DNA from: Balneola sp.
GTDB lineage: Bacteria > Bacteroidota > Rhodothermia > Balneolales > Balneolaceae
NCBI GenBank assembly: GCA_002720745.1
Contig: PBJO01000023.1
Coordinates: 1 to 64,000 of the forward strand
Direction: 5' to 3'
DNA: 64,000 bases
The translations under genes were made by a program, and so were the position numbers. The notes under the pieces were generated by a model, which was given only the letters and a program-made list of their open reading frames with translations, searched no databases and was not told the DNA's origin. Numbering within the stretch: position 1 is the stretch's first letter; every line of letters starts with the position of its first letter. This document shows, piece after piece, positions 1 through 64,000 of this stretch.

Positions 1-1428
1 AAGGGTTACTTCTTCTTCAAGCCGGTATGGAAGGGACTCTACTGACTTAACCATGTCATTGGTTGCAAATCCAAGGGTTGCATAAGCCGGAAGCAATGGG
101 GTGAGCTTCGAAGCATCATCCAGATCCCAATCGGGCGTAGCATTAGCTCGGAATGACAAGCGTATTGCTTCATCATTGGTCGTCTCTGAGCTCAGAGCAA
201 AACTAATGTCCCCTCGGATATCTGCTACCTTACTAAAGAACGTACCTGAGGTACCACTAGTAGTCTTAGCAGAAGTAGGAATGGTAATACTGGTGGCATT
301 GGCATCCGAGGTCTCTACAAAAAACCCTTGCCAAGGAGCTATGATGTAAGGACCTGTGCGGTCCTGAGCTGAGTAGGTAGATCCCCCATCATTCCAGAAG
401 GATATATTATTCTGAATACTACCACCAGTTACGGTAATCGAATTGGTATTTATGTTAGAGGCAAAGGGATTACCTACCAAGGTAAACCGATTAGCCGCAC
501 CTCCATATAAGTTAGCCGTTACATTAGAACTAGGCTCAGAACCACTCGCATCCAAGGTAACCGGAAGCGTGCTACTGCCATTACTGGTATTATGGTAAAA
601 ATACATGGCGAAGCCGTAGCCATCACCCCAAGCAGTAGTAGCATTGGAGGGTTCTTCCCAAGCCCCAGAGTTATCGTAGATGTAGAAGTTGGCATCGCGA
701 CTAGCATCAGAACCTCCAGTAATACCCTGAACAGGAGAATCATCAGAGACATCCGATACGTCACCATTAGTTATCGGTAACGACAACAAACGCCAACCCG
801 CATCGCCGGTAATTACCGTATTTAATGCTGAAAAATCATAATTACCAATAGGCATTGGCGTTGATGCAGCTGCGTTAGTAGATTCACCATCCAATGCATT
901 TGCTCCGGAAAAGTTCCAATTTCCGACTGTCCAAGTTGAGTTATTAGATTTATTTGTAAAAGATTTTCTAGATGCCCAACCGTCTAAATATTCCCAAGCT
1001 TCGCCATTTCCATCGACACTAATATCACCAAAAACATCGATGACTAGCATTCCATTACCATCATCAGCGTCAAAAAAAAGCTCGATTGCATCATCTCCAT
1101 TTATACTCATAGCGCCACTGGTGGCTGTTGGGGCAAAACCAAAAAAACTAGTAAAATTAGTGCTTTCGCTTGCTATATATAAATAATTTCCGGCACTCGC
1201 GGAACCTGATAGCGTATATTCTACTCCATCAGAACCCCCTCCATTGTTAGCTGAACCAAGCGCATATTTGGATAAATCAGCAATATCTGAAATGACATAT
1301 AGTTCAACACCCTTTGGTGTACCACCAGATAATGGACCATCGTAAACGCCTGTTAGTATTAAATCCTGTGCATTTGAAGAAGAAATAAGTAGAATACTAA
1401 TAACAAAAGGTAAAATTTTATTTTTCAT
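1..1428 (-). CDS. Secreted lamin-tail-like domain protein, C-terminus beyond window
   Basis: Partial gene: 476 codons are open from an ATG at 1428 to base 1, so the stop and C-terminus lie outside the window. The start MKNKILPFVISILLISSSNAQ is a clear Sec signal peptide. Residues about 22-165 (LILTGVYDGPLSGG, GVELYV, YLYIAS, INGDDAIELFF, VIDVFGDI, WEYLDGWASR) look like the lamin-tail-like domain found in secreted nucleases and surface proteins. The rest is Ser/Thr/Asn-rich beta-type sequence (GDAGWRLLSLP, GYGFAMYFY, LVGNPFASNI, PWQGFFVET) typical of large T9SS substrates. A T9SS tail would be expected beyond the edge, but that is inference. No catalytic motif is visible in this part. Composition is less AT-rich than the genes to its right. 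Confidence 0.85.
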   Translation of the reverse strand, partial: MKNKILPFVISILLISSSNAQDLILTGVYDGPLSGGTPKGVELYVISDIADLSKYALGSANNGGGSDGVEYTLSGSASAGNYLYIASESTNFTSFFGFAPTATSGAMSINGDDAIELFFDADDGNGMLVIDVFGDISVDGNGEAWEYLDGWASRKSFTNKSNNSTWTVGNWNFSGANALDGESTNAAASTPMPIGNYDFSALNTVITGDAGWRLLSLPITNGDVSDVSDDSPVQGITGGSDASRDANFYIYDNSGAWEEPSNATTAWGDGYGFAMYFYHNTSNGSSTLPVTLDASGSEPSSNVTANLYGGAANRFTLVGNPFASNINTNSITVTGGSIQNNISFWNDGGSTYSAQDRTGPYIIAPWQGFFVETSDANATSITIPTSAKTTSGTSGTFFSKVADIRGDISFALSSETTNDEAIRLSFRANATPDWDLDDASKLTPLLPAYATLGFATNDMVKSVESLPYRLEEEVTL

Positions 1429-1603
1429 TGGATTTAAGGATTGTCTTGAGTGAAAATTATCAGAATAGATTATTTAAATAAATCAAAATTGAACATAATT
1501 AAACCAAATAAGATTTGCTATTGAAATTGGTCATTTCTATAAATAGTTACAATTTGTTTACATCAAAATTAGCCAGTGATTTGAAGAAACTAGAACTCTA
1601 AAA

Positions 1604-1789
1604 TTAATTATTCAAAAGAGTATTTTTTTTATAATAGGCCTCGCGAGTTGCCTTATCCATCCCTGCAGTTGCATTCATGAAATCATTTCTGTCATCTCTA
1701 GTTTCAAAAATATATGCAGACTGTATTCTTTGAATGATAAATTGCCTTAAGCTCATCATCAATGATACATAACTCTTCGGGTATGTCAA
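1604..1789 (-). CDS. Small hypothetical protein, doubtful
   Basis: A 61-codon frame that can only start at TTG (1789). It lies just downstream of the Kazal gene on the same strand. The C-terminal half (FETRDDRNDFMNATAGMDKA) looks protein-like and hydrophilic, but no family is recognised. There is no clear ribosome binding site. It could be a small protein or the tail of a decayed gene. Confidence 0.25.
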   Translation of the reverse strand: MTYPKSYVSLMMSLRQFIIQRIQSAYIFETRDDRNDFMNATAGMDKATREAYYKKNTLLNN

Positions 1790-1833
1790 CTGGTAAACAA
1801 ATCATAATTCTTTTTGAAGTGTATTATTTCTCG

Positions 1834-2059
1834 CTATGACTTGCATTCACCACTGGTAAAGGAATTAACACCATTCACTCTTGCATGGCATACATTACTG
1901 TATGTTTCACCATTACAGCCACATACAGGAGCATATTCCTCCGTACAAAATACTCCTTCAATTGGGTCTCCTTTACAGTCATTATCTGAATTATCTGAAA
2001 CTGAACTACTAGGACAACCTATTGCTAGCAGCAAAAATAATTATGGGAAATATTTTCAT
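1834..2059 (-). pseudogene. Kazal-type protease inhibitor lipoprotein, frameshifted in signal peptide
   Basis: The frame ending at 1834 encodes a Kazal-type serine protease inhibitor domain: CTEEYAPVCGCNGETYSNVC followed by a final GEC, with the expected Cys spacing and the conserved CG-NGETY-N-C core. This frame has no ATG. An ATG at 2059 opens MKIFPIII in another frame. Removing one T from the five-base homopolymer (plus-strand A run 2033-2037) joins the two into MKIFPIIILLLAIGC plus PSSSVSDN, a textbook lipoprotein signal with lipobox LAIGC. The interval from 2059 to 1834 is 226 bases, one more than a multiple of three, which fits a single-base insertion. It may be a sequencing error, a true pseudogene or a phase-variable tract. 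Kazal domains are common in eukaryotes and scattered in bacteria, where they are thought to block host or prey proteases. Confidence 0.75.
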
Positions 2060-2117
2060 AAAATCATTTTTCCTACAATTAATATTTAAAGCAAAGAAAA
2101 TAAACTACATCAGTAAT

Positions 2118-2543
2118 TCAATGATTATCTACACAGCATGAATCATCTTGACATTTACAGTATTTTCTATTGTACTGATGTAATGCTATTAAACAAGCAG
2201 TAGGTATGTAGATAAGCCATTCTGCTATGTGAAATAAGTCAAATTTTTCGTTCACAATCAAAAATGTAATAAAAACCCAATTTGAATATAGGCCTGCTTT
2301 TATCCAATTTGAGGTGCTATTCTTTGAGGACCAATACACCGCAGCAATTGATATAGATAATAATGTAGAATCAATAAATCCCCACCAAGTTGGCAATTCA
2401 ACATGCTGTTCAATGGCCGTAGATACTGTATAGCTTAAAAAGATGTAAGGTGCTATAATACAATGAACCAAGCACAAAAAAGTTGCTATAGATCCGATAT
2501 GGTCGGCGTTTTGTTTATAAATAAGTGCGATTTTTTGTGCCAT
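2118..2543 (-). CDS. MerC-family membrane protein with Cys-rich tail
   Basis: A 141-residue protein with four predicted membrane segments (about 16-38, 52-70, 83-103 and 106-125). The first holds a cysteine pair (C24, C28) in FLCLVHCIIAP, the hallmark position of MerC-type mercury/heavy-metal membrane proteins. The C-terminus is cysteine- and histidine-rich (CKCQDDSCCVDNH), suggesting a cytosolic metal-binding tail. MerC-like proteins of this group often sit near metal regulators, but none is seen here. True mercury transport is not shown; no merA or merP is present. Size matches the family (about 130-145 residues). It is followed on the same strand by the Kazal lipoprotein. Confidence 0.75.
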   Translation of the reverse strand: MAQKIALIYKQNADHIGSIATFLCLVHCIIAPYIFLSYTVSTAIEQHVELPTWWGFIDSTLLSISIAAVYWSSKNSTSNWIKAGLYSNWVFITFLIVNEKFDLFHIAEWLIYIPTACLIALHQYNRKYCKCQDDSCCVDNH

Positions 2544-2892
2544 ATAGTCTATAAAATTACAAAAATATTCATTAACTAATTCACTTTTGTAGCAATTTTA
2601 AACAAGTATCAAATAAAGACCTGTTTAAATCACATGTTCGGGAATAAGTTAGGATGGTAAATTGGTGACTGATGTAGTTTTTGACTAGAAAAGGACTAAA
2701 ACATAAACATAAAAGATTTATTAAAATCTAAACTCGCCCTAATTACTGCTTTAACTTTCAGTTTAACTGGACTACTTTAAATCTATCAACCCTCAATAAA
2801 CGTGAGGGTTTTAGCTTTATATTAGGATTGATAGGTTAAAATATTTTTAATGATCGCTTTACGATATACTTAAGATATAACTCACTTAACAC
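2544..2892. other. Intergenic region with hairpin, no clear gene
   Basis: A 349-base gap upstream of the MerC-like gene and downstream of the lipoprotein at 2893. It contains a hairpin at 2788-2810. On the plus strand 2707-2779 is an open stretch reading IKDLLKSKLALITALTFSL then TGLL and a stop, signal-peptide-like but without an ATG. No RNA gene is recognised. Confidence 0.4.
2788..2812 (+). terminator. Hairpin terminator candidate
   Basis: Arms AACCCTCA (2788-2795) and TGAGGGTT (2803-2810) pair perfectly around a 7-base loop, followed on the plus strand by TTAG, giving a short run of four T. It is the only GC-containing hairpin in this gap. No plus-strand gene precedes it, so it may serve the minus-strand lipoprotein gene ending at 2893. 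Confidence 0.45.
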
Positions 2893-3294
2893 CTAATCAG
2901 TTAGAAAACTACACCTCATAGTCGTAAATGAATAAACAGGATACCATTCAAATTCAGGTAAAAGTATCGCAACTGCATTGGCATTATCTAACTCTATAAA
3001 TGTATCAATTACATTTTGAAATCCTTGCATATTATCAATTTCAAAAGTTCTTACTCCATCACCTTCGCGCTTCATTTTTTCTTCATTCAATGAACCACTA
3101 ATAACTTTACATTTACCTGTTTTAACAAGTAATTTTGCCTGATATATTGTGTAAAAAGGATACTGAGATAATGATTTGAATGGTAATTCAGGTATGGTTA
3201 TTTCATTATATCCATCCTTTGATATACCACAACTTAATAGAAGAAAAAACAACAAAAACATTGTATAACGTTTTCCAAATATATTTATCGGCAT
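2893..3294 (-). CDS. Hypothetical lipoprotein
   Basis: 133 residues with an N-terminal hydrophobic stretch (MFLLFFLLLSCG) ending in a lipobox Cys at about residue 22. An inner ATG at 3261 would give a tighter signal peptide and is an equally good start. The mature part is mixed alpha/beta with no recognised motif. It ends FTTMRCSFLTD. No family assignment is possible by eye. Confidence 0.6.
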   Translation of the reverse strand: MPINIFGKRYTMFLLFFLLLSCGISKDGYNEITIPELPFKSLSQYPFYTIYQAKLLVKTGKCKVISGSLNEEKMKREGDGVRTFEIDNMQGFQNVIDTFIELDNANAVAILLPEFEWYPVYSFTTMRCSFLTD

Positions 3295-3445
3295 GAAATT
3301 TCGATTAACGTTTAAACATTTTTTAGCTTCTAAGCTGTATGAAAAGTATCATTAATTTGAAAAATGATTTCTCCATATTTTCCAAATTATAGCATCTTAG
3401 AATCAAATCCTTAAATCTTTTTTAAGTTCTATAAATAAAAAATAA

Positions 3446-5446
3446 ATGAAAATAGCATCACTAACTCTTTACCTTTTTATCCAAGCTATAAATTCATTGT
3501 TTGCTCAGGAGCCTCAAACTATTAGAACAGGACAAACAATTAGTGGCTTTATTACTAGCGGAGATACAACTAAATATGCCTTGAAATTGAACGCAGGTCA
3601 ACTCGCATGGGGAACTTTGGTGCAGTATGATACAGATATTGATGTATTAGTTAAAAATGATGAAATGAATAATATCTCCTCATCCATGAACTCATCTGAT
3701 ATTGATGAATTTTTTCAAATAGAGACAGAAAGAGACGGATTCATTTACATACATATTTTCTCTGTTGATACTACTAGCGGTGAATATGATCTAACAATCA
3801 AAGGTGTTGAAAATATTGCAAACAAGCCTGATTTAAGAGTAGATCAAATCATGAAAGAGTTTGATAGAAATGTACCTGGTGTCGTTGTAGGTGTATACAA
3901 AGATGGTCAAACATTATTCACTAAGGGTTATGGATTAGCAAATCTAGATTATGATATACCTTACTCACCTGAAACTAGAACTAATATAGGATCAACTTCT
4001 AAGCAGTTTACTTGTTTTGGTCTCATGTTATTAGTAGATGATGGCCTAATAGATCTAGATTCATCCATTCAAACCTATCTGCCTAATGTTAAAAAATTTG
4101 GTAAAGAGGTAACGGTTCGAAACCTAATGACACATACCTCTGGTTACAGGGAATTTTTAAATTTAATTTTGTTGACAGGTAGAAAAATTTATACAGGATC
4201 TAATATTGAACGCCATGAATTAATTGAAATAATCAACCGCCAACCGGAATTGCAAAATAGACCTGGTGGAGAATGGAATTATAACAATACGGCATTTGGT
4301 CTCCTTACAATGATTATTGAGAATGTGTCAGGAATGGATTTTGTGGATTATATGAATGAAAGGGTATTTGAACCATTGGGTATGATCAATACTCAATTCA
4401 GAGAGAATCAAGATGTAATCATTAAGCAACGCGCTGCTGGATATAGTATAAATGATGGTGGTTATTTTGAGGTAAGAGATTTAGGTGGTGCCATGGGAGC
4501 AGGTGCAATTTACACAACTACAACTGATATGATGAATTGGTTTAGAAATTTTAGCACCTATGAAGTTGGTAGTGAAGATATTTACAATCAAATGACAACA
4601 TCATTTGATTTGAATAATGGGGAGGTAACCGGATATGGCTTTGGCCTTTTCATTGATGAGTATAAGGGATTGAGGCAAATTCATCATGGTGGAGCAGATA
4701 ATGCTCATCGCTCTATGTTTACGTATTTCCCAGATATTGATGCAGGTGTGATTGTCTTTAGTAATTATGCTTCTTTTAACTCGTCCAAATATGCTGATCT
4801 GATTGCCGATACGTATTTTAATGAATATTATAAAGAAGAAGATGAAAGTAAGGAAACATTAAACTTCGATACATCTTCATTCAGTTTTGAAGATTTTGAA
4901 GTATATGAAGGAACCTTTGAATTAGACGCTGTGCCTGGGTTTCAATTGAAGTTTTTCCAAGAAAATTCTACCTATTATACTCAGGCTACTAACCAGCAAA
5001 AAATTGAAATTGAACCAACTGGTGAAAATCAATTCACCGTTAGAGCAGTAAATGCCAGAATAGTATTTGAAAAAGATGAAGAAACCGATGAATTTGATAC
5101 TTTGATTCTATATCAAAATGGAGAACAAAAAGCTTCAAGAATTAAAGAAGGACCTTGGGAACCAACTATTGGAGAATTAAATTCATATGCTGGTATATAC
5201 TATAGCGAAGAAATTGAAACTAAGTATTATATACAAATAGTGGATACATCACTTTCCCTTCGTATTGCTCAGTTTGGAGATAAATATGAGCTACATAGTG
5301 GGAAAAAAGATGAATTTATTTTGTCTAGTATGCCCGGTTATAATTTAGTATTTCAAAAAAATGACAGGAATGAGGTCATATCTATCTTAGTTAATGCTGG
5401 AGGTAGATCAAGGGATATACGATTTACTCGTCAATCTTATGAATAA
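3446..5446 (+). CDS. Exported beta-lactamase-fold serine hydrolase with N-terminal PPC-like domain
   Basis: A 666-residue exported enzyme. Signal peptide MKIASLTLYLFIQAINSLFAQ, then a pre-peptidase-like beta domain (about 22-130: TIRTGQTISGFITSGDTTKY, DIDVLVKND), then a class C beta-lactamase/penicillin-binding fold (about 135-460). Catalytic elements are visible: S183-T-S-K186 (SxxK), Y279-N-N281 (YxN) and H414-G-G (HHGG, replacing KTG). The C-terminal 190 residues resemble the beta-sandwich tail of exported serine hydrolases. The family includes esterases, D-aminopeptidases and PBP-like enzymes, so the substrate is unknown. It stands alone, with neighbours on the opposite strand downstream. 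Two other paralogous-fold enzymes lie in the window (11587-12837 and 48051-49145). Confidence 0.88.
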   Translation: MKIASLTLYLFIQAINSLFAQEPQTIRTGQTISGFITSGDTTKYALKLNAGQLAWGTLVQYDTDIDVLVKNDEMNNISSSMNSSDIDEFFQIETERDGFIYIHIFSVDTTSGEYDLTIKGVENIANKPDLRVDQIMKEFDRNVPGVVVGVYKDGQTLFTKGYGLANLDYDIPYSPETRTNIGSTSKQFTCFGLMLLVDDGLIDLDSSIQTYLPNVKKFGKEVTVRNLMTHTSGYREFLNLILLTGRKIYTGSNIERHELIEIINRQPELQNRPGGEWNYNNTAFGLLTMIIENVSGMDFVDYMNERVFEPLGMINTQFRENQDVIIKQRAAGYSINDGGYFEVRDLGGAMGAGAIYTTTTDMMNWFRNFSTYEVGSEDIYNQMTTSFDLNNGEVTGYGFGLFIDEYKGLRQIHHGGADNAHRSMFTYFPDIDAGVIVFSNYASFNSSKYADLIADTYFNEYYKEEDESKETLNFDTSSFSFEDFEVYEGTFELDAVPGFQLKFFQENSTYYTQATNQQKIEIEPTGENQFTVRAVNARIVFEKDEETDEFDTLILYQNGEQKASRIKEGPWEPTIGELNSYAGIYYSEEIETKYYIQIVDTSLSLRIAQFGDKYELHSGKKDEFILSSMPGYNLVFQKNDRNEVISILVNAGGRSRDIRFTRQSYE

Positions 5447-5553
5447 ATTTTAATTCCTACTTATTTCTTTCTTTCTAATCTCTCAACCTAAGATAAATTT
5501 AAAGTCATTCTAGAAAATATGTATCCGAAGCCGATTTCGAGTTTCAAGCTTGG

Positions 5554-6294
5554 CTATTCAATAATTGAAATAAACCTTTTAGCTTGGTCAGTCATGTTTT
5601 TTAGATAACTTTTTAGTTTGATATCACTTAAATTTTTTACATCTGAACTACTACATGTTTCTGTTAGCTCTCCATTATTTATAAAGATGATTTCATCACA
5701 TATATCTAATGCATCGAATATATCATGTGTCACAATAAAAACTGTAATTGAAAGAATTTTAGCGATTTTTTTTATTTCAGTTCTAAGTTTAGACTTTGCA
5801 ATTAAATCTAAATTACTAAACGGCTCGTCTAACAACAGTATTTTAGGTTGAACTGCAAGTGTTCGAGCGATAGCTACTCTTTGCATTTGTCCACTACTCA
5901 ATTCATGAGGATACCTATTTATTTTATCTTCAAGACTGAAAAGTTCAATTAATTTGTTAACACTATTAAGATTATTTTTTTCTATCCCAAAAGTAATATT
6001 TTTTTTAACAGTCATATGAGGAAAAAGTGCATTACCCTGAAAAACCATACCGATCTGTCTTTTTTCGGGAGCTACATTTATCCATCCATTATATACAATA
6101 TTATTATTGACTTTTATCGTACCATTATCAGGGGTTTCCAATCCAGCAATAATTCTTAATAAAGTTGTTTTACCACATCCACTATCACCTACAATTCCAC
6201 ATATTGCAGATTTATTAAGAGTATAATTCAATGACTTGATAGCACATACATTATTATTATAAGTCTTTGATATACCTAATAGTTCTAATTCCAT
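5554..6294 (-). CDS. fbpC: Ferric iron ABC transporter, ATP-binding subunit (FbpC type)
   Basis: The ATPase of the fbp-type importer. Visible are Walker A (GDSGCGKTT, 36-44), Q-loop Q86, signature LSSGQ (132-136) and Walker B ILLLDE (152-157) followed by the D-loop SNLD. At 246 residues it has only the nucleotide-binding core; FbpC/PotA-type subunits usually run to about 350 residues with a C-terminal TOBE regulatory region, which is missing here. The ATG follows the permease stop codon directly, so the two are probably translationally coupled. Context (binding protein plus two-module permease) sets the substrate as Fe(III); ATPases of this type alone could not tell iron from thiamine or sulfate. 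Confidence 0.85.
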   Translation of the reverse strand: MELELLGISKTYNNNVCAIKSLNYTLNKSAICGIVGDSGCGKTTLLRIIAGLETPDNGTIKVNNNIVYNGWINVAPEKRQIGMVFQGNALFPHMTVKKNITFGIEKNNLNSVNKLIELFSLEDKINRYPHELSSGQMQRVAIARTLAVQPKILLLDEPFSNLDLIAKSKLRTEIKKIAKILSITVFIVTHDIFDALDICDEIIFINNGELTETCSSSDVKNLSDIKLKSYLKNMTDQAKRFISIIE

Positions 6295-7929
6295 CTAATA
6301 TGCTTTTACTTTACTGTATTTACTTAAAAATAATATAATTGTAGTTATTATTAGTATTAGAATAACTGACGGTAATGCAGCTTCAGTAATCCGTTCATCA
6401 TCTGCATATTCAAACGCTTTTATTGCAAGTGTTTGAATATTGTACGGTTTTAAAATTAATGTCAATGGTAATTCTTTCATTAAATCTATAAATAGAATTA
6501 GAGAACTACTTATTATTGAACTTTTTAGTAGAGGTATCTCAACTTTGAATAGAGTAAAAAACTTTGACTTACCAAGTAGATAAGATGATTCAGGGATACT
6601 AGGGTTAATCCTTAGTGTATTAGCTTCTAAAGGATTATATGCTACTGATATAAACCTAAATAAATATGCAAATATCAGTAATGCTAAGCCTGAAAAGATA
6701 TACTTTCCAATTTTTAGATTAAATATATAATCAAAGTAATTAACAAAATAACCGCTTGCAGCAATTAGTGTTATCCCTATGACAGCTCCAGGTATTGAGT
6801 AACCAACCGTACTGAAGTTAGTAAGAAATTTCATATAAGTATTTTTACTCCACCTTGGTAAAAAAACTAAAAGTAATGCAACTAATACTATTAATAATGA
6901 AGTGAAGAATGCTAGTAGGATACTATTCATAGACAAATAGAATAAAAATAAGTCTAACTGAGAAGAGATATGAAGCATAGACCACTTCAATAATTGTAGA
7001 AGAGGTATTATAAAGCCAATAACTACTGGAAATAAACAAATAGTGAGTACCAAAAGCTGATGAATGCCTTTTATATTTTTTCTAACATTTTGTGAATTTG
7101 ATGATATATCATTTATACTATATGATTTTCTACCACGAAAAAACCTATTTATTATTTGAATTATAACTATGACAACAACTAATATGGCTGCTAAAAAAAT
7201 AGATGAATTAATATCTTCTAGAGCCGTCCACGTTCGAAATATTCCAGTTGTAAATGTATTTATACCAAAATATTTAGCTGCACCATAATCATTTAAAACT
7301 TCCATAAAAACCAAAAATAAACCAGCAAAAATTGCTGGTAGAGTCAACGGTAAAGCTATATTAAAAAAATATTTATTTTGTGTAATTCCTGAAAGACTAG
7401 TGGATTCCCACAACTTTTTACCTAGACTTGTAAACATAACCCAAGAACTACCATATACATAGGGATACAAACTAATAGATAAAATAAATATTAGTCCCCA
7501 TATATTCATTATATCTAACCCACTAGTAGTATTTAGGGTAATGTTGTCAAATGTTCCTTCAAACTCAAGAAACCCCACATATGCATAAGCCATTATATAA
7601 CTTGGTATTGCTAAAGGAAGATATAATAGCCATTGAATGTAAGCTCTAAATTTAAAATTATATGTAGCAACACACCAAGCAGAGCTAATACCAATTAATG
7701 AACTCAAGATTCCTGTTCCAATTATAAGGTATATTGAGTTAGAGATATATTCTAGAAGTAGATATTTCTGAATATGATCCCATGTGTTTCCCGCGCCTGT
7801 TAATAGACCTAACAATATCGCTAATAATGGCAAACATAATACTAGTATGATGGACGCTGTTGCCAGCGTCCATTTATTAAAAATATTTTTTATTTTTTTT
7901 ATAAAATAAGTTGTTTCGCTTATGGCCAT
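6295..7929 (-). CDS. fbpB: Ferric iron ABC transporter, permease (FbpB type)
   Basis: A 544-residue inner-membrane permease with about 12 hydrophobic segments arranged as two homologous halves, the FbpB/ThiP-like layout. The N-terminal half has the loop LPLAIPSYIMAYAYVGFLE and the EAA-like LWESTSLSGITQNKYFFNIA; the C-terminal half has IPGAVIGITLIA and the loop ESSYLLGKSKFFTLFKVEIP, both of the kind that contacts the ATPase. It overlaps the binding-protein gene by 10 bases and abuts the ATPase gene. It would move Fe(III) across the inner membrane using the ATPase encoded next. Confidence 0.87.
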   Translation of the reverse strand: MAISETTYFIKKIKNIFNKWTLATASIILVLCLPLLAILLGLLTGAGNTWDHIQKYLLLEYISNSIYLIIGTGILSSLIGISSAWCVATYNFKFRAYIQWLLYLPLAIPSYIMAYAYVGFLEFEGTFDNITLNTTSGLDIMNIWGLIFILSISLYPYVYGSSWVMFTSLGKKLWESTSLSGITQNKYFFNIALPLTLPAIFAGLFLVFMEVLNDYGAAKYFGINTFTTGIFRTWTALEDINSSIFLAAILVVVIVIIQIINRFFRGRKSYSINDISSNSQNVRKNIKGIHQLLVLTICLFPVVIGFIIPLLQLLKWSMLHISSQLDLFLFYLSMNSILLAFFTSLLIVLVALLLVFLPRWSKNTYMKFLTNFSTVGYSIPGAVIGITLIAASGYFVNYFDYIFNLKIGKYIFSGLALLIFAYLFRFISVAYNPLEANTLRINPSIPESSYLLGKSKFFTLFKVEIPLLKSSIISSSLILFIDLMKELPLTLILKPYNIQTLAIKAFEYADDERITEAALPSVILILIITTIILFLSKYSKVKAY

Positions 7930-8939
7930 CCCGCCCTATCAAAAACCATTACCGCTTCCTTATTTAATTCGCCCAGTCTTTGGAGGGGTAATGTATCTTC
8001 TTTAAAGTCACCCCATTCTTCTAAGACTGATGCACTTAAAGCATTCGAATTAATTGGATATTCATAATTAGCAGTTGCAAATTGTTCTTGCACATCTTTA
8101 GACAGTAAGTATTCAATGAATAGCGTAGCTAATTCTACCTTTTTAGAGTTTTTTATAATTCCTATTCCACTAATATTAATATGGGTACCTCTATCTTCTT
8201 GATTAGGGAAAAATACGTTCACAGCATTCCCAGCTCTTCTCTCCAATTCATCGTCACTATTTAATAGACGGCCGATATAATACGTATTTACTATGGCAAT
8301 ATCACCTTCTTTCGCAAGTATAGCTTTAACTTGGTCTCTGTCATTTCCTTTTGGTTCTCTTGCAAAATTGTTGGTGATTCCTTTTGCCCAATTCATTGCA
8401 TTTTCTTCGCCATTAGCTGAAATTAATGATGACATTAATGATTGATTGTAAATATTTCCAGATGATCTGACTAGGATTCTATTTTTCCATTTACCATCTG
8501 CTAAATCTTCATACGATGTGAGTTCTGAAGGGTCAACTCTTTCTTTACTGTAAACTATAACTCTCGCACGCTTTGTTATTCCAACCCATTGATTTTCGCT
8601 ATCTTTGAGATTATCTGGTATAGTACTGTCTATCATACTTGAATTAAAGTTTTGAAATAAATTTTTCTCCTTTGCTCTTACAAGCCTACCTGCATCAACT
8701 GTGATGAGTAAATCAGCCGGAGTCTGGTCACCTTCACTTTCAATCCGTTGTATTAGTTCATCAGCACTAGCATTTACAACATTAATTTTGACTCCCATTT
8801 CTTTTTCAAAATTGGCGAAAATCTCTTTATCAACGTCATAGTGTCTATGTGTATATATTGTCAAAGATGAATCATTTGGTGAATTTGTACATTGTAAGTA
8901 AAAAATCACCATCAATAATATTACTAGATATTTATTCAT
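7920..8939 (-). CDS. fbpA: Ferric iron-binding periplasmic protein (FbpA/FutA type)
   Basis: A 339-residue extracytoplasmic solute-binding protein. The opening YTHRHYDVDKEIFANFEKE and ADLLITVDAGRL are characteristic of FbpA/FutA/IdiA iron-binding proteins. The tyrosine pair Y220-Y221 in VNTYYIGRLL is the usual Fe(III) ligand pair, and H33/Y34 in HRHYD are further candidate ligands. The N-terminus MNKYLVILLMVIFYLQC could be a lipoprotein signal (C17) although Q at -1 is not a standard lipobox. It is the first gene of the three-gene operon. No Fur-like box is obvious directly upstream; a long dyad lies 561 bases upstream at 9500-9532 and shares its core with the heme operon. Confidence 0.88.
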   Translation of the reverse strand: MNKYLVILLMVIFYLQCTNSPNDSSLTIYTHRHYDVDKEIFANFEKEMGVKINVVNASADELIQRIESEGDQTPADLLITVDAGRLVRAKEKNLFQNFNSSMIDSTIPDNLKDSENQWVGITKRARVIVYSKERVDPSELTSYEDLADGKWKNRILVRSSGNIYNQSLMSSLISANGEENAMNWAKGITNNFAREPKGNDRDQVKAILAKEGDIAIVNTYYIGRLLNSDDELERRAGNAVNVFFPNQEDRGTHINISGIGIIKNSKKVELATLFIEYLLSKDVQEQFATANYEYPINSNALSASVLEEWGDFKEDTLPLQRLGELNKEAVMVFDRAGWP

Positions 8940-9117
8940 GGTATAAAGTTTTAATTGTTAGCGTTAAATTTATTAGTCTTTTCGGTTTTGGTGTTATACT
9001 TAGTCTTGTTTACATAGATACTCATCGGATAAAAGAGTAGGTCTTGTGTATTAAATTGATTATTAGATAATAACTTATAGGATCATTCACTTCATAATTA
9101 GATAAGACAGCAATTGA

Positions 9118-9303
9118 TTAGTAGCCAGAAATTTTTCCACGTATACCTTGTAAGGTTTTATTGGTATTCTTAGCATCAAAGAATTTGGACTCTTAAAACA
9201 ATCGTCGGTCGTTAATCAAAACATATTTCATATTTTTAGAGTACCATTCATATAAAAATATAATTAGTAGCTGTCCATAACTTCTCTTTTGAGTTACTAT
9301 TCT
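9118..9303 (-). pseudogene. Possible decayed coding fragment
   Basis: On the minus strand a frame reads YGQLLIIFLYEWYSKNMKY then VLINDRRLF, hits a TAA (9193-9195), and resumes ESKFFDAKNTNKTLQGIRG and KISGY before a final TAA at 9118. The sequence looks like protein interrupted by one stop, but the upstream part is also closed by a stop. The family is not recognised, and it may be chance. Confidence 0.22.
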
Positions 9304-9499
9304 TTAGATGTCATATGATATAGGAATAGTAAAATTTTTTAAATCAATACTATCTTATATTACCCAAACCACACGTTAAAATTCCAGGTGACTGTACTTC
9401 TTACTGTCTTTTAGATTTATCATAGTAGGTACCAGACATAGGTAAGATGATTGGTCATAATAGGATTATTTAATAAAGTGAGATGACAAAGGATCTAAT

Positions 9500-9532
9500 A
9501 AATATTATTTAGAATAAATCTAAATAATATTT
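9500..9532. promoter_or_regulatory. Perfect 14-bp dyad, possible iron operator or terminator
   Basis: AAATATTATTTAGA (9500-9513) and TCTAAATAATATTT (9519-9532) are exact reverse complements separated by ATAAA. The inner part, ATTTAGA-N5-TCTAAAT, is identical in layout to the dyad upstream of hmuS (62564-62582). It lies 81 bases past the GH5 stop codon (so it could end that transcript) and upstream of fbpA (so it could be an operator). Confidence 0.55.
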
Positions 9533-9612
9533 TAAATTTTTGCAACTTATGACATTCTTTAGGCAACGCCGTCATACACAATCTTTTACTGGTGTGAACT
9601 AACTTTTTATAC

Positions 9613-11562
9613 TTATTTGACTAGTATCATTTTCTTAGTTTCAGTAAACGTTGGAGTAGTAAGAATATAAAAGTATATACCTGTTGCTAAAGCTGAAGCA
9701 TCAAATCCTACTGAATGATTACCTGGCTGCATTATACCGCTTACCAATTGTTCCACCCTTTTCCCAACACTATCATATACCTCTAATCTTACATTGGTTG
9801 AACGTTTAAGGGTAAAAGAAATGGAAGTATTTGGATTAAATGGATTTGGATAATTTTGATGCAATTGATAATCTGTTACTTCGCTTAGAGGCTGCATACT
9901 AACCTCATACTTACCTATTTCCACGATACGAATAAGATCAAACCATAACTCAGCGGTACCCATTGCTCCGGTTTCAGAAACTATCTGAAATACATCTACA
10001 GCTGTCCAATCAAAATCACCCTGAGGATTAAACCATTGATTGTCATCCCAACTACCCATTTCTGTAAAACTACTTAATGGTATCCGTACTTCCTCCCATT
10101 CACCGTTCCATAATAAATCATTGGGATCAACTCTTAGGTTCATTCTCCAAGGTCTGTCCTCGGTGTCAGTTTTCTTTGTGTCAATAAACCTAAGATCAAA
10201 GGATGTCGGTTCGGTTCCCTTTACATAAAACAGGAGCTCATATGCATTGACCAACTGGCTCATATCTTTGTTTGGGACTAAGTTAAATCCAATGGATTCA
10301 TATTGAGTGGATCCAGCCCAGTATATGCTAAACTCACCTTCCCATTTCGTTTCTGAATGATAAAGTTCGAGAGAACCATTATTTACATAATGTGAGCCTT
10401 GAACTCCCTGTCCCATGTAGTCCGAATAAATCTCAAAACCGGTGCTATCGGGGCTAATCATGTAATCGGTCTGTGGTGGGACATTAAAACCTAGGGATTC
10501 TAATAGGGGCACATTTAGATCATGATCAAATAAACCCTCTCCACCTTCTTCAAAAACTCCAAAGCCACCATGATAGTCCCACATAGTCCAAGCAATACCC
10601 GATTCATTTAAATAGTCTACCACAACCTTGTACCAATTTACTCGGCTTTTATTATCACTATTAGGTATATAAACTCCAAATTCTCCGCAGAAAACAGGTA
10701 CTCCTCTTTGCTTCGAAAATGCAACCGCAATATCGATTTTCTGCTTTATGAAGTTGGCATTTCCCTCATTACTGTAATTATTAAATGCTCCCTGAACCCA
10801 CGTCCCTTGTAAGGAGGTTGGGAACCTAGGCATAGCATTCGCCTCAAAAGGAAAAGGTATGCCACCTAAATCGGTCATCGATGGGGTCGTCCAACTTGCT
10901 CCTTGATGCGTAAGTACAAAAGGATCGTAGAAATGAAAAGTATAAATAAGATTATCATCTTCATAGGCGGGCATCTTAGATAAACTATTATAACTATTGT
11001 AATCTGCACCACCTACAATAATGGTGTGGGTTGTGTCGACCGAACGAATGGTTTGTATGACATCACCCTGTATGGAATTCCAAAGATTATGAGAAATACC
11101 GTGAGGCTCGTTTAAAATTTCATAGAGTATTTTATCGGATCTGCCTTGAAAATGTTGGGCCATTTGCAACCAAACCGGATTTAAAACATCACCAATTTGT
11201 GGGTCTGTTGCATCACTAGGATCAAAGGTATGATTGTCCAATATAAGATGTATATCCAGTTCTTCCGCCCAATCGACAACCTCATCCAAGAAAAACAAAA
11301 AGAGTGGATCCAAGGTATAATCAGGAGCACCTTGGGTCATCGAATGCAGGTTTATGGGTACCCGAATAACATCTACACCTAATGATTTTATATCAACAAA
11401 ATCTTCATAAGTGTATTTTGAAAAATCTATGCTTCCTGAAGAGCCAGCTTGAAACCAGTTTGTTAGATTGACTCCTTTAGTAAATGGGAGTTCTGTTGTA
11501 CTGCTGACTTGGGCATTAAGCTGAGTAGAAATAAGTAATATGCTAAGTATCAGAAATTTCAT
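9613..11562 (-). CDS. Secreted GH5 endoglucanase-like enzyme with carbohydrate-binding module and T9SS tail
   Basis: 649 residues. Signal peptide (MKFLILSILLISTQLNAQ), GH5 (beta/alpha)8 catalytic domain about 28-360, a CBM11-like beta domain about 370-555, and a T9SS sorting domain about 570-649 (LHQNYPNPFNP ... ETKKMILVK). Catalytic residues are E152 (acid/base, in LNEPHG) and E294 (nucleophile, in FCGEFGVY). GVNLTNWF, VIRVPINLH and LILDNHTF are other GH5 strand motifs. GH5 enzymes cut beta-1,4-glucans, mannans and related glycans; the motif set fits an endo-beta-glucanase, but specificity cannot be fixed by eye. The T9SS tail predicts release or anchoring outside the outer membrane. A GH3 beta-glucosidase-like gene lies 4 kb away. 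Confidence 0.9.
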   Translation of the reverse strand: MKFLILSILLISTQLNAQVSSTTELPFTKGVNLTNWFQAGSSGSIDFSKYTYEDFVDIKSLGVDVIRVPINLHSMTQGAPDYTLDPLFLFFLDEVVDWAEELDIHLILDNHTFDPSDATDPQIGDVLNPVWLQMAQHFQGRSDKILYEILNEPHGISHNLWNSIQGDVIQTIRSVDTTHTIIVGGADYNSYNSLSKMPAYEDDNLIYTFHFYDPFVLTHQGASWTTPSMTDLGGIPFPFEANAMPRFPTSLQGTWVQGAFNNYSNEGNANFIKQKIDIAVAFSKQRGVPVFCGEFGVYIPNSDNKSRVNWYKVVVDYLNESGIAWTMWDYHGGFGVFEEGGEGLFDHDLNVPLLESLGFNVPPQTDYMISPDSTGFEIYSDYMGQGVQGSHYVNNGSLELYHSETKWEGEFSIYWAGSTQYESIGFNLVPNKDMSQLVNAYELLFYVKGTEPTSFDLRFIDTKKTDTEDRPWRMNLRVDPNDLLWNGEWEEVRIPLSSFTEMGSWDDNQWFNPQGDFDWTAVDVFQIVSETGAMGTAELWFDLIRIVEIGKYEVSMQPLSEVTDYQLHQNYPNPFNPNTSISFTLKRSTNVRLEVYDSVGKRVEQLVSGIMQPGNHSVGFDASALATGIYFYILTTPTFTETKKMILVK

Positions 11563-11586
11563 TCCCTCGTTTATTATTTTCGAATA

Positions 11587-12837
11587 TCAGTGTAATATTT
11601 CCGTATTAATCAACAATCGATTGATATACAAATGAGACATTTTGCGGCCATAAAAACCATCATACGGGTCGATTTGTGTCATAAGTACCGCTGCTAAATT
11701 TTCCGCGGGATCAATAAAAAAGAAGGTCTGGAACGCACCGATCCAAGAAAGCTGCCCAACCGATCCTAAAGATTTGGTTTCTGCTAAATTAGTAATAACG
11801 TCAAACCCTAAACCAAAACCATAACCAGGCGATTGGTACAAATCACTAACATGATTCTGGCCCATCAAATCAATTGTTTTAGGACTTAATAACTGTGTAC
11901 CATTCATAGCTTTCCCGTTTTCCAGAAACAGCCTGCAAAACTTTAAGTAATCACCAGCTGTTGAGAATAGACCATTAACACCTCCAAATACGGTATTACC
12001 TGTCTTTGGAGTTTGCTCTGGGCTTAACACCATACGACCCTCTTTATTATAAGTGTGCAAAGTCACTACTCGGTCATGCTTAGCTTCATCCAGATTATAA
12101 CCCGTGTCCTCCATACCAAGAGGATCAAATAATCTTTTCTGTAAAAATTCAGAGGTAGTCATTCCTGAAAAATGCTCAACTAATCGGCTTAATACTTCTT
12201 GTGATGCGCTATAGTACCATCGTTCGCCGGGATGCCCAATTAAAGGAAGAGAGGCCATAGCCTGAACTCGCTCGGCAATTGTAACTGGCTGATCAGTATA
12301 CAAGGCTTGCATGTAGTCTTGATCCAATTGAGAAGCGCCGAGACCATGGGATAAGCCAGAGTTATGGGTCAACAGATGAATAATACGAATTGGTCCTTTG
12401 GCCAGCTCGGTGTCTCCTTTCTTACTTTCGGTTGGGTCTAAAGCCACCCTGGAGTTTTGAAATTCGGGTAAATACCAATATACCGGATCATTAAGCTGAA
12501 AATGCCCTTCTTCGTAGAGCATCATAAAAGCTGTTGATACAACTGCCTTAGTCATAGATTGGATAAAGAATATATTGTCTGCGATCATAACCTTTCGATA
12601 GTCAACATTGCTGTAGCCTAACGCCTCATAATGAGCCAGATAACCATTTCGATACGCCATACTCACAAAACCAGGCGCATTTCCAGCGTTAATTTCTTGC
12701 TGTAAATAATTAGTGTAACGGTCCAACCGTTCTGCAGACATACCTGCCAAGACAGGATTTATCACCTGAGCTGTTAGCAGCTGTATACTTAGAATTAAGC
12801 TGAAAGCAAATAGAATAGAAGTAACGTTTAAACGCAT
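11587..12837 (-). CDS. Exported beta-lactamase-family serine hydrolase
   Basis: 416 residues. N-terminal signal (MRLNVTSILFAFSLILSIQLLTAQ), then a single class C beta-lactamase-like domain. Catalytic motif S94-M-T-K97 (in FIQSMTKAVV) and Y209-S-A211 (in RWYYSASQEV) are in place. ILLTHNSGLSHGLG-type sequence (here IHLLTHNSGLSHGLG) and FDPLGMEDTGY are standard for the family. It belongs to the esterase/D-aminopeptidase-like group rather than true beta-lactamases. It lies 24 bases upstream of the GH5 gene on the same strand and is probably co-transcribed, suggesting de-esterification of plant or algal glycans, but that is inference. Confidence 0.88.
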   Translation of the reverse strand: MRLNVTSILFAFSLILSIQLLTAQVINPVLAGMSAERLDRYTNYLQQEINAGNAPGFVSMAYRNGYLAHYEALGYSNVDYRKVMIADNIFFIQSMTKAVVSTAFMMLYEEGHFQLNDPVYWYLPEFQNSRVALDPTESKKGDTELAKGPIRIIHLLTHNSGLSHGLGASQLDQDYMQALYTDQPVTIAERVQAMASLPLIGHPGERWYYSASQEVLSRLVEHFSGMTTSEFLQKRLFDPLGMEDTGYNLDEAKHDRVVTLHTYNKEGRMVLSPEQTPKTGNTVFGGVNGLFSTAGDYLKFCRLFLENGKAMNGTQLLSPKTIDLMGQNHVSDLYQSPGYGFGLGFDVITNLAETKSLGSVGQLSWIGAFQTFFFIDPAENLAAVLMTQIDPYDGFYGRKMSHLYINRLLINTEILH

Positions 12838-13022
12838 AATAAATTTATACTGTGCTAAGATTCAATATATCATTTAGTATAGAGTAATTGTAAAACATAG
12901 ACCAATTAATGATAGTTAAGCCTATTAATTAAGTTTTTATGAGTCTTTTATGCAATCTAAGCTCATTATACGAATCATTTATATCTCATATAGTCAACTT
13001 ATGGAATATAAACAGCACTTTC

Positions 13023-13616
13023 CTATTTTACTCTTTTCGTATCCTTTTTAACATCCATATCTATGTGTTTTCGAACTCGTTCTAAATATTTTACTCGTTT
13101 TTTATTTGAGATAAATGGTACGCTCCAAAATTGAGTGGTTTTAGTCTTAAACCACCCAAATACAAAAGAATAAACACCCATCTCTAACCGTAGTCTAACA
13201 GAATTTACGTATAAAGTGAGTACAGGTAGCCTGGGAGAGCCGTGAGTTAAATAAGTGCGTACTTTTTTATCCCCTAATAAAGGCATCGGGATGCCGTAAG
13301 TTTGTGTTAATGTCTTAAATTCATAAGCAAAACCCGGTGAGAAAACCTGATCAAAAAAACCTTCTAATAATGGAGTACAGCGAAACCACCAAACTGGTGA
13401 AATAAAGTAAATACGATTCGATTTCTTGACTAAATCTTGATACTTTTTTACATCATTCTGATTTTTATACCATCTCGATGGTGAAAATTTATCTTCGTAT
13501 AAATCAATAACCTCATAATCCTGAGACCAGTATTCGAAACGTTTTTTCATTGTATTAAGGATGCCATTGTAGCAAAAAGAGGCTTTATCTGGATGGCCTA
13601 TAATGATAAGATTCAT
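13023..13616 (-). CDS. NAD(P)H-dependent quinone oxidoreductase, flavodoxin fold
   Basis: 197 residues of the Flavodoxin_2 / NQO1-KefF-MdaB family. The opening MNLIIIGHPDKASFCYNGIL is the FMN/FAD-phosphate loop, and FISPVWWFRCTPLLEGFFDQ then VFSPGFAYEF is the classic family core. A basic C-terminal extension (KRVKYLERVRKHIDMDVKK) ends the protein. It is cytosolic with no signal peptide. It would reduce quinones or related electrophiles by two electrons with NAD(P)H. It stands alone between intergenic gaps of about 170-185 bases, so it is probably a single-gene unit. Confidence 0.85.
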   Translation of the reverse strand: MNLIIIGHPDKASFCYNGILNTMKKRFEYWSQDYEVIDLYEDKFSPSRWYKNQNDVKKYQDLVKKSNRIYFISPVWWFRCTPLLEGFFDQVFSPGFAYEFKTLTQTYGIPMPLLGDKKVRTYLTHGSPRLPVLTLYVNSVRLRLEMGVYSFVFGWFKTKTTQFWSVPFISNKKRVKYLERVRKHIDMDVKKDTKRVK

Positions 13617-13786
13617 GTAAGTAACTATAATTGAACTTTAAAGTATCTAGAGACCTTTACGTTAGCCAAAGACTATCATATAAACTTTAGAAGCAACTAT
13701 TAGTTCCATTACTAATCAGTAGTATCACTAAACAGTATCTATAGATTAAAAATACACAACTCCTGTCTGATGAGAAATTATTAATC

Positions 13787-15538
13787 CTACCTTACCAGCG
13801 TCATTGTCTTACTTATTTTGAACCCATCTACTTTCAACAAATACGTGTAAATTCCACTTGATAATCCTGAAGCATCAAAATTAACAGTATAATTTCCAGA
13901 TTGCTGTATACTATTTACTAATGTTGATACAGATTGTCCAATACTGTTCGTTACTACAAGTTCAATATGTGAAAGTTTATCAACTGAATACGAGATTTTT
14001 GTTAATGGGTTAAATGGGTTTGGATAATTCTGGTGCAATCTAATTGATTGTGATTTTTCGCTATCTATTTCAATATTTGTTGCATTTTTGAGCCTGAAAT
14101 CTGCAACTAAAGGTAGATGATCAGATGCTTCATAGGTATCATCTCCTTGCAAAAAAGTAGTATCAAGAAATTCTTGAGGTAATGTTTTACTATGCAATGA
14201 ATAACTAGTTCCTAACTCCAAAACTGAACCCGTATATACTATATAATCTAATCTGCCAGCTCCAAAAGAAGAATTTTCATTATACCAAGTAAATGTTGTA
14301 GGTAGCCCAGGGTTAAAGGGCTTTGCATCTTCTAATGCTGTCCCATCCCAATCAGGTGTAAAATCTTGGCCATATTCAACTTCATTTATAATATCCCCAG
14401 TAAGCAATGTCTTTACCTGTTGATTTAGACCTACAAGGTTCATATCACCAACTATAACAATGGGAGTATCTTCAGCTATATTAAATTCTCTACCCTCTTT
14501 GGATTCTCTCAAAAATGCCATAAATGCGTCTATTTCATCTTGACGGCCTTGATCGTTTGAACAACAAGGTGGATGCGCGACAATCATCAATACATTTTGG
14601 AAAGATATATTATCGATTTTGACTAAATAAGCTGCATTACCTTTTATCGCTTTTTGCTTAAGAATAGGATAGCGACTTACTAATAAATTATCATTTCCCA
14701 CATCACCGCTGTACCATTGACCCCCTAAGAATTCTTTTATAAGGAATGCCGCATCTGCACCAGAATTATCATATACCTCTTGAAGTCCAATTATATCTGG
14801 TTCGATAAATTGAAAAATACGCCTAAAACTATCTCTAGCCTCGAGATTAAATAAGTAATCTCGGTATACATTATAGGATAAAAATCGTAAATCGAATTCA
14901 GTCTCTCTATCTAAATGTATAAATGAATTAAAGGTTGATTTACTATTCTTTAAAGTGTAAAAAAAATTCGAAGGGTTATTAGGTGCTAAATCACCTCCAG
15001 ACACTTGGGTTCTAAAAAAAAATGCAAGAGTATCAGAACTAAATAACTTTTTTCCTTTTATCTCTGAATTCTTGTCCATTTTTATTTCAAAGAAATCAGA
15101 CGTAACTGTAGGCGCAGACACTAAGCCTACATCATAGGAGCTAATTGAAGCCACTCCATCTAAATAAACATCTCCTTCTCGATCACCAAAAATAAATTGC
15201 AATTCATAACCGATTCCCTCTAGTTCCACACCTGTATTGCTATTATTATCCGTATCTATGAATAGACTCAAATCATTGGATTGTTGAAGTAGAATTTCTG
15301 AATTCAATTCTAATAAGAAATAAATAAATCTGTCATCATCATATATTTTTATGCGTTCAATATCTAACTCCCCATTTCCAAAATCTCCCGCGCTCTCTTG
15401 GGCATATTCTGGAATATTATTCCAATCTGACATATTCTCATCAACTAATATAGTCTGAGCAACTATCCGTTGCGAGCAAAGCAGTATCAAGATTATGTAA
15501 ACACAATTACCAATGAAATAACTATTATAAAATCTCAT
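13787..15538 (-). CDS. Secreted endonuclease/exonuclease/phosphatase-family protein with T9SS tail
   Basis: I place the start at the ATG at 15538, because AAGGA lies five bases upstream and the product then opens with a good signal peptide (MRFYNSYFIGNCVYIILILL ... VAQ); a longer frame starts at 15574. Domain order: CBM9/DOMON-like beta domain (about 30-185), EEP catalytic domain (about 215-490) and T9SS sorting domain (LHQNYPNPFNP ... SKTMTLVR). EEP motifs seen are IGLQEVYD, VIVGDMNLVG, RLDYIVYTGS and ASDHLPLVAD, giving the metal-binding Glu, the Asp-x-Asn pair and the Asp-His pair. The family includes DNases, phosphodiesterases and sphingomyelinases. Extracellular DNA or phosphodiester scavenging is plausible; the substrate is not determined. 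Confidence 0.87.
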   Translation of the reverse strand: MRFYNSYFIGNCVYIILILLCSQRIVAQTILVDENMSDWNNIPEYAQESAGDFGNGELDIERIKIYDDDRFIYFLLELNSEILLQQSNDLSLFIDTDNNSNTGVELEGIGYELQFIFGDREGDVYLDGVASISSYDVGLVSAPTVTSDFFEIKMDKNSEIKGKKLFSSDTLAFFFRTQVSGGDLAPNNPSNFFYTLKNSKSTFNSFIHLDRETEFDLRFLSYNVYRDYLFNLEARDSFRRIFQFIEPDIIGLQEVYDNSGADAAFLIKEFLGGQWYSGDVGNDNLLVSRYPILKQKAIKGNAAYLVKIDNISFQNVLMIVAHPPCCSNDQGRQDEIDAFMAFLRESKEGREFNIAEDTPIVIVGDMNLVGLNQQVKTLLTGDIINEVEYGQDFTPDWDGTALEDAKPFNPGLPTTFTWYNENSSFGAGRLDYIVYTGSVLELGTSYSLHSKTLPQEFLDTTFLQGDDTYEASDHLPLVADFRLKNATNIEIDSEKSQSIRLHQNYPNPFNPLTKISYSVDKLSHIELVVTNSIGQSVSTLVNSIQQSGNYTVNFDASGLSSGIYTYLLKVDGFKISKTMTLVR

Positions 15539-15621
15539 ATCTATCCTTTTTTCTTCATTTAAAGAAAATAACATAATTAATGATTATCCTTATGTAATAC
15601 ATTACTTAATACTTTTCAATT

Positions 15622-18084
15622 ATGCATCGAATTTATATACAAAGCCGTCATCTTCTCATATATTCGGTTTTAATATTGTTAATTAGTAGCTGCTCTAATG
15701 TATCACAGGACCCATGGACTACCCTAGAACCTCTACCCCTAGATCCAGCCATTGAGTCTCAAATCGATGAAATACTACCCAAACTCAGCCTAGAACAAAA
15801 GGTTGGTCAAGTTATTCAAGCTGACAATTCATCGGTTACTCCCGAAGATGTAAAAAAATATCGTTTAGGTTCCGTACTAAGCGGTGGAAATTCGGCACCA
15901 GGACCTCTTCCATACGCTAATGCCGATACTTGGGTTGAAATGGCAGACGCATACTTTGAGGCCTCAACAGACACCGAAGGTGTTGAAATTGCAATACCTA
16001 TTATATTAGGTATAGACGCAGTTCATGGCCATGCAAATCTTGTAGGAGCGATTGTATTCCCTCATAATATCGGCTTAGGTGCAGCTCGTAATCCTGACTT
16101 AATCCAGGAAATCGCTCGCATAACCGCTCATGAATTAACCGTATCAGGCCATGATTGGACTTTTGCACCTACCCTTGCCGTCCCACAGGATCTTCGTTGG
16201 GGTCGCAGCTATGAAGGTTTTTCAGAGGACCCAGTCATTGTGAATTCTTATGGCGATCAAATAGTGATCGGCTTACAGGGTCGCTTTGGCACGGATGATT
16301 TTATGGGCCCTGGCACGGTTATTTCAAGTGCTAAGCATTTTGTTGCCGATGGAGCCACCGAAAATGGTGTCGATCAAGGTGATGCTAAGATTTCCGAGAA
16401 GGAACTCAGCGATGTGCATGCAGCTGGGTACTACACCGCTATTCCTGCAGGAGTGCAAACCGTTATGGCATCTTTTAACAGCTGGAATGGCAGAAAATTG
16501 CACGGTGACAAGGAACTACTGACCGATGTGCTCAAAGCAAAGATGGGATTTAATGGTTTTGTCGTGGGTGATTGGAACGGTCATGGACAGGTACCAGGAT
16601 GTACCAACACCGACTGTGCACAATCCTTCATTGCTGGCGTAGATATGTTTATGGCACCCGATAGCTGGAAGGGCTTATACGAAAATACCCTCAGTCAGGT
16701 ACAAAATGGTACAATTAGTATGGAAAGACTCGACGATGCCGTTCGTAGAATCCTTCGTGTAAAATTAGCTTCCGGTATCTTTGAAAAAGGACTACCTAGC
16801 CAAAGAATGAATGCAGGTGATGAGTCACAGTTAGGTCTGGAAGAACACCGCACTGTCGCGCGACAAGCTGTTAGAGAATCCATGGTATTATTAAAAAATA
16901 ATAACCAAACCCTACCCTTAAACGCTGGCTCTAAAATCTTGGTGGTGGGTGATGGAGCTAATAGTATATCCAAGGCTAGTGGTGGGTGGACGCTCTCATG
17001 GCAAGGAACCGGCCATACTAATGACGAATTTCCCAACGGTGTGTCCATTTTAGAGGGTATTCGCCAAGTGGTTAATGAAGCTGGCGGCCAAGTCATCTAC
17101 TCCGAGTCAGGCGAAGTTCCTATTCCAGTAGATGCCATTATTGCCATTTATGGAGAAGACCCCTATGCCGAATTTCAAGGAGATAGAGAGCAACTGGATT
17201 TTGAGCCCAACGGATTTGATGTCAACTTACTAGCAGAATATCTGTCACAAGACATCCCTGTAGTATCGGTTTTCTTATCTGGTCGCCCCATGTGGACCAA
17301 CCCAGAACTTAATAACTCAGATGCTTTTGTTGCAGCCTGGTTACCAGGAAGTGAAGGTGGTGGAGTAGCCGATCTGTTGTTTCAAACAGATCCATCCTAT
17401 GATTTCACTGGCACATTATCTTTTAGTTGGCCTATATCTGCATTGGTATCTAAGGACTCTGAAACTTTATTTGCCCTAGGATATGGTCTTACTTACTCCA
17501 GTGAAAAAGAACTTCCAACACTATCTGTAAATTCGGGGCTAAAGAATGCTGAAGTAGCTTCCACTGGTGTGTTCTTTACAAAAGGAGCAGCAGTTGCTCC
17601 ATGGGGTTTGTGGTTGGACTCAGGTGATCTAGATAAACAAATTGCGAGCTACCCTACCTCAGTAGGAGGACTTATCGTTAGTAAAACAGACTATCAAGCC
17701 CAAGAGGATGGCCTCCGTATCAATTGGACTCAGTCCTTAGGAGATTATATTCGAATATCCACAGCTTCTCCAACAAGCTTAGCCAGAGAATCAAATGGTG
17801 CTATGGAACTAAGCTTTAGTGCCAAATCATTCAATGGTGCTGTTACTATTCAAATTAGTCAATGCAACGATGATAAAAACTGTGATGCCACTCTACCTAT
17901 AAAACTAGATTTAGATTGGTACGAATTTAGTGTTAGTCTAAGTTGTTTTGATGACCTAGGAGTTGACATGTCGACCATAAGCTCAGCTTTTGAGATCAAA
18001 TCTGAAACTATGGCAGATATTGGTATAGCTGACATACGTTTAACACCAGACATAGACGCTCGGGCGAGTTGCGATGGACGTTAA
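15622..18084 (+). CDS. GH3 beta-glucosidase-like lipoprotein
   Basis: 820 residues. Lipoprotein signal with lipobox LLISSC (C24). GH3 N-terminal barrel about 45-395 with LGIDAVHGHANLVGA, FAPTLAVPQDLRWGRSYEGF, K238-H239 and nucleophile D317 in VVGDWNGHGQV; GH3 C-terminal domain about 415-635 (VLLKNNNQTLPL, GDGANSISKASGGWTLSWQG); then a beta-sandwich extension to 820. The set matches exo-1,4/1,3-beta-glucosidases of the ExoP type found in marine bacteria. It would release glucose from oligosaccharides made by the GH5 and GH16 enzymes. It is divergent from the EEP gene; the start lies only 83 bases from that gene's start, so the two promoters probably overlap. Confidence 0.92.
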   Translation: MHRIYIQSRHLLIYSVLILLISSCSNVSQDPWTTLEPLPLDPAIESQIDEILPKLSLEQKVGQVIQADNSSVTPEDVKKYRLGSVLSGGNSAPGPLPYANADTWVEMADAYFEASTDTEGVEIAIPIILGIDAVHGHANLVGAIVFPHNIGLGAARNPDLIQEIARITAHELTVSGHDWTFAPTLAVPQDLRWGRSYEGFSEDPVIVNSYGDQIVIGLQGRFGTDDFMGPGTVISSAKHFVADGATENGVDQGDAKISEKELSDVHAAGYYTAIPAGVQTVMASFNSWNGRKLHGDKELLTDVLKAKMGFNGFVVGDWNGHGQVPGCTNTDCAQSFIAGVDMFMAPDSWKGLYENTLSQVQNGTISMERLDDAVRRILRVKLASGIFEKGLPSQRMNAGDESQLGLEEHRTVARQAVRESMVLLKNNNQTLPLNAGSKILVVGDGANSISKASGGWTLSWQGTGHTNDEFPNGVSILEGIRQVVNEAGGQVIYSESGEVPIPVDAIIAIYGEDPYAEFQGDREQLDFEPNGFDVNLLAEYLSQDIPVVSVFLSGRPMWTNPELNNSDAFVAAWLPGSEGGGVADLLFQTDPSYDFTGTLSFSWPISALVSKDSETLFALGYGLTYSSEKELPTLSVNSGLKNAEVASTGVFFTKGAAVAPWGLWLDSGDLDKQIASYPTSVGGLIVSKTDYQAQEDGLRINWTQSLGDYIRISTASPTSLARESNGAMELSFSAKSFNGAVTIQISQCNDDKNCDATLPIKLDLDWYEFSVSLSCFDDLGVDMSTISSAFEIKSETMADIGIADIRLTPDIDARASCDGR

Positions 18085-18108
18085 TCCAATCAATTCATAA
18101 ATGATTAG

Positions 18109-18144
18109 CTTCAGGCCTGAAGAATATTTCAAATATTAGATAAT
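18109..18144 (+). terminator. Palindrome pair after GH3, possible terminator
   Basis: CTTCAGGCCTGAAG (18109-18122) is a perfect palindrome 25 bases past the GH3 stop. It is followed at once by AATATTT-C-AAATATT (18123-18137) and then an A/T stretch with several T runs. The first can fold as a 5-bp stem with GGCC loop. A terminator is the simplest reading; an operator for the next gene is possible. Confidence 0.4.
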
Positions 18145-18186
18145 TTTTTAACTATTTTTCTTTTTTAGTAAACAAACAAAGTGACT

Positions 18187-18681
18187 ATGAAAAATCTATT
18201 CCTATTATCTGCATTTTTATATCTAGGTTGCGTACCTAATACAGAACAAGCTTTAGTAGATGAAGGTATGCTAAGCCAAACCCTAATTGAACTATCTCAA
18301 AACTTTCAACTTGCCTACATCAACAATGACTATGAAGACGCCAGTACTTTCATGAGTACAGACTTTGAAACAACAGTTTTCAACTCAAATGGCACTGAAC
18401 TGATTATACAGACTCAAGATAATATTGAAAATTCTGGCGATGGCTGGGACTTCGATGAGTTTGTTATGTCAAATCATGCTGTGACATTCTCCGCAGATCA
18501 AACAACCGCAGTTATTGTGTTCAATACTGATGGGAGCATTAGTTTTGAAGGTGGCGAGCAAAATGTACCCTATGCTACAAGAGCATCACAAACTTGGGTG
18601 AATACCAGTATGGGATGGAAAGTAATGCATTCACATTGGTCACCTAGAGTTGGAGCAGTAGGAGTACCTGTAGAAGAATAA
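18187..18681 (+). CDS. NTF2-like (SnoaL/DUF4440-type) lipoprotein
   Basis: 164 residues from the ATG at 18187; a GTG six bases upstream is an alternative start. The signal MKNLFLLSAFLYLGC ends in a lipobox Cys (C15). The mature part has the NTF2-like cone-fold pattern: a helix with YINNDYEDASTFMSTDF, strands (VTFSADQTTAVIVFNTDG), and a final RASQTWVNTSMGWKVMHSHW typical of SnoaL/DUF4440 proteins. These domains bind or convert small molecules, and many have no known function. It follows GH3 on the same strand but is separated by 100 bases with a palindromic element. Confidence 0.75.
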   Translation: MKNLFLLSAFLYLGCVPNTEQALVDEGMLSQTLIELSQNFQLAYINNDYEDASTFMSTDFETTVFNSNGTELIIQTQDNIENSGDGWDFDEFVMSNHAVTFSADQTTAVIVFNTDGSISFEGGEQNVPYATRASQTWVNTSMGWKVMHSHWSPRVGAVGVPVEE

Positions 18682-18893
18682 CGCCAACGCTGCTATTTTA
18701 TAAGGTAAACCGCATTTTATTAATGTTTGATTTGTGTTCATCAAATTAGCTTGCTTTAGTAATTATACAAATTTTATGATTGCTTTGATACGATTGTATC
18801 TCTAACACTAGAATAAGTCTGTGATATTAATTAGATACGTAAATTATTTTAGCATCTTACACTGACAAAAGTAGTGCTAGATAATAAAATTTC

Positions 18894-20255
18894 ATGCGCA
18901 AAACATTTCAATCTGTTATAATATTGAGTTTTACTTTGTTTTCATGCGACTTATTTCAAGGTCAAAATGAGACACAAAGTTCTGATAAAAGAGTAGCATC
19001 ATTAGATGAATATGAATACCTCAATTCTCACTCATCAGATTATATTTATGATCAGGACAAGCTTCATAAATTTGAAATTTTTATTGATTCAAATAATCTT
19101 GAAGAAATAAATAGTGACCCAGCGCTAGAGAAATATGTCAATGCTCATCTTGTATTTGAAAATAAAGTTGTTAAAGATGTGGGCATTAGATACAAGGGAT
19201 CAATTGGCGCATGGGTAGGTTGTTTATCAAATAATGATTGGACAAATCCAAGCGGGTATAAAACATGTCCAAAGTTGTCAATGAAAATAAAATTCAATTT
19301 CAATGAAGAAAAACAATTTTATGGATTAAAAAAACTTCAGTTACATTCACAAAACCTTGATCCTTCAAAGATGAGAGAAAGATTAGGTTACTATATGTAC
19401 AGAAATTTTGGAGTTGTTGCACCTCGATCTAACCATGCCCTAGTATATATAAATGATGTATTTAGTGGAGTTTATGCTAATACTGAAAATATTGACGGGC
19501 CTTTTACCAATAAGCATTTTGATGATATTGGCGGTAACCTATACAAAGAAGTTTGGCCAATTAAATCAAATGGCTCAAAACAGGAAGAAGTAAATTTCAA
19601 AAATGCACTAAAAACAAACGAAGAAGCATCAGACGTATCAAAGATATTAGCTTTTTCTGAAGCTCTATCTAAGTCAAATAATCTATCAATAAATGAGCTT
19701 ATAGATAGTTGGATAGATCAAGATGTTTTCTTAAAGACTTTGGTTGTTGACAGAAGGATAGCACATGACGATGGATTCTTACATTTTTATCACCAAGGAG
19801 GGGATTTATACGAAAGTCATAACTACTATTGGTATGAAAATGCCTCAAACAACAAAATACAACTAATCCCATGGGATCTTGATAATGCCTTTGAAAATCT
19901 TAATAAAAATATAAATCCTGTAACACCAATCAAGGATAAATGGTATGAAATAACAAATGATTGCAATGGTTTTCCATTTGGAACTTTTGGGCTCCTTCAA
20001 AAATCAGCCGCATGTGATAAAATTATTGGGGCTTTCATTCGGCATAAAGATTATTTCTATACCCTTGATAATGATTTTCAAAATGAATTCTTCAATAATG
20101 ACCATATTGTTTCATTATTAAATGAATGGGCAGATCAAATAAAAGATGCTGTTATTGATGCAAATTCATTATATGGGAGTGCTGAGCCTAGATATGAAGA
20201 ATGGATGTTGAATTTAAATTTTCTTATTGATTCGATAAGATTGTCAATCCAATAA
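18894..20255 (+). CDS. CotH-like kinase-fold lipoprotein
   Basis: 453 residues with lipoprotein signal MRKTFQSVIILSFTLFSC (C18). The body matches the CotH family: FEIFIDSNNLEEI, VGIRYKGSIGAW, the loop KMRERLGYYMYRNFGVVAPR, ALVYINDVFSGVYANTENID, and IQLIPWDLDNAFEN, which carries the Asp-x-Asp-type metal site. CotH proteins have an atypical protein-kinase fold first known from spore coats and are frequent as secreted proteins in non-sporulating bacteria. Here it is predicted to be anchored outside the inner membrane, beside glycan-degrading genes. Its target is unknown. It starts the AT-rich stretch. Confidence 0.85.
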   Translation: MRKTFQSVIILSFTLFSCDLFQGQNETQSSDKRVASLDEYEYLNSHSSDYIYDQDKLHKFEIFIDSNNLEEINSDPALEKYVNAHLVFENKVVKDVGIRYKGSIGAWVGCLSNNDWTNPSGYKTCPKLSMKIKFNFNEEKQFYGLKKLQLHSQNLDPSKMRERLGYYMYRNFGVVAPRSNHALVYINDVFSGVYANTENIDGPFTNKHFDDIGGNLYKEVWPIKSNGSKQEEVNFKNALKTNEEASDVSKILAFSEALSKSNNLSINELIDSWIDQDVFLKTLVVDRRIAHDDGFLHFYHQGGDLYESHNYYWYENASNNKIQLIPWDLDNAFENLNKNINPVTPIKDKWYEITNDCNGFPFGTFGLLQKSAACDKIIGAFIRHKDYFYTLDNDFQNEFFNNDHIVSLLNEWADQIKDAVIDANSLYGSAEPRYEEWMLNLNFLIDSIRLSIQ

Positions 20256-20309
20256 ATTCTGCAGATTACACTTCAAATTAATTATCTACCAAAGTAAAAT
20301 TGAAAATTT

Positions 20310-20854
20310 TTATCGTATTTCATTATCAACAATATTTAAATTAAAGAATATATCTACTGGAAAGCTCAGAGAGTCATTAAATGCTAAAGAGTAATTTTCA
20401 GGATTCTGATTCAAACCATCATTAATATTTTGAAAAGCCTCTCTATTTTAAACTGTTCATATTCTTCTTGTGTATATGCTCTCCGGTTAACTATCCAGAT
20501 AAAACCACCTTTCACATCTGAAGCAAGTTCTCCTTGATTATAAGCTTTTACAATTCTACCATCTCTTACACTCAAATAAACGGGTAAAGTATACTCAGTA
20601 ATACAATAGCACTCTCTTTGAAAGACATAATCAAAGTCATTTGGTTTGGTTCTATTCCATTTATTGACATTTGATCGAACTCTTTAATCTATAAATGTTT
20701 CAGTAGACTCCGATTCCTCATTATTATTTACAATGTTACACCTTACAATGAATAACAAAATGACCAATAAATAAGAGATTCTTTTCGAAATAAATTCTTC
20801 GTTAGATATTATTGGTGTACTAATATCATTCAAATCATTGTTGTATTCATTCAA
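20310..20854 (-). pseudogene. Decayed DUF6174-like lipoprotein
   Basis: A minus-strand reading interrupted twice. It opens (no ATG; a TTG at 20854 is possible) with SYLLVILLFIVRC, a lipoprotein-like signal. An in-frame TAA follows ETFID, then NKWNRTKPNDFDYVFQREC, YCITEYTLPVYLSVRDGRIV and YTQEEYEQFKIERLF. One base is then missing in CTTTTC, and the frame shifts to QNINDGLNQNPENYSLAF ... NLNIVDNEIR with a TAA at 20310. Trp...Asn...Tyr-x-(F/Y), Cys-x-Cys and V-V-G-V features, and the closing P-x-D-x-F-F-N strand, fit the DUF6174 family of small secreted proteins. One nonsense and one frameshift make it a pseudogene unless both are sequencing errors. Confidence 0.6.
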
Positions 20855-20917
20855 TTTAATTTCATTTAAAACTTATAATTCTTATTTTCAATTTTGAAGA
20901 ATTAAAATATATGAATT

Positions 20918-20989
20918 ATGAAAACCTGTGAATGTACTCGTTGTAATTGCAAAAGTGAATGCAAATGCAACAGTTGTGAATGTTGTTAG
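20918..20989 (+). CDS. Mini-metallothionein-like Cys-rich peptide (23 residues)
   Basis: A 23-codon gene, ATG at 20918 and TAG at 20987-20989. The product begins MKTCECTRCNC and ends SCECC. Nine of 23 residues are cysteine, at positions 4, 6, 9, 11, 15, 17, 20, 22 and 23, forming two copies of Cys-x-Cys-x-x-Cys-x-Cys separated by three residues. The spacers are Glu, Lys, Asn, Ser, Thr and Arg, with no hydrophobic residue after Met. This is the composition and spacing of metallothioneins; the closest analogue in size I know is the 25-residue copper metallothionein of Neurospora crassa. Known bacterial metallothioneins of the SmtA/BmtA type are about twice as long with different spacing. It lies between a decayed gene and the 3' end of the GH26 gene. 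Translation is not proven; the upstream GAAGAATTAAAA is a weak ribosome site at best. Confidence 0.6.
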   Translation: MKTCECTRCNCKSECKCNSCECC

Positions 20990-21003
20990 ATTATTAATCT
21001 AGA

Positions 21004-22071
21004 TTACCTATAACCAAGTTTATCGAAAAGATTTTCATCCGCATGAAGCAGGGTTTCAATATACCTTGCCCAATAGTTTTGGGCACTCTGAACTGAATTT
21101 TGGATCCTCGTATCTCCCCAAGTTGTTGTTGAATTATCAGCTTCCCAATCAACGTTTATATATGTAAACGCCTTTACTGCATCATTTTGATGGATAAATG
21201 TAAAAATATTGGAAAACCATGTGTTAGTTGGAATAACCCAATTTGGATCTCTGTTGTTTCCAGTTTTAATTGCTGCTGATTCAGCTATCATGATAGGTTT
21301 ATCATGATTATTTGCGAATTGCACAAAATAACCCATTGTTGAATTAATGTTTAAATTTCCCCATCCGGAACCAAAAATTGAGATTGCAAGCCAATCAACA
21401 TAGTCATCTCCGGGATACCACAATTCATGAGTCACATCTGTAGTTAGTTCCGGATAATATTCTGGATAATCTTCAGTTCCATAGTATGGGCTCACACCCC
21501 ATGAATGCCACACATATGCAACGTTATCTACATTCTGACTTCTCATCATATCCACAAAATGTGTATATGCTGCTTTATATTTGTTTGGTGGATAAGCATT
21601 ATGATGCCCATCAAATTCGTATCCAAACCTTATAAAGATTGGTCTATCCAAACTTTTACATGCTTCAGCTAGTACTACTATATTGTTGTCATATTTACCT
21701 TCAATGATTTCATCTAAATAATAACCTGGATTACCCCATCTCCTTTCACCAGTCCAAATAGCCAATTGAAGCATTGTATTAGGATAAGCTCTCATAAAAG
21801 TAATATATCTACTCATATCTTCTAATGGTTTACTCCCACTAAGGCTTGTATAAAATGCGAAACCAGCAGGTAATGGTGTACCCCTAACCTCACTCAAGTA
21901 ATCTCTCATATGTTGTTCATTAGCTTGACCCAATATGAATAAAGCTTCACCATCATCCGGTACAAATCCTGAGTTATTATTTTCTATTACATTTGTTGGC
22001 GTTTCTTTACACGAAAATAAAAACAGAGTAAGTAGCACAGACAAGTAGAGTAAAAGTGAGTTTGGCTTCAT
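21004..22071 (-). CDS. GH26 glycosidase-like lipoprotein
   Basis: 355 residues with lipoprotein signal ending LFLFSC (C21). The (beta/alpha)8 domain has the GH26 signatures: PIFIRFGYEFDGHHNAYPP with acid/base E152, YVWHSWGVSPYY, and MIAESAA with nucleophile E264, plus the WYPGDDYVDWLAISIFG strand. GH26 contains beta-mannanases, beta-1,3-xylanases and lichenases; I cannot choose by eye. It is anchored to a membrane by its lipid rather than T9SS-secreted. It is a single gene on the minus strand, with the mini-metallothionein convergent at its 3' end and a small membrane protein pair divergent at its 5' end. Confidence 0.85.
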   Translation of the reverse strand: MKPNSLLLYLSVLLTLFLFSCKETPTNVIENNNSGFVPDDGEALFILGQANEQHMRDYLSEVRGTPLPAGFAFYTSLSGSKPLEDMSRYITFMRAYPNTMLQLAIWTGERRWGNPGYYLDEIIEGKYDNNIVVLAEACKSLDRPIFIRFGYEFDGHHNAYPPNKYKAAYTHFVDMMRSQNVDNVAYVWHSWGVSPYYGTEDYPEYYPELTTDVTHELWYPGDDYVDWLAISIFGSGWGNLNINSTMGYFVQFANNHDKPIMIAESAAIKTGNNRDPNWVIPTNTWFSNIFTFIHQNDAVKAFTYINVDWEADNSTTTWGDTRIQNSVQSAQNYWARYIETLLHADENLFDKLGYR

Positions 22072-22180
22072 AAAGAAATATTATATGCTTATTTTATCAA
22101 AATCATTCCATTAAACTTATGATTATTGGAAGTTCTTAATAATATTTTCATTTAAAATAATCATTAATTCATTTTAAAAT

Positions 22181-22360
22181 ATGGTAAAAGGTATAGTTGT
22201 TCTTTTGGTTGGAGTCCTAGTATGCATAATTGGTATACAAGATTATATTCAAGCAGTAGATGAGCCGGCAAGAATGCTAAGCACTGCTCTTTCATTATCT
22301 GGTTTTATTCTGTTTGTAGCTGGTATTTATAAAATTATTAGATCCCAAAAAAATGAATAA
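22181..22360 (+). CDS. Small membrane protein A (59 residues)
   Basis: ATG at 22181, TAA at 22358-22360. It has two hydrophobic segments (KGIVVLLVGVLVCIIGI and ALSLSGFILFVAGIY) joined by a polar loop QDYIQAVDEPARM, and a basic end KIIRSQKNE. No family is recognised. The ATG of the next small gene lies inside its end (ATGAATAA, 8-base overlap), so the two are very likely co-translated. Confidence 0.6.
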   Translation: MVKGIVVLLVGVLVCIIGIQDYIQAVDEPARMLSTALSLSGFILFVAGIYKIIRSQKNE

Positions 22361-22541
22361 GGGATATACATATGTCATCACTGGGATTATTTGTGCACTT
22401 ATTTCAATAATATCAACAAGTTCAACAATAAGTAATATGATGCCTTTTTACGTTCAGATTCAGATTATTCTAAAAGGCATTCTTTATGTAGGAGCCGCAG
22501 TTACAGGTTATGGAATATATATTTTGATAACTGCAAAATGA
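22353..22541 (+). CDS. Small membrane protein B (62 residues)
   Basis: Two hydrophobic segments (about 5-24 and 33-60) with a short loop MMPFYVQIQ. It is similar in size and layout to the protein encoded just before it and overlaps that gene by 8 bases, suggesting a two-subunit membrane unit or a duplication. No family is recognised. Its last codons form the left arm of a long perfect hairpin (22514-22565). Confidence 0.6.
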   Translation: MNKGYTYVITGIICALISIISTSSTISNMMPFYVQIQIILKGILYVGAAVTGYGIYILITAK

Positions 22542-22565
22542 TTGTCAGTTATCAAAATATATATT
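22514..22565. terminator. Perfect 20-bp hairpin, bidirectional terminator
   Basis: The left arm (22514-22533, beginning AATATATATTTTGAT) and the right arm (22546-22565) are exact reverse complements over 20 bases with a 12-base loop. It sits between the plus-strand small membrane gene, whose 3' end it includes, and the minus-strand SDR gene ending at 22577. Position between convergent genes suggests a terminator for both. Confidence 0.65.
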
Positions 22566-22576
22566 GATCTAATGAT

Positions 22577-23341
22577 TTAGATACCTTTTATCCAACCACC
22601 ATCAATAGGCAATGATACTCCAGTGATGTAGCTTGCTTTTTCACTTGCTAAAAAAACAACTGCTGCTGCAAACTCATTAGGTAGCCCAACTCTTTTCAAT
22701 GGTACATTAACTGAAATATTCTCTAACGAAGTTCCTCTCTGTCTAATAAGAGTTTCCAAACGATCTGTTAGTGTATAACCCGGTAATACATTATTAACTG
22801 TAATATTGTATTTACCCAATTCAATAGATAGAGTTTTTACTAGTCCAAGTAAAGCAGATCGAACTGAATTTGATAAAATTAATCCTTCAACTGGTTGTTT
22901 TACTGCCTGCGAAGTTATGGTAATTATTCTGCCCCATTTTTGTTCTTTCATGTCCGGCAAAACACCTCTAATCATACTAACTGTGCTTTCAACTAACAAA
23001 CTATACGCATCACGCCAATCTTCATTATCATGATCATCAAAACTACCTGGCTTCGGTCCACCTGAGTTTGTCACTAAAACATCAATAGATTTAATCTTTG
23101 ATTTAGAATAAGATAAAATATGATTTCTATCATTTTGTGAAGTGATATCACCTTGAACATAGAAACATTCCCTTCCGGACTCAGACGTTATCCCATCTGA
23201 TGTATTTTTTAAAGCTTCATCATCTCTACCACAAATTACCACATTACAGCCTTCATTAGCCAATTCAGCTGCAACAGCTTTACCTAATCCCTTACTCGAT
23301 GCCATCACTAAAGCACCCTTATTTAATAACCCAAAATCCAT
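22577..23341 (-). CDS. SDR-family oxidoreductase with altered active site
   Basis: 254 residues of the classical short-chain dehydrogenase/reductase fold: cofactor loop ASSKGLG (14-20), TNSGGPK (91-97), catalytic-type Ser in ITITSQ (S144), and C-terminal FLASEKASYITGVSLPIDGG. The usual YxxxK is replaced by S157-N-S-V-R161, a variant seen in a subgroup of SDR proteins annotated as 3-oxoacyl reductase-like. It could be a non-catalytic or differently acting member. It is the third gene of an operon (TIP30-like protein, cupin, SDR), two bases after the cupin stop codon. Cytosolic; the substrate is unknown. Confidence 0.85.
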   Translation of the reverse strand: MDFGLLNKGALVMASSKGLGKAVAAELANEGCNVVICGRDDEALKNTSDGITSESGRECFYVQGDITSQNDRNHILSYSKSKIKSIDVLVTNSGGPKPGSFDDHDNEDWRDAYSLLVESTVSMIRGVLPDMKEQKWGRIITITSQAVKQPVEGLILSNSVRSALLGLVKTLSIELGKYNITVNNVLPGYTLTDRLETLIRQRGTSLENISVNVPLKRVGLPNEFAAAVVFLASEKASYITGVSLPIDGGWIKGI

Positions 23342-23343
23342 GC

Positions 23344-23709
23344 TTATTGTTTTAGGTAATCGTCTGTCCCATTTAGCCAGTCTTCTCTAGGTGGAGCCCA
23401 AGTATCTGTTTCTTGAACATCACCAATCATCAAAGCTTTGTGGGGTACACCTCCTGGTATAATAATAAAATCTCCTTCATTGACATCTATAGGATCTGAT
23501 TCTTCACTATTAAGCCAAAATCTAATTGTCCCTTTATTTACTTGAGTAATTTGTTCATTTATATGTGAATGCATAGGAACTATAAATCCATCATTAAACC
23601 TCATCTTTACAATCATAAGTTTTTCCCCATGAATAATTTTACGCTTCATTTGGGAATTAACCTCTTCTTCATTAACTGATTCCCAGCTGTTTTTAATGAT
23701 TTTTTTCAT
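23344..23709 (-). CDS. Cupin-domain protein
   Basis: 121 residues, single small beta-barrel. Metal ligands are visible in VPMHSHINEQITQV (two His and a Gln/Glu position) and in the second motif IIIPGGVPHKALMIG (His). It is cytosolic. Cupins of this type often bind sugars or act as small-molecule sensors or isomerases; the function is not determined. It lies between the TIP30-like gene (39 bases upstream) and the SDR gene (2 bases downstream) and so probably works in the same pathway. A second, unrelated cupin is at 26343-26714. Confidence 0.8.
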   Translation of the reverse strand: MKKIIKNSWESVNEEEVNSQMKRKIIHGEKLMIVKMRFNDGFIVPMHSHINEQITQVNKGTIRFWLNSEESDPIDVNEGDFIIIPGGVPHKALMIGDVQETDTWAPPREDWLNGTDDYLKQ

Positions 23710-23748
23710 GGTCGTAAGGTTTGAAACTAATTTTAAGTCAAAGGATGT

Positions 23749-24396
23749 TTAATATCTTAGGATATCAATATTTTCTAATACTTCCTTCTCGTGTCCATTA
23801 ATGCCTACTTCGAATATTGTATTTGCTAGACGAGTGGATTTAACAGTCTTATTAGGTAATAATTTACTTACAATAGGATAAATCAATCTAAAAAAAGAAT
23901 AGGCTATATTTGGCTCCTTTCTCTTATTAACTGGATAAATATATGCTGGTCTAAAACTATGAAATGATTTAAAGCCTAATGCTGAAATTTTATTCTCGAT
24001 CATACCCTTGTACTTAGCAAATAAAACCTGAGATTCTTCAGTTCTATCAGCTCCTTGCCCACTAAGCAAACAGAATCTGCAATTTGGTGATTTACTAATC
24101 AACACTTCTGCTAATTCTAAAGGAAAATCTAGTGTCAATTTAATAAACATTTCTTCGTTAACTGAGCCAGTATATACACCAAGACAATAATATACAATAT
24201 CAATATCACTGAGATATTCTTCCACTTCTTTATAATCCCATTTGCTACCCATAAATAACTCGGTAAGCTTTTCGCTATTTCTTTCACTACCTCTCCTGGT
24301 CAAGGATATGATACTTGTTATCTTTTCAGAAGCAATACAAAGGTCTGTTATTGCGCCGCCAATCATCCCTGTGGAACCAGTAATTAATACTTTCAT
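23749..24396 (-). CDS. NAD(P)-binding TIP30/HTATIP2-like protein
   Basis: 215 residues of the atypical SDR group. It opens with the nucleotide loop MKVLITGSTGMIGGAI, continues with the strand IDIVYYCLGVY, and has LLSGQGADR and the FAKYKGMIENKI helix carrying the Y-x-x-x-K pair. FHSFRPAYIYP matches the TIP30-like subfamily of uncharacterised bacterial oxidoreductases. First gene of the operon with the cupin and SDR. A dyad at 24431-24451 lies upstream. Confidence 0.8.
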   Translation of the reverse strand: MKVLITGSTGMIGGAITDLCIASEKITSIISLTRRGSERNSEKLTELFMGSKWDYKEVEEYLSDIDIVYYCLGVYTGSVNEEMFIKLTLDFPLELAEVLISKSPNCRFCLLSGQGADRTEESQVLFAKYKGMIENKISALGFKSFHSFRPAYIYPVNKRKEPNIAYSFFRLIYPIVSKLLPNKTVKSTRLANTIFEVGINGHEKEVLENIDILRY

Positions 24397-24430
24397 AAAT
24401 GAATTAGGTTATTGAATCTAGGTTCAAATA

Positions 24431-24451
24431 TAATTATCACTTGGATAATTA
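24431..24451. promoter_or_regulatory. Dyad upstream of TIP30-like operon
   Basis: TAATTATC (24431-24438) and GATAATTA (24444-24451) pair around ACTTG, 35 bases before the TIP30-like start codon and 48 bases after the GH16 stop. It may be an operator for the operon or a weak terminator of GH16. A/T-only arms reduce the weight of this call. Confidence 0.3.
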
Positions 24452-24498
24452 CATAATTATATTGTTATTATTGAACTTATACACATATGACTTATATC

Positions 24499-26280
24499 TT
24501 ACTTTATCAAAATCATTTTCTTTGACTCCGAATAATTTGGAGTTGATATTTTATAAATATAGACACCGCTTGGGAGTCCAAATGCATCAAATCTTATCTT
24601 ATAAAAACCCGCATGTTGATGAAAATTAACTAACTCAGATATTCTTTGTCCTAGAGCATTATAGATTTCAATTTTGATATCAGTTGAATTAGATAAATTA
24701 TATGAGATAATAGTCATAGGATTGAACGGATTTGGATAATTATCATACAATTGAAAGTTTTGAACTGAGTATAATTCCATATTTTCAATATTTAGTCCTG
24801 GTGAACCATCGTAATATATATCATCCAAAGCAAACTCAATATTAGCTCCATTCACTTCTAAAATAACAAACTCATAAGAGAGCATCCTCATATCAATATA
24901 TTGACCTCTTAAAACCCCAATTGGTATAGATACCTGACCCCATTCTCCGTCTCTAGTAAGACCAAATTTTGTTTGATTTTCTGGAAACTCCACATAATTC
25001 TGATTACCCCACGCATCAATCACACCAATTTGAAAAGCAATATTTGCTGGAATTTTAATTCGAAAGTTCAAATGATCAGCCTCAGATAAATTAATAGGCT
25101 GTTCTGACATGATTCCAGCTCCAAACCAGCCTTTTCCATTACTTTTCCAAGAAAGGACTCCTTCACCTTCATAAGGACGAATATCACTTTCAATTAGAGT
25201 TTCTTCCCAAACATATATAAAAGCCTCTTCATCTATTAAAATGTGTTCCGTAACATATGTTGAGTCAGTAAATAAACCATAATTTAATTTCACATTAGTT
25301 GGCGGACCTATATGAACTGAACCTTGATTATTCCACTTATATACTTTTACATAATCTACTAGCATTTCAGCCGGCATTGGCATACTAACGTTTTCTCCAG
25401 AACCCCTATCACCTAAATTGTATGCATCCGTTAATGTTCCTCCAATTGCAAAATTAATTATAAAATAAAATGGCTTTAAAAATTCATCCGATTCCTCGCT
25501 TAAATCAAATGCTGTTGTAAATAGATCTATCTCATTATTAACATCTCTATCTTCATCAATAACGGTAAATCTGATAGATGTACTGTCCCAGTACATTCTA
25601 TATATCAAGAAACGATCGTTCAGAGGATTATCCATATTGAAGTAAGGTCTAGCATATGAGCCGTCCCAAGCTAGACTAGCCGCGCCATTTGGATTACCAG
25701 GTACTATTGCGCTTTCAGTGAAAAATATTGCATTGGCACCAGTCATATTATTCTCAGTGGAATTATTTTGATCATTGCCTCCATTGTATGAATCTCTATC
25801 ATCCCTTGAAGCCTGAGTATGCCCCATTTCCATTAAATCCAATTCACCTTTATGAGGCCATTCAAAGTTAGAAGTACCCAGTAACCAAAAAGCTGGCCAA
25901 CCTCCTGTTTCTAAATTAGGAACTCTAATTCTAGTTTCTACCATCCCATAATGAATAGTTACTTTGGACTTTGAATTAATCTTACCCGACGTAAAATCTA
26001 ATGGATTACCCCATTTATCAACGATTGATGACCCAGATTCATTTTTTGCAGTTATTTTTACTGCATTATTGCCGGTTTCTCCAAGTATTTCAGTAATTGA
26101 AACATTCTGAGAGGAATAAAACTGTAATTCCCCATTTCCCCAGCCCCAATTTCTATTACCAGTGTCTATAATCCAGTTTTCAAGACTATTAAAATTTTCT
26201 TCCCATATGAGTTTTCCGATTTGAGCAGAGACCGGACCAGAAATTAATACAGAGATTATTGCCAGTAATAATATTTTCAT
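24499..26280 (-). CDS. Secreted GH16 laminarinase-like enzyme with CBM and T9SS tail
   Basis: I choose the ATG at 26280, which gives the clean signal MKILLLAIISVLISGPVSAQ; a longer frame starts at 26319. Of 593 residues, about 25-330 are a GH16 jelly roll with the catalytic motif E146-L-D148-L-M-E151 (GELDLMEMG; nucleophile E146, acid/base E151) and KPFYFIINFAIGG. About 345-500 is a CBM11-like sandwich (LSWKSNGKGWFGAG, DDIYYDGSP), and about 510-593 is a T9SS domain (LYDNYPNPFNP ... ESKKMILIK). The ExDxxE motif with the preceding PAFWLLGTS fits the laminarinase (beta-1,3-glucanase) branch. It acts outside the cell on glucans such as laminarin; specificity is inferred. Confidence 0.9.
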   Translation of the reverse strand: MKILLLAIISVLISGPVSAQIGKLIWEENFNSLENWIIDTGNRNWGWGNGELQFYSSQNVSITEILGETGNNAVKITAKNESGSSIVDKWGNPLDFTSGKINSKSKVTIHYGMVETRIRVPNLETGGWPAFWLLGTSNFEWPHKGELDLMEMGHTQASRDDRDSYNGGNDQNNSTENNMTGANAIFFTESAIVPGNPNGAASLAWDGSYARPYFNMDNPLNDRFLIYRMYWDSTSIRFTVIDEDRDVNNEIDLFTTAFDLSEESDEFLKPFYFIINFAIGGTLTDAYNLGDRGSGENVSMPMPAEMLVDYVKVYKWNNQGSVHIGPPTNVKLNYGLFTDSTYVTEHILIDEEAFIYVWEETLIESDIRPYEGEGVLSWKSNGKGWFGAGIMSEQPINLSEADHLNFRIKIPANIAFQIGVIDAWGNQNYVEFPENQTKFGLTRDGEWGQVSIPIGVLRGQYIDMRMLSYEFVILEVNGANIEFALDDIYYDGSPGLNIENMELYSVQNFQLYDNYPNPFNPMTIISYNLSNSTDIKIEIYNALGQRISELVNFHQHAGFYKIRFDAFGLPSGVYIYKISTPNYSESKKMILIK

Positions 26281-26342
26281 TTTGCAACCATCAAAGTTTT
26301 TTAGATTATATGTACACAAATTACCAATTTAATGTTAGAATC

Positions 26343-26714
26343 ATGGTGCACGAAAATAAAAATGTTGTAAACTTTAATGAGAAATTAGAGCTTATTGAAT
26401 CTTACTGGTCACCTAAAATTGTTGCATCATTAAATGATTACCATTTCAAGCTAGTGAAAGTAAAAGGTGATTTTATTTGGCATGATCATCAAACTACTGA
26501 CGAAGCTTTTATAGTCCTATCTGGAGAATTAAGAATAGACTACAGAGACCATTCGATAATTCTAAAAGAAGGAGAAATGCATATAGTAAAAAAAGGAATT
26601 GAACATAAGCCATATGCTGATGATGAATGTTCAATTTTACTTATTGAACCCAATGATACAATAAACACTGGTGCAATCATTGATCTTAAGACTGCTAAAG
26701 CTGAATGGATTTAA
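26343..26714 (+). CDS. Small cupin-domain protein
   Basis: The ATG at 26343 (MVHENKNVVNFNEKLELI) is chosen over longer frames that run back into the divergent GH16 start. About 123 residues, one cupin barrel: FIWHDHQTTDEAFIVLSGEL holds the first metal motif (His-x-His ... Glu) and MHIVKKGIEHKPYADDEC the second (His). It is the common mannose-6-phosphate-isomerase-like small cupin. It is cytosolic. It is divergent from GH16 and convergent with the esterase gene, whose stop is only 3 bases away. Role unknown. Confidence 0.82.
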   Translation: MVHENKNVVNFNEKLELIESYWSPKIVASLNDYHFKLVKVKGDFIWHDHQTTDEAFIVLSGELRIDYRDHSIILKEGEMHIVKKGIEHKPYADDECSILLIEPNDTINTGAIIDLKTAKAEWI

Positions 26715-26717
26715 ATA

Positions 26718-27908
26718 CTACTTAATCAATGCCATTTTTTTCGTTACTGAATTATCAGCTGTAGTTAATTTGTAAAAGTATAAACCACTTGTAAAACTAT
26801 TAAGATTTAACGTCACTGATTGGTTACCTACAAGAAATTCACTATCTATTATATCAATAATTTTATGTCCTATTTGATTATAAAGTGTTAGAGATACTTG
26901 TGTCATCTGAGGTAAATAAAATTCTATATTAGTAATGGGATTGAATGGATTAGGATAATTTTGCTCTAGATAAATACCATATCCTGCATCACTATTTATT
27001 TCTTCTTCGGTATCAGTTGATTGGTTGATGATCAAACCATTAATATCATATTGTGATACAAATTTCCAAATCTCAGATGTTGCTCTTATATCCATATTAC
27101 CATATCGGCCTGGCCAAGAATGACCGCCATTTATAACTTTAAAATGATGAACTGAAGTACCATTACTACCGCCATCATATTTATAAAGTTCTACCTGACT
27201 TCCATCATTCTTATCAGAATCATATACTTCAATAATTTCAGGTGATGTGTTTGTCTTATTATAATCAACCCAATATTTAAGAGCTTCAATTTGTGACTTA
27301 GAATTATAAGGTCTACCGCCAGTATAATACACAATTGGATCTGAGGTCCCGTGAACAGTAATTACGGAAGTGTTATGACTTGGCGCACATGAATCATAGG
27401 ATTCAGTACTCATAGTACCTCCAATTGACCCTATAGCTGCAATCTTATTTCCTAATTGACAGGCTAATTCAAAACTAAAATATCCACCATTGGAATTTCC
27501 ATAGCTGTAAACTCTATCCAAGTCTACTTTATAACTTTCACTTATTTTGTCAATCAATGCACTTATAAAACCTATATCGTCTATAGTACTACCACGAGTC
27601 CATGAGCCAACATTCCAATGTGGAGATCCTCGATCATCATTATAGCCCTGTGGTACAATCAGAATAAAACCTGCTGTATCGGCAACAGATTTCATATCCC
27701 CCCATCTCATTAAATTTCTAGCATTCCCCCCATAACCATGAAATACAAGTAAAACTGGAACATTAATAGTCTCATCGTAGGATTCTGGAATGTATATATG
27801 ATAGTCGCGATCAAGCCCATCATGTACCAATCTATTAGTTATGGTTTGTTGAGCTTCCAAATAACCAAAACCCAAAAAAAGTATCACTAGTAGTAAAATA
27901 TATTTCAT
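26718..27908 (-). CDS. Secreted CE1-like (PHB depolymerase/feruloyl esterase) esterase with T9SS tail
   Basis: 396 residues. Signal peptide MKYILLLVILFLGFGYLEAQ, alpha/beta-hydrolase about 22-305, T9SS domain about 318-396 (LEQNYPNPFNP ... VTKKMALIK). The nucleophile elbow is YGNSNGGY (S139), the acid is probably the Asp in HGTSDPIVYY, and the base is the His in NGGHSWPG. GFILIVPQGY and LLVFHGYGGN are typical of the Esterase_phd family that includes feruloyl and acetylxylan esterases. It is a close paralog of the gene directly upstream (27951-29267) and lies 42 bases after it. It likely removes ester groups from polysaccharide outside the cell. Confidence 0.88.
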   Translation of the reverse strand: MKYILLLVILFLGFGYLEAQQTITNRLVHDGLDRDYHIYIPESYDETINVPVLLVFHGYGGNARNLMRWGDMKSVADTAGFILIVPQGYNDDRGSPHWNVGSWTRGSTIDDIGFISALIDKISESYKVDLDRVYSYGNSNGGYFSFELACQLGNKIAAIGSIGGTMSTESYDSCAPSHNTSVITVHGTSDPIVYYTGGRPYNSKSQIEALKYWVDYNKTNTSPEIIEVYDSDKNDGSQVELYKYDGGSNGTSVHHFKVINGGHSWPGRYGNMDIRATSEIWKFVSQYDINGLIINQSTDTEEEINSDAGYGIYLEQNYPNPFNPITNIEFYLPQMTQVSLTLYNQIGHKIIDIIDSEFLVGNQSVTLNLNSFTSGLYFYKLTTADNSVTKKMALIK

Positions 27909-27950
27909 GACTCAATAAGTACTAAGCAAGTATTCAACTATTTAATGACA

Positions 27951-29267
27951 TTATTTGATCAAAAGCATTTTCTTAGTTTTGATAAAAGATGGCGTAGAAA
28001 GTTTGTAGAAGTAAACTCCACTTGATAAGTTGCGTGCATTAAAATGTACGCTATGTTCTCCAATATGTAATGACTCATCTATCAGTTTTACGACAGATCT
28101 TCCCTGTAAATTAAATACCTCTAAGCTGACATTTTCATTTCTAGCCAGAGAAAAACTAATCAATGTATTAGGATTGAATGGATTTGGATAATTTTGTTTG
28201 AGATTATAGTAATGTTTTAGATTGTATTCTTCATCAGAATTTGTCACCTCATTGCAATTTAAACGACCGTGTAGATTATATTGAGCCATGAAATTCCATA
28301 TCAAATTATTTGCATCGATATCCTTATTAACTCCATCATTGCCTTTCCCTGAATCTTGAGTACCCGTGTTTGGCCATGAGTGTCCACCATCTATAATTTT
28401 ATAATGATTGACTGATGAACAATTAATGCCATTTTCCCATGAATACAATTCAACAGAACTACCATCTTCATTATTTGTATTTATTTCTGTTATTTTTGCA
28501 TCTATATCGGTTTCATTGAAGGTTGACCAGAATTCATTTATCTCATCATATGAAAGATTATATCCTTGAATGCCATTATATGGACTATCATTATCAGCTG
28601 TTCCATGAAAAGATATCACACTTGTTGGTTTGGTTGCATCGCATTCATCAAAAGAAACTTGCGGCATTGTTCCTGCAACTGGGGCAATTACAGCTATTTT
28701 ATCAGCTAATCTACACCCTAAATCATATGTGAAAAAAGCACCATTTGAAAAGCCAGTAGCATAAACTCGTAAAGTATCTATACTAAACAGATTAACTAAA
28801 CTATCAATCATTATAGAGGTGAAGCCAAGATCATCTATGTCACTTTTGGAATAGTCACTCTCAATATTCCAATGTGGGTATCCATCTGAACCTGCAGCAC
28901 CTTGAGGATAAACTAAAATGAAATTTGCGGTATCAGCTATATTTGTCATGTCAGAGTAATACCTATAATGACTATAATTGGATGTGCCAAAACCATGAAA
29001 ATTTAAAACTAAAGGTACTTTTATAGAACTATCATAGATACTAGGAATATAGACCATATATTCTCGTTGTATACCATCATGCATTAACTCTTTCTGAATA
29101 AAATCTTGAGCATGAACTGAGAAAGTAAATAATACTGTTAAAATAGTAATTACTATAACTCTCTTGAATGAATCTTGTAATAATTCATCTAGCTTAAATA
29201 ACTTAAAATTCGTGAAAAGAGAGTTACGATCTATAATCTTCACAACCCCAGCCCTCTTTATTACCAT
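27951..29267 (-). CDS. Secreted CE1-like esterase with T9SS tail (paralog)
   Basis: 438 residues. Same architecture as the next gene: nucleophile elbow TGFSNGAFF (S174), HGTADNDSP, DGGHSWPNTG, and T9SS tail (LKQNYPNPFNP ... TKTKKMLLIK). The signal peptide (RVIVITILTVLFTFSVHAQ) begins only at about residue 36; the start at 29267 gives an unusual 35-residue leader and overlaps the SRPBCC gene by 44 bases. A GTG at 29243 or a non-standard start closer to the signal are alternatives. Tandem paralogs with different elbow residues may hydrolyse different esters. Confidence 0.85.
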   Translation of the reverse strand: MVIKRAGVVKIIDRNSLFTNFKLFKLDELLQDSFKRVIVITILTVLFTFSVHAQDFIQKELMHDGIQREYMVYIPSIYDSSIKVPLVLNFHGFGTSNYSHYRYYSDMTNIADTANFILVYPQGAAGSDGYPHWNIESDYSKSDIDDLGFTSIMIDSLVNLFSIDTLRVYATGFSNGAFFTYDLGCRLADKIAVIAPVAGTMPQVSFDECDATKPTSVISFHGTADNDSPYNGIQGYNLSYDEINEFWSTFNETDIDAKITEINTNNEDGSSVELYSWENGINCSSVNHYKIIDGGHSWPNTGTQDSGKGNDGVNKDIDANNLIWNFMAQYNLHGRLNCNEVTNSDEEYNLKHYYNLKQNYPNPFNPNTLISFSLARNENVSLEVFNLQGRSVVKLIDESLHIGEHSVHFNARNLSSGVYFYKLSTPSFIKTKKMLLIK

Positions 29268-29652
29268 GTTGTAAATATTGTCTTAGACTTTCGAGATATT
29301 TACCCAAGCTAAAATTAAAGTTAGCACACATATCAGATTCAAGATCAAAACCATTTTGTTCAGCTAGTACTCTAGTTTTGTTTTCTTTTTCTTCAAGAGT
29401 GAACATTAATGAGTTACCTATCAACGTTTCGAAAGTGGACTCAATATACTTCCATTCAATAATATTACCGTCCACTGTAATTAAAGCTGTAGCATATATA
29501 TCACCAAATTTAAATTCCATTTTATTAGATTCGACGTCTTTAATAGTGATATCATTTGTATACCAATTAATCAGATGATTCTTTTCCAAGATGGCAGATT
29601 TAACATCATCCATATTTCTGTTTATATGTAATATGTGTCTAATTGAGTCCAT
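29224..29652 (-). CDS. SRPBCC (START-like) domain protein, short
   Basis: 142 residues of the SRPBCC/AHSA1-like fold: an N-terminal strand DSIRHILHINRNMDDVKSAI, then NHLINWYTNDITI, KFGDIYATALI, IIEWKYIESTFE, and a C-terminal amphipathic helix (FSLGKYLESLRQYL). These helix-grip proteins hold hydrophobic ligands. Cytosolic. It lies 6 bases after another SRPBCC gene, and both are between a sulfatase and two secreted esterases in one tight operon. Confidence 0.75.
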   Translation of the reverse strand: MDSIRHILHINRNMDDVKSAILEKNHLINWYTNDITIKDVESNKMEFKFGDIYATALITVDGNIIEWKYIESTFETLIGNSLMFTLEEKENKTRVLAEQNGFDLESDMCANFNFSLGKYLESLRQYLQHGNKEGWGCEDYRS

Positions 29653-29658
29653 TTTAGT

Positions 29659-30195
29659 TTATTTGTTAGCTTTTGTTGAGAATAATGGATTGTATCCAAA
29701 TTGATTTTTTTTTACTAAATCGTTTGTCTCTATATAATATTTAAAACCTTTACATACTGTTTGAATATAATGTCTCATATACGGTAAGAAATAAGCATAT
29801 TTAATTATAGTTCTTAATAATAAGTTATACCTTTGTAGTGCAACATCAGGAAATACATTTATATCTATAGTAAGTTTAGTCTTAATGGGATTTATTGGCT
29901 CCAAATTCCATTCTACTATAGCTGTTGCTGTTTTAGTATTACCTATTATTAAACTATAACCTTTTTTTTCAGTCCATTCAGTAAATATTCTATTTAGCCT
30001 TATCCCGTTGTAATATAATATTGTGTCTTTTGAGTTAATTTTATCCCAATTATGCACACTATTTATTTTACAATATGGATGAGTTTTTTCTAAAATTGAT
30101 GGAGTAGAAATAACATTCCATACGCAATCAATATCACTGTTTATTATTGTAACGCCAGAAATTTTATTTGATACTGTATTTTTTGGTAATTCCAT
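29659..30195 (-). CDS. SRPBCC (polyketide cyclase-like) domain protein
   Basis: 178 residues, START/SRPBCC fold: NKISGVTIINSDIDCVWNVI, then STPSILEKTHPYCKI, a run of strands (RIFTEWTEKKGYSLIIG, TAIVEWNLEPI, TKLTIDINVFP), and a long C-terminal helix (YLPY-like FLPYMRHYIQTVCKGFKYY). No signal peptide. The sulfatase stop lies 12 bases upstream, so it is almost certainly in the same transcript. Substrate or ligand unknown. Confidence 0.75.
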   Translation of the reverse strand: MELPKNTVSNKISGVTIINSDIDCVWNVISTPSILEKTHPYCKINSVHNWDKINSKDTILYYNGIRLNRIFTEWTEKKGYSLIIGNTKTATAIVEWNLEPINPIKTKLTIDINVFPDVALQRYNLLLRTIIKYAYFLPYMRHYIQTVCKGFKYYIETNDLVKKNQFGYNPLFSTKANK

Positions 30196-30207
30196 TGGTT
30201 ACTAAAA

Positions 30208-31827
30208 TCAATTATTTCTTCTCAACAAATCATATTCGATAAACATATCATCTAATTCTTTTGAATCTTTATACTTTACTCTTAGTAACGCAAGACGTTC
30301 ATGTAATAGTTCTCTTACTTCGATATATTGTTTAGAGTTATATACATTATTTAGTTCTTGCGGATCTTTTTCTAAGTCGTACAATTCCCACTCATCTATA
30401 TTGTAATAAAAGTGAATTAATTTATATCTCGCAGTTCTAATTCCATAATGCCTTTTAACCATATGAATCCCCGGATATTCATAATAGTGGTAGTATAATT
30501 CATTCCTCCAATCAACCTTTTTATTCTCTAAAAGAGGCATTAGACTTAAACCCTGCATGTCTATTGGGATTTCCAAACCAGCAAAATCTAAAATAGTAGG
30601 TGCCAAATCAATGTTTTGAACTAAATTACTATCTATTGATCCTTTTTCTATTACTGGTGGGTAACGAATCAGTAACGGTGTTCTAAATGACTCTTCATAC
30701 ATAAAACGTTTATCGAACCAACCATGCTCGCCAAGATAAAATCCTTGGTCAGATGTGTAAATGACTAGAGTATTATCATATAACCCGTTATTATCTAAAT
30801 ATTCTAGAACTCTTCCAATATTATCATCTACTGATTTTATTGACCCAAGATAATCCTCGAGATATCGTTGATATTTCCATAAGGTCAACGCCTTTCCCAA
30901 AGGTTTATTCTTTTCAAATTCCTTATTTATAGGACCATAAACTTCATTCCATTTTGATTTTTCATCATCTGTTAGACGATCAAAATTATTCCTGTAAGCT
31001 GAAGTATACCATGATAAAAATTCTTCATAATTTAATTTTTCTAGAAGTTCAGGTGTAATTTTATTGTCAGCTGTTAATGCCATATGATCATAAATTCTCA
31101 TTTCAGCTTCTCTAGCTGCAGAACCTCTATTTTTATAGTCATCAAAAAGTGTAGAAGAAACAGCAAATTTCTTTTGATGAAAATGGTCTAAATCATCCAT
31201 TGATGGCCACCAGTCTCTATGTGGAGCTTTATGATTATACATTACCATAAATGGTTTGTTTTTATCCCATAGACTTTCAAAAAAATTTAACACTTTATCA
31301 GTAATCACATCAGTCACGTAACCATCTTCAACAACTAAGCCATCTTGAGTCTTAAATTCTGGTTGATAATAATGGCCTTGCCCTGGTAAGACTTCCCAAT
31401 TAGAAAATCCAACTGGTTCGGACTTAAGATGCCATTTCCCAAATACTGCTGTTTGATAACCTTCTTTTTTTAACATACTAGCAAAAGTGGGCTGAGTAGA
31501 ATCAAATATATCTATATTATCGCGAACACTATTCAAATGACTAAATTTACCAGTCAGTGCTACAGCCCTACTTGGCGAACAAATAGAGTTTGTTACAAAC
31601 GATTTATTAAATAGCACCCCTTCATCTGCAATTCTGTCTAAATGCGGTGTATTCATCAATTTGTCATCGTATGCACTTAATGCTTGGAAAGCATGATCAT
31701 CTGTCATAATAAATAGTATATTTTTATGAGATGCTTCAAAATGATCTCTATCTGAGTTACAATCCAAAAAGCACAAAGCAATCAGGAGAACAAAAATTCT
31801 ATTTGCTACAAGATTTTTTTTATTCAT
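30208..31827 (-). CDS. Family S1 sulfatase, lipoprotein
   Basis: 539 residues. Signal with lipobox-like ALCFLDC (C23). The formylglycine site is C83-S-P-S-R87 in SICSPSRAVALTGK, which needs a maturation enzyme not seen in this window. The metal site uses D43-D44 (FIMTDDHAF) and the later TSDQGFYLGEHGWFDKRF. Length and order match type I sulfatases of the polysaccharide-degrading kind. It would remove sulfate from algal or animal glycans at the cell surface or in the periplasm. It is the first gene of an operon with two SRPBCC proteins and two esterases. Confidence 0.9.
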   Translation of the reverse strand: MNKKNLVANRIFVLLIALCFLDCNSDRDHFEASHKNILFIMTDDHAFQALSAYDDKLMNTPHLDRIADEGVLFNKSFVTNSICSPSRAVALTGKFSHLNSVRDNIDIFDSTQPTFASMLKKEGYQTAVFGKWHLKSEPVGFSNWEVLPGQGHYYQPEFKTQDGLVVEDGYVTDVITDKVLNFFESLWDKNKPFMVMYNHKAPHRDWWPSMDDLDHFHQKKFAVSSTLFDDYKNRGSAAREAEMRIYDHMALTADNKITPELLEKLNYEEFLSWYTSAYRNNFDRLTDDEKSKWNEVYGPINKEFEKNKPLGKALTLWKYQRYLEDYLGSIKSVDDNIGRVLEYLDNNGLYDNTLVIYTSDQGFYLGEHGWFDKRFMYEESFRTPLLIRYPPVIEKGSIDSNLVQNIDLAPTILDFAGLEIPIDMQGLSLMPLLENKKVDWRNELYYHYYEYPGIHMVKRHYGIRTARYKLIHFYYNIDEWELYDLEKDPQELNNVYNSKQYIEVRELLHERLALLRVKYKDSKELDDMFIEYDLLRRNN

Positions 31828-31903
31828 ATACGTTGAATTAAATTACTTTCGTCTTAGTTTAATTAAGGGAATCTTTTAGACAATAAAAATTAAAAGACTT
31901 TGT

Positions 31904-34549
31904 ATGAAATACCGTAATCATCTCTTAATATTCTCGATCTTACTAGTGGGCTTTTCCGTTCATTATCTTTTCACCAATCAATACTCCTCATTGACACCCA
32001 AAGCAATTAAAGATAATCTGCAAACTGGTGCAAAAAATTCATTAGGATACATACATTCCGTTAGAGCCTACCCTTTTGATGATATACCAGAAAAAGGTTT
32101 ATCCGATTCTTTTTCTGAGTTAGAAGTACGTAAATATAAAAGAAGTAATATTTTTCAATGGGAAACTATTGGCCCCACAAATATTGGAGGCAGAACACTA
32201 GCGCTAGCTATTCATCCTGAAAATCCTGATATACTATTTGTGGGTTCTGCAAGTGGTGGGTTATGGAAAAGTACCACTGGTGGAAGCGGTTTAAATGCAT
32301 GGGAATATATTCCTACTGGACATCAAGTTTTAGGGGTTGCTGCCATTGATATTGATGCCAACAATCCAAATACAATGTTTATAGGCACAGGTGAAGCATA
32401 TGGATCATCAGAAAATTATCCTGGTATTGGACCGGTAAGGACGACAAGAGGGAGTTATGGGATTGGGATTCTGAAATCTACTGATGGAGGGCTGAGTTGG
32501 ATTAAAAGTTTAGATTGGTCTCTAAATCAAAAAAGAGCTGTGCAAAAAATACAAATTAATCCTTTGAGATCGGAATCAATTTGGGCTGCTACAACTGATG
32601 GTGTATATAAGTCAACTGATGGTGGAGATTCGTGGTCAAATATCCACTCAGTCACGATGGCTACAGATATAATAATCAATCCACTCGATACAAGTATGGT
32701 ATTTGTAGCTCATGGTGGCATGGGATCAGATGGGCATGGCATTTATAGGACAAAAGATGGAGGAAAAACATTTACAAAATCTAATTTATTGGTTGGCGGA
32801 GGACCATTTGAATACAAAGGAAAAGCCGTCTTATCTATGTCATCTGAAAAACCAAATATTATTTATGCAAGCATAGGTAACTCAGACGGTAGCCTAAATT
32901 ATGAAGATGAAGATATCAAAACATGGGTAATGAAAACCGAGGATTTTGGCGAAACTTGGAATTTGGTCTTTAGTAGTAATGACATTTATGCACGTGTTCA
33001 AGGTTGGTATGCACATGCTATTGCAGTTCACCCGCGCAATGAAAATATAGTTTGGGCTGCTGGTCAACCATTTTCTGTATTCAAATCAACGGACGGTGGT
33101 GTAGATTTCATGGAAACCGGAATGGCAAACACTGCTGGTACTATAGATGACAGAGAAAATGATGTATATCCATATTTGAGTGACTGGGCCGATCACCATG
33201 ACATAATATTTCATCCGACTATGCATGATACTATCTATTTCATCAATGATGGTGGAATATTTAAAACAACGGATGGTGGTATAACTATTGAAAACTGTAA
33301 TTCTGGTTATCAAACAGTTCAATTTTACAATGGTGTTTCTAACTCAAATACTAACGAGAATTTATTTTTAGGTGGACTACAAGACAATTCAAGTATTATT
33401 TATGAAGGAAAGATGAATTGGAGAAGAGAATGGGGTGGTGATGGAGCCTGGACTGCTTTAAATCAGGACGATAATAATATTGCTTATTTATCAGCTCAAT
33501 TTGGTCAGGCTGTTGTAAGTTACGATTTATTCAGAGGCGGACAATTATATTGGGCAATGCCAAGAGGAACAGACAGTCAAGGGAATGAAATATTTCCACG
33601 TAATGAAGCAAATTTTATTACTCCCTACATATTGAGTCCAGCCGATAACCAAACTATGTATATGGGTGGAGAGCGGATATACAGATATAATGCGTTAAGT
33701 CAGAATTGGACCACTACTAATAATGGATATAGGCTAGATGGTAATGCAATGTCAGCACTCGCTGGGTCAGAACAAGACGCAAATGTAGTTTACGCTGCTT
33801 CTAGCCCAAAATTACAGCGTCCTCATATTTACAGAACAGTAAACGGTGGTGACACATGGCGTCAAATCACTCGGGATTTACCAGACAGATTCCCGACAGA
33901 TTTAGCTGTAGACCCAAATAACGATTTAATAGCCTATGTTACATTTGGTGGATTTGAAACCTCCCATGTCTACAGAACAGAAAATGGAGGTGAATCATGG
34001 GAAGATATTGGTCAAAATTTACCTGACATACCAACTTGGTCTATCACTGTCAATCCCAACAACAGTTCACACTTATTTGTTGGAAATGAAATCGGAGTAT
34101 ATCAATCTGTAGACAATGGGAAAAACTGGCAAAATATAAATGCCAATTTACCGGACGCAGTATTTGCTATAGATCTAATTATATCACGATCTAATAATAA
34201 ATTACGATTGGCTACTCATGGTAATGGTGCTTACGAGATAGATATCAATCAATTAACCAATATTGAAGAATTTGATAATAGAATTAAAGGATTTGAATTA
34301 CTACAAAACTATCCTAATCCTTTTAATCCTTCCACAAGCATAAGTTATATACTACCAGAGGCTTCATTTGTAAAACTTGAAATATTTAATAGCCTTGGCC
34401 AAAGAGTCGAACAGTTAGTTTCAGAACAGCAGTCAGCAGGTAAATATGTTATTAATTTTGATGCTTCAAATATGTCAAGTGGAACATACTTTTATAAATT
34501 AACAGCACCATCTTTTAGCGAAACGAAAAAAATGTTGCTGATCAAATAA
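31904..34549 (+). CDS. Secreted BNR/VPS10-like beta-propeller protein with T9SS tail
   Basis: 881 residues. An N-terminal hydrophobic segment (LLIFSILLVGFSVHYLF) serves as signal or anchor. From about 85 to 780 the chain is made of repeats with Asp-box motifs (STDGGLSW, STDGGDSW, TKDGGKTF, TEDFGETW, STDGGVDF, TTDGGIT, NGGDTW, NGGESW, DNGKNW), the layout of sortilin/VPS10-like and xyloglucanase-type propellers. The T9SS tail follows (LLQNYPNPFNP ... ETKKMLLIK). Proteins of this type are annotated as glycosyl hydrolase or exo-alpha-sialidase, but the GH74 catalytic aspartates cannot be confirmed by eye. Secreted, of unknown substrate. Confidence 0.85.
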   Translation: MKYRNHLLIFSILLVGFSVHYLFTNQYSSLTPKAIKDNLQTGAKNSLGYIHSVRAYPFDDIPEKGLSDSFSELEVRKYKRSNIFQWETIGPTNIGGRTLALAIHPENPDILFVGSASGGLWKSTTGGSGLNAWEYIPTGHQVLGVAAIDIDANNPNTMFIGTGEAYGSSENYPGIGPVRTTRGSYGIGILKSTDGGLSWIKSLDWSLNQKRAVQKIQINPLRSESIWAATTDGVYKSTDGGDSWSNIHSVTMATDIIINPLDTSMVFVAHGGMGSDGHGIYRTKDGGKTFTKSNLLVGGGPFEYKGKAVLSMSSEKPNIIYASIGNSDGSLNYEDEDIKTWVMKTEDFGETWNLVFSSNDIYARVQGWYAHAIAVHPRNENIVWAAGQPFSVFKSTDGGVDFMETGMANTAGTIDDRENDVYPYLSDWADHHDIIFHPTMHDTIYFINDGGIFKTTDGGITIENCNSGYQTVQFYNGVSNSNTNENLFLGGLQDNSSIIYEGKMNWRREWGGDGAWTALNQDDNNIAYLSAQFGQAVVSYDLFRGGQLYWAMPRGTDSQGNEIFPRNEANFITPYILSPADNQTMYMGGERIYRYNALSQNWTTTNNGYRLDGNAMSALAGSEQDANVVYAASSPKLQRPHIYRTVNGGDTWRQITRDLPDRFPTDLAVDPNNDLIAYVTFGGFETSHVYRTENGGESWEDIGQNLPDIPTWSITVNPNNSSHLFVGNEIGVYQSVDNGKNWQNINANLPDAVFAIDLIISRSNNKLRLATHGNGAYEIDINQLTNIEEFDNRIKGFELLQNYPNPFNPSTSISYILPEASFVKLEIFNSLGQRVEQLVSEQQSAGKYVINFDASNMSSGTYFYKLTAPSFSETKKMLLIK

Positions 34550-34554
34550 ATTAT

Positions 34555-34574
34555 AAACTAATAGGTATTAGTTT
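34555..34574. promoter_or_regulatory. Near-perfect 20-bp palindrome
   Basis: AAACTAATA and TATTAGTTT pair exactly around GG. It lies 5 bases past the stop of the BNR protein and 21 bases before the Thi5-like start. It could be an operator for the Thi5-like gene or a short terminator. No TPP riboswitch sequence is seen here. Confidence 0.35.
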
Positions 34575-34595
34575 ACCCTGCCAAATCAAATATTT

Positions 34596-35480
34596 ATGAA
34601 AAAATACAATTTAGCTTTGGATTGGACTCCAAACATCAACCATATAGGTATTTTTATAGCACAAGAAATGGGGTTTTTAAGACAGAGAGATATTGAACTA
34701 AACATAATTTCGCCTGTTGTAGATAACTACGTCTACTCGCCAGCAAAAAAACTTGAACTCGGCATAGCAGATTTTGCTTTATGTCCTACTGAAACTATAA
34801 TAAGTTATAGGACTAAAGAAGTACCTTACAATCTATATGCTCTACTAACGATTTTTAAAGAAGATGTTAGTGCAATTGCAGTGAGAAATAATCTCAATAT
34901 TACAAGACCCAAAGATTTAGATGGAAAATCTTATGCATCTTACGGAGCTAGATATGAAGATTTAATTGTTAAGCAACTTATCAAAAATGATGGAGGTTCA
35001 GGCAAAATAAAAATATTCTATCCGGAACGGCTAGGAGTCTGGAATACGGTGCTTAATGATAAATATGATTCAACATGGATATTTATGAATTGGGAAGGTA
35101 TTCAGAGACCTGATTTAGTATTATTTAAACTCAAAAATTATGATATCCCCTACTCTTATTCTCCATTAATAGTCTCTTCTGAAGATTTTATTCAGAAAAC
35201 TGACAAAAATGATATCCATTCGTTCATTGATGCAATAAAGGAAGGATATAAGTACTCAATGAAGTTTACTTCAGAATCTATTAAAATACTTGAAAAGTAT
35301 ATCCCAAAATCAGATTCAGAGATAGATTTATTGAAGGCCTTAGAATTCTCTCAAAAATATTTTGGTGAAGAAAAAAACTTTGGCGTTATAGATATAGACT
35401 TGTTTACCAACTTTCTTGAGTGGGCATATAAAAATAATATTGAAAAAAAGACAATTAAAGCAGAAGACTTGCTCTTTTAA
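34596..35480 (+). CDS. NMT1/THI5-like protein, no signal peptide
   Basis: 294 residues of the NMT1/THI5 family (periplasmic binding protein fold): YNLALDWTPNINHIGIFIAQ, EMGFLRQRDIELNIISP, LGIADFALCPTETIISYR, and SIDAIKEGYKYSMKF-type helices. The first residues (MKKYNLALDW) go straight into the fold, so there is no signal peptide and the protein should be cytosolic. No permease or ATPase gene is next to it. In fungi, and in a few bacteria, THI5 is a single-turnover enzyme making the pyrimidine of thiamine; its Cys-rich CCCFC motif is absent here. It may instead be an unusual binding protein or a bacterial homolog of unknown role. Confidence 0.75.
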   Translation: MKKYNLALDWTPNINHIGIFIAQEMGFLRQRDIELNIISPVVDNYVYSPAKKLELGIADFALCPTETIISYRTKEVPYNLYALLTIFKEDVSAIAVRNNLNITRPKDLDGKSYASYGARYEDLIVKQLIKNDGGSGKIKIFYPERLGVWNTVLNDKYDSTWIFMNWEGIQRPDLVLFKLKNYDIPYSYSPLIVSSEDFIQKTDKNDIHSFIDAIKEGYKYSMKFTSESIKILEKYIPKSDSEIDLLKALEFSQKYFGEEKNFGVIDIDLFTNFLEWAYKNNIEKKTIKAEDLLF

Positions 35481-35486
35481 TCTATG

Positions 35487-37961
35487 TTACAAACTATAGA
35501 TTCTATAACTTTTACCAGCCTCTGTGACAATATCATATTCAAAAATTGGTTTCTGATTAATATCTTTTTCGGCAACATTTCCATTTATTAATGGTTTTTT
35601 AACTTTTGGAGTTTTTAAAAAAATATTTTTCACATCTCCTTTAGCTTTGGTTAATCCTCTGCCTTTTAACGGTATATAAGATCGTAAGCGCAAAATACCA
35701 CCCAGTCTAGAAATTATAACCGCGCTTTTAATATTATTATCTCTCCAAATTATATCCACTTCGAAGCCACCTCTTGCCCGTAACCCACTAATTCTTCCTT
35801 CTGACCATACTGATGGTAATGCAGGTAAAAAGTGAAGTGCCCCATCATGGCTTTGAAGTAGCATCTCAGCAATTCCTGCTGTACAACCAAAATTTCCATC
35901 AATTTGAAATGGTGGATGTGCATCAAAAAGGTTAGGATAAGTACCACCTTTATCAGTTGCATTTGGTAATTTTGAAGGCGATAGTTGATCTGTAATTAAT
36001 TTATAAGCATAATCACCATCTAACATTCTTGCCCAAAAATTTACTTTCCATCCCATAGACCAACCTGTGGACAGATCTCCTCTCTGTAATAGTGTTTGTT
36101 TTGCTGCACCAAAAAGTTCTGGAGTTCTATATGGTGAGATTTGATTGGAGGGATGCAACCCATACAAATGAGATATGTGTCGATGTTTATCTTCTGGGCG
36201 ATCCCAATCCTCTATCCACTCTTGAAGTTGACCATATTTACCAATTTGCATGGGTGGTATTCTTTCTATTGTAGTTTTTAACTGTTGCTTAAATTTTATA
36301 TCGTCATCAACTAATTCTGCGATATGTAAAGTCTTTGAAAATAAATCAAATAAAATCTGATTGTCTATTGTTGCGCCAGTTGTCAATGCAATTGTTTCAT
36401 CACCTATATGATATCTATTTTCAGGTGATATTGATGGTGAAACGACCAACCAATTCATCTTGTCGTATTCTTGTAAAGTATCTAGATAAAACTCTGCTGC
36501 AGATTTGAAAATCCAATAATGTGCTTTAATAAAATCTTCATTTCCAGAATATAAATAGTGTTCAAATAAATGTTGTGTCAACCATGCCCCTCCCATTGGC
36601 CATAAACCCCATGATCCAACACCATCAATGATACTCGTCGATCGCCAAATATCTGTATTATGATGAGTAACCCACCCTCTTGCATTGTATGTAGATTTTG
36701 CATCCTCTTTACCTGTTATTGCCAGTTCTCGAATCATGTTAAATAATGGTTGATGAAGCTCAGAGAGATTAGTTACTTCAGCAGGCCAATAGTTCATTTC
36801 AGTATTAATATTGATAGTATATTTACTATCCCAAGGGGGAAACATTTTATTGTTCCAAATACCCTGTAAGGTTGCAGGCTGTCCACCAGGTTGAGAACTT
36901 GATATCATTAAATATCTGCCAAATTGGAAATATAAAGATACTAATTGGGGATCATCACTTCTCCAAAAATCTTTAACTCGTTGATCTGTTGTTTTGACAC
37001 TTTGTCGAGTATTACCCAAATATAATTTTACCCTATCAAATTGTTCTTTATAAGCATTAATGTGATCTATTTTTATTGACTCATATCCTTTTTTTACAGA
37101 CTCATTTAACAATTTTACAGCCATTTTTTCTGAATTTTGACTAAGATCTTTATACGATTTAAAATTTGTCGCAGTAGATATATAAATAGTTAATTCATCG
37201 GCACTTTCAACATTCAATGATTTTGCATCATTGATTAAATTTCCACCAACTGTTTCAAGTTGAATTATATTAGTAAACTCTAATTTACCTTTTTTATTTT
37301 CATGTCCTGACGTTGTGCCTTTTATTATAATTTTGTTATCTATTATTCTAAGTTCATGATCTTGTAAACTCTCAAAATAAAATTTTGCCGAAATACTCTC
37401 AGCTACATCAGAAGTCATACGCATTACCATTACATCATCAACTAATGAACTGAGCCACTCTTTTTTAAAATTTATAGAGTCAGCTGAATAACTGACATAT
37501 GAAATGGCCTCGTTTATATCCAATTCTCTATAATAATCTGTATACACTGAGTGAGAGGGTACTTCCATTATTAAATCACCCACTGGTTGATATGGCATAC
37601 CATTATTCAATGAATAGATATTATTCTGGGCATATTTTTGAGCTTTAATGTATTGCTTATTTTTTAGCATAGCTCTTGTCTCATTGATACTATTTGCTAT
37701 ACCATTACGTATATTATTTCCTGGCTCGCCAGCCCACATTGTCTCCTCATTTAAATGCATTCTTTCATAACTTGGATGGCCATAAATCATCATACCTAAT
37801 CTGCCATTTCCTATAGGTAAAGCTTCATTCCAGTCGCTTGCAGGTTTATCATACCATAACCACATAGGTTGTTCATAATCCTCATGATCTGAATATTTAT
37901 TACAACCGATAACTCCTATAAATAAAATAGTTAAAAATGCTATATATCTAATGATTTGCAT
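35487..37961 (-). CDS. GH95 alpha-L-fucosidase-like lipoprotein
   Basis: 824 residues. Lipoprotein signal ending FIGVIGC (C20). The N-terminal domain shows [20 protein letters not shown] and [14 protein letters not shown], and the (alpha/alpha)6 barrel has [47 protein letters not shown] and [14 protein letters not shown]. Aligned with characterised GH95 1,2-alpha-L-fucosidase, N384/N386, E514 and D688 take the catalytic positions. Full length for the family (about 780-830). Specificity may be alpha-fucose or alpha-galactose. It would trim fucose from algal or host glycans in the periplasm or at the surface. Confidence 0.9.
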
Positions 37962-37975
37962 TTAATTTGTTTGGG

Positions 37976-39481
37976 TTAGTCTATAATTATAGGGTTTAGT
38001 AATATTGTTTTTAAAGAGTGTATACCATCAAAATAATTTCCTATTCTTAGGTTTTCATTTGGACTATGTTGATTGTTATCCGGATTAACAAGTGGGACTA
38101 AAACAGCGGGTATTTCTAGCTCATTAATAATAAATGATAAAGGTAAACTCCCGCCTGAAATACGAATTTTTACAACTTCTTTTTGATGTGCTTTCTGCAG
38201 CGATTCGCTTAACCAATGCCCTAAATCAGAATCCATTTGGGTTCTAAATGGATACATTAAAACTTTATATTTAAAAAAAAGTGGTTTTTCAATTTCAAGC
38301 ATTTGTTGTAAAGTTGGAGGCTTATTAAGTATAGTAAAACCTTGATCTGAAATATGCGTTTTTACATGATTTACTAACCTTTCTCCATCTGTTTCAGGGA
38401 CAGTTCTAATATCCATTTCGATAGTTACTTTATCTGGAACAATAGTACGTGCTTCAGACCCTACCCATCCCGCACGTATTCCTCGGACATTAAGAGAAGG
38501 GTACTGCATAGCTTCTTGATAATTAGAACCAACTTTATCAGGAATTGCAAATCCTGCTCTATTACGAATATCCTCTTCATTATCAGGTACCTTGCTTAAT
38601 TCCATTAATGCAACCTTACCAAGTCTCACATTATCATAAAATCCAGGAATTGTTACACGACCGTATACGTCCTTCATAGTTGATAATAGATTTGCAGCTC
38701 TAAAGACAGGGTTTGGTGCATAATTACCAAAATGACCGCTATGTTGCGAGAAATTAGGTCCATAAATTTGCATACTGATAGTCGTAATACCTCTGTTTCC
38801 AAACTTAAGTGTTGGGTTGCCAGAATCATGCATTGGACCATCTGCTACAACTAGATAATCAGATTTTAACATAGTATTATAACTCTGCACCACATCGAGT
38901 AAATTAGGTGACCCTAACTCCTCTTCACTATCTAAAATAATTTTAATGTTAAATTTTGGGGTTAACAATTCATCTTCAATTTCATATAAGGCTGCAAGTA
39001 ACATCACTATTGGACCTTTATCATCTGAAGCAGACCTCGCAAATATTCTCCAATTCTCATTGTACGGAGGTTTTGGCACATCATTTGAAATTAATTGCCA
39101 GTTACCACTTGCAGACTTTCTCTTATATACAGGATCATATGGATTCTTTTGATCCCATTCTGTTGAATCAACCGGCTGACCATCAAAATGCATATAAAAT
39201 AAAACTGTTGGTAAATTTTGGTTTATTTTTCGCTCTGCATAGAAAAGTGGGTTTCCTTTACTTTCTAATACATGTATGGTGAAACCTAAATTTTTAAATT
39301 TCTCGGATAGCCAATCAATATTTTGCTCAATATGATCTAAATACTGACCATTATTAGGTATTGATAAAAATGAGTCAAGTAAAATCAAATGACTTTCTTG
39401 GTCAGATTGGTTTAAATTTTGGGCATCTGATTCTATTATATTAACCGCTTGTATTAGCACAAAAATTAGTAAAATTCTCAT
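37976..39481 (-). CDS. Exported M20 family metallopeptidase (copy 1)
   Basis: 501 residues with signal peptide MRILLIFVLIQAVNII ... DAQ. M20/CNDP-dipeptidase-type zinc enzyme: H98 in LFYMHFDGQPVD, D153/D154 in RSASDDKGPI, E187-E188 in ILDSEEELGSP, an Asp in VADGPMHDSG and a C-terminal His in NNQHSPNENLR. A lid domain lies between (RGITTISMQIYGP). It is about 60% identical by eye to the enzyme at 49147-50655. It would cleave dipeptides or similar amides in the periplasm. It lies 14 bases upstream of GH95 on the same strand, an odd operon partner. Confidence 0.9.
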   Translation of the reverse strand: MRILLIFVLIQAVNIIESDAQNLNQSDQESHLILLDSFLSIPNNGQYLDHIEQNIDWLSEKFKNLGFTIHVLESKGNPLFYAERKINQNLPTVLFYMHFDGQPVDSTEWDQKNPYDPVYKRKSASGNWQLISNDVPKPPYNENWRIFARSASDDKGPIVMLLAALYEIEDELLTPKFNIKIILDSEEELGSPNLLDVVQSYNTMLKSDYLVVADGPMHDSGNPTLKFGNRGITTISMQIYGPNFSQHSGHFGNYAPNPVFRAANLLSTMKDVYGRVTIPGFYDNVRLGKVALMELSKVPDNEEDIRNRAGFAIPDKVGSNYQEAMQYPSLNVRGIRAGWVGSEARTIVPDKVTIEMDIRTVPETDGERLVNHVKTHISDQGFTILNKPPTLQQMLEIEKPLFFKYKVLMYPFRTQMDSDLGHWLSESLQKAHQKEVVKIRISGGSLPLSFIINELEIPAVLVPLVNPDNNQHSPNENLRIGNYFDGIHSLKTILLNPIIID

Positions 39482-39568
39482 TTTTTAGTCAAAAATATAA
39501 CATTATTAAAATTTATCGTATGATACAGTAACATAATGATAAGTATTAACTATAAATAGATATCTGTT

Positions 39569-41314
39569 ATGAAATATTATTTAAAAAAGCGTGTTCTCAC
39601 CTTACTAGTAATAATTATGACGATTACTTTATTACCTATAAAAAGCATAGCTCAAATAGATAGGGAATCGGGACCTTCAATCTCTACTCGTTCAGAAATA
39701 ATAGCACAAAGAGGAATGGTTGCGACAAGCCAACCACTAGCAACCCAAGTTGGGTTACAAATTCTAAAAAATGGGGGTAATGCAATTGATGCTGCTATTG
39801 CTGCAAATGCTGCAATTGGCCTTATGGAGCCAACGGGAAATGGTATTGGTGGAGACCTTTTTGCAATAATTTGGCACCAGGAGACAAATAGGTTGTATGC
39901 TTTAAATGCAAGTGGTCGATCCCCATTGGGATTGGATTATGACAATCTCATCGAAATTCTAGAATCAAAAGAAGAGACTAAAATACCGTCCTATGACTTA
40001 TTATCTGTTTCTGTTCCTGGCGCCGTGGATGGATGGTTCAGTATGCATGAAAAATTCGGTTCATTACCATTTAATGAAATATTAGCAGAACCCATATGGT
40101 ATGCAGAAAATGGCTTTCCAGTAAGTGAATCGATTTCAATTAGTTGGCAGTCAACTGCGCGCTGGTTGAAAAATCAACCAGGTTCTTTTTTGGAAACATT
40201 TACTATAAATGGTGAAGGGCCAAAAAAAGGACAGATATTTAAAAATAAAGATTTGGCTAATACATTTAGATTATTAGCTATAGAGGGAAATGATGCATTC
40301 TATAAAGGTGAAATAGCTAAAAAAATTGATGCCTGGATGAAAAAAAATGGAGGTTATCTACGATATGAGGATTTCGTTAATCATGAATCGGAATGGGTCG
40401 AACCTCAAACAGTTAATTACAGAGGTTATGACATATTTCAAGTAGGTGGGAATGTACAAGGCACAGCTGTACTTCAAATGCTGAATATACTGGAAGGATT
40501 TAATCTAAATGAGCTTGGATTTTCCAGTGCTGAAACCCTTCATCTTTTAATCGAGTCAAAGAAGATTGTATTCGAGGACAGGGCTAAACATTATGCAGAT
40601 CCTGCTTTTCATGATATACCGTATGATATTTTATTGTCTAAGCAATATGGAGAAATTCGAAGAGCATTGATCACAGATACAGCAAGAGTCGACATTACTA
40701 CGGGTGTTGACGTTCTTGAAGATGGCGATACTATTTACCTGACTACAGCAGATCAATATGGTAATATGGTATCATTGATTCAAAGTAATTTTAGAGGTAT
40801 GGGTACTGGTTTTGTTGTTCCTGGAACAGGATTTAGCTTTCAAAACAGAGGTGAATTATTTTCACTAGACCCTATGCATCCTAATGTGTATGAACCTGGA
40901 AAACGACCGTTTCATACCATCATACCAGGATTTATTATGAAAGATGGTAAGCCATTTATGACACTAGGCAATATGGGAGGTGCCTATCAGCCTTTAGGGC
41001 ATGTGACATTGATTACAAATATTATTGATTTTGGTATGAATCTTCAAGAATCCGGTGACGCTCTGAGGTGGAATCATTCAGGATCAACTCAGCCTACTGA
41101 TAGTTTACAATCTAATCCAATAAGTGTTGGTATTGTTGGTATTGAGACATCGATTGATCCTTTAGTAGTAAAAAAGTTAGAAGAAATGGGGCATAAAATT
41201 ATTGTTGGCAATGGTTTTTTTGGTAGATTTCAGGCTATTATGAAGGATCCCGACACGGGCGTTTATTATGGTGCTTCTGAATCAAGAGTAGATGGGCAGG
41301 CTGCTGGTTACTAA
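39569..41314 (+). CDS. ggt: Gamma-glutamyltransferase family protein
   Basis: 581 residues, exported (signal MKYYLKKRVLTLLVIIMTIT ... IAQ). The family core is seen in MVATSQPLATQVGLQILKNG, GNAIDAAIAANAAIG, EPTGNGIGGDLFAI and LNASGRSP in the large subunit. The autocleavage/nucleophile Thr is probably T388 in GDTIYLTTADQYGN, followed by VPGTGFSFQNRG and PFHTIIPGFI in the small subunit. It belongs to the broader GGT-like branch that has one more residue than the E. coli enzyme between Thr and the Asp-x-x-Gly-Asn motif. It would act on glutathione or gamma-glutamyl peptides in the periplasm; the M20 peptidase next to it could take the products. Confidence 0.88.
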   Translation: MKYYLKKRVLTLLVIIMTITLLPIKSIAQIDRESGPSISTRSEIIAQRGMVATSQPLATQVGLQILKNGGNAIDAAIAANAAIGLMEPTGNGIGGDLFAIIWHQETNRLYALNASGRSPLGLDYDNLIEILESKEETKIPSYDLLSVSVPGAVDGWFSMHEKFGSLPFNEILAEPIWYAENGFPVSESISISWQSTARWLKNQPGSFLETFTINGEGPKKGQIFKNKDLANTFRLLAIEGNDAFYKGEIAKKIDAWMKKNGGYLRYEDFVNHESEWVEPQTVNYRGYDIFQVGGNVQGTAVLQMLNILEGFNLNELGFSSAETLHLLIESKKIVFEDRAKHYADPAFHDIPYDILLSKQYGEIRRALITDTARVDITTGVDVLEDGDTIYLTTADQYGNMVSLIQSNFRGMGTGFVVPGTGFSFQNRGELFSLDPMHPNVYEPGKRPFHTIIPGFIMKDGKPFMTLGNMGGAYQPLGHVTLITNIIDFGMNLQESGDALRWNHSGSTQPTDSLQSNPISVGIVGIETSIDPLVVKKLEEMGHKIIVGNGFFGRFQAIMKDPDTGVYYGASESRVDGQAAGY

Positions 41315-41461
41315 ATATTCATTTGAAAAGTATTTATTTGAAAAAGATAGTATTAATATGATCTGTAACATTTAATTACTCTCTTCGTTCATATAATCAG
41401 ATATGCTACTCGGATTTGATATAAATCTTGTAATTAATTGTTAACTATTAGTTTAAATATT

Positions 41462-43291
41462 ATGGAAAAGACCAAAAGCTTGATAGCAATTGCAGATGAT
41501 TTTCTCAAACTATTTAGAAGAATCTTTCTAAATATTCTCACAGTTCTATTTTTAATACTAATAACAATTGGTTCTGGTTCTTTTTTGTTCTCCTTATTAA
41601 AATCTGAAGAAGTTGAAACTAAGGATCAAATTTTATATCTGGAGCCAAAAGGACTGATTGTGGATAAAGCTATAACTTCTGAGTTTGATTTTCTAGGCAG
41701 CTCTACTAATCAGATTGAATTAGAAAACTTTTTAAAAATTATAAATAATGCTGGAACAGACGATAATCTTAAAGCTATTTACCTTGATGTAGATGGTTTA
41801 AATGCCTATTACACCTCAGCACTAAAAATTGCAAGCGCTCTCTATGAAGCAAGAGAAAACGGTAAAGAAATTATTGCTTTTACAAAAGGCCTAGGAACAA
41901 CAGGATATCTTATGCTTTCACAGGCAAATGAGATAATTTTGGAAAAAGACTCTTACGACTCAGTACTTCCATTTGGATTCAGCAGAGTAAGATTATATTC
42001 AAAAGATTTCTTTGAGAATATAAAAGTTGATATGAATGTTTATGCTGCAGGTAAGTTTAAATCGGGTCCTGAAAATTTTACTAGAAATGAGATGTCTGAA
42101 ACTGATAAGTTAGCTTGGTTAGAGTTTGTAAGCCCAATTTGGGAGAAATATAAAACAAAAATAGAAACTGCTAGAGGTTTCGAATCAGGAAAAATTCAGT
42201 ATCTGGGAGATAATTATCATTTATTTGCGGCTGAAAATGGCGGTGATATTAATAAAACTGCTCTTACATCTGGCCTCGTGGATACGTTAATGTCAAAACA
42301 AGAAACCAGAAACTATCTGATTGAAAAATATGGCAGCAAAGAGACGTATGACCGACCTGATGGAATTTCTGGCAGTGAATATCTGTCTACTTTGAAAGAT
42401 GAGGATATAAGCAACAAACAAAAAAGAATTCAAGAAAAGAATAAGATAGCTATAGTACATATAGAAGGAACAATCTTAACTGGTGAAATTGGTTTCAATA
42501 TTGCTGGCTCTACAGGTATAGTGAATAATATAAATAAGGCTAGGGATGATGAAAATGTTAAAGGGATTATACTAAGGATTAATAGCCCCGGGGGGGATGT
42601 ATATGCCTCTAAGATGATTACAAATGCTTTAGAAGAATTTCAATCTACAGGAAGACCTGTAATATCATCGATGAGTGATATTGCAGCGTCAGGCGGAGTA
42701 TGGGTAACTACTACATCAGAAGAAATATGGGCCGAAAATACGACTCTAACCGGATCAATAGGTGTATATAGTATAATTCCAGATCCTTCGCCATTATCAA
42801 ATTGGGCAGGTGTAAATTATGATGGTATAAGTATGACAAAAGCTGGTGATGTTAATGATTTAAACAGAGGAATGAATGAAGAGTTAAATGAATTCTATAG
42901 AGAGAATACAGAAAATATATATAAGGACTTCGTAACAAGGGTTGCAAATAATAGAGGTATGAATTTCTCAGAAGTTCTAGATTTTGCTGGTGGTAGAATA
43001 TGGAGAGGTGATACAGCTCTCGAGTTAGGTTTAGTTGATAAATTAGGTTCTTTAGATGAAGCTATTGAATCAATGGCCACAAAACTTGATTTGAAAGACT
43101 ATAAAGCTTTTTCTTATAACAATGAGGTTGAATTTGATGATTATTTAAATTCACTTACACAAGATATACTCCCCATCCAAATCCAAAGCATATTAAATAA
43201 TATTAGCGGATTGAACAGTTTATTCCTATCCAATAGAGATAGTTATGCAGTTGCATATTGTTTTGATTGTGGTTTTAAAAACTTTAAATAA
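41462..43291 (+). CDS. sppA: Signal peptide peptidase SppA, 67K type
   Basis: 609 residues from the ATG at 41462; a longer frame begins at 41438. One N-terminal membrane anchor (about 23-48, IFLNILTVLFLILITIGSGS) and two tandem ClpP-fold halves. The catalytic Lys is K200 in AAGKFKSGPENF and the Ser is S410 in SDIAASGGVWV, close to the E. coli SppA numbers (209 and 409). LRINSPGGDVYAS and TGSIGVYSI are standard. It degrades cleaved signal peptides in the inner membrane. It lies alone after GGT with a 147-base gap. Confidence 0.92.
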   Translation: MEKTKSLIAIADDFLKLFRRIFLNILTVLFLILITIGSGSFLFSLLKSEEVETKDQILYLEPKGLIVDKAITSEFDFLGSSTNQIELENFLKIINNAGTDDNLKAIYLDVDGLNAYYTSALKIASALYEARENGKEIIAFTKGLGTTGYLMLSQANEIILEKDSYDSVLPFGFSRVRLYSKDFFENIKVDMNVYAAGKFKSGPENFTRNEMSETDKLAWLEFVSPIWEKYKTKIETARGFESGKIQYLGDNYHLFAAENGGDINKTALTSGLVDTLMSKQETRNYLIEKYGSKETYDRPDGISGSEYLSTLKDEDISNKQKRIQEKNKIAIVHIEGTILTGEIGFNIAGSTGIVNNINKARDDENVKGIILRINSPGGDVYASKMITNALEEFQSTGRPVISSMSDIAASGGVWVTTTSEEIWAENTTLTGSIGVYSIIPDPSPLSNWAGVNYDGISMTKAGDVNDLNRGMNEELNEFYRENTENIYKDFVTRVANNRGMNFSEVLDFAGGRIWRGDTALELGLVDKLGSLDEAIESMATKLDLKDYKAFSYNNEVEFDDYLNSLTQDILPIQIQSILNNISGLNSLFLSNRDSYAVAYCFDCGFKNFK

Positions 43292-43557
43292 TTTCTTAGA
43301 AAATTAAAACCTAATTTTGTTGTAAACAGGGCTTAATTTTACTTATACCAATATTAAATAAATAAGCGTAAACAATGTGTTATGATTTAATCAAATAAGG
43401 CTAGCCTGATTGAAGTTTTAAGAATAATACATCTATTTACCAGAGAATCTGTTCTATACTGTTTTAAATTTCAAATCATTGTTGATATTAATGGTAAATA
43501 AACACTTACAATGGTAGATTAGGTTATAGTAGTGAACACTAAAGTACGGAGCTATTT

Positions 43558-44718
43558 GTGACCCATAAAAATACTATCCCACCACTCACGCAATTAACCG
43601 AGGAAGAACAGATGCTCAAAGAAGCAACCGCTGATTTTGCCCAAAACTCTTTAGCTCCACTTGTTCAAAAAATGGATAAGCAAGCTAAACTTGAGAAGAG
43701 TATTATTGATGATTGCTTCGAAATAGGATTAATGGGTATTGAAATTCCTGAAAAATATGACGGTGCTAGCGGGACGTTCATGATGTCCATTGTTGCCATT
43801 GAGCAGCTCTCTCGGATCGATGCATCCGTGGGCGTTTTTATGGATGTGCAAAATACCTTAGTCAACAACGCCTTCCTAAATTTTGGATTCGGAGACATTC
43901 AAGCTAAGTATTTACCTCAACTAGCCACTGAGAAAGTAGGAGCATATTGCCTTTCAGAAGCCAGTTCGGGTAGTGACGCTTTTGCTCTAAAGGCTACAGC
44001 TAAAGAAGACGGCGATCACTATGTACTCAACGGGGCAAAACTTTGGATCACCAACGCAAATGAAGCGGACATTTTTATCGTGTTTGCTACGGTAGATCCT
44101 GAAGCTGGGTACAAAGGGATAACTGCCTTTGTAGTGGAGCGAGATTTTGAAGGGTTTTCTATAGCAAAAAAAGAAGACAAACTAGGCATTAGAGCCAGTT
44201 CAACCTGTGAAATTTTGCTTGAAGATTGCCGTGTACCAAAAAAAAACATCTTAGGTGAACTCGGGAAAGGGTACAAAGTAGCTATAGAAACCTTAAATGA
44301 GGGGCGAATCGGTATTGGCGCTCAAATGATTGGTCTTGCTCAAGGTGCTTTCGAGGCTGCCTTAGCCTATGTGAAAGAACGAAAGCAGTTTGGCCATGCC
44401 GTCTCAGAGAATCAAGGAATTCAGTTTCAGCTGGCACGAATGGCCACCGATATAGAAACGGCTCGACTGCTTGTATACAATTCGGCCCGATTGAAAATGG
44501 CTGGTAAAAATTTTCTTAAAGAAGCCGCTATGGCTAAATTCTACTCATCCGAAGTAGCTGAACGGGTTAGTTCAATGGCCATAGATTTATTCGGGGGTAA
44601 TGGATACGTAAAAGAATATCCTGTTGAGAAATATTACCGCGATGCTAAGATTGGTAAAATTTATGAAGGTACTACCAATATGCAGCTAAGCACTATAGCT
44701 AAACTATTGTTACAATAA
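43558..44718 (+). CDS. Acyl-CoA dehydrogenase (short/branched-chain type)
   Basis: 386 residues, GTG start at 43558. Flavoprotein of the ACAD family: YCLSEASSGSDAFAL and WITNANEADIFIVFA at the FAD site, RIGIGAQMIGLAQGAFEAAL, and YVKERKQFGHAVSENQGIQF. The catalytic base is E370 in IYEGTTNMQ. LFGGNGYVKEYPVEKYYRDA is the usual C-terminal stretch. It oxidises the alpha-beta bond of acyl-CoA, probably short or branched chains from amino-acid breakdown, passing electrons to ETF. Cytosolic. Marks the switch from AT-rich to less AT-rich genes. Confidence 0.92.
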   Translation: MTHKNTIPPLTQLTEEEQMLKEATADFAQNSLAPLVQKMDKQAKLEKSIIDDCFEIGLMGIEIPEKYDGASGTFMMSIVAIEQLSRIDASVGVFMDVQNTLVNNAFLNFGFGDIQAKYLPQLATEKVGAYCLSEASSGSDAFALKATAKEDGDHYVLNGAKLWITNANEADIFIVFATVDPEAGYKGITAFVVERDFEGFSIAKKEDKLGIRASSTCEILLEDCRVPKKNILGELGKGYKVAIETLNEGRIGIGAQMIGLAQGAFEAALAYVKERKQFGHAVSENQGIQFQLARMATDIETARLLVYNSARLKMAGKNFLKEAAMAKFYSSEVAERVSSMAIDLFGGNGYVKEYPVEKYYRDAKIGKIYEGTTNMQLSTIAKLLLQ

Positions 44719-44807
44719 GGTTTTACTAAAAATTGTATACTACCTCTGCTGATATTTATTATGTTATTTAGTTAACTACTTATTTGTTCAATATACCTAA
44801 TCATCGA

Positions 44808-46400
44808 ATGATCAAACCAGCTTACATACTACCTTTTTTCCTTATTTTAACATCAACCCTTGTTGCACAAGAATCCGATTATCCTACTTTTTTTTCAGAG
44901 TCATTTCCACTATTTGAAAAAGCTCTTGGCGATTTTGACCGACCTGTCTCTTCATCGGTTGATGGGGTGCAAGAATATTTTAATCAAGGCTTTCAGATGA
45001 TGTATGCCTTCACAAAAGTAGACGCTGCCCGATCATTTAAAGAAGCGCAAAAGCTAGATCCTACCTGTAGTATGTGTTTCTGGGGGGAAGCTTGGGCCTG
45101 GGGACCCTATTTAAATGGAAAAATGCAAGAAGCGGAAGCGCCTAGAGCCTATGCATCCATTCAGGCCGCTCAAGAATTAGCTCAAGAAGGCTTCGTTACC
45201 GAAAAAGAAGTAGATCTGATTGCTGCAATGGCATTCAGATATCATGAAACCTATGATCCCGAAACCCAAGCAGTACGTGATACCGCCTATGCTAAAGCTA
45301 TGGAGCAACTTGCACAAAAATACCCTAATGACTTAGATATAGGCACTTTCTACGCCGAAGCTCTATTCTTGCTTGAACCTCGAAGAGGATATAGAGACAT
45401 CGATGATCCAGATGTACAGCGTATACATCGTGAACTTGAACGGGTATTGTCTCTTGACATTACCCACACTGGGGCATGTCATCTCTACATTCATGCCACT
45501 GAATCTACAACAAGACCAGAGAAAGCACTAGAATGTTCCGAATTTATAGGTAGTTCTATACCTGGCGCCAGTCACATTAACCATATGCCTTCTCATACAT
45601 GGAGTGAAGTAGGTATGTGGGGTAAATCAGTTCAAGCAAACATAATGGCTTGGCACTCGGATCAAAAAGCTGCAACAGGTGAAGGATTTGCCATCTATCC
45701 CAGCCATAATTTGCATATGCTTGCATTTGCCGCATCCATGGACGGCCAAAGTGGAATAGCAACTCAGGCAGGGCGGGATTATAGCAGACTCACTGGAAAT
45801 CCAATGTTTGAACTACTCACTTTAATTCGGTTTGGACGTTTTGAGGACGTGCTCGACATAGCTAAAATTCGTAAAAAGCCCACCAATGACATACAGTTGG
45901 GGGTGTGGAATTTCTCAGTGGGATATGCTTCACTTAAATCTGGAGATGAAGCGACTGCCACCTCTATGATTACCGACATCAAAGAATTATCAGAATCGTC
46001 TGAGGCCCGCTTTCGTTTTCACCCAGCTAATCTATTGCTAGGTACTTTAGCTCATATACTTGAGGGAGAAATACAATGGACTCAAGGCAATCTAGATCAG
46101 GCTATTGAATCTTTCAATATAGCTATCTCATTTGAGGATCAACTAACCTACGATGAACCTGAACCTCTACCCTTTGCGGCGCGGCACTGGTTAGGTGCTG
46201 CTTACTTTGCAACGGATAATTTTCCTGAGGCTGAACGAGTGTATCGAGAAGCCCTTCAAGATCATCCAAACAATGGTTGGTCTTATTATGGCTTGCTACA
46301 AGCCTTACAGGGACAGGGCAAACAAGACAATCAAATCCAAGAAGCTTTCAACCTTAGCTGGGCGCGATCCGATACTTGGCTTAGAGGCTCAAAATTCTAG
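44808..46400 (+). CDS. Exported tetratricopeptide-repeat protein
   Basis: 530 residues from the ATG at 44808 (MIKPAYILPFFLILTSTLVAQ, a good signal peptide); a TTG frame begins earlier. The N-terminal part has SVDGVQEYFNQGFQMMYAFT and AARSFKEAQKLDPTCSMCFW GEAWA, a pattern common in periplasmic TPR proteins of Bacteroidota and Proteobacteria. Cysteine pairs and His-rich segments (HTGACHLYIHATE, INHMPSHTWSEVG, SHNLHMLAFAA) recur in that family and could bind metal. C-terminal TPRs follow (LGAAYFATDNFPEAERVYRE). Function unknown. It is close behind the acyl-CoA dehydrogenase and may be in the same unit. Confidence 0.8.
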   Translation: MIKPAYILPFFLILTSTLVAQESDYPTFFSESFPLFEKALGDFDRPVSSSVDGVQEYFNQGFQMMYAFTKVDAARSFKEAQKLDPTCSMCFWGEAWAWGPYLNGKMQEAEAPRAYASIQAAQELAQEGFVTEKEVDLIAAMAFRYHETYDPETQAVRDTAYAKAMEQLAQKYPNDLDIGTFYAEALFLLEPRRGYRDIDDPDVQRIHRELERVLSLDITHTGACHLYIHATESTTRPEKALECSEFIGSSIPGASHINHMPSHTWSEVGMWGKSVQANIMAWHSDQKAATGEGFAIYPSHNLHMLAFAASMDGQSGIATQAGRDYSRLTGNPMFELLTLIRFGRFEDVLDIAKIRKKPTNDIQLGVWNFSVGYASLKSGDEATATSMITDIKELSESSEARFRFHPANLLLGTLAHILEGEIQWTQGNLDQAIESFNIAISFEDQLTYDEPEPLPFAARHWLGAAYFATDNFPEAERVYREALQDHPNNGWSYYGLLQALQGQGKQDNQIQEAFNLSWARSDTWLRGSKF

Positions 46401-46470
46401 TCATACTCTTTAAAAACTCATCATACAAATTCTGTATAATGCCACTTTATAACATAAATACATATAAAAA

Positions 46471-48036
46471 ATGAATTGTTTTCGAATAATCATAACTGGT
46501 TTCATGCTAACCTTCCTAGGTCTTAACGCATGCTCCAAACAAAACCAACCAAAGAAATTTGCAGTCATTAAATATCAACAAGAGACTTGTACATTTTGTC
46601 CAGGTGGAGACGCAGGCATTGAAGACTGGACTACCAATGGGCCTTATTTACCTGGCGACGAACTCATTGGAAAAGGCCATACAAATCTTGGCGGATATGT
46701 AGGAGGTTTTGTCCATAAAGCAAATGTTTTAAGAGATGTTGAAGTGGTAGGGATTAATTCTCCAGATTTTGTATTTGGCGGGTCTTCTCGAAGTTGGAAT
46801 ACTCTTGAAAGCTTCGAATATTTTATGGATATCATTTTAAGTGACTTAAAATCTAAGCTCCCAGTAGATGGGGTTTATCTGGCGCTTCACGGTGCTATGG
46901 CGGTTCGCGATATTCCAAAGCCCGAAGCAGAAATAGCAAAACGAATTCGTGCACTTGTTGGGCCTGAGGTTCCGATTGCCGCTTCTTTTGATCTTCATGG
47001 AAACGAAGACGAAGAGTTTTTAGATTGGGCAGATGCAGCGTTTGTAACCAAACGCTTCCCTCATTATGACGCGTTTTTGCAAGGTGAGCGTTCGGCTGAG
47101 TTTTTGTATAAGGCTTCAAAAGGGATGTATACTCCTACATCAGCCAGTAGAAAGCCGCCTGTTATAACAGCCACTGTTTTACAATGGACAGGAGCATCCC
47201 CAGCAATGGACATTATGGAGCGTGCCAGACGCTGGGAAGCTAGAAATAAAGACGTTTATGTGAGTGTCTTTTACGGATTTCCTTGGTCCGATGTACCCGA
47301 CATTGGTACTACCGTACATGTGATTACCAATGATGACCAAGCACTAGCCGACTCGATTGCCGACGATATGGCCGGATATATTTGGCGTGTGCGGGAAGAA
47401 TACGTAGATCAACAATTTCCAATGCCCAAAGAGGCCGTTCAAATCACTAAAAAAGCTATTGCCAATCAACAAACCCCGGTTGCACTAGGCGATTATTCAG
47501 ACCGGCCCGGAGATGCTACATGGATACTAAGTGAATTAATCGATAAAGAGGTAGGAAAGGTCTTGTACGCGGCTCTTCGGGACGAATTTGCCTTAGAAGC
47601 ACTCAAAGAACAAAATGCCCAAGCAGGAGATCGTTTTAGCAGAAAAGTGGGTGGTATAACGGGTGAACAAGCCGGCCCTCCGGCTCAGATTGACGGCGAG
47701 GTGTTATTTTTTGGACCACAATGGGGCTATGACCACGTAGCAGCAATTGATTTTGGCAACGATAATGTGCTCATTATTACCCCAACCTATGAACAAATTA
47801 TCCGGCCAGAATCATTACGATTTGGTCCTATAAATCCTGACGATTTTGACGTATTTGTAGTTAAATCGAGAGTACATTTTCGCCGCGGTTTCGACGAAAC
47901 AGGCTACGCCAAAACCATCCAAGTAGTGGATGCTCCCGGAGATTGGTTTGGTACTATTCGCATTAATGCGTTAGAATACGAGTTCGGCCCCATCGATCAG
48001 TTATATCCCTTTAATACTGAAACCATAGACTACTAA
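46471..48036 (+). CDS. MlrC-like M81 family metallopeptidase, lipoprotein
   Basis: 521 residues. Signal with lipobox GLNAC (C21). M81/microcystinase C family: QQETCTFCPG, GVYLALHGAMAV, and the zinc-binding D174-x-H176 in SFDLHGN with H198 in KRFPHYDAF. GGITGEQAGPPAQIDGEVLF and the C-terminal VVDAPGDWFGTI are also typical. MlrC of sphingomonads cleaves linear microcystin fragments; most homologs have unknown peptide substrates. The export signal places this one in the periplasm or on the outer membrane. It converges on a serine hydrolase gene 14 bases away. Confidence 0.9.
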   Translation: MNCFRIIITGFMLTFLGLNACSKQNQPKKFAVIKYQQETCTFCPGGDAGIEDWTTNGPYLPGDELIGKGHTNLGGYVGGFVHKANVLRDVEVVGINSPDFVFGGSSRSWNTLESFEYFMDIILSDLKSKLPVDGVYLALHGAMAVRDIPKPEAEIAKRIRALVGPEVPIAASFDLHGNEDEEFLDWADAAFVTKRFPHYDAFLQGERSAEFLYKASKGMYTPTSASRKPPVITATVLQWTGASPAMDIMERARRWEARNKDVYVSVFYGFPWSDVPDIGTTVHVITNDDQALADSIADDMAGYIWRVREEYVDQQFPMPKEAVQITKKAIANQQTPVALGDYSDRPGDATWILSELIDKEVGKVLYAALRDEFALEALKEQNAQAGDRFSRKVGGITGEQAGPPAQIDGEVLFFGPQWGYDHVAAIDFGNDNVLIITPTYEQIIRPESLRFGPINPDDFDVFVVKSRVHFRRGFDETGYAKTIQVVDAPGDWFGTIRINALEYEFGPIDQLYPFNTETIDY

Positions 48037-48050
48037 GACTAAAGCAGTTT

Positions 48051-49145
48051 TTACTGGTACAAGGTAAATAGATCATTGGCTAAGTTTCCAAAACTAGCAC
48101 TTGATACATTCGTGGTCATAACCACCACAACCCCGCTATTGGGTTGCATAAACGCAAAAGTGGTACCACCCACCGAGCCACCTGTATGCCCAATTAATCG
48201 ATTACCTTGAGCATCTTTGCGGTTAGACCAACCCAATCCATAGTTGGTGGATTCACCGCTAGTTGTTTGTTGTGGAGTTGTTAGTTCTGAAAGAGATTCA
48301 GCAGTTAAATACGATGCTTCAGCATGTTGCCATAAAAAACGAGCCACATCCTCGGTAGTTGATATAAAGCCACCTCCAGCCCATTTCCAACTATTATCTA
48401 CCTCAGGAGAAGGGGTTAGTACACCGACAGGATCACGCAAATAATAGCTTACTTTTTCAACCTCTTCCAAGTCACTTAATTCGGGGTGGGTACTGGTCAT
48501 GTTCAGTGGATCAAACACGTACTGCTGCATGTAATCTAAATAGGGAGTCCCTGCTGCTTGTTCAATCACCGCACTAAGAAGGGTCCAAGCATGTGTGGAG
48601 TAAAGGTATTTCGAATCGGGTTCATGAAGAAGTGTATCTTTCTCAAAGATAGAAAGAGCCTCATTTACTGAGGGATAAAAACGATTTATATTCATTTCAT
48701 CGCCTCTATAATGACGAATACCTGAGAGGTGACCGGCTACTTGTCTGGGTGTAATAGTCCATTCTTTTTCAGGGAAATTGGGAACATAACGATACACACT
48801 ACTATCTAAGTGCACCTTGTTGTCTTCTACCAAGGTCATGAGCGCAGAAGCTGCAAATGTTTTAGAGACGCTTCCAACTCGAAACCGGGTAGTGGATGGA
48901 TCTATCATTTTTTTGGCCTCTAAGTCAGCGAAGCCAAAGCCTTTGGAATAGACTTGTTCACCTCCTTTTAGAATAGTGACCGAAATTCCTGGGAGTTCAT
49001 TTTCATCAAGGGTTGTCGTAACTAAAGTATCTGCTTGTTCGGCCTTTTCCTGCAAAGTTGGGGGCGTTGAACAAGTCACCCATCCCAAAAAAAGGATGGT
49101 TATTAAGAAAGAGAATCTGGTATTTGAAATCATCTTATTCATCAT
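48051..49145 (-). CDS. Beta-lactamase-family serine hydrolase, lipoprotein
   Basis: 364 residues. Lipoprotein signal with LGWVTC (C25). Catalytic S92-V-S-K95 (VGSVSKTFAAS), Y182-S-T (YLYSTHAW) and HTGG near the end (LIGHTGGSVGG). Single-domain enzyme of the esterase/D-peptidase-like class C group, the same superfamily as MlrB of microcystin degraders. Its start codon lies two bases from the stop of the M20 peptidase gene, so the two form an operon. Substrate unknown; peptide or amide hydrolysis is suggested by the neighbours. Confidence 0.9.
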   Translation of the reverse strand: MMNKMISNTRFSFLITILFLGWVTCSTPPTLQEKAEQADTLVTTTLDENELPGISVTILKGGEQVYSKGFGFADLEAKKMIDPSTTRFRVGSVSKTFAASALMTLVEDNKVHLDSSVYRYVPNFPEKEWTITPRQVAGHLSGIRHYRGDEMNINRFYPSVNEALSIFEKDTLLHEPDSKYLYSTHAWTLLSAVIEQAAGTPYLDYMQQYVFDPLNMTSTHPELSDLEEVEKVSYYLRDPVGVLTPSPEVDNSWKWAGGGFISTTEDVARFLWQHAEASYLTAESLSELTTPQQTTSGESTNYGLGWSNRKDAQGNRLIGHTGGSVGGTTFAFMQPNSGVVVVMTTNVSSASFGNLANDLFTLYQ

Positions 49146-49146
49146 T

Positions 49147-50655
49147 TTATTGCGGAATTGGATTAATTAAAATAGATCGAAAGGAGTGAATACCGTCAAA
49201 AAAATTACCTAGTCTAAGGTTCTCATTTGGGCTGTGCTGATTATTATCTGCATTGACTAATGGTGCAAGTACAGCTGGTATATCAAGTTCATTCAGGAAG
49301 AAGGAAAGAGGTAAACTTCCACCTAAGATACGTATTTGAACTACCTCCTTACCATGTGCTTGCTCTAGAGCATCCTTTAACCAAGCTCCTAGTTCTGAGT
49401 CTAAAGGTGTTCGAAACGGATACATAGATACAGTATGTTCAACAAAAATGGGCTTTTCAATACTAAGCATTTCCTCATGAGTTGGCACGGCATCTAAAAT
49501 TGTATATCCTTGTTGTTTTATATGTTCTTTTACCAATCCTGCTAGTCGGTTTCCATCGGTATTTGGTACGGTTCTAATATCTATTTCAACAATAACTTTA
49601 TCAGGGACAATTGTTCTAGCTTCATTTCCCACCCATGCCGAACGAATACCGCGCACGTTCAATGATGGAAACTGCATAGCTTCCTGATAGTTTATACCAA
49701 CTTTTTCAGGTTCCTTAAATCCAGCCCTTTCTTGTATTGCCTCCTCATTGTCAGGAACGGCTGCCATGACTTGAAGAGCCAATGAATCAAAACTAACACC
49801 ATCATAGTATCCAGGAATGACTACGCGTCCTTGCTCGTCCTTCATCGAAGCTAATAAATGTGCTGCTCTGAAAACTGGATTAGGAGCATAATTCCCAAAA
49901 TGGCCACTATGTTGAGACTTAGAAGGACCATATATTTCAAGAGTCATTCGGGTAATCCCCCGCACTCCATAAGTGAGTGTAGGTAGCCCGGAATCGTGCA
50001 TAGGGCCGTCCGAGACCACCAAATAATCAGAGGAAAGCAAATCCGAATATCGTTGCACCGAAGATAATAGGTGAGGCGAGCCTCGCTCTTCCTCAGAATC
50101 CAAAATTATCTTAACGTTGTAAGCCAGTTCCTGTCTCTCTTTTTGAAGTTCTTGGAGAGCAGCAAGTAACATAATAATTGGACCCTTATCATCAGACGCG
50201 GAACGTGCAAAAATACGCCACTCTTGATCATAAGGAGGCTCAGGCACCTCTTTGCTCATAATCTGCCAATTCCCCATTTCTGTTCTACTTTTATAAACAG
50301 GCTCGTATGGACTTGGTTGATTCCATGCCGATGGATCAACAGATTGCCCATCTAAGTGCATATAAAAAAGGACAGTGGGTAGATCTTCACCGCGTATTTT
50401 TTGGGCGAAAAATAACGGCTGCCCATTTGTTTTCAATCGTTTTGCATCAAAGTCAAGTTGGCGAAACGCTTCAATAAGCCACTCGATATTAGGTTCGATA
50501 TGCTCATTATATAACCCATTATTTGGAATAGATAAAAAATGGTCTAATTGCTTCAAATAAGTGTATTTATCTTCACCGGTCAGATCTTGGGCTGAGATTG
50601 GTGAATTAAAAACCCAAATTATACACATTAATCCTACAGCAGGATATAATCTCAT
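49147..50655 (-). CDS. Exported M20 family metallopeptidase (copy 2)
   Basis: 502 residues from the ATG at 50655, chosen because GGAG sits six bases upstream and the product opens MRLYPAVGLMCIIWVFNSPISAQ, a signal peptide; a frame four codons longer also exists. Zinc ligands as in copy 1: LFYMHLDGQSVD, RSASDDKGPI, ILDSEEERGSP, VSDGPMHDSG and NNQHSPNENLR. By eye about 60% identical to the enzyme at 37976-39481, but with a less AT-rich gene. First gene of a two-gene operon with the serine hydrolase and divergent from the PLP enzyme. Confidence 0.9.
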   Translation of the reverse strand: MRLYPAVGLMCIIWVFNSPISAQDLTGEDKYTYLKQLDHFLSIPNNGLYNEHIEPNIEWLIEAFRQLDFDAKRLKTNGQPLFFAQKIRGEDLPTVLFYMHLDGQSVDPSAWNQPSPYEPVYKSRTEMGNWQIMSKEVPEPPYDQEWRIFARSASDDKGPIIMLLAALQELQKERQELAYNVKIILDSEEERGSPHLLSSVQRYSDLLSSDYLVVSDGPMHDSGLPTLTYGVRGITRMTLEIYGPSKSQHSGHFGNYAPNPVFRAAHLLASMKDEQGRVVIPGYYDGVSFDSLALQVMAAVPDNEEAIQERAGFKEPEKVGINYQEAMQFPSLNVRGIRSAWVGNEARTIVPDKVIVEIDIRTVPNTDGNRLAGLVKEHIKQQGYTILDAVPTHEEMLSIEKPIFVEHTVSMYPFRTPLDSELGAWLKDALEQAHGKEVVQIRILGGSLPLSFFLNELDIPAVLAPLVNADNNQHSPNENLRLGNFFDGIHSFRSILINPIPQ

Positions 50656-50852
50656 ATATATCTCCATTGATTTAACTAACTGTTTAAAAATAGTCTATTG
50701 ATCGTAGTAAAATCTACTCATTACATAAGCTGCGACCAAATCTGAATTTACTACAAGTTAGTATGCAATCCTTTTCTAGCTTCATTGGCAGAGTGACTCT
50801 TGCATATGTTCATTTTGATTGGTAAATAGGAGAACTAATTAATCCCTTGAGT

Positions 50853-52142
50853 ATGTCTTCACGTAAAGAATTTCTAAGCAAAATAGGTAGCGGAGCTGCA
50901 GCTTTGACGCTAGGTACTTTTTTTAATCCACAAAACACAAAACATGTCTTGGCCGAGCTAAGTAAGTTCGACGGTTCTCCCACAGAGTTAGCGACCAATG
51001 AATCCTTCTGGTACCGCGTTCAACAAGCTTTCACCGTGGATCGAAGTTTAATTAATTTGAATAATGGAGGCGTTAGTCCATCTCCCAGTTTTGTCCAAGA
51101 GGCTATGAAAAAGCATCTGGATTTCTCCAATCAAGCTCCTGTATATAATATGTGGCGAATTTTAGAACCCCGACGTGAGGGGGTTCGACAGCAGCTAGCC
51201 CGTATGTTGGGCGTAGATTCCGAAGAAATAGCCCTTACCAGAAATGCCTCAGAAAGTTTACAAATATGCCAATTAGGTATGGATCTGCAACCAGGTGACG
51301 AGGTACTGACCTCAACGCATGATTACCCACGAATGATTAACACCTTCAAACAAAGAGAGCGCAGAGAAGGGATTGTACTTAAACAATTTGACCTTCCGGT
51401 ACCTGCTGAGGATGAAAATGAAATTGTAGATCTCTTTGAACGCAACATTGGCCCAAAAACCAAAATGATACTCATGTGCCACATTGTAAATCTTACCGGG
51501 CAAATACTTCCGGTTAAGAAAGTTGTCACATTGGCACGAAAAAAAGGAATTCCTGTTCTCGTTGATGGAGCTCATGCCTTTGCTCACTTTCAATTCACTC
51601 ACGATGACCTAGATTGCGACTATTACACGACCAGTCTTCATAAATGGCTTTTTGCCCCCCATGGTACTGGGCTATTATACGTGAAAAAAGATAAAATAGA
51701 CGATTTATGGCCCCTAATGGCAGCACATGAAAACCAGGATGATGACATTCGAAAATTCGAAGAAATAGGAACACATCCTGCTGCAAATTACCTCGCCATT
51801 GGAGAAGCAGTCACCTTTCATGAAGGTATAGGTAGTGAGAGGAAAGAGGCCCGACTAAAATATTTAAATGATTTATGGATCGACGAGCTGATAGACGATC
51901 CAAAAGTCACCTTACATACGTCACGCAATCCATCATTTGCCTGTGGAATAGCAACGGTTGAGGTGAAAGGAAAGGACCCATCGGAGTTAAGTAGTTCTCT
52001 TTGGAAAAAACATAATATAATAGTCACACCCATAAAACATCATCAATTCAACGGTATACGTGTTACCCCCAACGTGTACACTACCACCGAAGAAATTGCA
52101 CGATTTACCGACGCTATGAAGCAGGAGGTTTTTGATGCATAA
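50853..52142 (+). CDS. Class V aminotransferase-like PLP enzyme with Tat-like signal
   Basis: 429 residues from the ATG at 50853; a TTG six bases upstream is possible. N-terminus MSSRKEFLSKIGSGAAALTL resembles a twin-arginine signal, with Arg-Lys instead of Arg-Arg. The body is fold-type I PLP: LINLNNGGVSPSP, LTRNASESLQICQLG, VLVDGAHAFAHF with the PLP Asp, and the Schiff-base K264 in TTSLHKWLFAPHGTG. It is closest to the isopenicillin-N-epimerase/cysteine-desulfurase-like branch. An exported PLP enzyme fits Tat, which moves folded, cofactor-loaded proteins. It overlaps the RidA gene by 8 bases. Confidence 0.87.
   Translation: MSSRKEFLSKIGSGAAALTLGTFFNPQNTKHVLAELSKFDGSPTELATNESFWYRVQQAFTVDRSLINLNNGGVSPSPSFVQEAMKKHLDFSNQAPVYNMWRILEPRREGVRQQLARMLGVDSEEIALTRNASESLQICQLGMDLQPGDEVLTSTHDYPRMINTFKQRERREGIVLKQFDLPVPAEDENEIVDLFERNIGPKTKMILMCHIVNLTGQILPVKKVVTLARKKGIPVLVDGAHAFAHFQFTHDDLDCDYYTTSLHKWLFAPHGTGLLYVKKDKIDDLWPLMAAHENQDDDIRKFEEIGTHPAANYLAIGEAVTFHEGIGSERKEARLKYLNDLWIDELIDDPKVTLHTSRNPSFACGIATVEVKGKDPSELSSSLWKKHNIIVTPIKHHQFNGIRVTPNVYTTTEEIARFTDAMKQEVFDA
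52122..52127 (+). promoter_or_regulatory. Strong Shine-Dalgarno for RidA gene
   Basis: AGGAGG at 52122-52127 lies 7 bases before the ATG at 52135, inside the end of the PLP enzyme gene. It decides the RidA start against the TTG at 52132 and shows that RidA is independently well translated. Confidence 0.75.
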
Positions 52143-52596
52143 TTTAATTTCTTTATCTCTGGCACTATTTTTAATAACAGCCTGCTCACTTAGCGCGCCC
52201 CAATCCAATTCAAATACGGAAAAAACGATTATTGTTACCGATCAAGCGCCTGCTGCTGTTGGAGTCTATTCACAAGGGGTGCGAGTGGATAATACCATTT
52301 ACATATCTGGGCAATTAGGCCTGGATCCACAAACAGGTGAAATGGCCGGTGATGATCTAGAATCACAGGTCCGTCAAGCAATAGAGAATATCGAAGCAAT
52401 TTTATCCGCTGAAGAATATGGATTAGAGGATGTGGTTAGTGTGGATGTTTTTTTGGACGATTTAGACAATTACTCGGAATTCAACAGCATATATATCGAT
52501 TATTTCACCCAAGATTTCCCAGCCAGAATGGTACTGGAAGCAGCTCGAATCCCACTCGATGCCAAGATTGAGATTAAAGTTATTGCCGCAAAATAA
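52135..52596 (+). CDS. RidA-family protein with lipoprotein signal
   Basis: 153 residues. RidA/YjgF/UK114 fold: APAAVGVYSQGVRVDNTIYI, SGQLGLDPQTGEMAGDDL, QAIENIEAIL, VVSVDVFLDDLDNYSEFN, and the active-site Arg in FPARMVLEAARIPLDAKIEI. The catalytic Arg and the closing Glu are present, as in imine deaminases. Unlike ordinary cytosolic RidA, it has an N-terminal lipoprotein signal (MHNLISLSLALFLITAC, C17). The start overlaps the PLP gene's stop (ATGCATAA). RidA removes 2-aminoacrylate-like imines and enamines made by PLP enzymes, so the pair is likely functional, but outside the cytosol. Confidence 0.9.
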   Translation: MHNLISLSLALFLITACSLSAPQSNSNTEKTIIVTDQAPAAVGVYSQGVRVDNTIYISGQLGLDPQTGEMAGDDLESQVRQAIENIEAILSAEEYGLEDVVSVDVFLDDLDNYSEFNSIYIDYFTQDFPARMVLEAARIPLDAKIEIKVIAAK

Positions 52597-52653
52597 GCCT
52601 GATTTACACGAATTACCCACTGCTTAATCCGCTCATCATTTAACACTACTACC

Positions 52654-53178
52654 ATGCGCTACAAAGAATTCCTACCCTTTCTATTTCTTCTCACGTTCAT
52701 TTACACTTCATCAGTATTTGCGCAAACGCAAGTAGCTGAGCAAAATCAAGAACCTACGATCATACTGTTTCGGCATGCCGAAAAATTGGATTCCAGTCGT
52801 GACCCTGATCTATCATCAATAGGTTTCGAACGGTCCAATACCCTATTCCATATGCTAAAAGACCTAGAAATAACTGCTATTTATTCTACTTCTTATAAAC
52901 GTACCATGCAAACCATCCAACCCTTAGCGGACTCATTGGAATTACCAGTGAACCCCTATGATGCACGAGATTTATCAGGATTTGCCGAAATGTTAAAAGA
53001 AACAACAGGGGTGATACTGGTTTCTGGACACAGTAATACTACCCCTACTCTAACAAGCTTGATTCTCGGCTATGAAGTAGCAAAGATTAACGAAGATGAA
53101 TATGACAACTTATTTATTATCACTAGTGCTTCTACCAACCCGGTACTGACAAAGCTACGATACCCAACATTTTACTGA
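52654..53178 (+). CDS. Exported histidine phosphatase family protein
   Basis: 174 residues with signal peptide MRYKEFLPFLFLLTFIYTSS ... FAQ. Phosphoglycerate-mutase-like fold: ILFRHAEKLDSSRDPDLSSIG with the catalytic RHxE (Arg-His ... Glu variant RHAEK), YSTSYKRTMQTIQPLA, and the second His in VSGHSNTTPTL. SixA-type short histidine phosphatase; the substrate is unknown (phosphoester in the periplasm). It follows RidA by 57 bases on the same strand and probably shares its transcript. Confidence 0.87.
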   Translation: MRYKEFLPFLFLLTFIYTSSVFAQTQVAEQNQEPTIILFRHAEKLDSSRDPDLSSIGFERSNTLFHMLKDLEITAIYSTSYKRTMQTIQPLADSLELPVNPYDARDLSGFAEMLKETTGVILVSGHSNTTPTLTSLILGYEVAKINEDEYDNLFIITSASTNPVLTKLRYPTFY

Positions 53179-53219
53179 TCCTCATGCTAGTGATTCAATT
53201 ACAGCAGGGTTTGCGTCTC

Positions 53220-56000
53220 CTACCTTCCTTGATATGCTTCACCGCTAATGATCCATTCAGGTTCTCCCTCACCTTTTAGGTAATGGTCGAAGTATTCTTT
53301 CATGCGTATAGCATAATCCAGTTTATTTTCAAAACGCTGAAGATGATGCGGCTCGCCGTGATATTGCAAGAAAATCACATCTTTGTTGTAGCGCCGCATA
53401 GCAATATACATTTCAATGCTCTGATACCAAGGCACCGCCCCGTCATCGTCCCCATGTTGAATAAGCATGGGGGTATTTATTTTATCAGCATAAAATAGCG
53501 GTGAATTTTCGAGATAGACTAATGGTGCTTCCATTAGAGTCTTTCCAATTCGCGACTGCGTTTTCTCATACTGAAAACTACGTGCCATACCAGAAGCCCA
53601 ACGAATTCCGCCATAGGCACTGGTCATATTACTTACCGGTGCACCAGATATGGCAGCGTCAAAAATATCGGTTTGAGTAACGATAAAAGCCGTCTGGTAA
53701 CCACTCCAAGAATGCCCATGAAGCCCCAATTTACCTGGATCAGCAATACCCAAATCCACTAACTTTTGAATTCCAGGTACCACACTCTTAGTGGCTGCAA
53801 AGCCTGGGCGACCTATCTCAAAACGTATATCGGGCAAGAAAACCACATAGTCATCACTCACATACTGTGCAAATACGGGGCGATGATTGGTCTTTGGTTC
53901 ATTAAAATCATGTAACCTATTCGTGAGAAAGCGGTAGTAGTAGGTCATGATTGGGTAGCGCTTATTCGGATCGTAATTATCAGGCTTAATCACCACACCT
54001 TGTATAAAAGTGCCATCCGTACTTAACCAGTCTACCAATTCGGCCGACCCCCAATTCCAACGTTTTTTCAAATCCATATGAAGCTGTGTGTGCTGCTGTA
54101 CAGTTTCAAAGGACGCATCCTTTGCCACCCAGAGATTTGGGAACTCATCATAGGCCTCGCGCTTGTACAAAATAGCATCCGAGTCAGAAGCCTTAGCTAC
54201 AAAGGTAAATTTCTTGTCTTCCTCGATCAGTGGAGTCACCTTAGTATCTTCCAAATCAGTAGAATAAAAACCAAAATTCTTACGTAAATCATGATATGAT
54301 GAAAGGAGTAACTCCCCATTATTACCCACTGGATTACCAGACCGATCGGCATTTATCACCCTGAAAATTCGGTTTTCAGCGCGGCCCTGCCCTCCTGTTA
54401 TATTGATAGAGCGGCCGTCACGGGTTGCAAAGCTCCAAACATCGAATTTATCATATATCAACACCTGTTCATCCCCTTTTGTCCACCCCACTACCCCATA
54501 ACCGGGTACATCTGATGGGTAGTCATGATCTTCGTTATAAAATGGCACATCCAAAACCTCCGTAAGATTCTGCGTTTTGTTCGTTGCTACCGTATGTAAG
54601 TGCCAGTGCTTGTCTGCGTACCAAACTACTTGCTGACCCGACGGGGAGAGTGCCGGCCACGAGCCATAGCGAGTGAGTAAGCTTTTTCGTTCGCCCGAAT
54701 TCACATCAACCAGATACCAATCACTATAACTACCGTCCCAGGTAATTTCGTGCTGATAGGGTTGGTTGTTATAGCCCAACACATGCTCAGAATTATGGGC
54801 TATGCGTAAATCGGGCATAGTTTTGTTAGCCAGTTGCACCCATTTAGTTTTGCGGCTGAGGTGCACTACTGAGGTGTACAATTGGTTTTTTCTTCGGTTC
54901 CAAGTCACAATTTCTTGAGTTTTAATGAGAGGATCATCTCCATGCCAAATATCCAGGCCTCTGCCAGAGATTATCGCGTCTACATCGTACAATTGCTCGT
55001 TATTATCGGTACCTTCAGCTGGATTGGTATTCTTATTTCCTTCTTTTGCAGCTATATCGGGCATTTCTAATTCTACCATAGCCCGGTCACGAAGACCAAA
55101 AAATAGGCGATCACCATCATGTGTAAATACCAACTGATTGCGGGATCGAAGCGCATATTCTTGCTCTACTTCATTGGGTGCAACCAACGTACTCACAGTA
55201 TTCCGGCTCGAATCCCACAATTTTAAATGGGCGTCCGAGCGTAAGTAATCTTGATTATAGCTCGTAGCAGTGTATGCTAAATCAGATGTTTTTGGAGCCC
55301 AAGTTAGATTGGCAAACAGGCCAGACTGGATTCGCTCTAACTCCCATTGTTCTTGAGCATCCAAATTCACTATAAACAAACCATTCTCAGTATCTGAGGT
55401 ATCTACCACTGCAAAAGCAACAAAAGAGGACAGCGAATCGAAGGCAAATTCACTCACAAACTCGAAGGACATCTCCTCTTGAGTAGCCATATTTCGGAGA
55501 TGTAGAGCCGTTCCCAGGCGCTTGTTCTTTGACTTTAACTCTTCCACCTCTAGGGAGGTTAACCTCTGATATGCCAACCACTGTCCGTTGTTCGAAAATT
55601 GAAAACGAGCCACACTATCGATGCGTTCTACCGACCCATCTTCAGTGGACAAAATCGCCATACCATTTTTTGGTGCATTTCGTTGATCGTTGAGCCGTTG
55701 AGATAGTGAGGCTTGGGTCCTAACCGCAACCCATGCTTCATCGGTAGACATAGTTGGAGAGGAAGCCATCATGACCTCATATTTTAATGTCCCTGAGACT
55801 GATTGGACCACTACACGAGCATCTCCCCTATCTGGTGCAACGGTATACATGAGCCAGTTTCCCTGATCAGAAATGGAAGACTGGGTGATGTCCTCAAACT
55901 TCATGACATCTTCAAAAGTGAGTTTATCTTGAGCAAAAGCCAAAAAGGATGAACCTATATTAAATATCAAAAAAACGATGGTTGCACTAAAACGTTTCAT
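53220..56000 (-). CDS. Exported S9 prolyl-oligopeptidase-family peptidase
   Basis: 926 residues with signal peptide (MKRFSATIVFLIFNIGSSFL ... AQ). N-terminal beta-propeller about 30-650 (repeat strands such as YTVAPDRGDARVVV, TWAPKTSDLAYTA) and C-terminal alpha/beta-hydrolase. The nucleophile is S764 in GLHGHSWSGYQT, the acid is in QHGDDDGAVPW, and the base is in YHGEPHHLQRF. This is the layout of S9 dipeptidyl/acylaminoacyl peptidases; the length is at the upper end for the family. It would release amino acids or dipeptides from peptides outside the cytosol. Converges on the histidine phosphatase gene. Confidence 0.92.
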   Translation of the reverse strand: MKRFSATIVFLIFNIGSSFLAFAQDKLTFEDVMKFEDITQSSISDQGNWLMYTVAPDRGDARVVVQSVSGTLKYEVMMASSPTMSTDEAWVAVRTQASLSQRLNDQRNAPKNGMAILSTEDGSVERIDSVARFQFSNNGQWLAYQRLTSLEVEELKSKNKRLGTALHLRNMATQEEMSFEFVSEFAFDSLSSFVAFAVVDTSDTENGLFIVNLDAQEQWELERIQSGLFANLTWAPKTSDLAYTATSYNQDYLRSDAHLKLWDSSRNTVSTLVAPNEVEQEYALRSRNQLVFTHDGDRLFFGLRDRAMVELEMPDIAAKEGNKNTNPAEGTDNNEQLYDVDAIISGRGLDIWHGDDPLIKTQEIVTWNRRKNQLYTSVVHLSRKTKWVQLANKTMPDLRIAHNSEHVLGYNNQPYQHEITWDGSYSDWYLVDVNSGERKSLLTRYGSWPALSPSGQQVVWYADKHWHLHTVATNKTQNLTEVLDVPFYNEDHDYPSDVPGYGVVGWTKGDEQVLIYDKFDVWSFATRDGRSINITGGQGRAENRIFRVINADRSGNPVGNNGELLLSSYHDLRKNFGFYSTDLEDTKVTPLIEEDKKFTFVAKASDSDAILYKREAYDEFPNLWVAKDASFETVQQHTQLHMDLKKRWNWGSAELVDWLSTDGTFIQGVVIKPDNYDPNKRYPIMTYYYRFLTNRLHDFNEPKTNHRPVFAQYVSDDYVVFLPDIRFEIGRPGFAATKSVVPGIQKLVDLGIADPGKLGLHGHSWSGYQTAFIVTQTDIFDAAISGAPVSNMTSAYGGIRWASGMARSFQYEKTQSRIGKTLMEAPLVYLENSPLFYADKINTPMLIQHGDDDGAVPWYQSIEMYIAMRRYNKDVIFLQYHGEPHHLQRFENKLDYAIRMKEYFDHYLKGEGEPEWIISGEAYQGR

Positions 56001-56286
56001 AGTTACGGGCTATAGAGTTATTTAATTTCATGATATGATTACTTGAAAGAAAACCATATCGATGATTAATAAAAAGACTTTTACTAGCTTTTAACAAGTT
56101 AGCTGACTTGCAAAAAAAGCCGCATTAACTTAATTAGTATTACACGGTTATACCGCGTTGCACAATTTCCCTGTTAATAAATGGTGAGCCTATATCTCTA
56201 TAATTACGTGATAATTTAGTATATTAGAATACTATTCATTTTACTCATTAGACAGGTTCGGTAATTTTTATTGAGTTATTTGTCAT

Positions 56287-57366
56287 ATGATTAATCCACT
56301 TCTAATGAAAAATAGAGACTCTTTACGTTCCGAGGCAAAAGCATTTATTCTCCAGTACTATCAAGAAACCGAGCAATCTGGGTTTGAAGATCGTTGGGCA
56401 GAAATAAAACAGCAGATTCAAGAAACAGGCAGCTATACCCATACATTGGATGAACTTGATTATGGGGGTAAATTAGCATGGCGTAATTCCAACCGCTGCG
56501 TGGGTAGGTTATTTTGGAAAACGCTGAAAACCTTGGATAAACGTTGCGTTTCAACCGCTTCGGATTTTAAAGAGGCACTTATCCAACATATTCAAACCGC
56601 AGAAACCCGAACCAAAATTAGAAGTACAATTACCATATTTGCTCCATCTGACTCAAGTCAAGGCAGCCGATTTCGCATTAAGAATTATACCTTATTAATG
56701 TATGCAGGCTATGAAAAGGATAGTCAAGTAATTGGAGATCCCAAAAATATAGCATTTACTAAGCATTGCGAATCACTTGGATGGAAAGGTGAAGGTTCCC
56801 ATTTTGACCTGCTTCCCGTAGTTTATTCGATGAACAATGGACCTGAGCAATGGCTTGAAATTCCACGCAATCAGGTGTCCGAAGTATACATTGGCCATTC
56901 CAAGTATCCATGGTTCGCGGATCTAGGCTTGAAATGGTACAAGCTGCCAATAATCTCGTTCATGAGCTTAAATATAGGGGGTATTATTTATCCAGCAGCA
57001 CCATTTAATGGCTGGTACATGCTCGATGAAATAGCTACACGTAATTTTGGCGATGAAAATCGATATAATATGCTACCGGATATTGCCAAGCAACTAGACT
57101 TAGATTTGACAAGCCCATTTTGGAAAGAAAAAGCTCTAACAGTGCTCAGTGAAGCTGTTTATTATTCATTTGAAAAAGCCCATGCCACTATTGTAGATCG
57201 GCAAAGCGCTGTGGAACAATTCATGAAATTCATGGGTCAAGAGAATCAGGCTGGTAGACAGGTAACGGGTGATTGGAGTTGGTTAATTCCGCCCAATGCT
57301 AGCTCGACTACTGCTATTTTTCATACAGAAATTAGTAATGAGCTGAAATTTCCTAATTTTATTTAA
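56287..57366 (+). CDS. nos: Nitric oxide synthase oxygenase
   Basis: 359 residues, the size of a bacterial NOS oxygenase domain without reductase. The heme-thiolate Cys is C71 in LAWRNSNRCVGRLFW. WLIPP near the end (DWSWLIPPNASSTT), VYSMNNGPEQWLEIPR, and FNGWYMLDEIATRNFGDENR with arginine-binding E248 are NOS hallmarks. It makes NO and citrulline from arginine using O2 and electrons from other flavodoxin- or ferredoxin-type reductases. An inner ATG at 56305 is an alternative start. Stand-alone with an MFS gene 54-60 bases downstream; the heme-uptake operon lies nearby. Confidence 0.93.
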   Translation: MINPLLMKNRDSLRSEAKAFILQYYQETEQSGFEDRWAEIKQQIQETGSYTHTLDELDYGGKLAWRNSNRCVGRLFWKTLKTLDKRCVSTASDFKEALIQHIQTAETRTKIRSTITIFAPSDSSQGSRFRIKNYTLLMYAGYEKDSQVIGDPKNIAFTKHCESLGWKGEGSHFDLLPVVYSMNNGPEQWLEIPRNQVSEVYIGHSKYPWFADLGLKWYKLPIISFMSLNIGGIIYPAAPFNGWYMLDEIATRNFGDENRYNMLPDIAKQLDLDLTSPFWKEKALTVLSEAVYYSFEKAHATIVDRQSAVEQFMKFMGQENQAGRQVTGDWSWLIPPNASSTTAIFHTEISNELKFPNFI

Positions 57367-57426
57367 GGTAGCCATAGTACCTTAGTTAGTAATTGTAACG
57401 AACACCATAATGTATTGTGATTGGTA

Positions 57427-58662
57427 GTGAACTATAATCATGCGCCTAAATCGCAGCTGAAGCAAGGCCTGCGCCAGAATTGGCAACAATTTTTGCTTTT
57501 GGTGTTTGTCAACGCTTTTGTGGGGGGAATGGTGGGGCTTGAACGGAGTATCTTCCCCGAATTTGCAGAGCAGGAATTTAGCGTACAATCCACTACTGCT
57601 ATTCTAAGTTTCATAACTGCCTTTGGTTTTAGTAAAGCTTTTGCAAATTACTTGACCGGCCGACTCATTAATCAATGGGGACGAAAACGACTTTTAATCT
57701 CGGGATGGTTCATTGCCTTACCCATTCCCTTTCTTCTTATCTACGCTCCTTCATGGAACTGGGTCATTTTTAGCAACATTCTTTTGGGTTTAAATCAAGG
57801 ATTAGCTTGGAGCGCGACCATCATAATGAAAATAGACCTAGTGGGTCAGAAAGATCGAGGACTAGCCATGGGTCTCAACGAATTTGCAGGATATTTTTCT
57901 ATAGGTTTAATGGCTTTTTTAACTGGGTTCATTGCCAGTGAGTTCGGGGTAACACCTTATCCTTTCTATTTAGGGATTGGCTTGGTACTGGTCGGTTTAT
58001 TGACTGCTTCGATTTGGGTTAAAGATACCAACTCATTTGTCGAGTACGAACAACAAATAGATAACAGCCAGTCACTGGGAAATATATTCATCCAGACCTC
58101 CTTCCGTAATAGTACACTTAGCTCAGTAACCCAAGCTGGACTTATAAATAACCTAAATGACGGGATGATCTGGGGGCTATTCCCTATGTTACTACTTGGG
58201 CTCAATTATCCCATTCAAACAGTCGGTTTACTAGCGGCTATATACCCAAGCTTTTGGGGGTTTGGACAACTTTTTACGGGAAAAATGGCTGATCATTATT
58301 CCAAAAAGAAGATGCTTTTCTGGGGTATGTTAGTGCAAGGTTTGGCCATTTTAGCAATACCGTTAATGACTGGGATCTATGAACTTGCGGCATTGGCTGC
58401 AGTATTAGGCGCGGGGACAGCGCTAGTCTATCCCACTTTTCTCACCACCATAGCCAGTGCCACCTCTCCCCTAGAACGTGGCGAAAGCATTGGAACATTT
58501 AGACTTTGGCGTGACCTAGGCTATGTCATTGGTGCAATACTCTCTGGTATTTTAGCCGACTTTTTCGGCTTAGTAGTGGCTATACTCGCCATAGGAGCCC
58601 TAACTATTGCTTCTTCACTGGTTATACTATTTCGTATGCCAATTGAACAGAGTTCTAAATAA
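57427..58662 (+). CDS. MFS transporter
   Basis: About 411 residues, 12 predicted membrane helices in two halves. GRLINQWGRKRLLISGW is the loop 2-3 motif A (G-x-x-x-D/Q-x-x-G-R-K/R), repeated in the second half as GKMADHYSKKKMLFWG. The start is uncertain: GTG at 57427 or TTG at 57421, as no ATG is near the 5' end. MFS drug/metabolite transporters of this kind cannot be assigned a substrate by eye. It lies behind nos on the same strand, so may be co-expressed, perhaps exporting a product or taking up a substrate. Confidence 0.85.
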   Translation: MNYNHAPKSQLKQGLRQNWQQFLLLVFVNAFVGGMVGLERSIFPEFAEQEFSVQSTTAILSFITAFGFSKAFANYLTGRLINQWGRKRLLISGWFIALPIPFLLIYAPSWNWVIFSNILLGLNQGLAWSATIIMKIDLVGQKDRGLAMGLNEFAGYFSIGLMAFLTGFIASEFGVTPYPFYLGIGLVLVGLLTASIWVKDTNSFVEYEQQIDNSQSLGNIFIQTSFRNSTLSSVTQAGLINNLNDGMIWGLFPMLLLGLNYPIQTVGLLAAIYPSFWGFGQLFTGKMADHYSKKKMLFWGMLVQGLAILAIPLMTGIYELAALAAVLGAGTALVYPTFLTTIASATSPLERGESIGTFRLWRDLGYVIGAILSGILADFFGLVVAILAIGALTIASSLVILFRMPIEQSSK

Positions 58663-58736
58663 ATTTACCGATAAGCAATTATTAATTCTGCCTCTACTTA
58701 ATATTAATTAAATAATTTAACAGACATAATTGAATA

Positions 58737-59522
58737 TCAACCTGGGACTACTAAGGGACAATCATTATTTGGATGAACTAAAATTTTAACTTGAAAATCA
58801 AATGCACTCGATATAATAGAATCTTTAAATATCTCTTCAGTACTTCCTGACCTGAATACTTCGCCATCTTTTAATATTATTATACGGTCGGAATATTGTG
58901 CAGCAAGGTTTAAATCATGTAATATGATAAATATACCAACATTTTTTTTTACAATTTTACTCAAAATATTCATAATATCATGTTGATGCGAAATATCTAA
59001 ATTTGAAAGCGGCTCATCTAAAAATAAATAGCATCCTTCTTGAGACTGAATAGCATCCCATACTTGAGCTAATGCTCTCGCAAATTGGACTCTTTGTTTT
59101 TCACCGCCTGATAAGGTTGTATAGTCCCGATATCTTAAATTATAAGCATCAACTTCTCTGAGGCACTCATGGACTACTTTTATATCTGAATTCTTATTGT
59201 AAAAATTATTAAAGGGAGAACGTCCAAAGGCAACTACTTCAGCAACCGTAAAGGAAAATTGGAGTTGTATACTTTGACTAACAACGGCCCTAATTCTTGA
59301 AAGTGACTGTAAATCTAAGTTTCTAATAGACGTATTATCATATTTAACGACCCCCTTAGCAGTACGCAAATCACCACAAATGGCTCGTAGTAAAGTAGAT
59401 TTTCCTGCTCCATTTTTGCCAACAATTGATACGATCTCTGAATAATCTAAACTAAAATCTATATTACTTAAGAGTCTTGTGTTCTTATTAACAATAACAT
59501 CTAATTCCTCCACTCGTATCAT
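58737..59522 (-). CDS. hmuV: Heme ABC transporter, ATP-binding subunit
   Basis: 261 residues. Walker A GKNGAGKST, signature LSGGEKQRVQFARALAQ, Walker B YLFLDEPLSNLD, and the HmuV-type HDLNLAAQYSDRI. Overlaps the permease gene by 4 bases (ATGA). As the last gene of the hmuSTUV operon it powers heme import across the inner membrane. HmuV and FecE/BtuD ATPases look alike; the operon context (HmuS first) sets the substrate as heme. Confidence 0.9.
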   Translation of the reverse strand: MIRVEELDVIVNKNTRLLSNIDFSLDYSEIVSIVGKNGAGKSTLLRAICGDLRTAKGVVKYDNTSIRNLDLQSLSRIRAVVSQSIQLQFSFTVAEVVAFGRSPFNNFYNKNSDIKVVHECLREVDAYNLRYRDYTTLSGGEKQRVQFARALAQVWDAIQSQEGCYLFLDEPLSNLDISHQHDIMNILSKIVKKNVGIFIILHDLNLAAQYSDRIIILKDGEVFRSGSTEEIFKDSIISSAFDFQVKILVHPNNDCPLVVPG

Positions 59523-60625
59523 AAGTAGTTCTGTAAGCTTCTATTCTTTATCAACAACCATATGAAAAAAGGTGCTCCAAGTAAAGATGTTACAATGCCG
59601 ATAGGTAGTTCAGTAGGTGCTACAACTGTCCTTGCGATTAAGTCGGAACACAATAATAAAGTTGCACCTAAAATAATTGAAGCAGGAATAAGAATACGCA
59701 GATCAGGACCTATAATTAATCGAACCAAATGAGGAACAACAAGTCCTATAAATCCAATAATACCAGAAACTGCAACACAGGCACCTACACCAAGTGAGGC
59801 TAAAAAAATCATATACTTTTTTAATTTATCAACGTCTACACCAAGATATTTTGCCTCTTCTTCTCCTAACAGGATGACGTTAAGCTTACTGGAAAAAAAA
59901 GGAAGAACAACAATTGTAAATATTAAAAATGGAAAAATAGCATATAATGATTTCCAGCTCGAGCCATTTAAACTTCCAAGAGTCCAAAATGTGAGATCAC
60001 GAATCTGATTATCATCTGCCAAAAAAATTAAATATCCAATTATTGATCCACAGAGAGCATTGATCGCAATACCAGAAAGTAACATAGTCGAAACACTTGT
60101 TTTACCGTGCTTTGAAGATATCCTATAGACTATGGTTGTAGCAGCGAACCCTCCAAAAAAAGCCATGAAAGGAAGGATAGATGATATTTCCATTTCGGGC
60201 AATAGCTTATTCAATGATGGACCCAAAATTATTGATATTGCCACACCTAGTGCAGCACCACTTGAAACCCCAATCAATTGCGGATCTGCAAGGGGATTTC
60301 TAAAAAGGCCTTGAAGTACAGCTCCACATACTGCTAATGTGGCCCCTATAAGTAAACACATAAGTACTCTCGGTAATCTTATTGCAATAAGTATAACTTC
60401 TGACTGAATTAATTCTTCTTGAATAGCAGTACTCAAAAATTGATGCATAATTATTTTGATTACATCATCTACAGGTATAAACACGGCACCAATTCCAATC
60501 GAAAATAATGTTAAAATAATCAATGCAGTAATGAGTGATAAAAAAATGATATATAAATATTTTCTTTTATTAGAAAATACACCGGGTAATACTATTGCTT
60601 CAGTAGCTTTAATGCTCATAAACAT
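59519..60625 (-). CDS. hmuU: Heme ABC transporter, permease
   Basis: 368 residues, FecCD family with about ten hydrophobic segments. Recognised stretches are [52 protein letters not shown] and [20 protein letters not shown] plus the AREELPIGI-like ending [23 protein letters not shown] second ATG six bases in (MSIKATEAI) is also possible. It forms the membrane channel with HmuV. Overlaps hmuT by 17 bases. Confidence 0.92.
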
Positions 60626-61499
60626 CTGGATGTAAATGATTTAACAGTGTCTGAACCGCTTCGCCAAATCGAGGACCAAATCCAAGCAAAAAATTACCGT
60701 CCATTGAAATAATTTGATTCTTTTTTACTGCAGTAATCGTATTAATCATTGATGTTTCAGTTAAGCTGTGAGATAAAGATTCACCTCTACTACTCATAAA
60801 TAAAATAAAATCTGGATTAGCCTCTATCAAAGACTCACTAGTTACGGGTTTATAACCACTAAAATTGTCAAATGCATTAATACCACCAGCAAATTCTATG
60901 ATCGAACTAGCTTCAGTACTTGAACCTGCTACAAGAAAGGAATTTGGGGTTTGTTGAGACAAAACAAACAGCACTTTTGGTTTCTTTACTAATTCATCAA
61001 CGATTATCCTAGCCTCATTTAATTTCTTATTAATGGCTTGAACAATACTATCTGCTTGTATATTTCTATCTAATATAAATCCTAAATCAATAATTTTTGA
61101 TATTATATCACTAGGTTCGAGACCCTCTTTGATTAATATAAAGTTTAATCCTGCATCTCTGAGTTGATCTATAACTATTTTAGGCTTTGCGTCATCAGAG
61201 GCAAGTACTAAAGTTGGATTTAATGATAAAATTCCTTCTGCTGTCAGACTGCGTATATATGATACCTTTGGAAGTTTAAATATTTCTTCCGGATAATTAC
61301 TAGATACATCTGTTGCAACAACGTTTTTACCAAGACCAAGTGCAAATGTGGTTTCTGTTATTGAACCGCCAATAGTTATTATTCTAGATATATCATCTAT
61401 ACTAACCTCTAAATTATCTGCACTGTAAAATACTTTTTGGGCAGTAATATTAAAACTTTTGGTAAAAAAAATTAATACTAATACTAATAGTCTAATCAT
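60609..61499 (-). CDS. hmuT: Heme-binding periplasmic protein
   Basis: 296 residues from the ATG at 61499 (MIRLLVLVLIFFTKSFNITA ... signal peptide), which overlaps the hmuS stop by 8 bases; a longer frame to 61526 exists. Class III binding protein: RIITIGGSITETTFALGLGK, VATDVSSNYPEE, LPKVSYIRSLTAEGILSLNP, and SLIEANPDFILFMSSRGE are standard for HmuT/ShuT. The conserved region after YPEEIFKLPKVSY holds the heme-binding Tyr candidate. It captures heme in the periplasm and delivers it to HmuU. Confidence 0.9.
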   Translation of the reverse strand: MIRLLVLVLIFFTKSFNITAQKVFYSADNLEVSIDDISRIITIGGSITETTFALGLGKNVVATDVSSNYPEEIFKLPKVSYIRSLTAEGILSLNPTLVLASDDAKPKIVIDQLRDAGLNFILIKEGLEPSDIISKIIDLGFILDRNIQADSIVQAINKKLNEARIIVDELVKKPKVLFVLSQQTPNSFLVAGSSTEASSIIEFAGGINAFDNFSGYKPVTSESLIEANPDFILFMSSRGESLSHSLTETSMINTITAVKKNQIISMDGNFLLGFGPRFGEAVQTLLNHLHPDVYEH

Positions 61500-62541
61500 A
61501 CACCAATTCGGTTTGTGAAATATCATTAATTACTTTCGTCCAAGAAGCTAACTCTGGGTTGCCAGGTTTACGTTTGCCAAAAATTGATACAATAGGTTTC
61601 CTATCTTGATCAAAAAGTTCATAAGATGTAATAATTCCATCAATTGTTGGCTTTTTTACAACCCAAGAGTGTTCAATTTCTCCTTCTTTTATATGTAAAT
61701 TGAATTTCTTGTCTAGAATGTTAAGCCACTCGCCAATTTTTTTAACATTTCTTATATAACCGGTAAAAATTTGTATAACCCCTCCACTTGACACAAAAAT
61801 CATAATTGGAATTTTAGATTTAACAACATTTTTTAGAAGTAGATTTATTTGCTTATTTGCAACTTTTTCAGTGTAAAATCCCTCTGCTATCTCTAATGCA
61901 TATAATCTTTCTACCTTATACTTTTGCAGTAAAGGATAAAAATCATGGGTATCTTTCAGATTAGACCAATCCTTCAAGAAAGATTTCTGATTAATCTTAG
62001 TATTTGATTCTGCAATCTGATTAGTATTATTAGTGAATTTAAAATCGCTGAATTGATTTGATACTCTAAATTTATCTACGAAAACGAAATAATCAGCGAC
62101 ATTCTTTTTTCCCACTAAATATACTTTATGTAAAGCCTTGCCGTATTTATTGAAAAAATGAATACTATAAAGTGATTTATGCTTTTTATAGGTCTGAACT
62201 GCAAATGAATAAGCAAATTGTCTTATAAAGATTCTAAGATCTATATTTGAACCTAATACAATACCAATGTGACTATTAAAACTTATATTTTTATATAAAC
62301 CTTTAGTTTCATGAACAACATGCTCATTCCTTGTCAATGCCATAACTTGACCTAATTCTTGTAATGCCTGAAATTGAGATTCAAATCTATTATTTAGTTT
62401 TACTATTTTTTTCCCATCAACTTTGGTTGAAAGTAACTGGGCTTCACTTACACCAATTAAGTCAGCAGCATCCTTAATTCTGATATTTGGAAAATCCTTT
62501 TTTAGTTTTTCCCAGTGCTCTATTAACTTATTCTTATGCAA
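61492..62541 (-). CDS. hmuS: Hemin-degrading/heme-handling factor HmuS
   Basis: 349 residues, the HmuS/HemS/ChuS fold with two duplicated halves. N-terminal half: WEKLKKDFPNIRIKDAADLI, GVSEAQLL, and MALTRNEHVVHETKGLY with the candidate heme-ligand His. The C-terminal half repeats ALEIAEGFYTEKVAN-like and VIQIFTGYIRN. It accepts heme in the cytosol and helps free the iron. No ATG is available; the start is TTG at 62541 because a stop (TAA) lies 9 codons upstream. First gene of the operon, with a 19-bp dyad (62564-62582) just upstream. Confidence 0.88.
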   Translation of the reverse strand: MHKNKLIEHWEKLKKDFPNIRIKDAADLIGVSEAQLLSTKVDGKKIVKLNNRFESQFQALQELGQVMALTRNEHVVHETKGLYKNISFNSHIGIVLGSNIDLRIFIRQFAYSFAVQTYKKHKSLYSIHFFNKYGKALHKVYLVGKKNVADYFVFVDKFRVSNQFSDFKFTNNTNQIAESNTKINQKSFLKDWSNLKDTHDFYPLLQKYKVERLYALEIAEGFYTEKVANKQINLLLKNVVKSKIPIMIFVSSGGVIQIFTGYIRNVKKIGEWLNILDKKFNLHIKEGEIEHSWVVKKPTIDGIITSYELFDQDRKPIVSIFGKRKPGNPELASWTKVINDISQTELVYD

Positions 62542-62563
62542 ATTAATTATTGTAGTTATTTCT

Positions 62564-62582
62564 ATTTAGACTAATTCTAAAT
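62564..62582. promoter_or_regulatory. 19-bp dyad, probable iron-responsive operator of hmu operon
   Basis: ATTTAGA (62564-62570) and TCTAAAT (62576-62582) are exact reverse complements around CTAAT. The dyad lies 23 bases before the hmuS start codon, where a repressor would block transcription. The same arms with the same 5-base spacing occur inside 9500-9532 near the ferric-iron operon. The half-site TTTAG resembles DtxR/IdeR-family boxes more than Fur boxes; that assignment is inference. Confidence 0.6.
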
Positions 62583-62746
62583 CATGTAAAATAAAATACA
62601 CAATACCTAATATAAACTCCAAACTCTTCAAGATTCAATTAAAACTAAATTTGATATCTAGCGACCAACGTCAAAGTGAGTCGATATTATATAAATCTCG
62701 CTATTGCTCTGCACAAAAGAAAATAAACTAGACTAAATAAATCCAC

Positions 62747-62779
62747 TCACTCAGTATTTACGTATAGTAAATGGAGTGA
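62747..62779. terminator. Bulged hairpin after PqqB-like gene
   Basis: TCACTC (62747-62752) pairs with GAGTGA (62774-62779) and ATTTAC (62756-62761) pairs with GTAAAT (62767-62772), around loop GTATA, with an internal bulge (AGT against G). It lies 128 bases past the PqqB-like gene's stop and could end that transcript before the hmu promoter. Confidence 0.4.
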
Positions 62780-62907
62780 CGCGAGTAAATAAAGAAAGCC
62801 GCTAACATCAAGCTAGCAGAGCTCAATACCAGTATTCTAAAAAGCACCAAATCAGTTCTTTTTTAAATTATCATTCTTTTTTAGGTATTTCAGAAGGACT
62901 GAAGCAA

Positions 62908-63879
62908 TTACATTGTCAACTGAATTTTGTCCCCTTCTTTCGCTACTCTATATCCTAATTTTTCAACATATTCGCGTTCAGGACTGTCAAGAATTAATGG
63001 ATTTGTATGGTTAAAATGGATAAACATAATTTTTTTCTTCTCAGAAAGTGGTAATGAGTTAAATCTAACTAAGCTCTCTTGTATAAAAGGATGAGGTATT
63101 TCTGACATATTGCGTCCAGGCAATTCATTGGCATCATAGAATGTACCGTCCAGTAAAGCAAAATTTACTTTGTTGATCTCATTTTCGATTAAACGATCCC
63201 ACTTTTCCCATTTATCTATGTCTGGAATGTACAATAATGAGGAACCGCCGTATTGAATCTTGTAGCCCACAGTTTCAGAATATTCGTCTCGATGAGGAAC
63301 AAGAAAAGGAGTAACGCTAAGCATAGATGTCAAGTTAATAAATTGATCAGCTTGTAAAGGTTGTAATGAAATATTACCGTAGTTAACCAGTTGACTCCAA
63401 GGGCCATTGGTTTGTAAAAAAGTGGTCATTTTGGGCATAGCGTAAACGGCTAGATCCGAAGCACTCATAACCTCATGCCCTAATTGCATAAGTCCAGTGT
63501 AATGCCCAATATGGGCATGGGTTAGAAAAATTCCTGTAAGCGAGGATTCTGGAGCCTGTATTTTTAGCATTTGGAGCTGGTGCTTGAAATCGGGTGTTGC
63601 ATCAAATAACCAAACCGATTGGCTTGAGGGATCGACTAGTGCGATTGAACTTACATATCGTGCATGCTCTTCGCCTTGCCAATACTTTTTACACTGTTCT
63701 TTTTCACAATTGGCTTGAGGATACCCAGCATCCTGGGCAATTCCTAGTATTAATACAAAAGGTGAATGTCTTTGTGAATTAGATTGCTTATCAGCTAACT
63801 GGTCTTGCAAGGGTGTTTCAGCACCTGAACATGCTCCAAGCATAAAAATAATCAAGCGCCTCAATAATAAATTTACCAT
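62908..63879 (-). CDS. PqqB-like MBL-fold metallo-hydrolase, lipoprotein
   Basis: 323 residues. Signal with lipobox MLGAC (C17). Metallo-beta-lactamase fold with HxHxxH variant HAHIGH in FLTHAHIGHYTGLMQLG, a downstream VPHRDEYSETVGY and SLLYIPDIDKWEKW, and MFIHFNHTNPLI. LGIAQDAGYPQANCEKEQC, with paired Cys, and EHARYVSSIALV match PqqB of PQQ synthesis, which is cytosolic. This copy is predicted to be exported and no pqqA, C, D or E is in the window, so it probably has another role. The function of such exported PqqB-like proteins is unknown. Confidence 0.85.
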   Translation of the reverse strand: MVNLLLRRLIIFMLGACSGAETPLQDQLADKQSNSQRHSPFVLILGIAQDAGYPQANCEKEQCKKYWQGEEHARYVSSIALVDPSSQSVWLFDATPDFKHQLQMLKIQAPESSLTGIFLTHAHIGHYTGLMQLGHEVMSASDLAVYAMPKMTTFLQTNGPWSQLVNYGNISLQPLQADQFINLTSMLSVTPFLVPHRDEYSETVGYKIQYGGSSLLYIPDIDKWEKWDRLIENEINKVNFALLDGTFYDANELPGRNMSEIPHPFIQESLVRFNSLPLSEKKKIMFIHFNHTNPLILDSPEREYVEKLGYRVAKEGDKIQLTM

Positions 63880-63905
63880 TGCATTTTTTAATTAGATCAA
63901 AAATG

Positions 63906-64000
63906 TTACTTATTATCATCTTTTAACTCATACTTCTCATTTAGTTTGTAAACTTCATCCGCAGAATAATTTGGCTCATTTAACATGCTAAGCTGTTCTT
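63906..64000 (-). CDS. C-terminal fragment of a gene entering from the right
   Basis: A minus-strand frame open from the right edge to a TAA at 63906-63908, reading EQLSMLNEPNYSADEV then YKLNEKYELKDDNK. The hydrophilic ending looks protein-like, but only 30 residues are visible and no family can be named. It ends 26 bases from the start of the PqqB-like gene, so the two may be one operon. Confidence 0.5.
   Translation of the reverse strand, partial: EQLSMLNEPNYSADEVYKLNEKYELKDDNK

Follow-up and report, generated by a model that had tools for sequence, protein, structure and literature searches.

A nine-cysteine microgene of Balneola and phage peptides of near-identical layout as candidate minimal metallothioneins

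Known metallothioneins and the nine-cysteine peptide

In animal metallothioneins, the beta domain binds three metals through nine Cys ligands, and the copper metallothionein of Neurospora crassa is a peptide of about 25 residues whose seven Cys include a CxC-xxx-CxC-xx-C core. Metallothioneins have been described as rare in bacteria, where most are of the SmtA type with a zinc finger (PMC7558416, PMC10612145). SmtA, 56 residues long, has a zinc-finger fold of the GATA type and contains hydrophobic residues and His (PMC10612145, PMC7558416). MymT, a 4.9-kDa copper metallothionein of mycobacteria, came to light as a short Cys-rich ORF that lacked annotation (PMC7558416). A literature search in an incomplete library returned no report of a nine-Cys peptide family such as the one described here.

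The window (the whole stretch of 64,000 nucleotides of Balneola sp. DNA that was analysed) contains a short frame with an ATG start and a TAG stop that encodes MKTCECTRCNCKSECKCNSCECC, with Cys at positions 4, 6, 9, 11, 15, 17, 20, 22 and 23 (Table 1). Translation confirmed this reading, as given in the first-pass annotation, and pattern matching recovered the two serial CxCxxCxC modules that it had described. Nine of the 23 residues are Cys (39%), arranged in four CxC and one CC; the Cys-richness and the CxC/CxxC/CC motifs of metallothioneins are thus present, and so is a further trait of these proteins, the lack of aromatic residues, in the window peptide and in its two orthologs. The window peptide has no His and no signal peptide. 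The claim that no hydrophobic residue follows the initial Met holds for the window peptide and fails for the ortholog in genome G005, which has Ile at position 7. The frame had also been called unlike a chance frame, and this was borne out: 40 dinucleotide-preserving shuffles of the window produced 30,086 ATG ORFs of 15-60 aa, none of which had at least seven Cys together with at least 30% Cys, and the highest Cys fraction among them was 0.27 as against 0.39 in the window peptide. The six-Cys pattern occurs a single time in the 2.17-Mb genome of the window, and the two genus genomes with a homolog, G008 and G005, likewise contain it one time each; it was found neither in the other six genus genomes nor in the reversed control. 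A third CxCxxCxC match in the window (4499-4522, minus strand), antisense to a gene of 666 aa, was rejected as chance.

Table 1. Features of the window at and around the nine-Cys peptide gene
Feature	Position	Strand	Basis
CotH-domain protein gene, conserved upstream neighbour, also in G005	18894..20255	+	PF08757, 1.1e-36
Decayed DUF6174 lipoprotein gene, split between several frames, transcribed away from the peptide gene	20310..20854	-	Comparison with the G005 copy
Nine-Cys peptide gene, 23 codons, product MKTCECTRCNCKSECKCNSCECC	20918..20989	+	Translation; orthologs; substitution pattern
First CxCxxCxC module, Cys 4, 6, 9, 11	20927..20950	+	Pattern match
Second CxCxxCxC module, Cys 15, 17, 20, 22; then Cys23 and the stop codon	20960..20983	+	Pattern match
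Small inverted repeat between convergent genes, TAGATT-ATT-AATCTA, in overlap with the stop codon	20987..21001		Sequence
355-aa lipoprotein gene, convergent, glycoside-hydrolase-like by eye	21004..22071	-	No Pfam match at 1e-3

No model in Pfam, NCBIfam or PHROGs matches the peptide. PF02069 gave no match to it at E up to 10, and the SmtA control was matched at 1.7e-20. The peptide shares with SmtA, BmtA and PmtA a bacterial origin, and SmtA too starts with CxCxxCxC (KCACEPCLC). However, the zinc-finger segment of SmtA has no counterpart in the window peptide, which lacks a GATA-type segment with His (it has no His and no aromatic residue and is too short). These comparisons place the peptide outside the known prokaryotic metallothionein family (PF02069, SmtA). 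A search of the PDB with the family profile returned three matches at E < 10, all to metallothioneins and none significant (E 0.18-0.68): 2kak (wheat Ec-1), 1j5m and 1dme (both metallothionein-1). The nine-Cys beta domain of animals (1j5m, 1dme), with ~28 residues, is a single-cluster unit, as the window peptide is also predicted to be; both have spaced CxC and CxxC motifs, and the C-xxx-CxC-xx-CxC segment of the beta domain is spaced like Cys 11-22 of the window peptide. These domains are halves of two-domain proteins, whereas the window peptide, a 23-mer, stands alone and has another N-terminal half, and their matches (E 0.19-0.68) are not significant. The copper metallothionein of N. crassa resembles the window peptide in size and core, but it has seven Cys instead of nine, is eukaryotic and carries no evidence of common descent. 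MymT is also a small Cys-rich ORF, but it is set apart, by its description, by a different motif (PMC7558416).

Conservation and locus of the peptide gene

Homologs of the same spacing were sought in related genomes and found in two genomes of the same genus, both with all nine Cys. The peptide is present in three of nine genomes of the genus, namely that of the window and those of two other species (G008, G005), and the gene occupies the same locus in all three; it is absent from the other six, several of which are incomplete. The G008 ortholog (G008:C37:51-119) has 100% and the G005 ortholog (G005:C97:7244-7312) 83% amino acid identity to the window peptide. Between the window and G008 there are four nucleotide differences, all of them third-position and synonymous, and three of these are TGT/TGC swaps. 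The 12 differences between the window and G005 are distributed 0/4/8 over codon positions 1/2/3 and result in the changes T3N, T7I, R8Q and S13N. When the same 12 changes were placed at random, all Cys survived in 0.1% of trials (p about 0.001). DNA identity between the window and G005 is 83% in the peptide ORF versus 88% in the adjoining, decayed DUF6174 gene, so a slow rate of change in the DNA does not account for the conservation of the Cys. These data show that purifying selection acts on the Cys of the peptide gene.

The A2 profile, built from the bacterial and the phage peptides (see below), was run on 92 genomes of the family, 245 of the class and 395 of the phylum. It identified no peptide beyond the three genus genomes in the family and class sets, and in the phylum set it matched the window's own genome alone. 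Weak matches in other genomes of the family (L004-L007 and L424-L426; E 0.07-0.75) are without the Cys pattern and were discarded as chance. A pattern scan of the genome collection gave no convincing cellular relative among the matches listed (119 stretches), which are dominated by poly-Cys readings of simple repeats.

Several genes near the peptide gene are concerned with polysaccharide degradation, and a Pfam scan identified C-terminal YPNPFNP / Por_Secre_tail sorting domains among the gene products, in keeping with a Bacteroidota/Balneolaceae-type bacterium. The DUF6174 gene is intact in G005 at the same place (L009:6602-7162, 186 codons; PF19671, 2.6e-20); in the window it is broken while the peptide gene stays open. 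The 355-aa lipoprotein gene and the peptide gene have an identical distribution, both being found in the same three genus genomes. The inverted repeat, altered yet recognisable in G005, is possibly a transcript end shared by the convergent genes. No metal regulator, exporter or chaperone adjoins the peptide gene. Upstream of it there is no Shine-Dalgarno-like leader, and the genes of the window are generally without such sites; no conserved Bacteroidota-type promoter was recognised there by eye.

Three other genes were recorded in passing. A MerC-family protein with a Cys-rich C-terminus, KYCKCQDDSCCVDNH, is encoded at 2118-2543 of the window (minus strand; PF03203, 1e-12), ~18 kb from the peptide gene. 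In G005, a gene for a 574-aa secreted protein with a YPNPFNP tail, by eye sugar-dehydrogenase-like (L009:10822-12546), separates two blocks that are directly joined in the window (24450-24493), a clean gene gain or loss. Also in G005, a 1143-aa gene just upstream of the CotH gene (L009:1558-4989), by eye a fused methylmalonyl-CoA-mutase/GTPase, is absent at the matching place of the window (18679-18692).

Nine-cysteine peptides of T4-like phages

IMG/VR was scanned for the Cys spacing, and the matches were filtered to short ATG frames without poly-Cys. This gave at least 76 viral loci with at least 64 distinct nine-Cys peptides on contigs of uncultured tailed phages; MKCNCKTCGCGKSCDCTCCNC is an example. 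Most members of the nine-Cys architecture are viral. Among the 76 loci listed, 74 encode peptides of 20-22 residues, one a peptide of 23 and one a peptide of 36. In the phage frames listed, TAA or TAG immediately follows the last Cys codon; none of the encoded peptides has an aromatic residue, and a single His occurs among them all. Their layout is CxC-xx-CxC-xxx-CxC-x-CC-x-C, compared with CxC-xx-CxC-xxx-CxC-xx-CxCC in the bacterial peptides, the spacings of the first six Cys being common to both. The contigs examined encode a clamp loader, a terminase and a contractile tail-sheath protein, which identifies them as T4-like tailed phages. Two genes that neighbour the phage peptide gene have only remote relatives among deposited phages. 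Shine-Dalgarno leaders precede 3.6% of the genes on the phage contigs versus 3.2% in shuffles, a scarcity that fits Bacteroidota-like hosts but is not proof of them. A tblastn search of the peptides against phage records gave no match, and the low-complexity filter probably removes such queries.

Because the phage peptides had been selected by their Cys pattern, conservation of the pattern among them may be circular, and a count of non-synonymous Cys changes in that set was discarded on these grounds. Contigs were therefore fetched via two neighbouring genes, and any small Cys-rich ORF was taken irrespective of its Cys layout. Such an ORF was present in 36 of 80 contigs for one anchor gene and in 15 of 80 for the other, nearly always with the same layout. 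Its absence from the remaining contigs, some of them incomplete, indicates that the phage peptide gene behaves as an accessory gene. Eight of the nine Cys columns are invariant in the 26 distinct ORF sequences, and each of the eight is encoded by both TGT and TGC. The ninth column contains one change from Cys to His, in MKCDCKECNCGTTCEHTCCNC (L483:2424-2489, plus strand); no other conserved Cys is replaced in the neighbour-anchored set. The ten non-Cys columns vary (N, D, K, E, S, T, G, V, I and others). Invariant Cys among otherwise variable residues have the appearance of a signature of selection for metal-ligating side-chains.

The window peptide has the core of the phage family (CxCxxCxCxxxCxC, 20-23 residues, a stop no more than two residues past the eighth aligned Cys). 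It does not have the C-terminal CxCCxC or the inter-module Gly/Ser of the phage peptides; it has CxxCxCC and K-S-E instead, whereas in the phage peptides the residues between the modules are mostly Gly and Ser. The genomic settings differ as well, the phage peptides sitting among phage genes and the window gene in a chromosomal polysaccharide locus. We hold it possible, if somewhat doubtful, that the gene moved horizontally, from the phage family into the bacterium or in the reverse direction; such a transfer is compatible with the function proposed below. With a profile built from the phage peptides only, 99.7% of 20,000 composition-preserving shuffles score lower than the window peptide, phage and window genes are alike in having no Shine-Dalgarno leaders, and a single genus in the phylum sample carries the peptide gene. 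However, when only the non-Cys residues were shuffled, the score was equal or better in 29% of trials; by this measure the similarity between the bacterial and phage forms resides in the Cys spacing, and the non-Cys residues contribute nothing to it. The bacterial ending CxxCxCC did not turn up in two targeted scans of viral contigs, and forms that had converged on a favourable cluster geometry would look no different. The two forms may share an ancestor.

Predicted function and alternative explanations

We consider it probable that the frame is a genuine microgene of a narrow bacterial group with a minimal metallothionein-like product, and that the matching phage family probably does the same job. 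Nine thiolates within 23 residues, CxC spacing and the lack of aromatic residues are, at the level of sequence, the features of a metallothionein domain. The same-genus homologs and the phage peptides of near-identical layout make a minimal bacterial metallothionein, as proposed in the first-pass annotation, the best-supported prediction of function, and the PDB matches, although not significant, are all to metallothioneins. We infer that the peptide is translated, located in the cytosol and able to bind metal, and the stoichiometry and role that follow are predictions of the same kind. Without metal the 23-mer would be unfolded. By analogy with the animal beta domains, a single compact cluster, either of three Zn(II)/Cd(II) or of some six Cu(I), would be enclosed by its nine thiolates, and the peptide as a whole is probably one nine-Cys metal-thiolate cluster. 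The soft metal bound, whether Cu(I), Zn(II) or Cd(II), would be buffered or detoxified in the cytosol, and the peptides of T4-like phages probably act in the same way during infection; the capture of metal by an infecting phage is a further candidate role.

It seems improbable to us that, instead of binding metal, the peptide buffers thiol redox state or radicals or acts as an effector rich in disulfides. Conservation of Cys cannot by itself separate thiol chemistry from metal chelation, and no metal-related gene lies next to the peptide gene. However, an odd number of Cys in dense CxC/CC spacing is ill-suited to defined disulfides, and the peptide has no signal peptide. Moreover, the sole natural substitute for Cys among the neighbour-anchored phage ORFs is His, which ligates metals and has no redox chemistry of this kind. 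We think it very unlikely that the frame is fortuitous, i.e. that a conserved DNA or RNA element such as a transcript end happens to read as Cys codons. Changes in the frame are mostly third-position with every Cys kept, its DNA is less conserved than that of the decayed gene beside it, and independent phage sequences preserve the Cys through both TGT and TGC while their other residues vary; these observations outweigh, in our opinion, the position of the ORF between convergent genes, with a small inverted repeat at its stop codon, in a stretch common to close relatives. A RiPP precursor, methanobactin-like or lanthipeptide-like and matured by neighbouring enzymes, is scarcely credible, as the first-pass annotation had already judged for methanobactin: short Cys-rich peptide genes are indeed of the kind that gene callers miss, but there is no leader region (Cys occur from residue 4 on), RiPP or methanobactin maturation domains (radical SAM, YcaO, LanB/LanM, MbnB-like) were found in none of ten proteins scanned with Pfam, of which nine are encoded no more than about 6 kb away, and a non-systematic look at several different phage contexts revealed no common maturation gene.

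Returning to the minimal metallothionein, we regard it as an even question whether the bacterial and phage peptides constitute a new class of nine-Cys, single-cluster metallothioneins of 20-23 residues, mainly viral (common among uncultured T4-like phages) and present on the chromosome of at least one bacterial genus. Such a class would have been overlooked because its members are shorter than the usual gene-calling limits, an example of real genes lost to length cut-offs. If the reading is correct, metal buffering would be an unrecognised component of phage infection, and the phage metal-binding peptides would represent a new kind of auxiliary infection gene. The 23-residue nine-Cys gene and the phage family would then be close to the smallest possible protein with a full metal-thiolate cluster. 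The peptide is easily synthesised, and its metal preference and structure are therefore directly testable.

Two further features were seen on the phage contigs. The 36-residue variant, MRNRQNCNCENCKCQKACNCMKCNCSKSCDCACCDC (L235:798-908, minus strand), looks like an extended or duplicated nine-Cys peptide. Separately, a hairpin with the near-invariant loop GATTCATAGCC recurs at 88 places in 86 viral loci that carry the peptide gene or the dehydrogenase gene that neighbours it. It is not found in the window, and an Rfam scan of L262 gave no family above threshold. The hairpin lies between the peptide gene and the gene for an FAD-dependent dehydrogenase, for example 3' of the peptide gene in L137, L198, L223 and L262. 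Its arms covary (AGACT/AGTC, AGTCC/GGAC, AGCCT/AGGC, AACCC/GGGT, AGTTC/GAAC), which suggests a phage RNA element or terminator that has not been described before.
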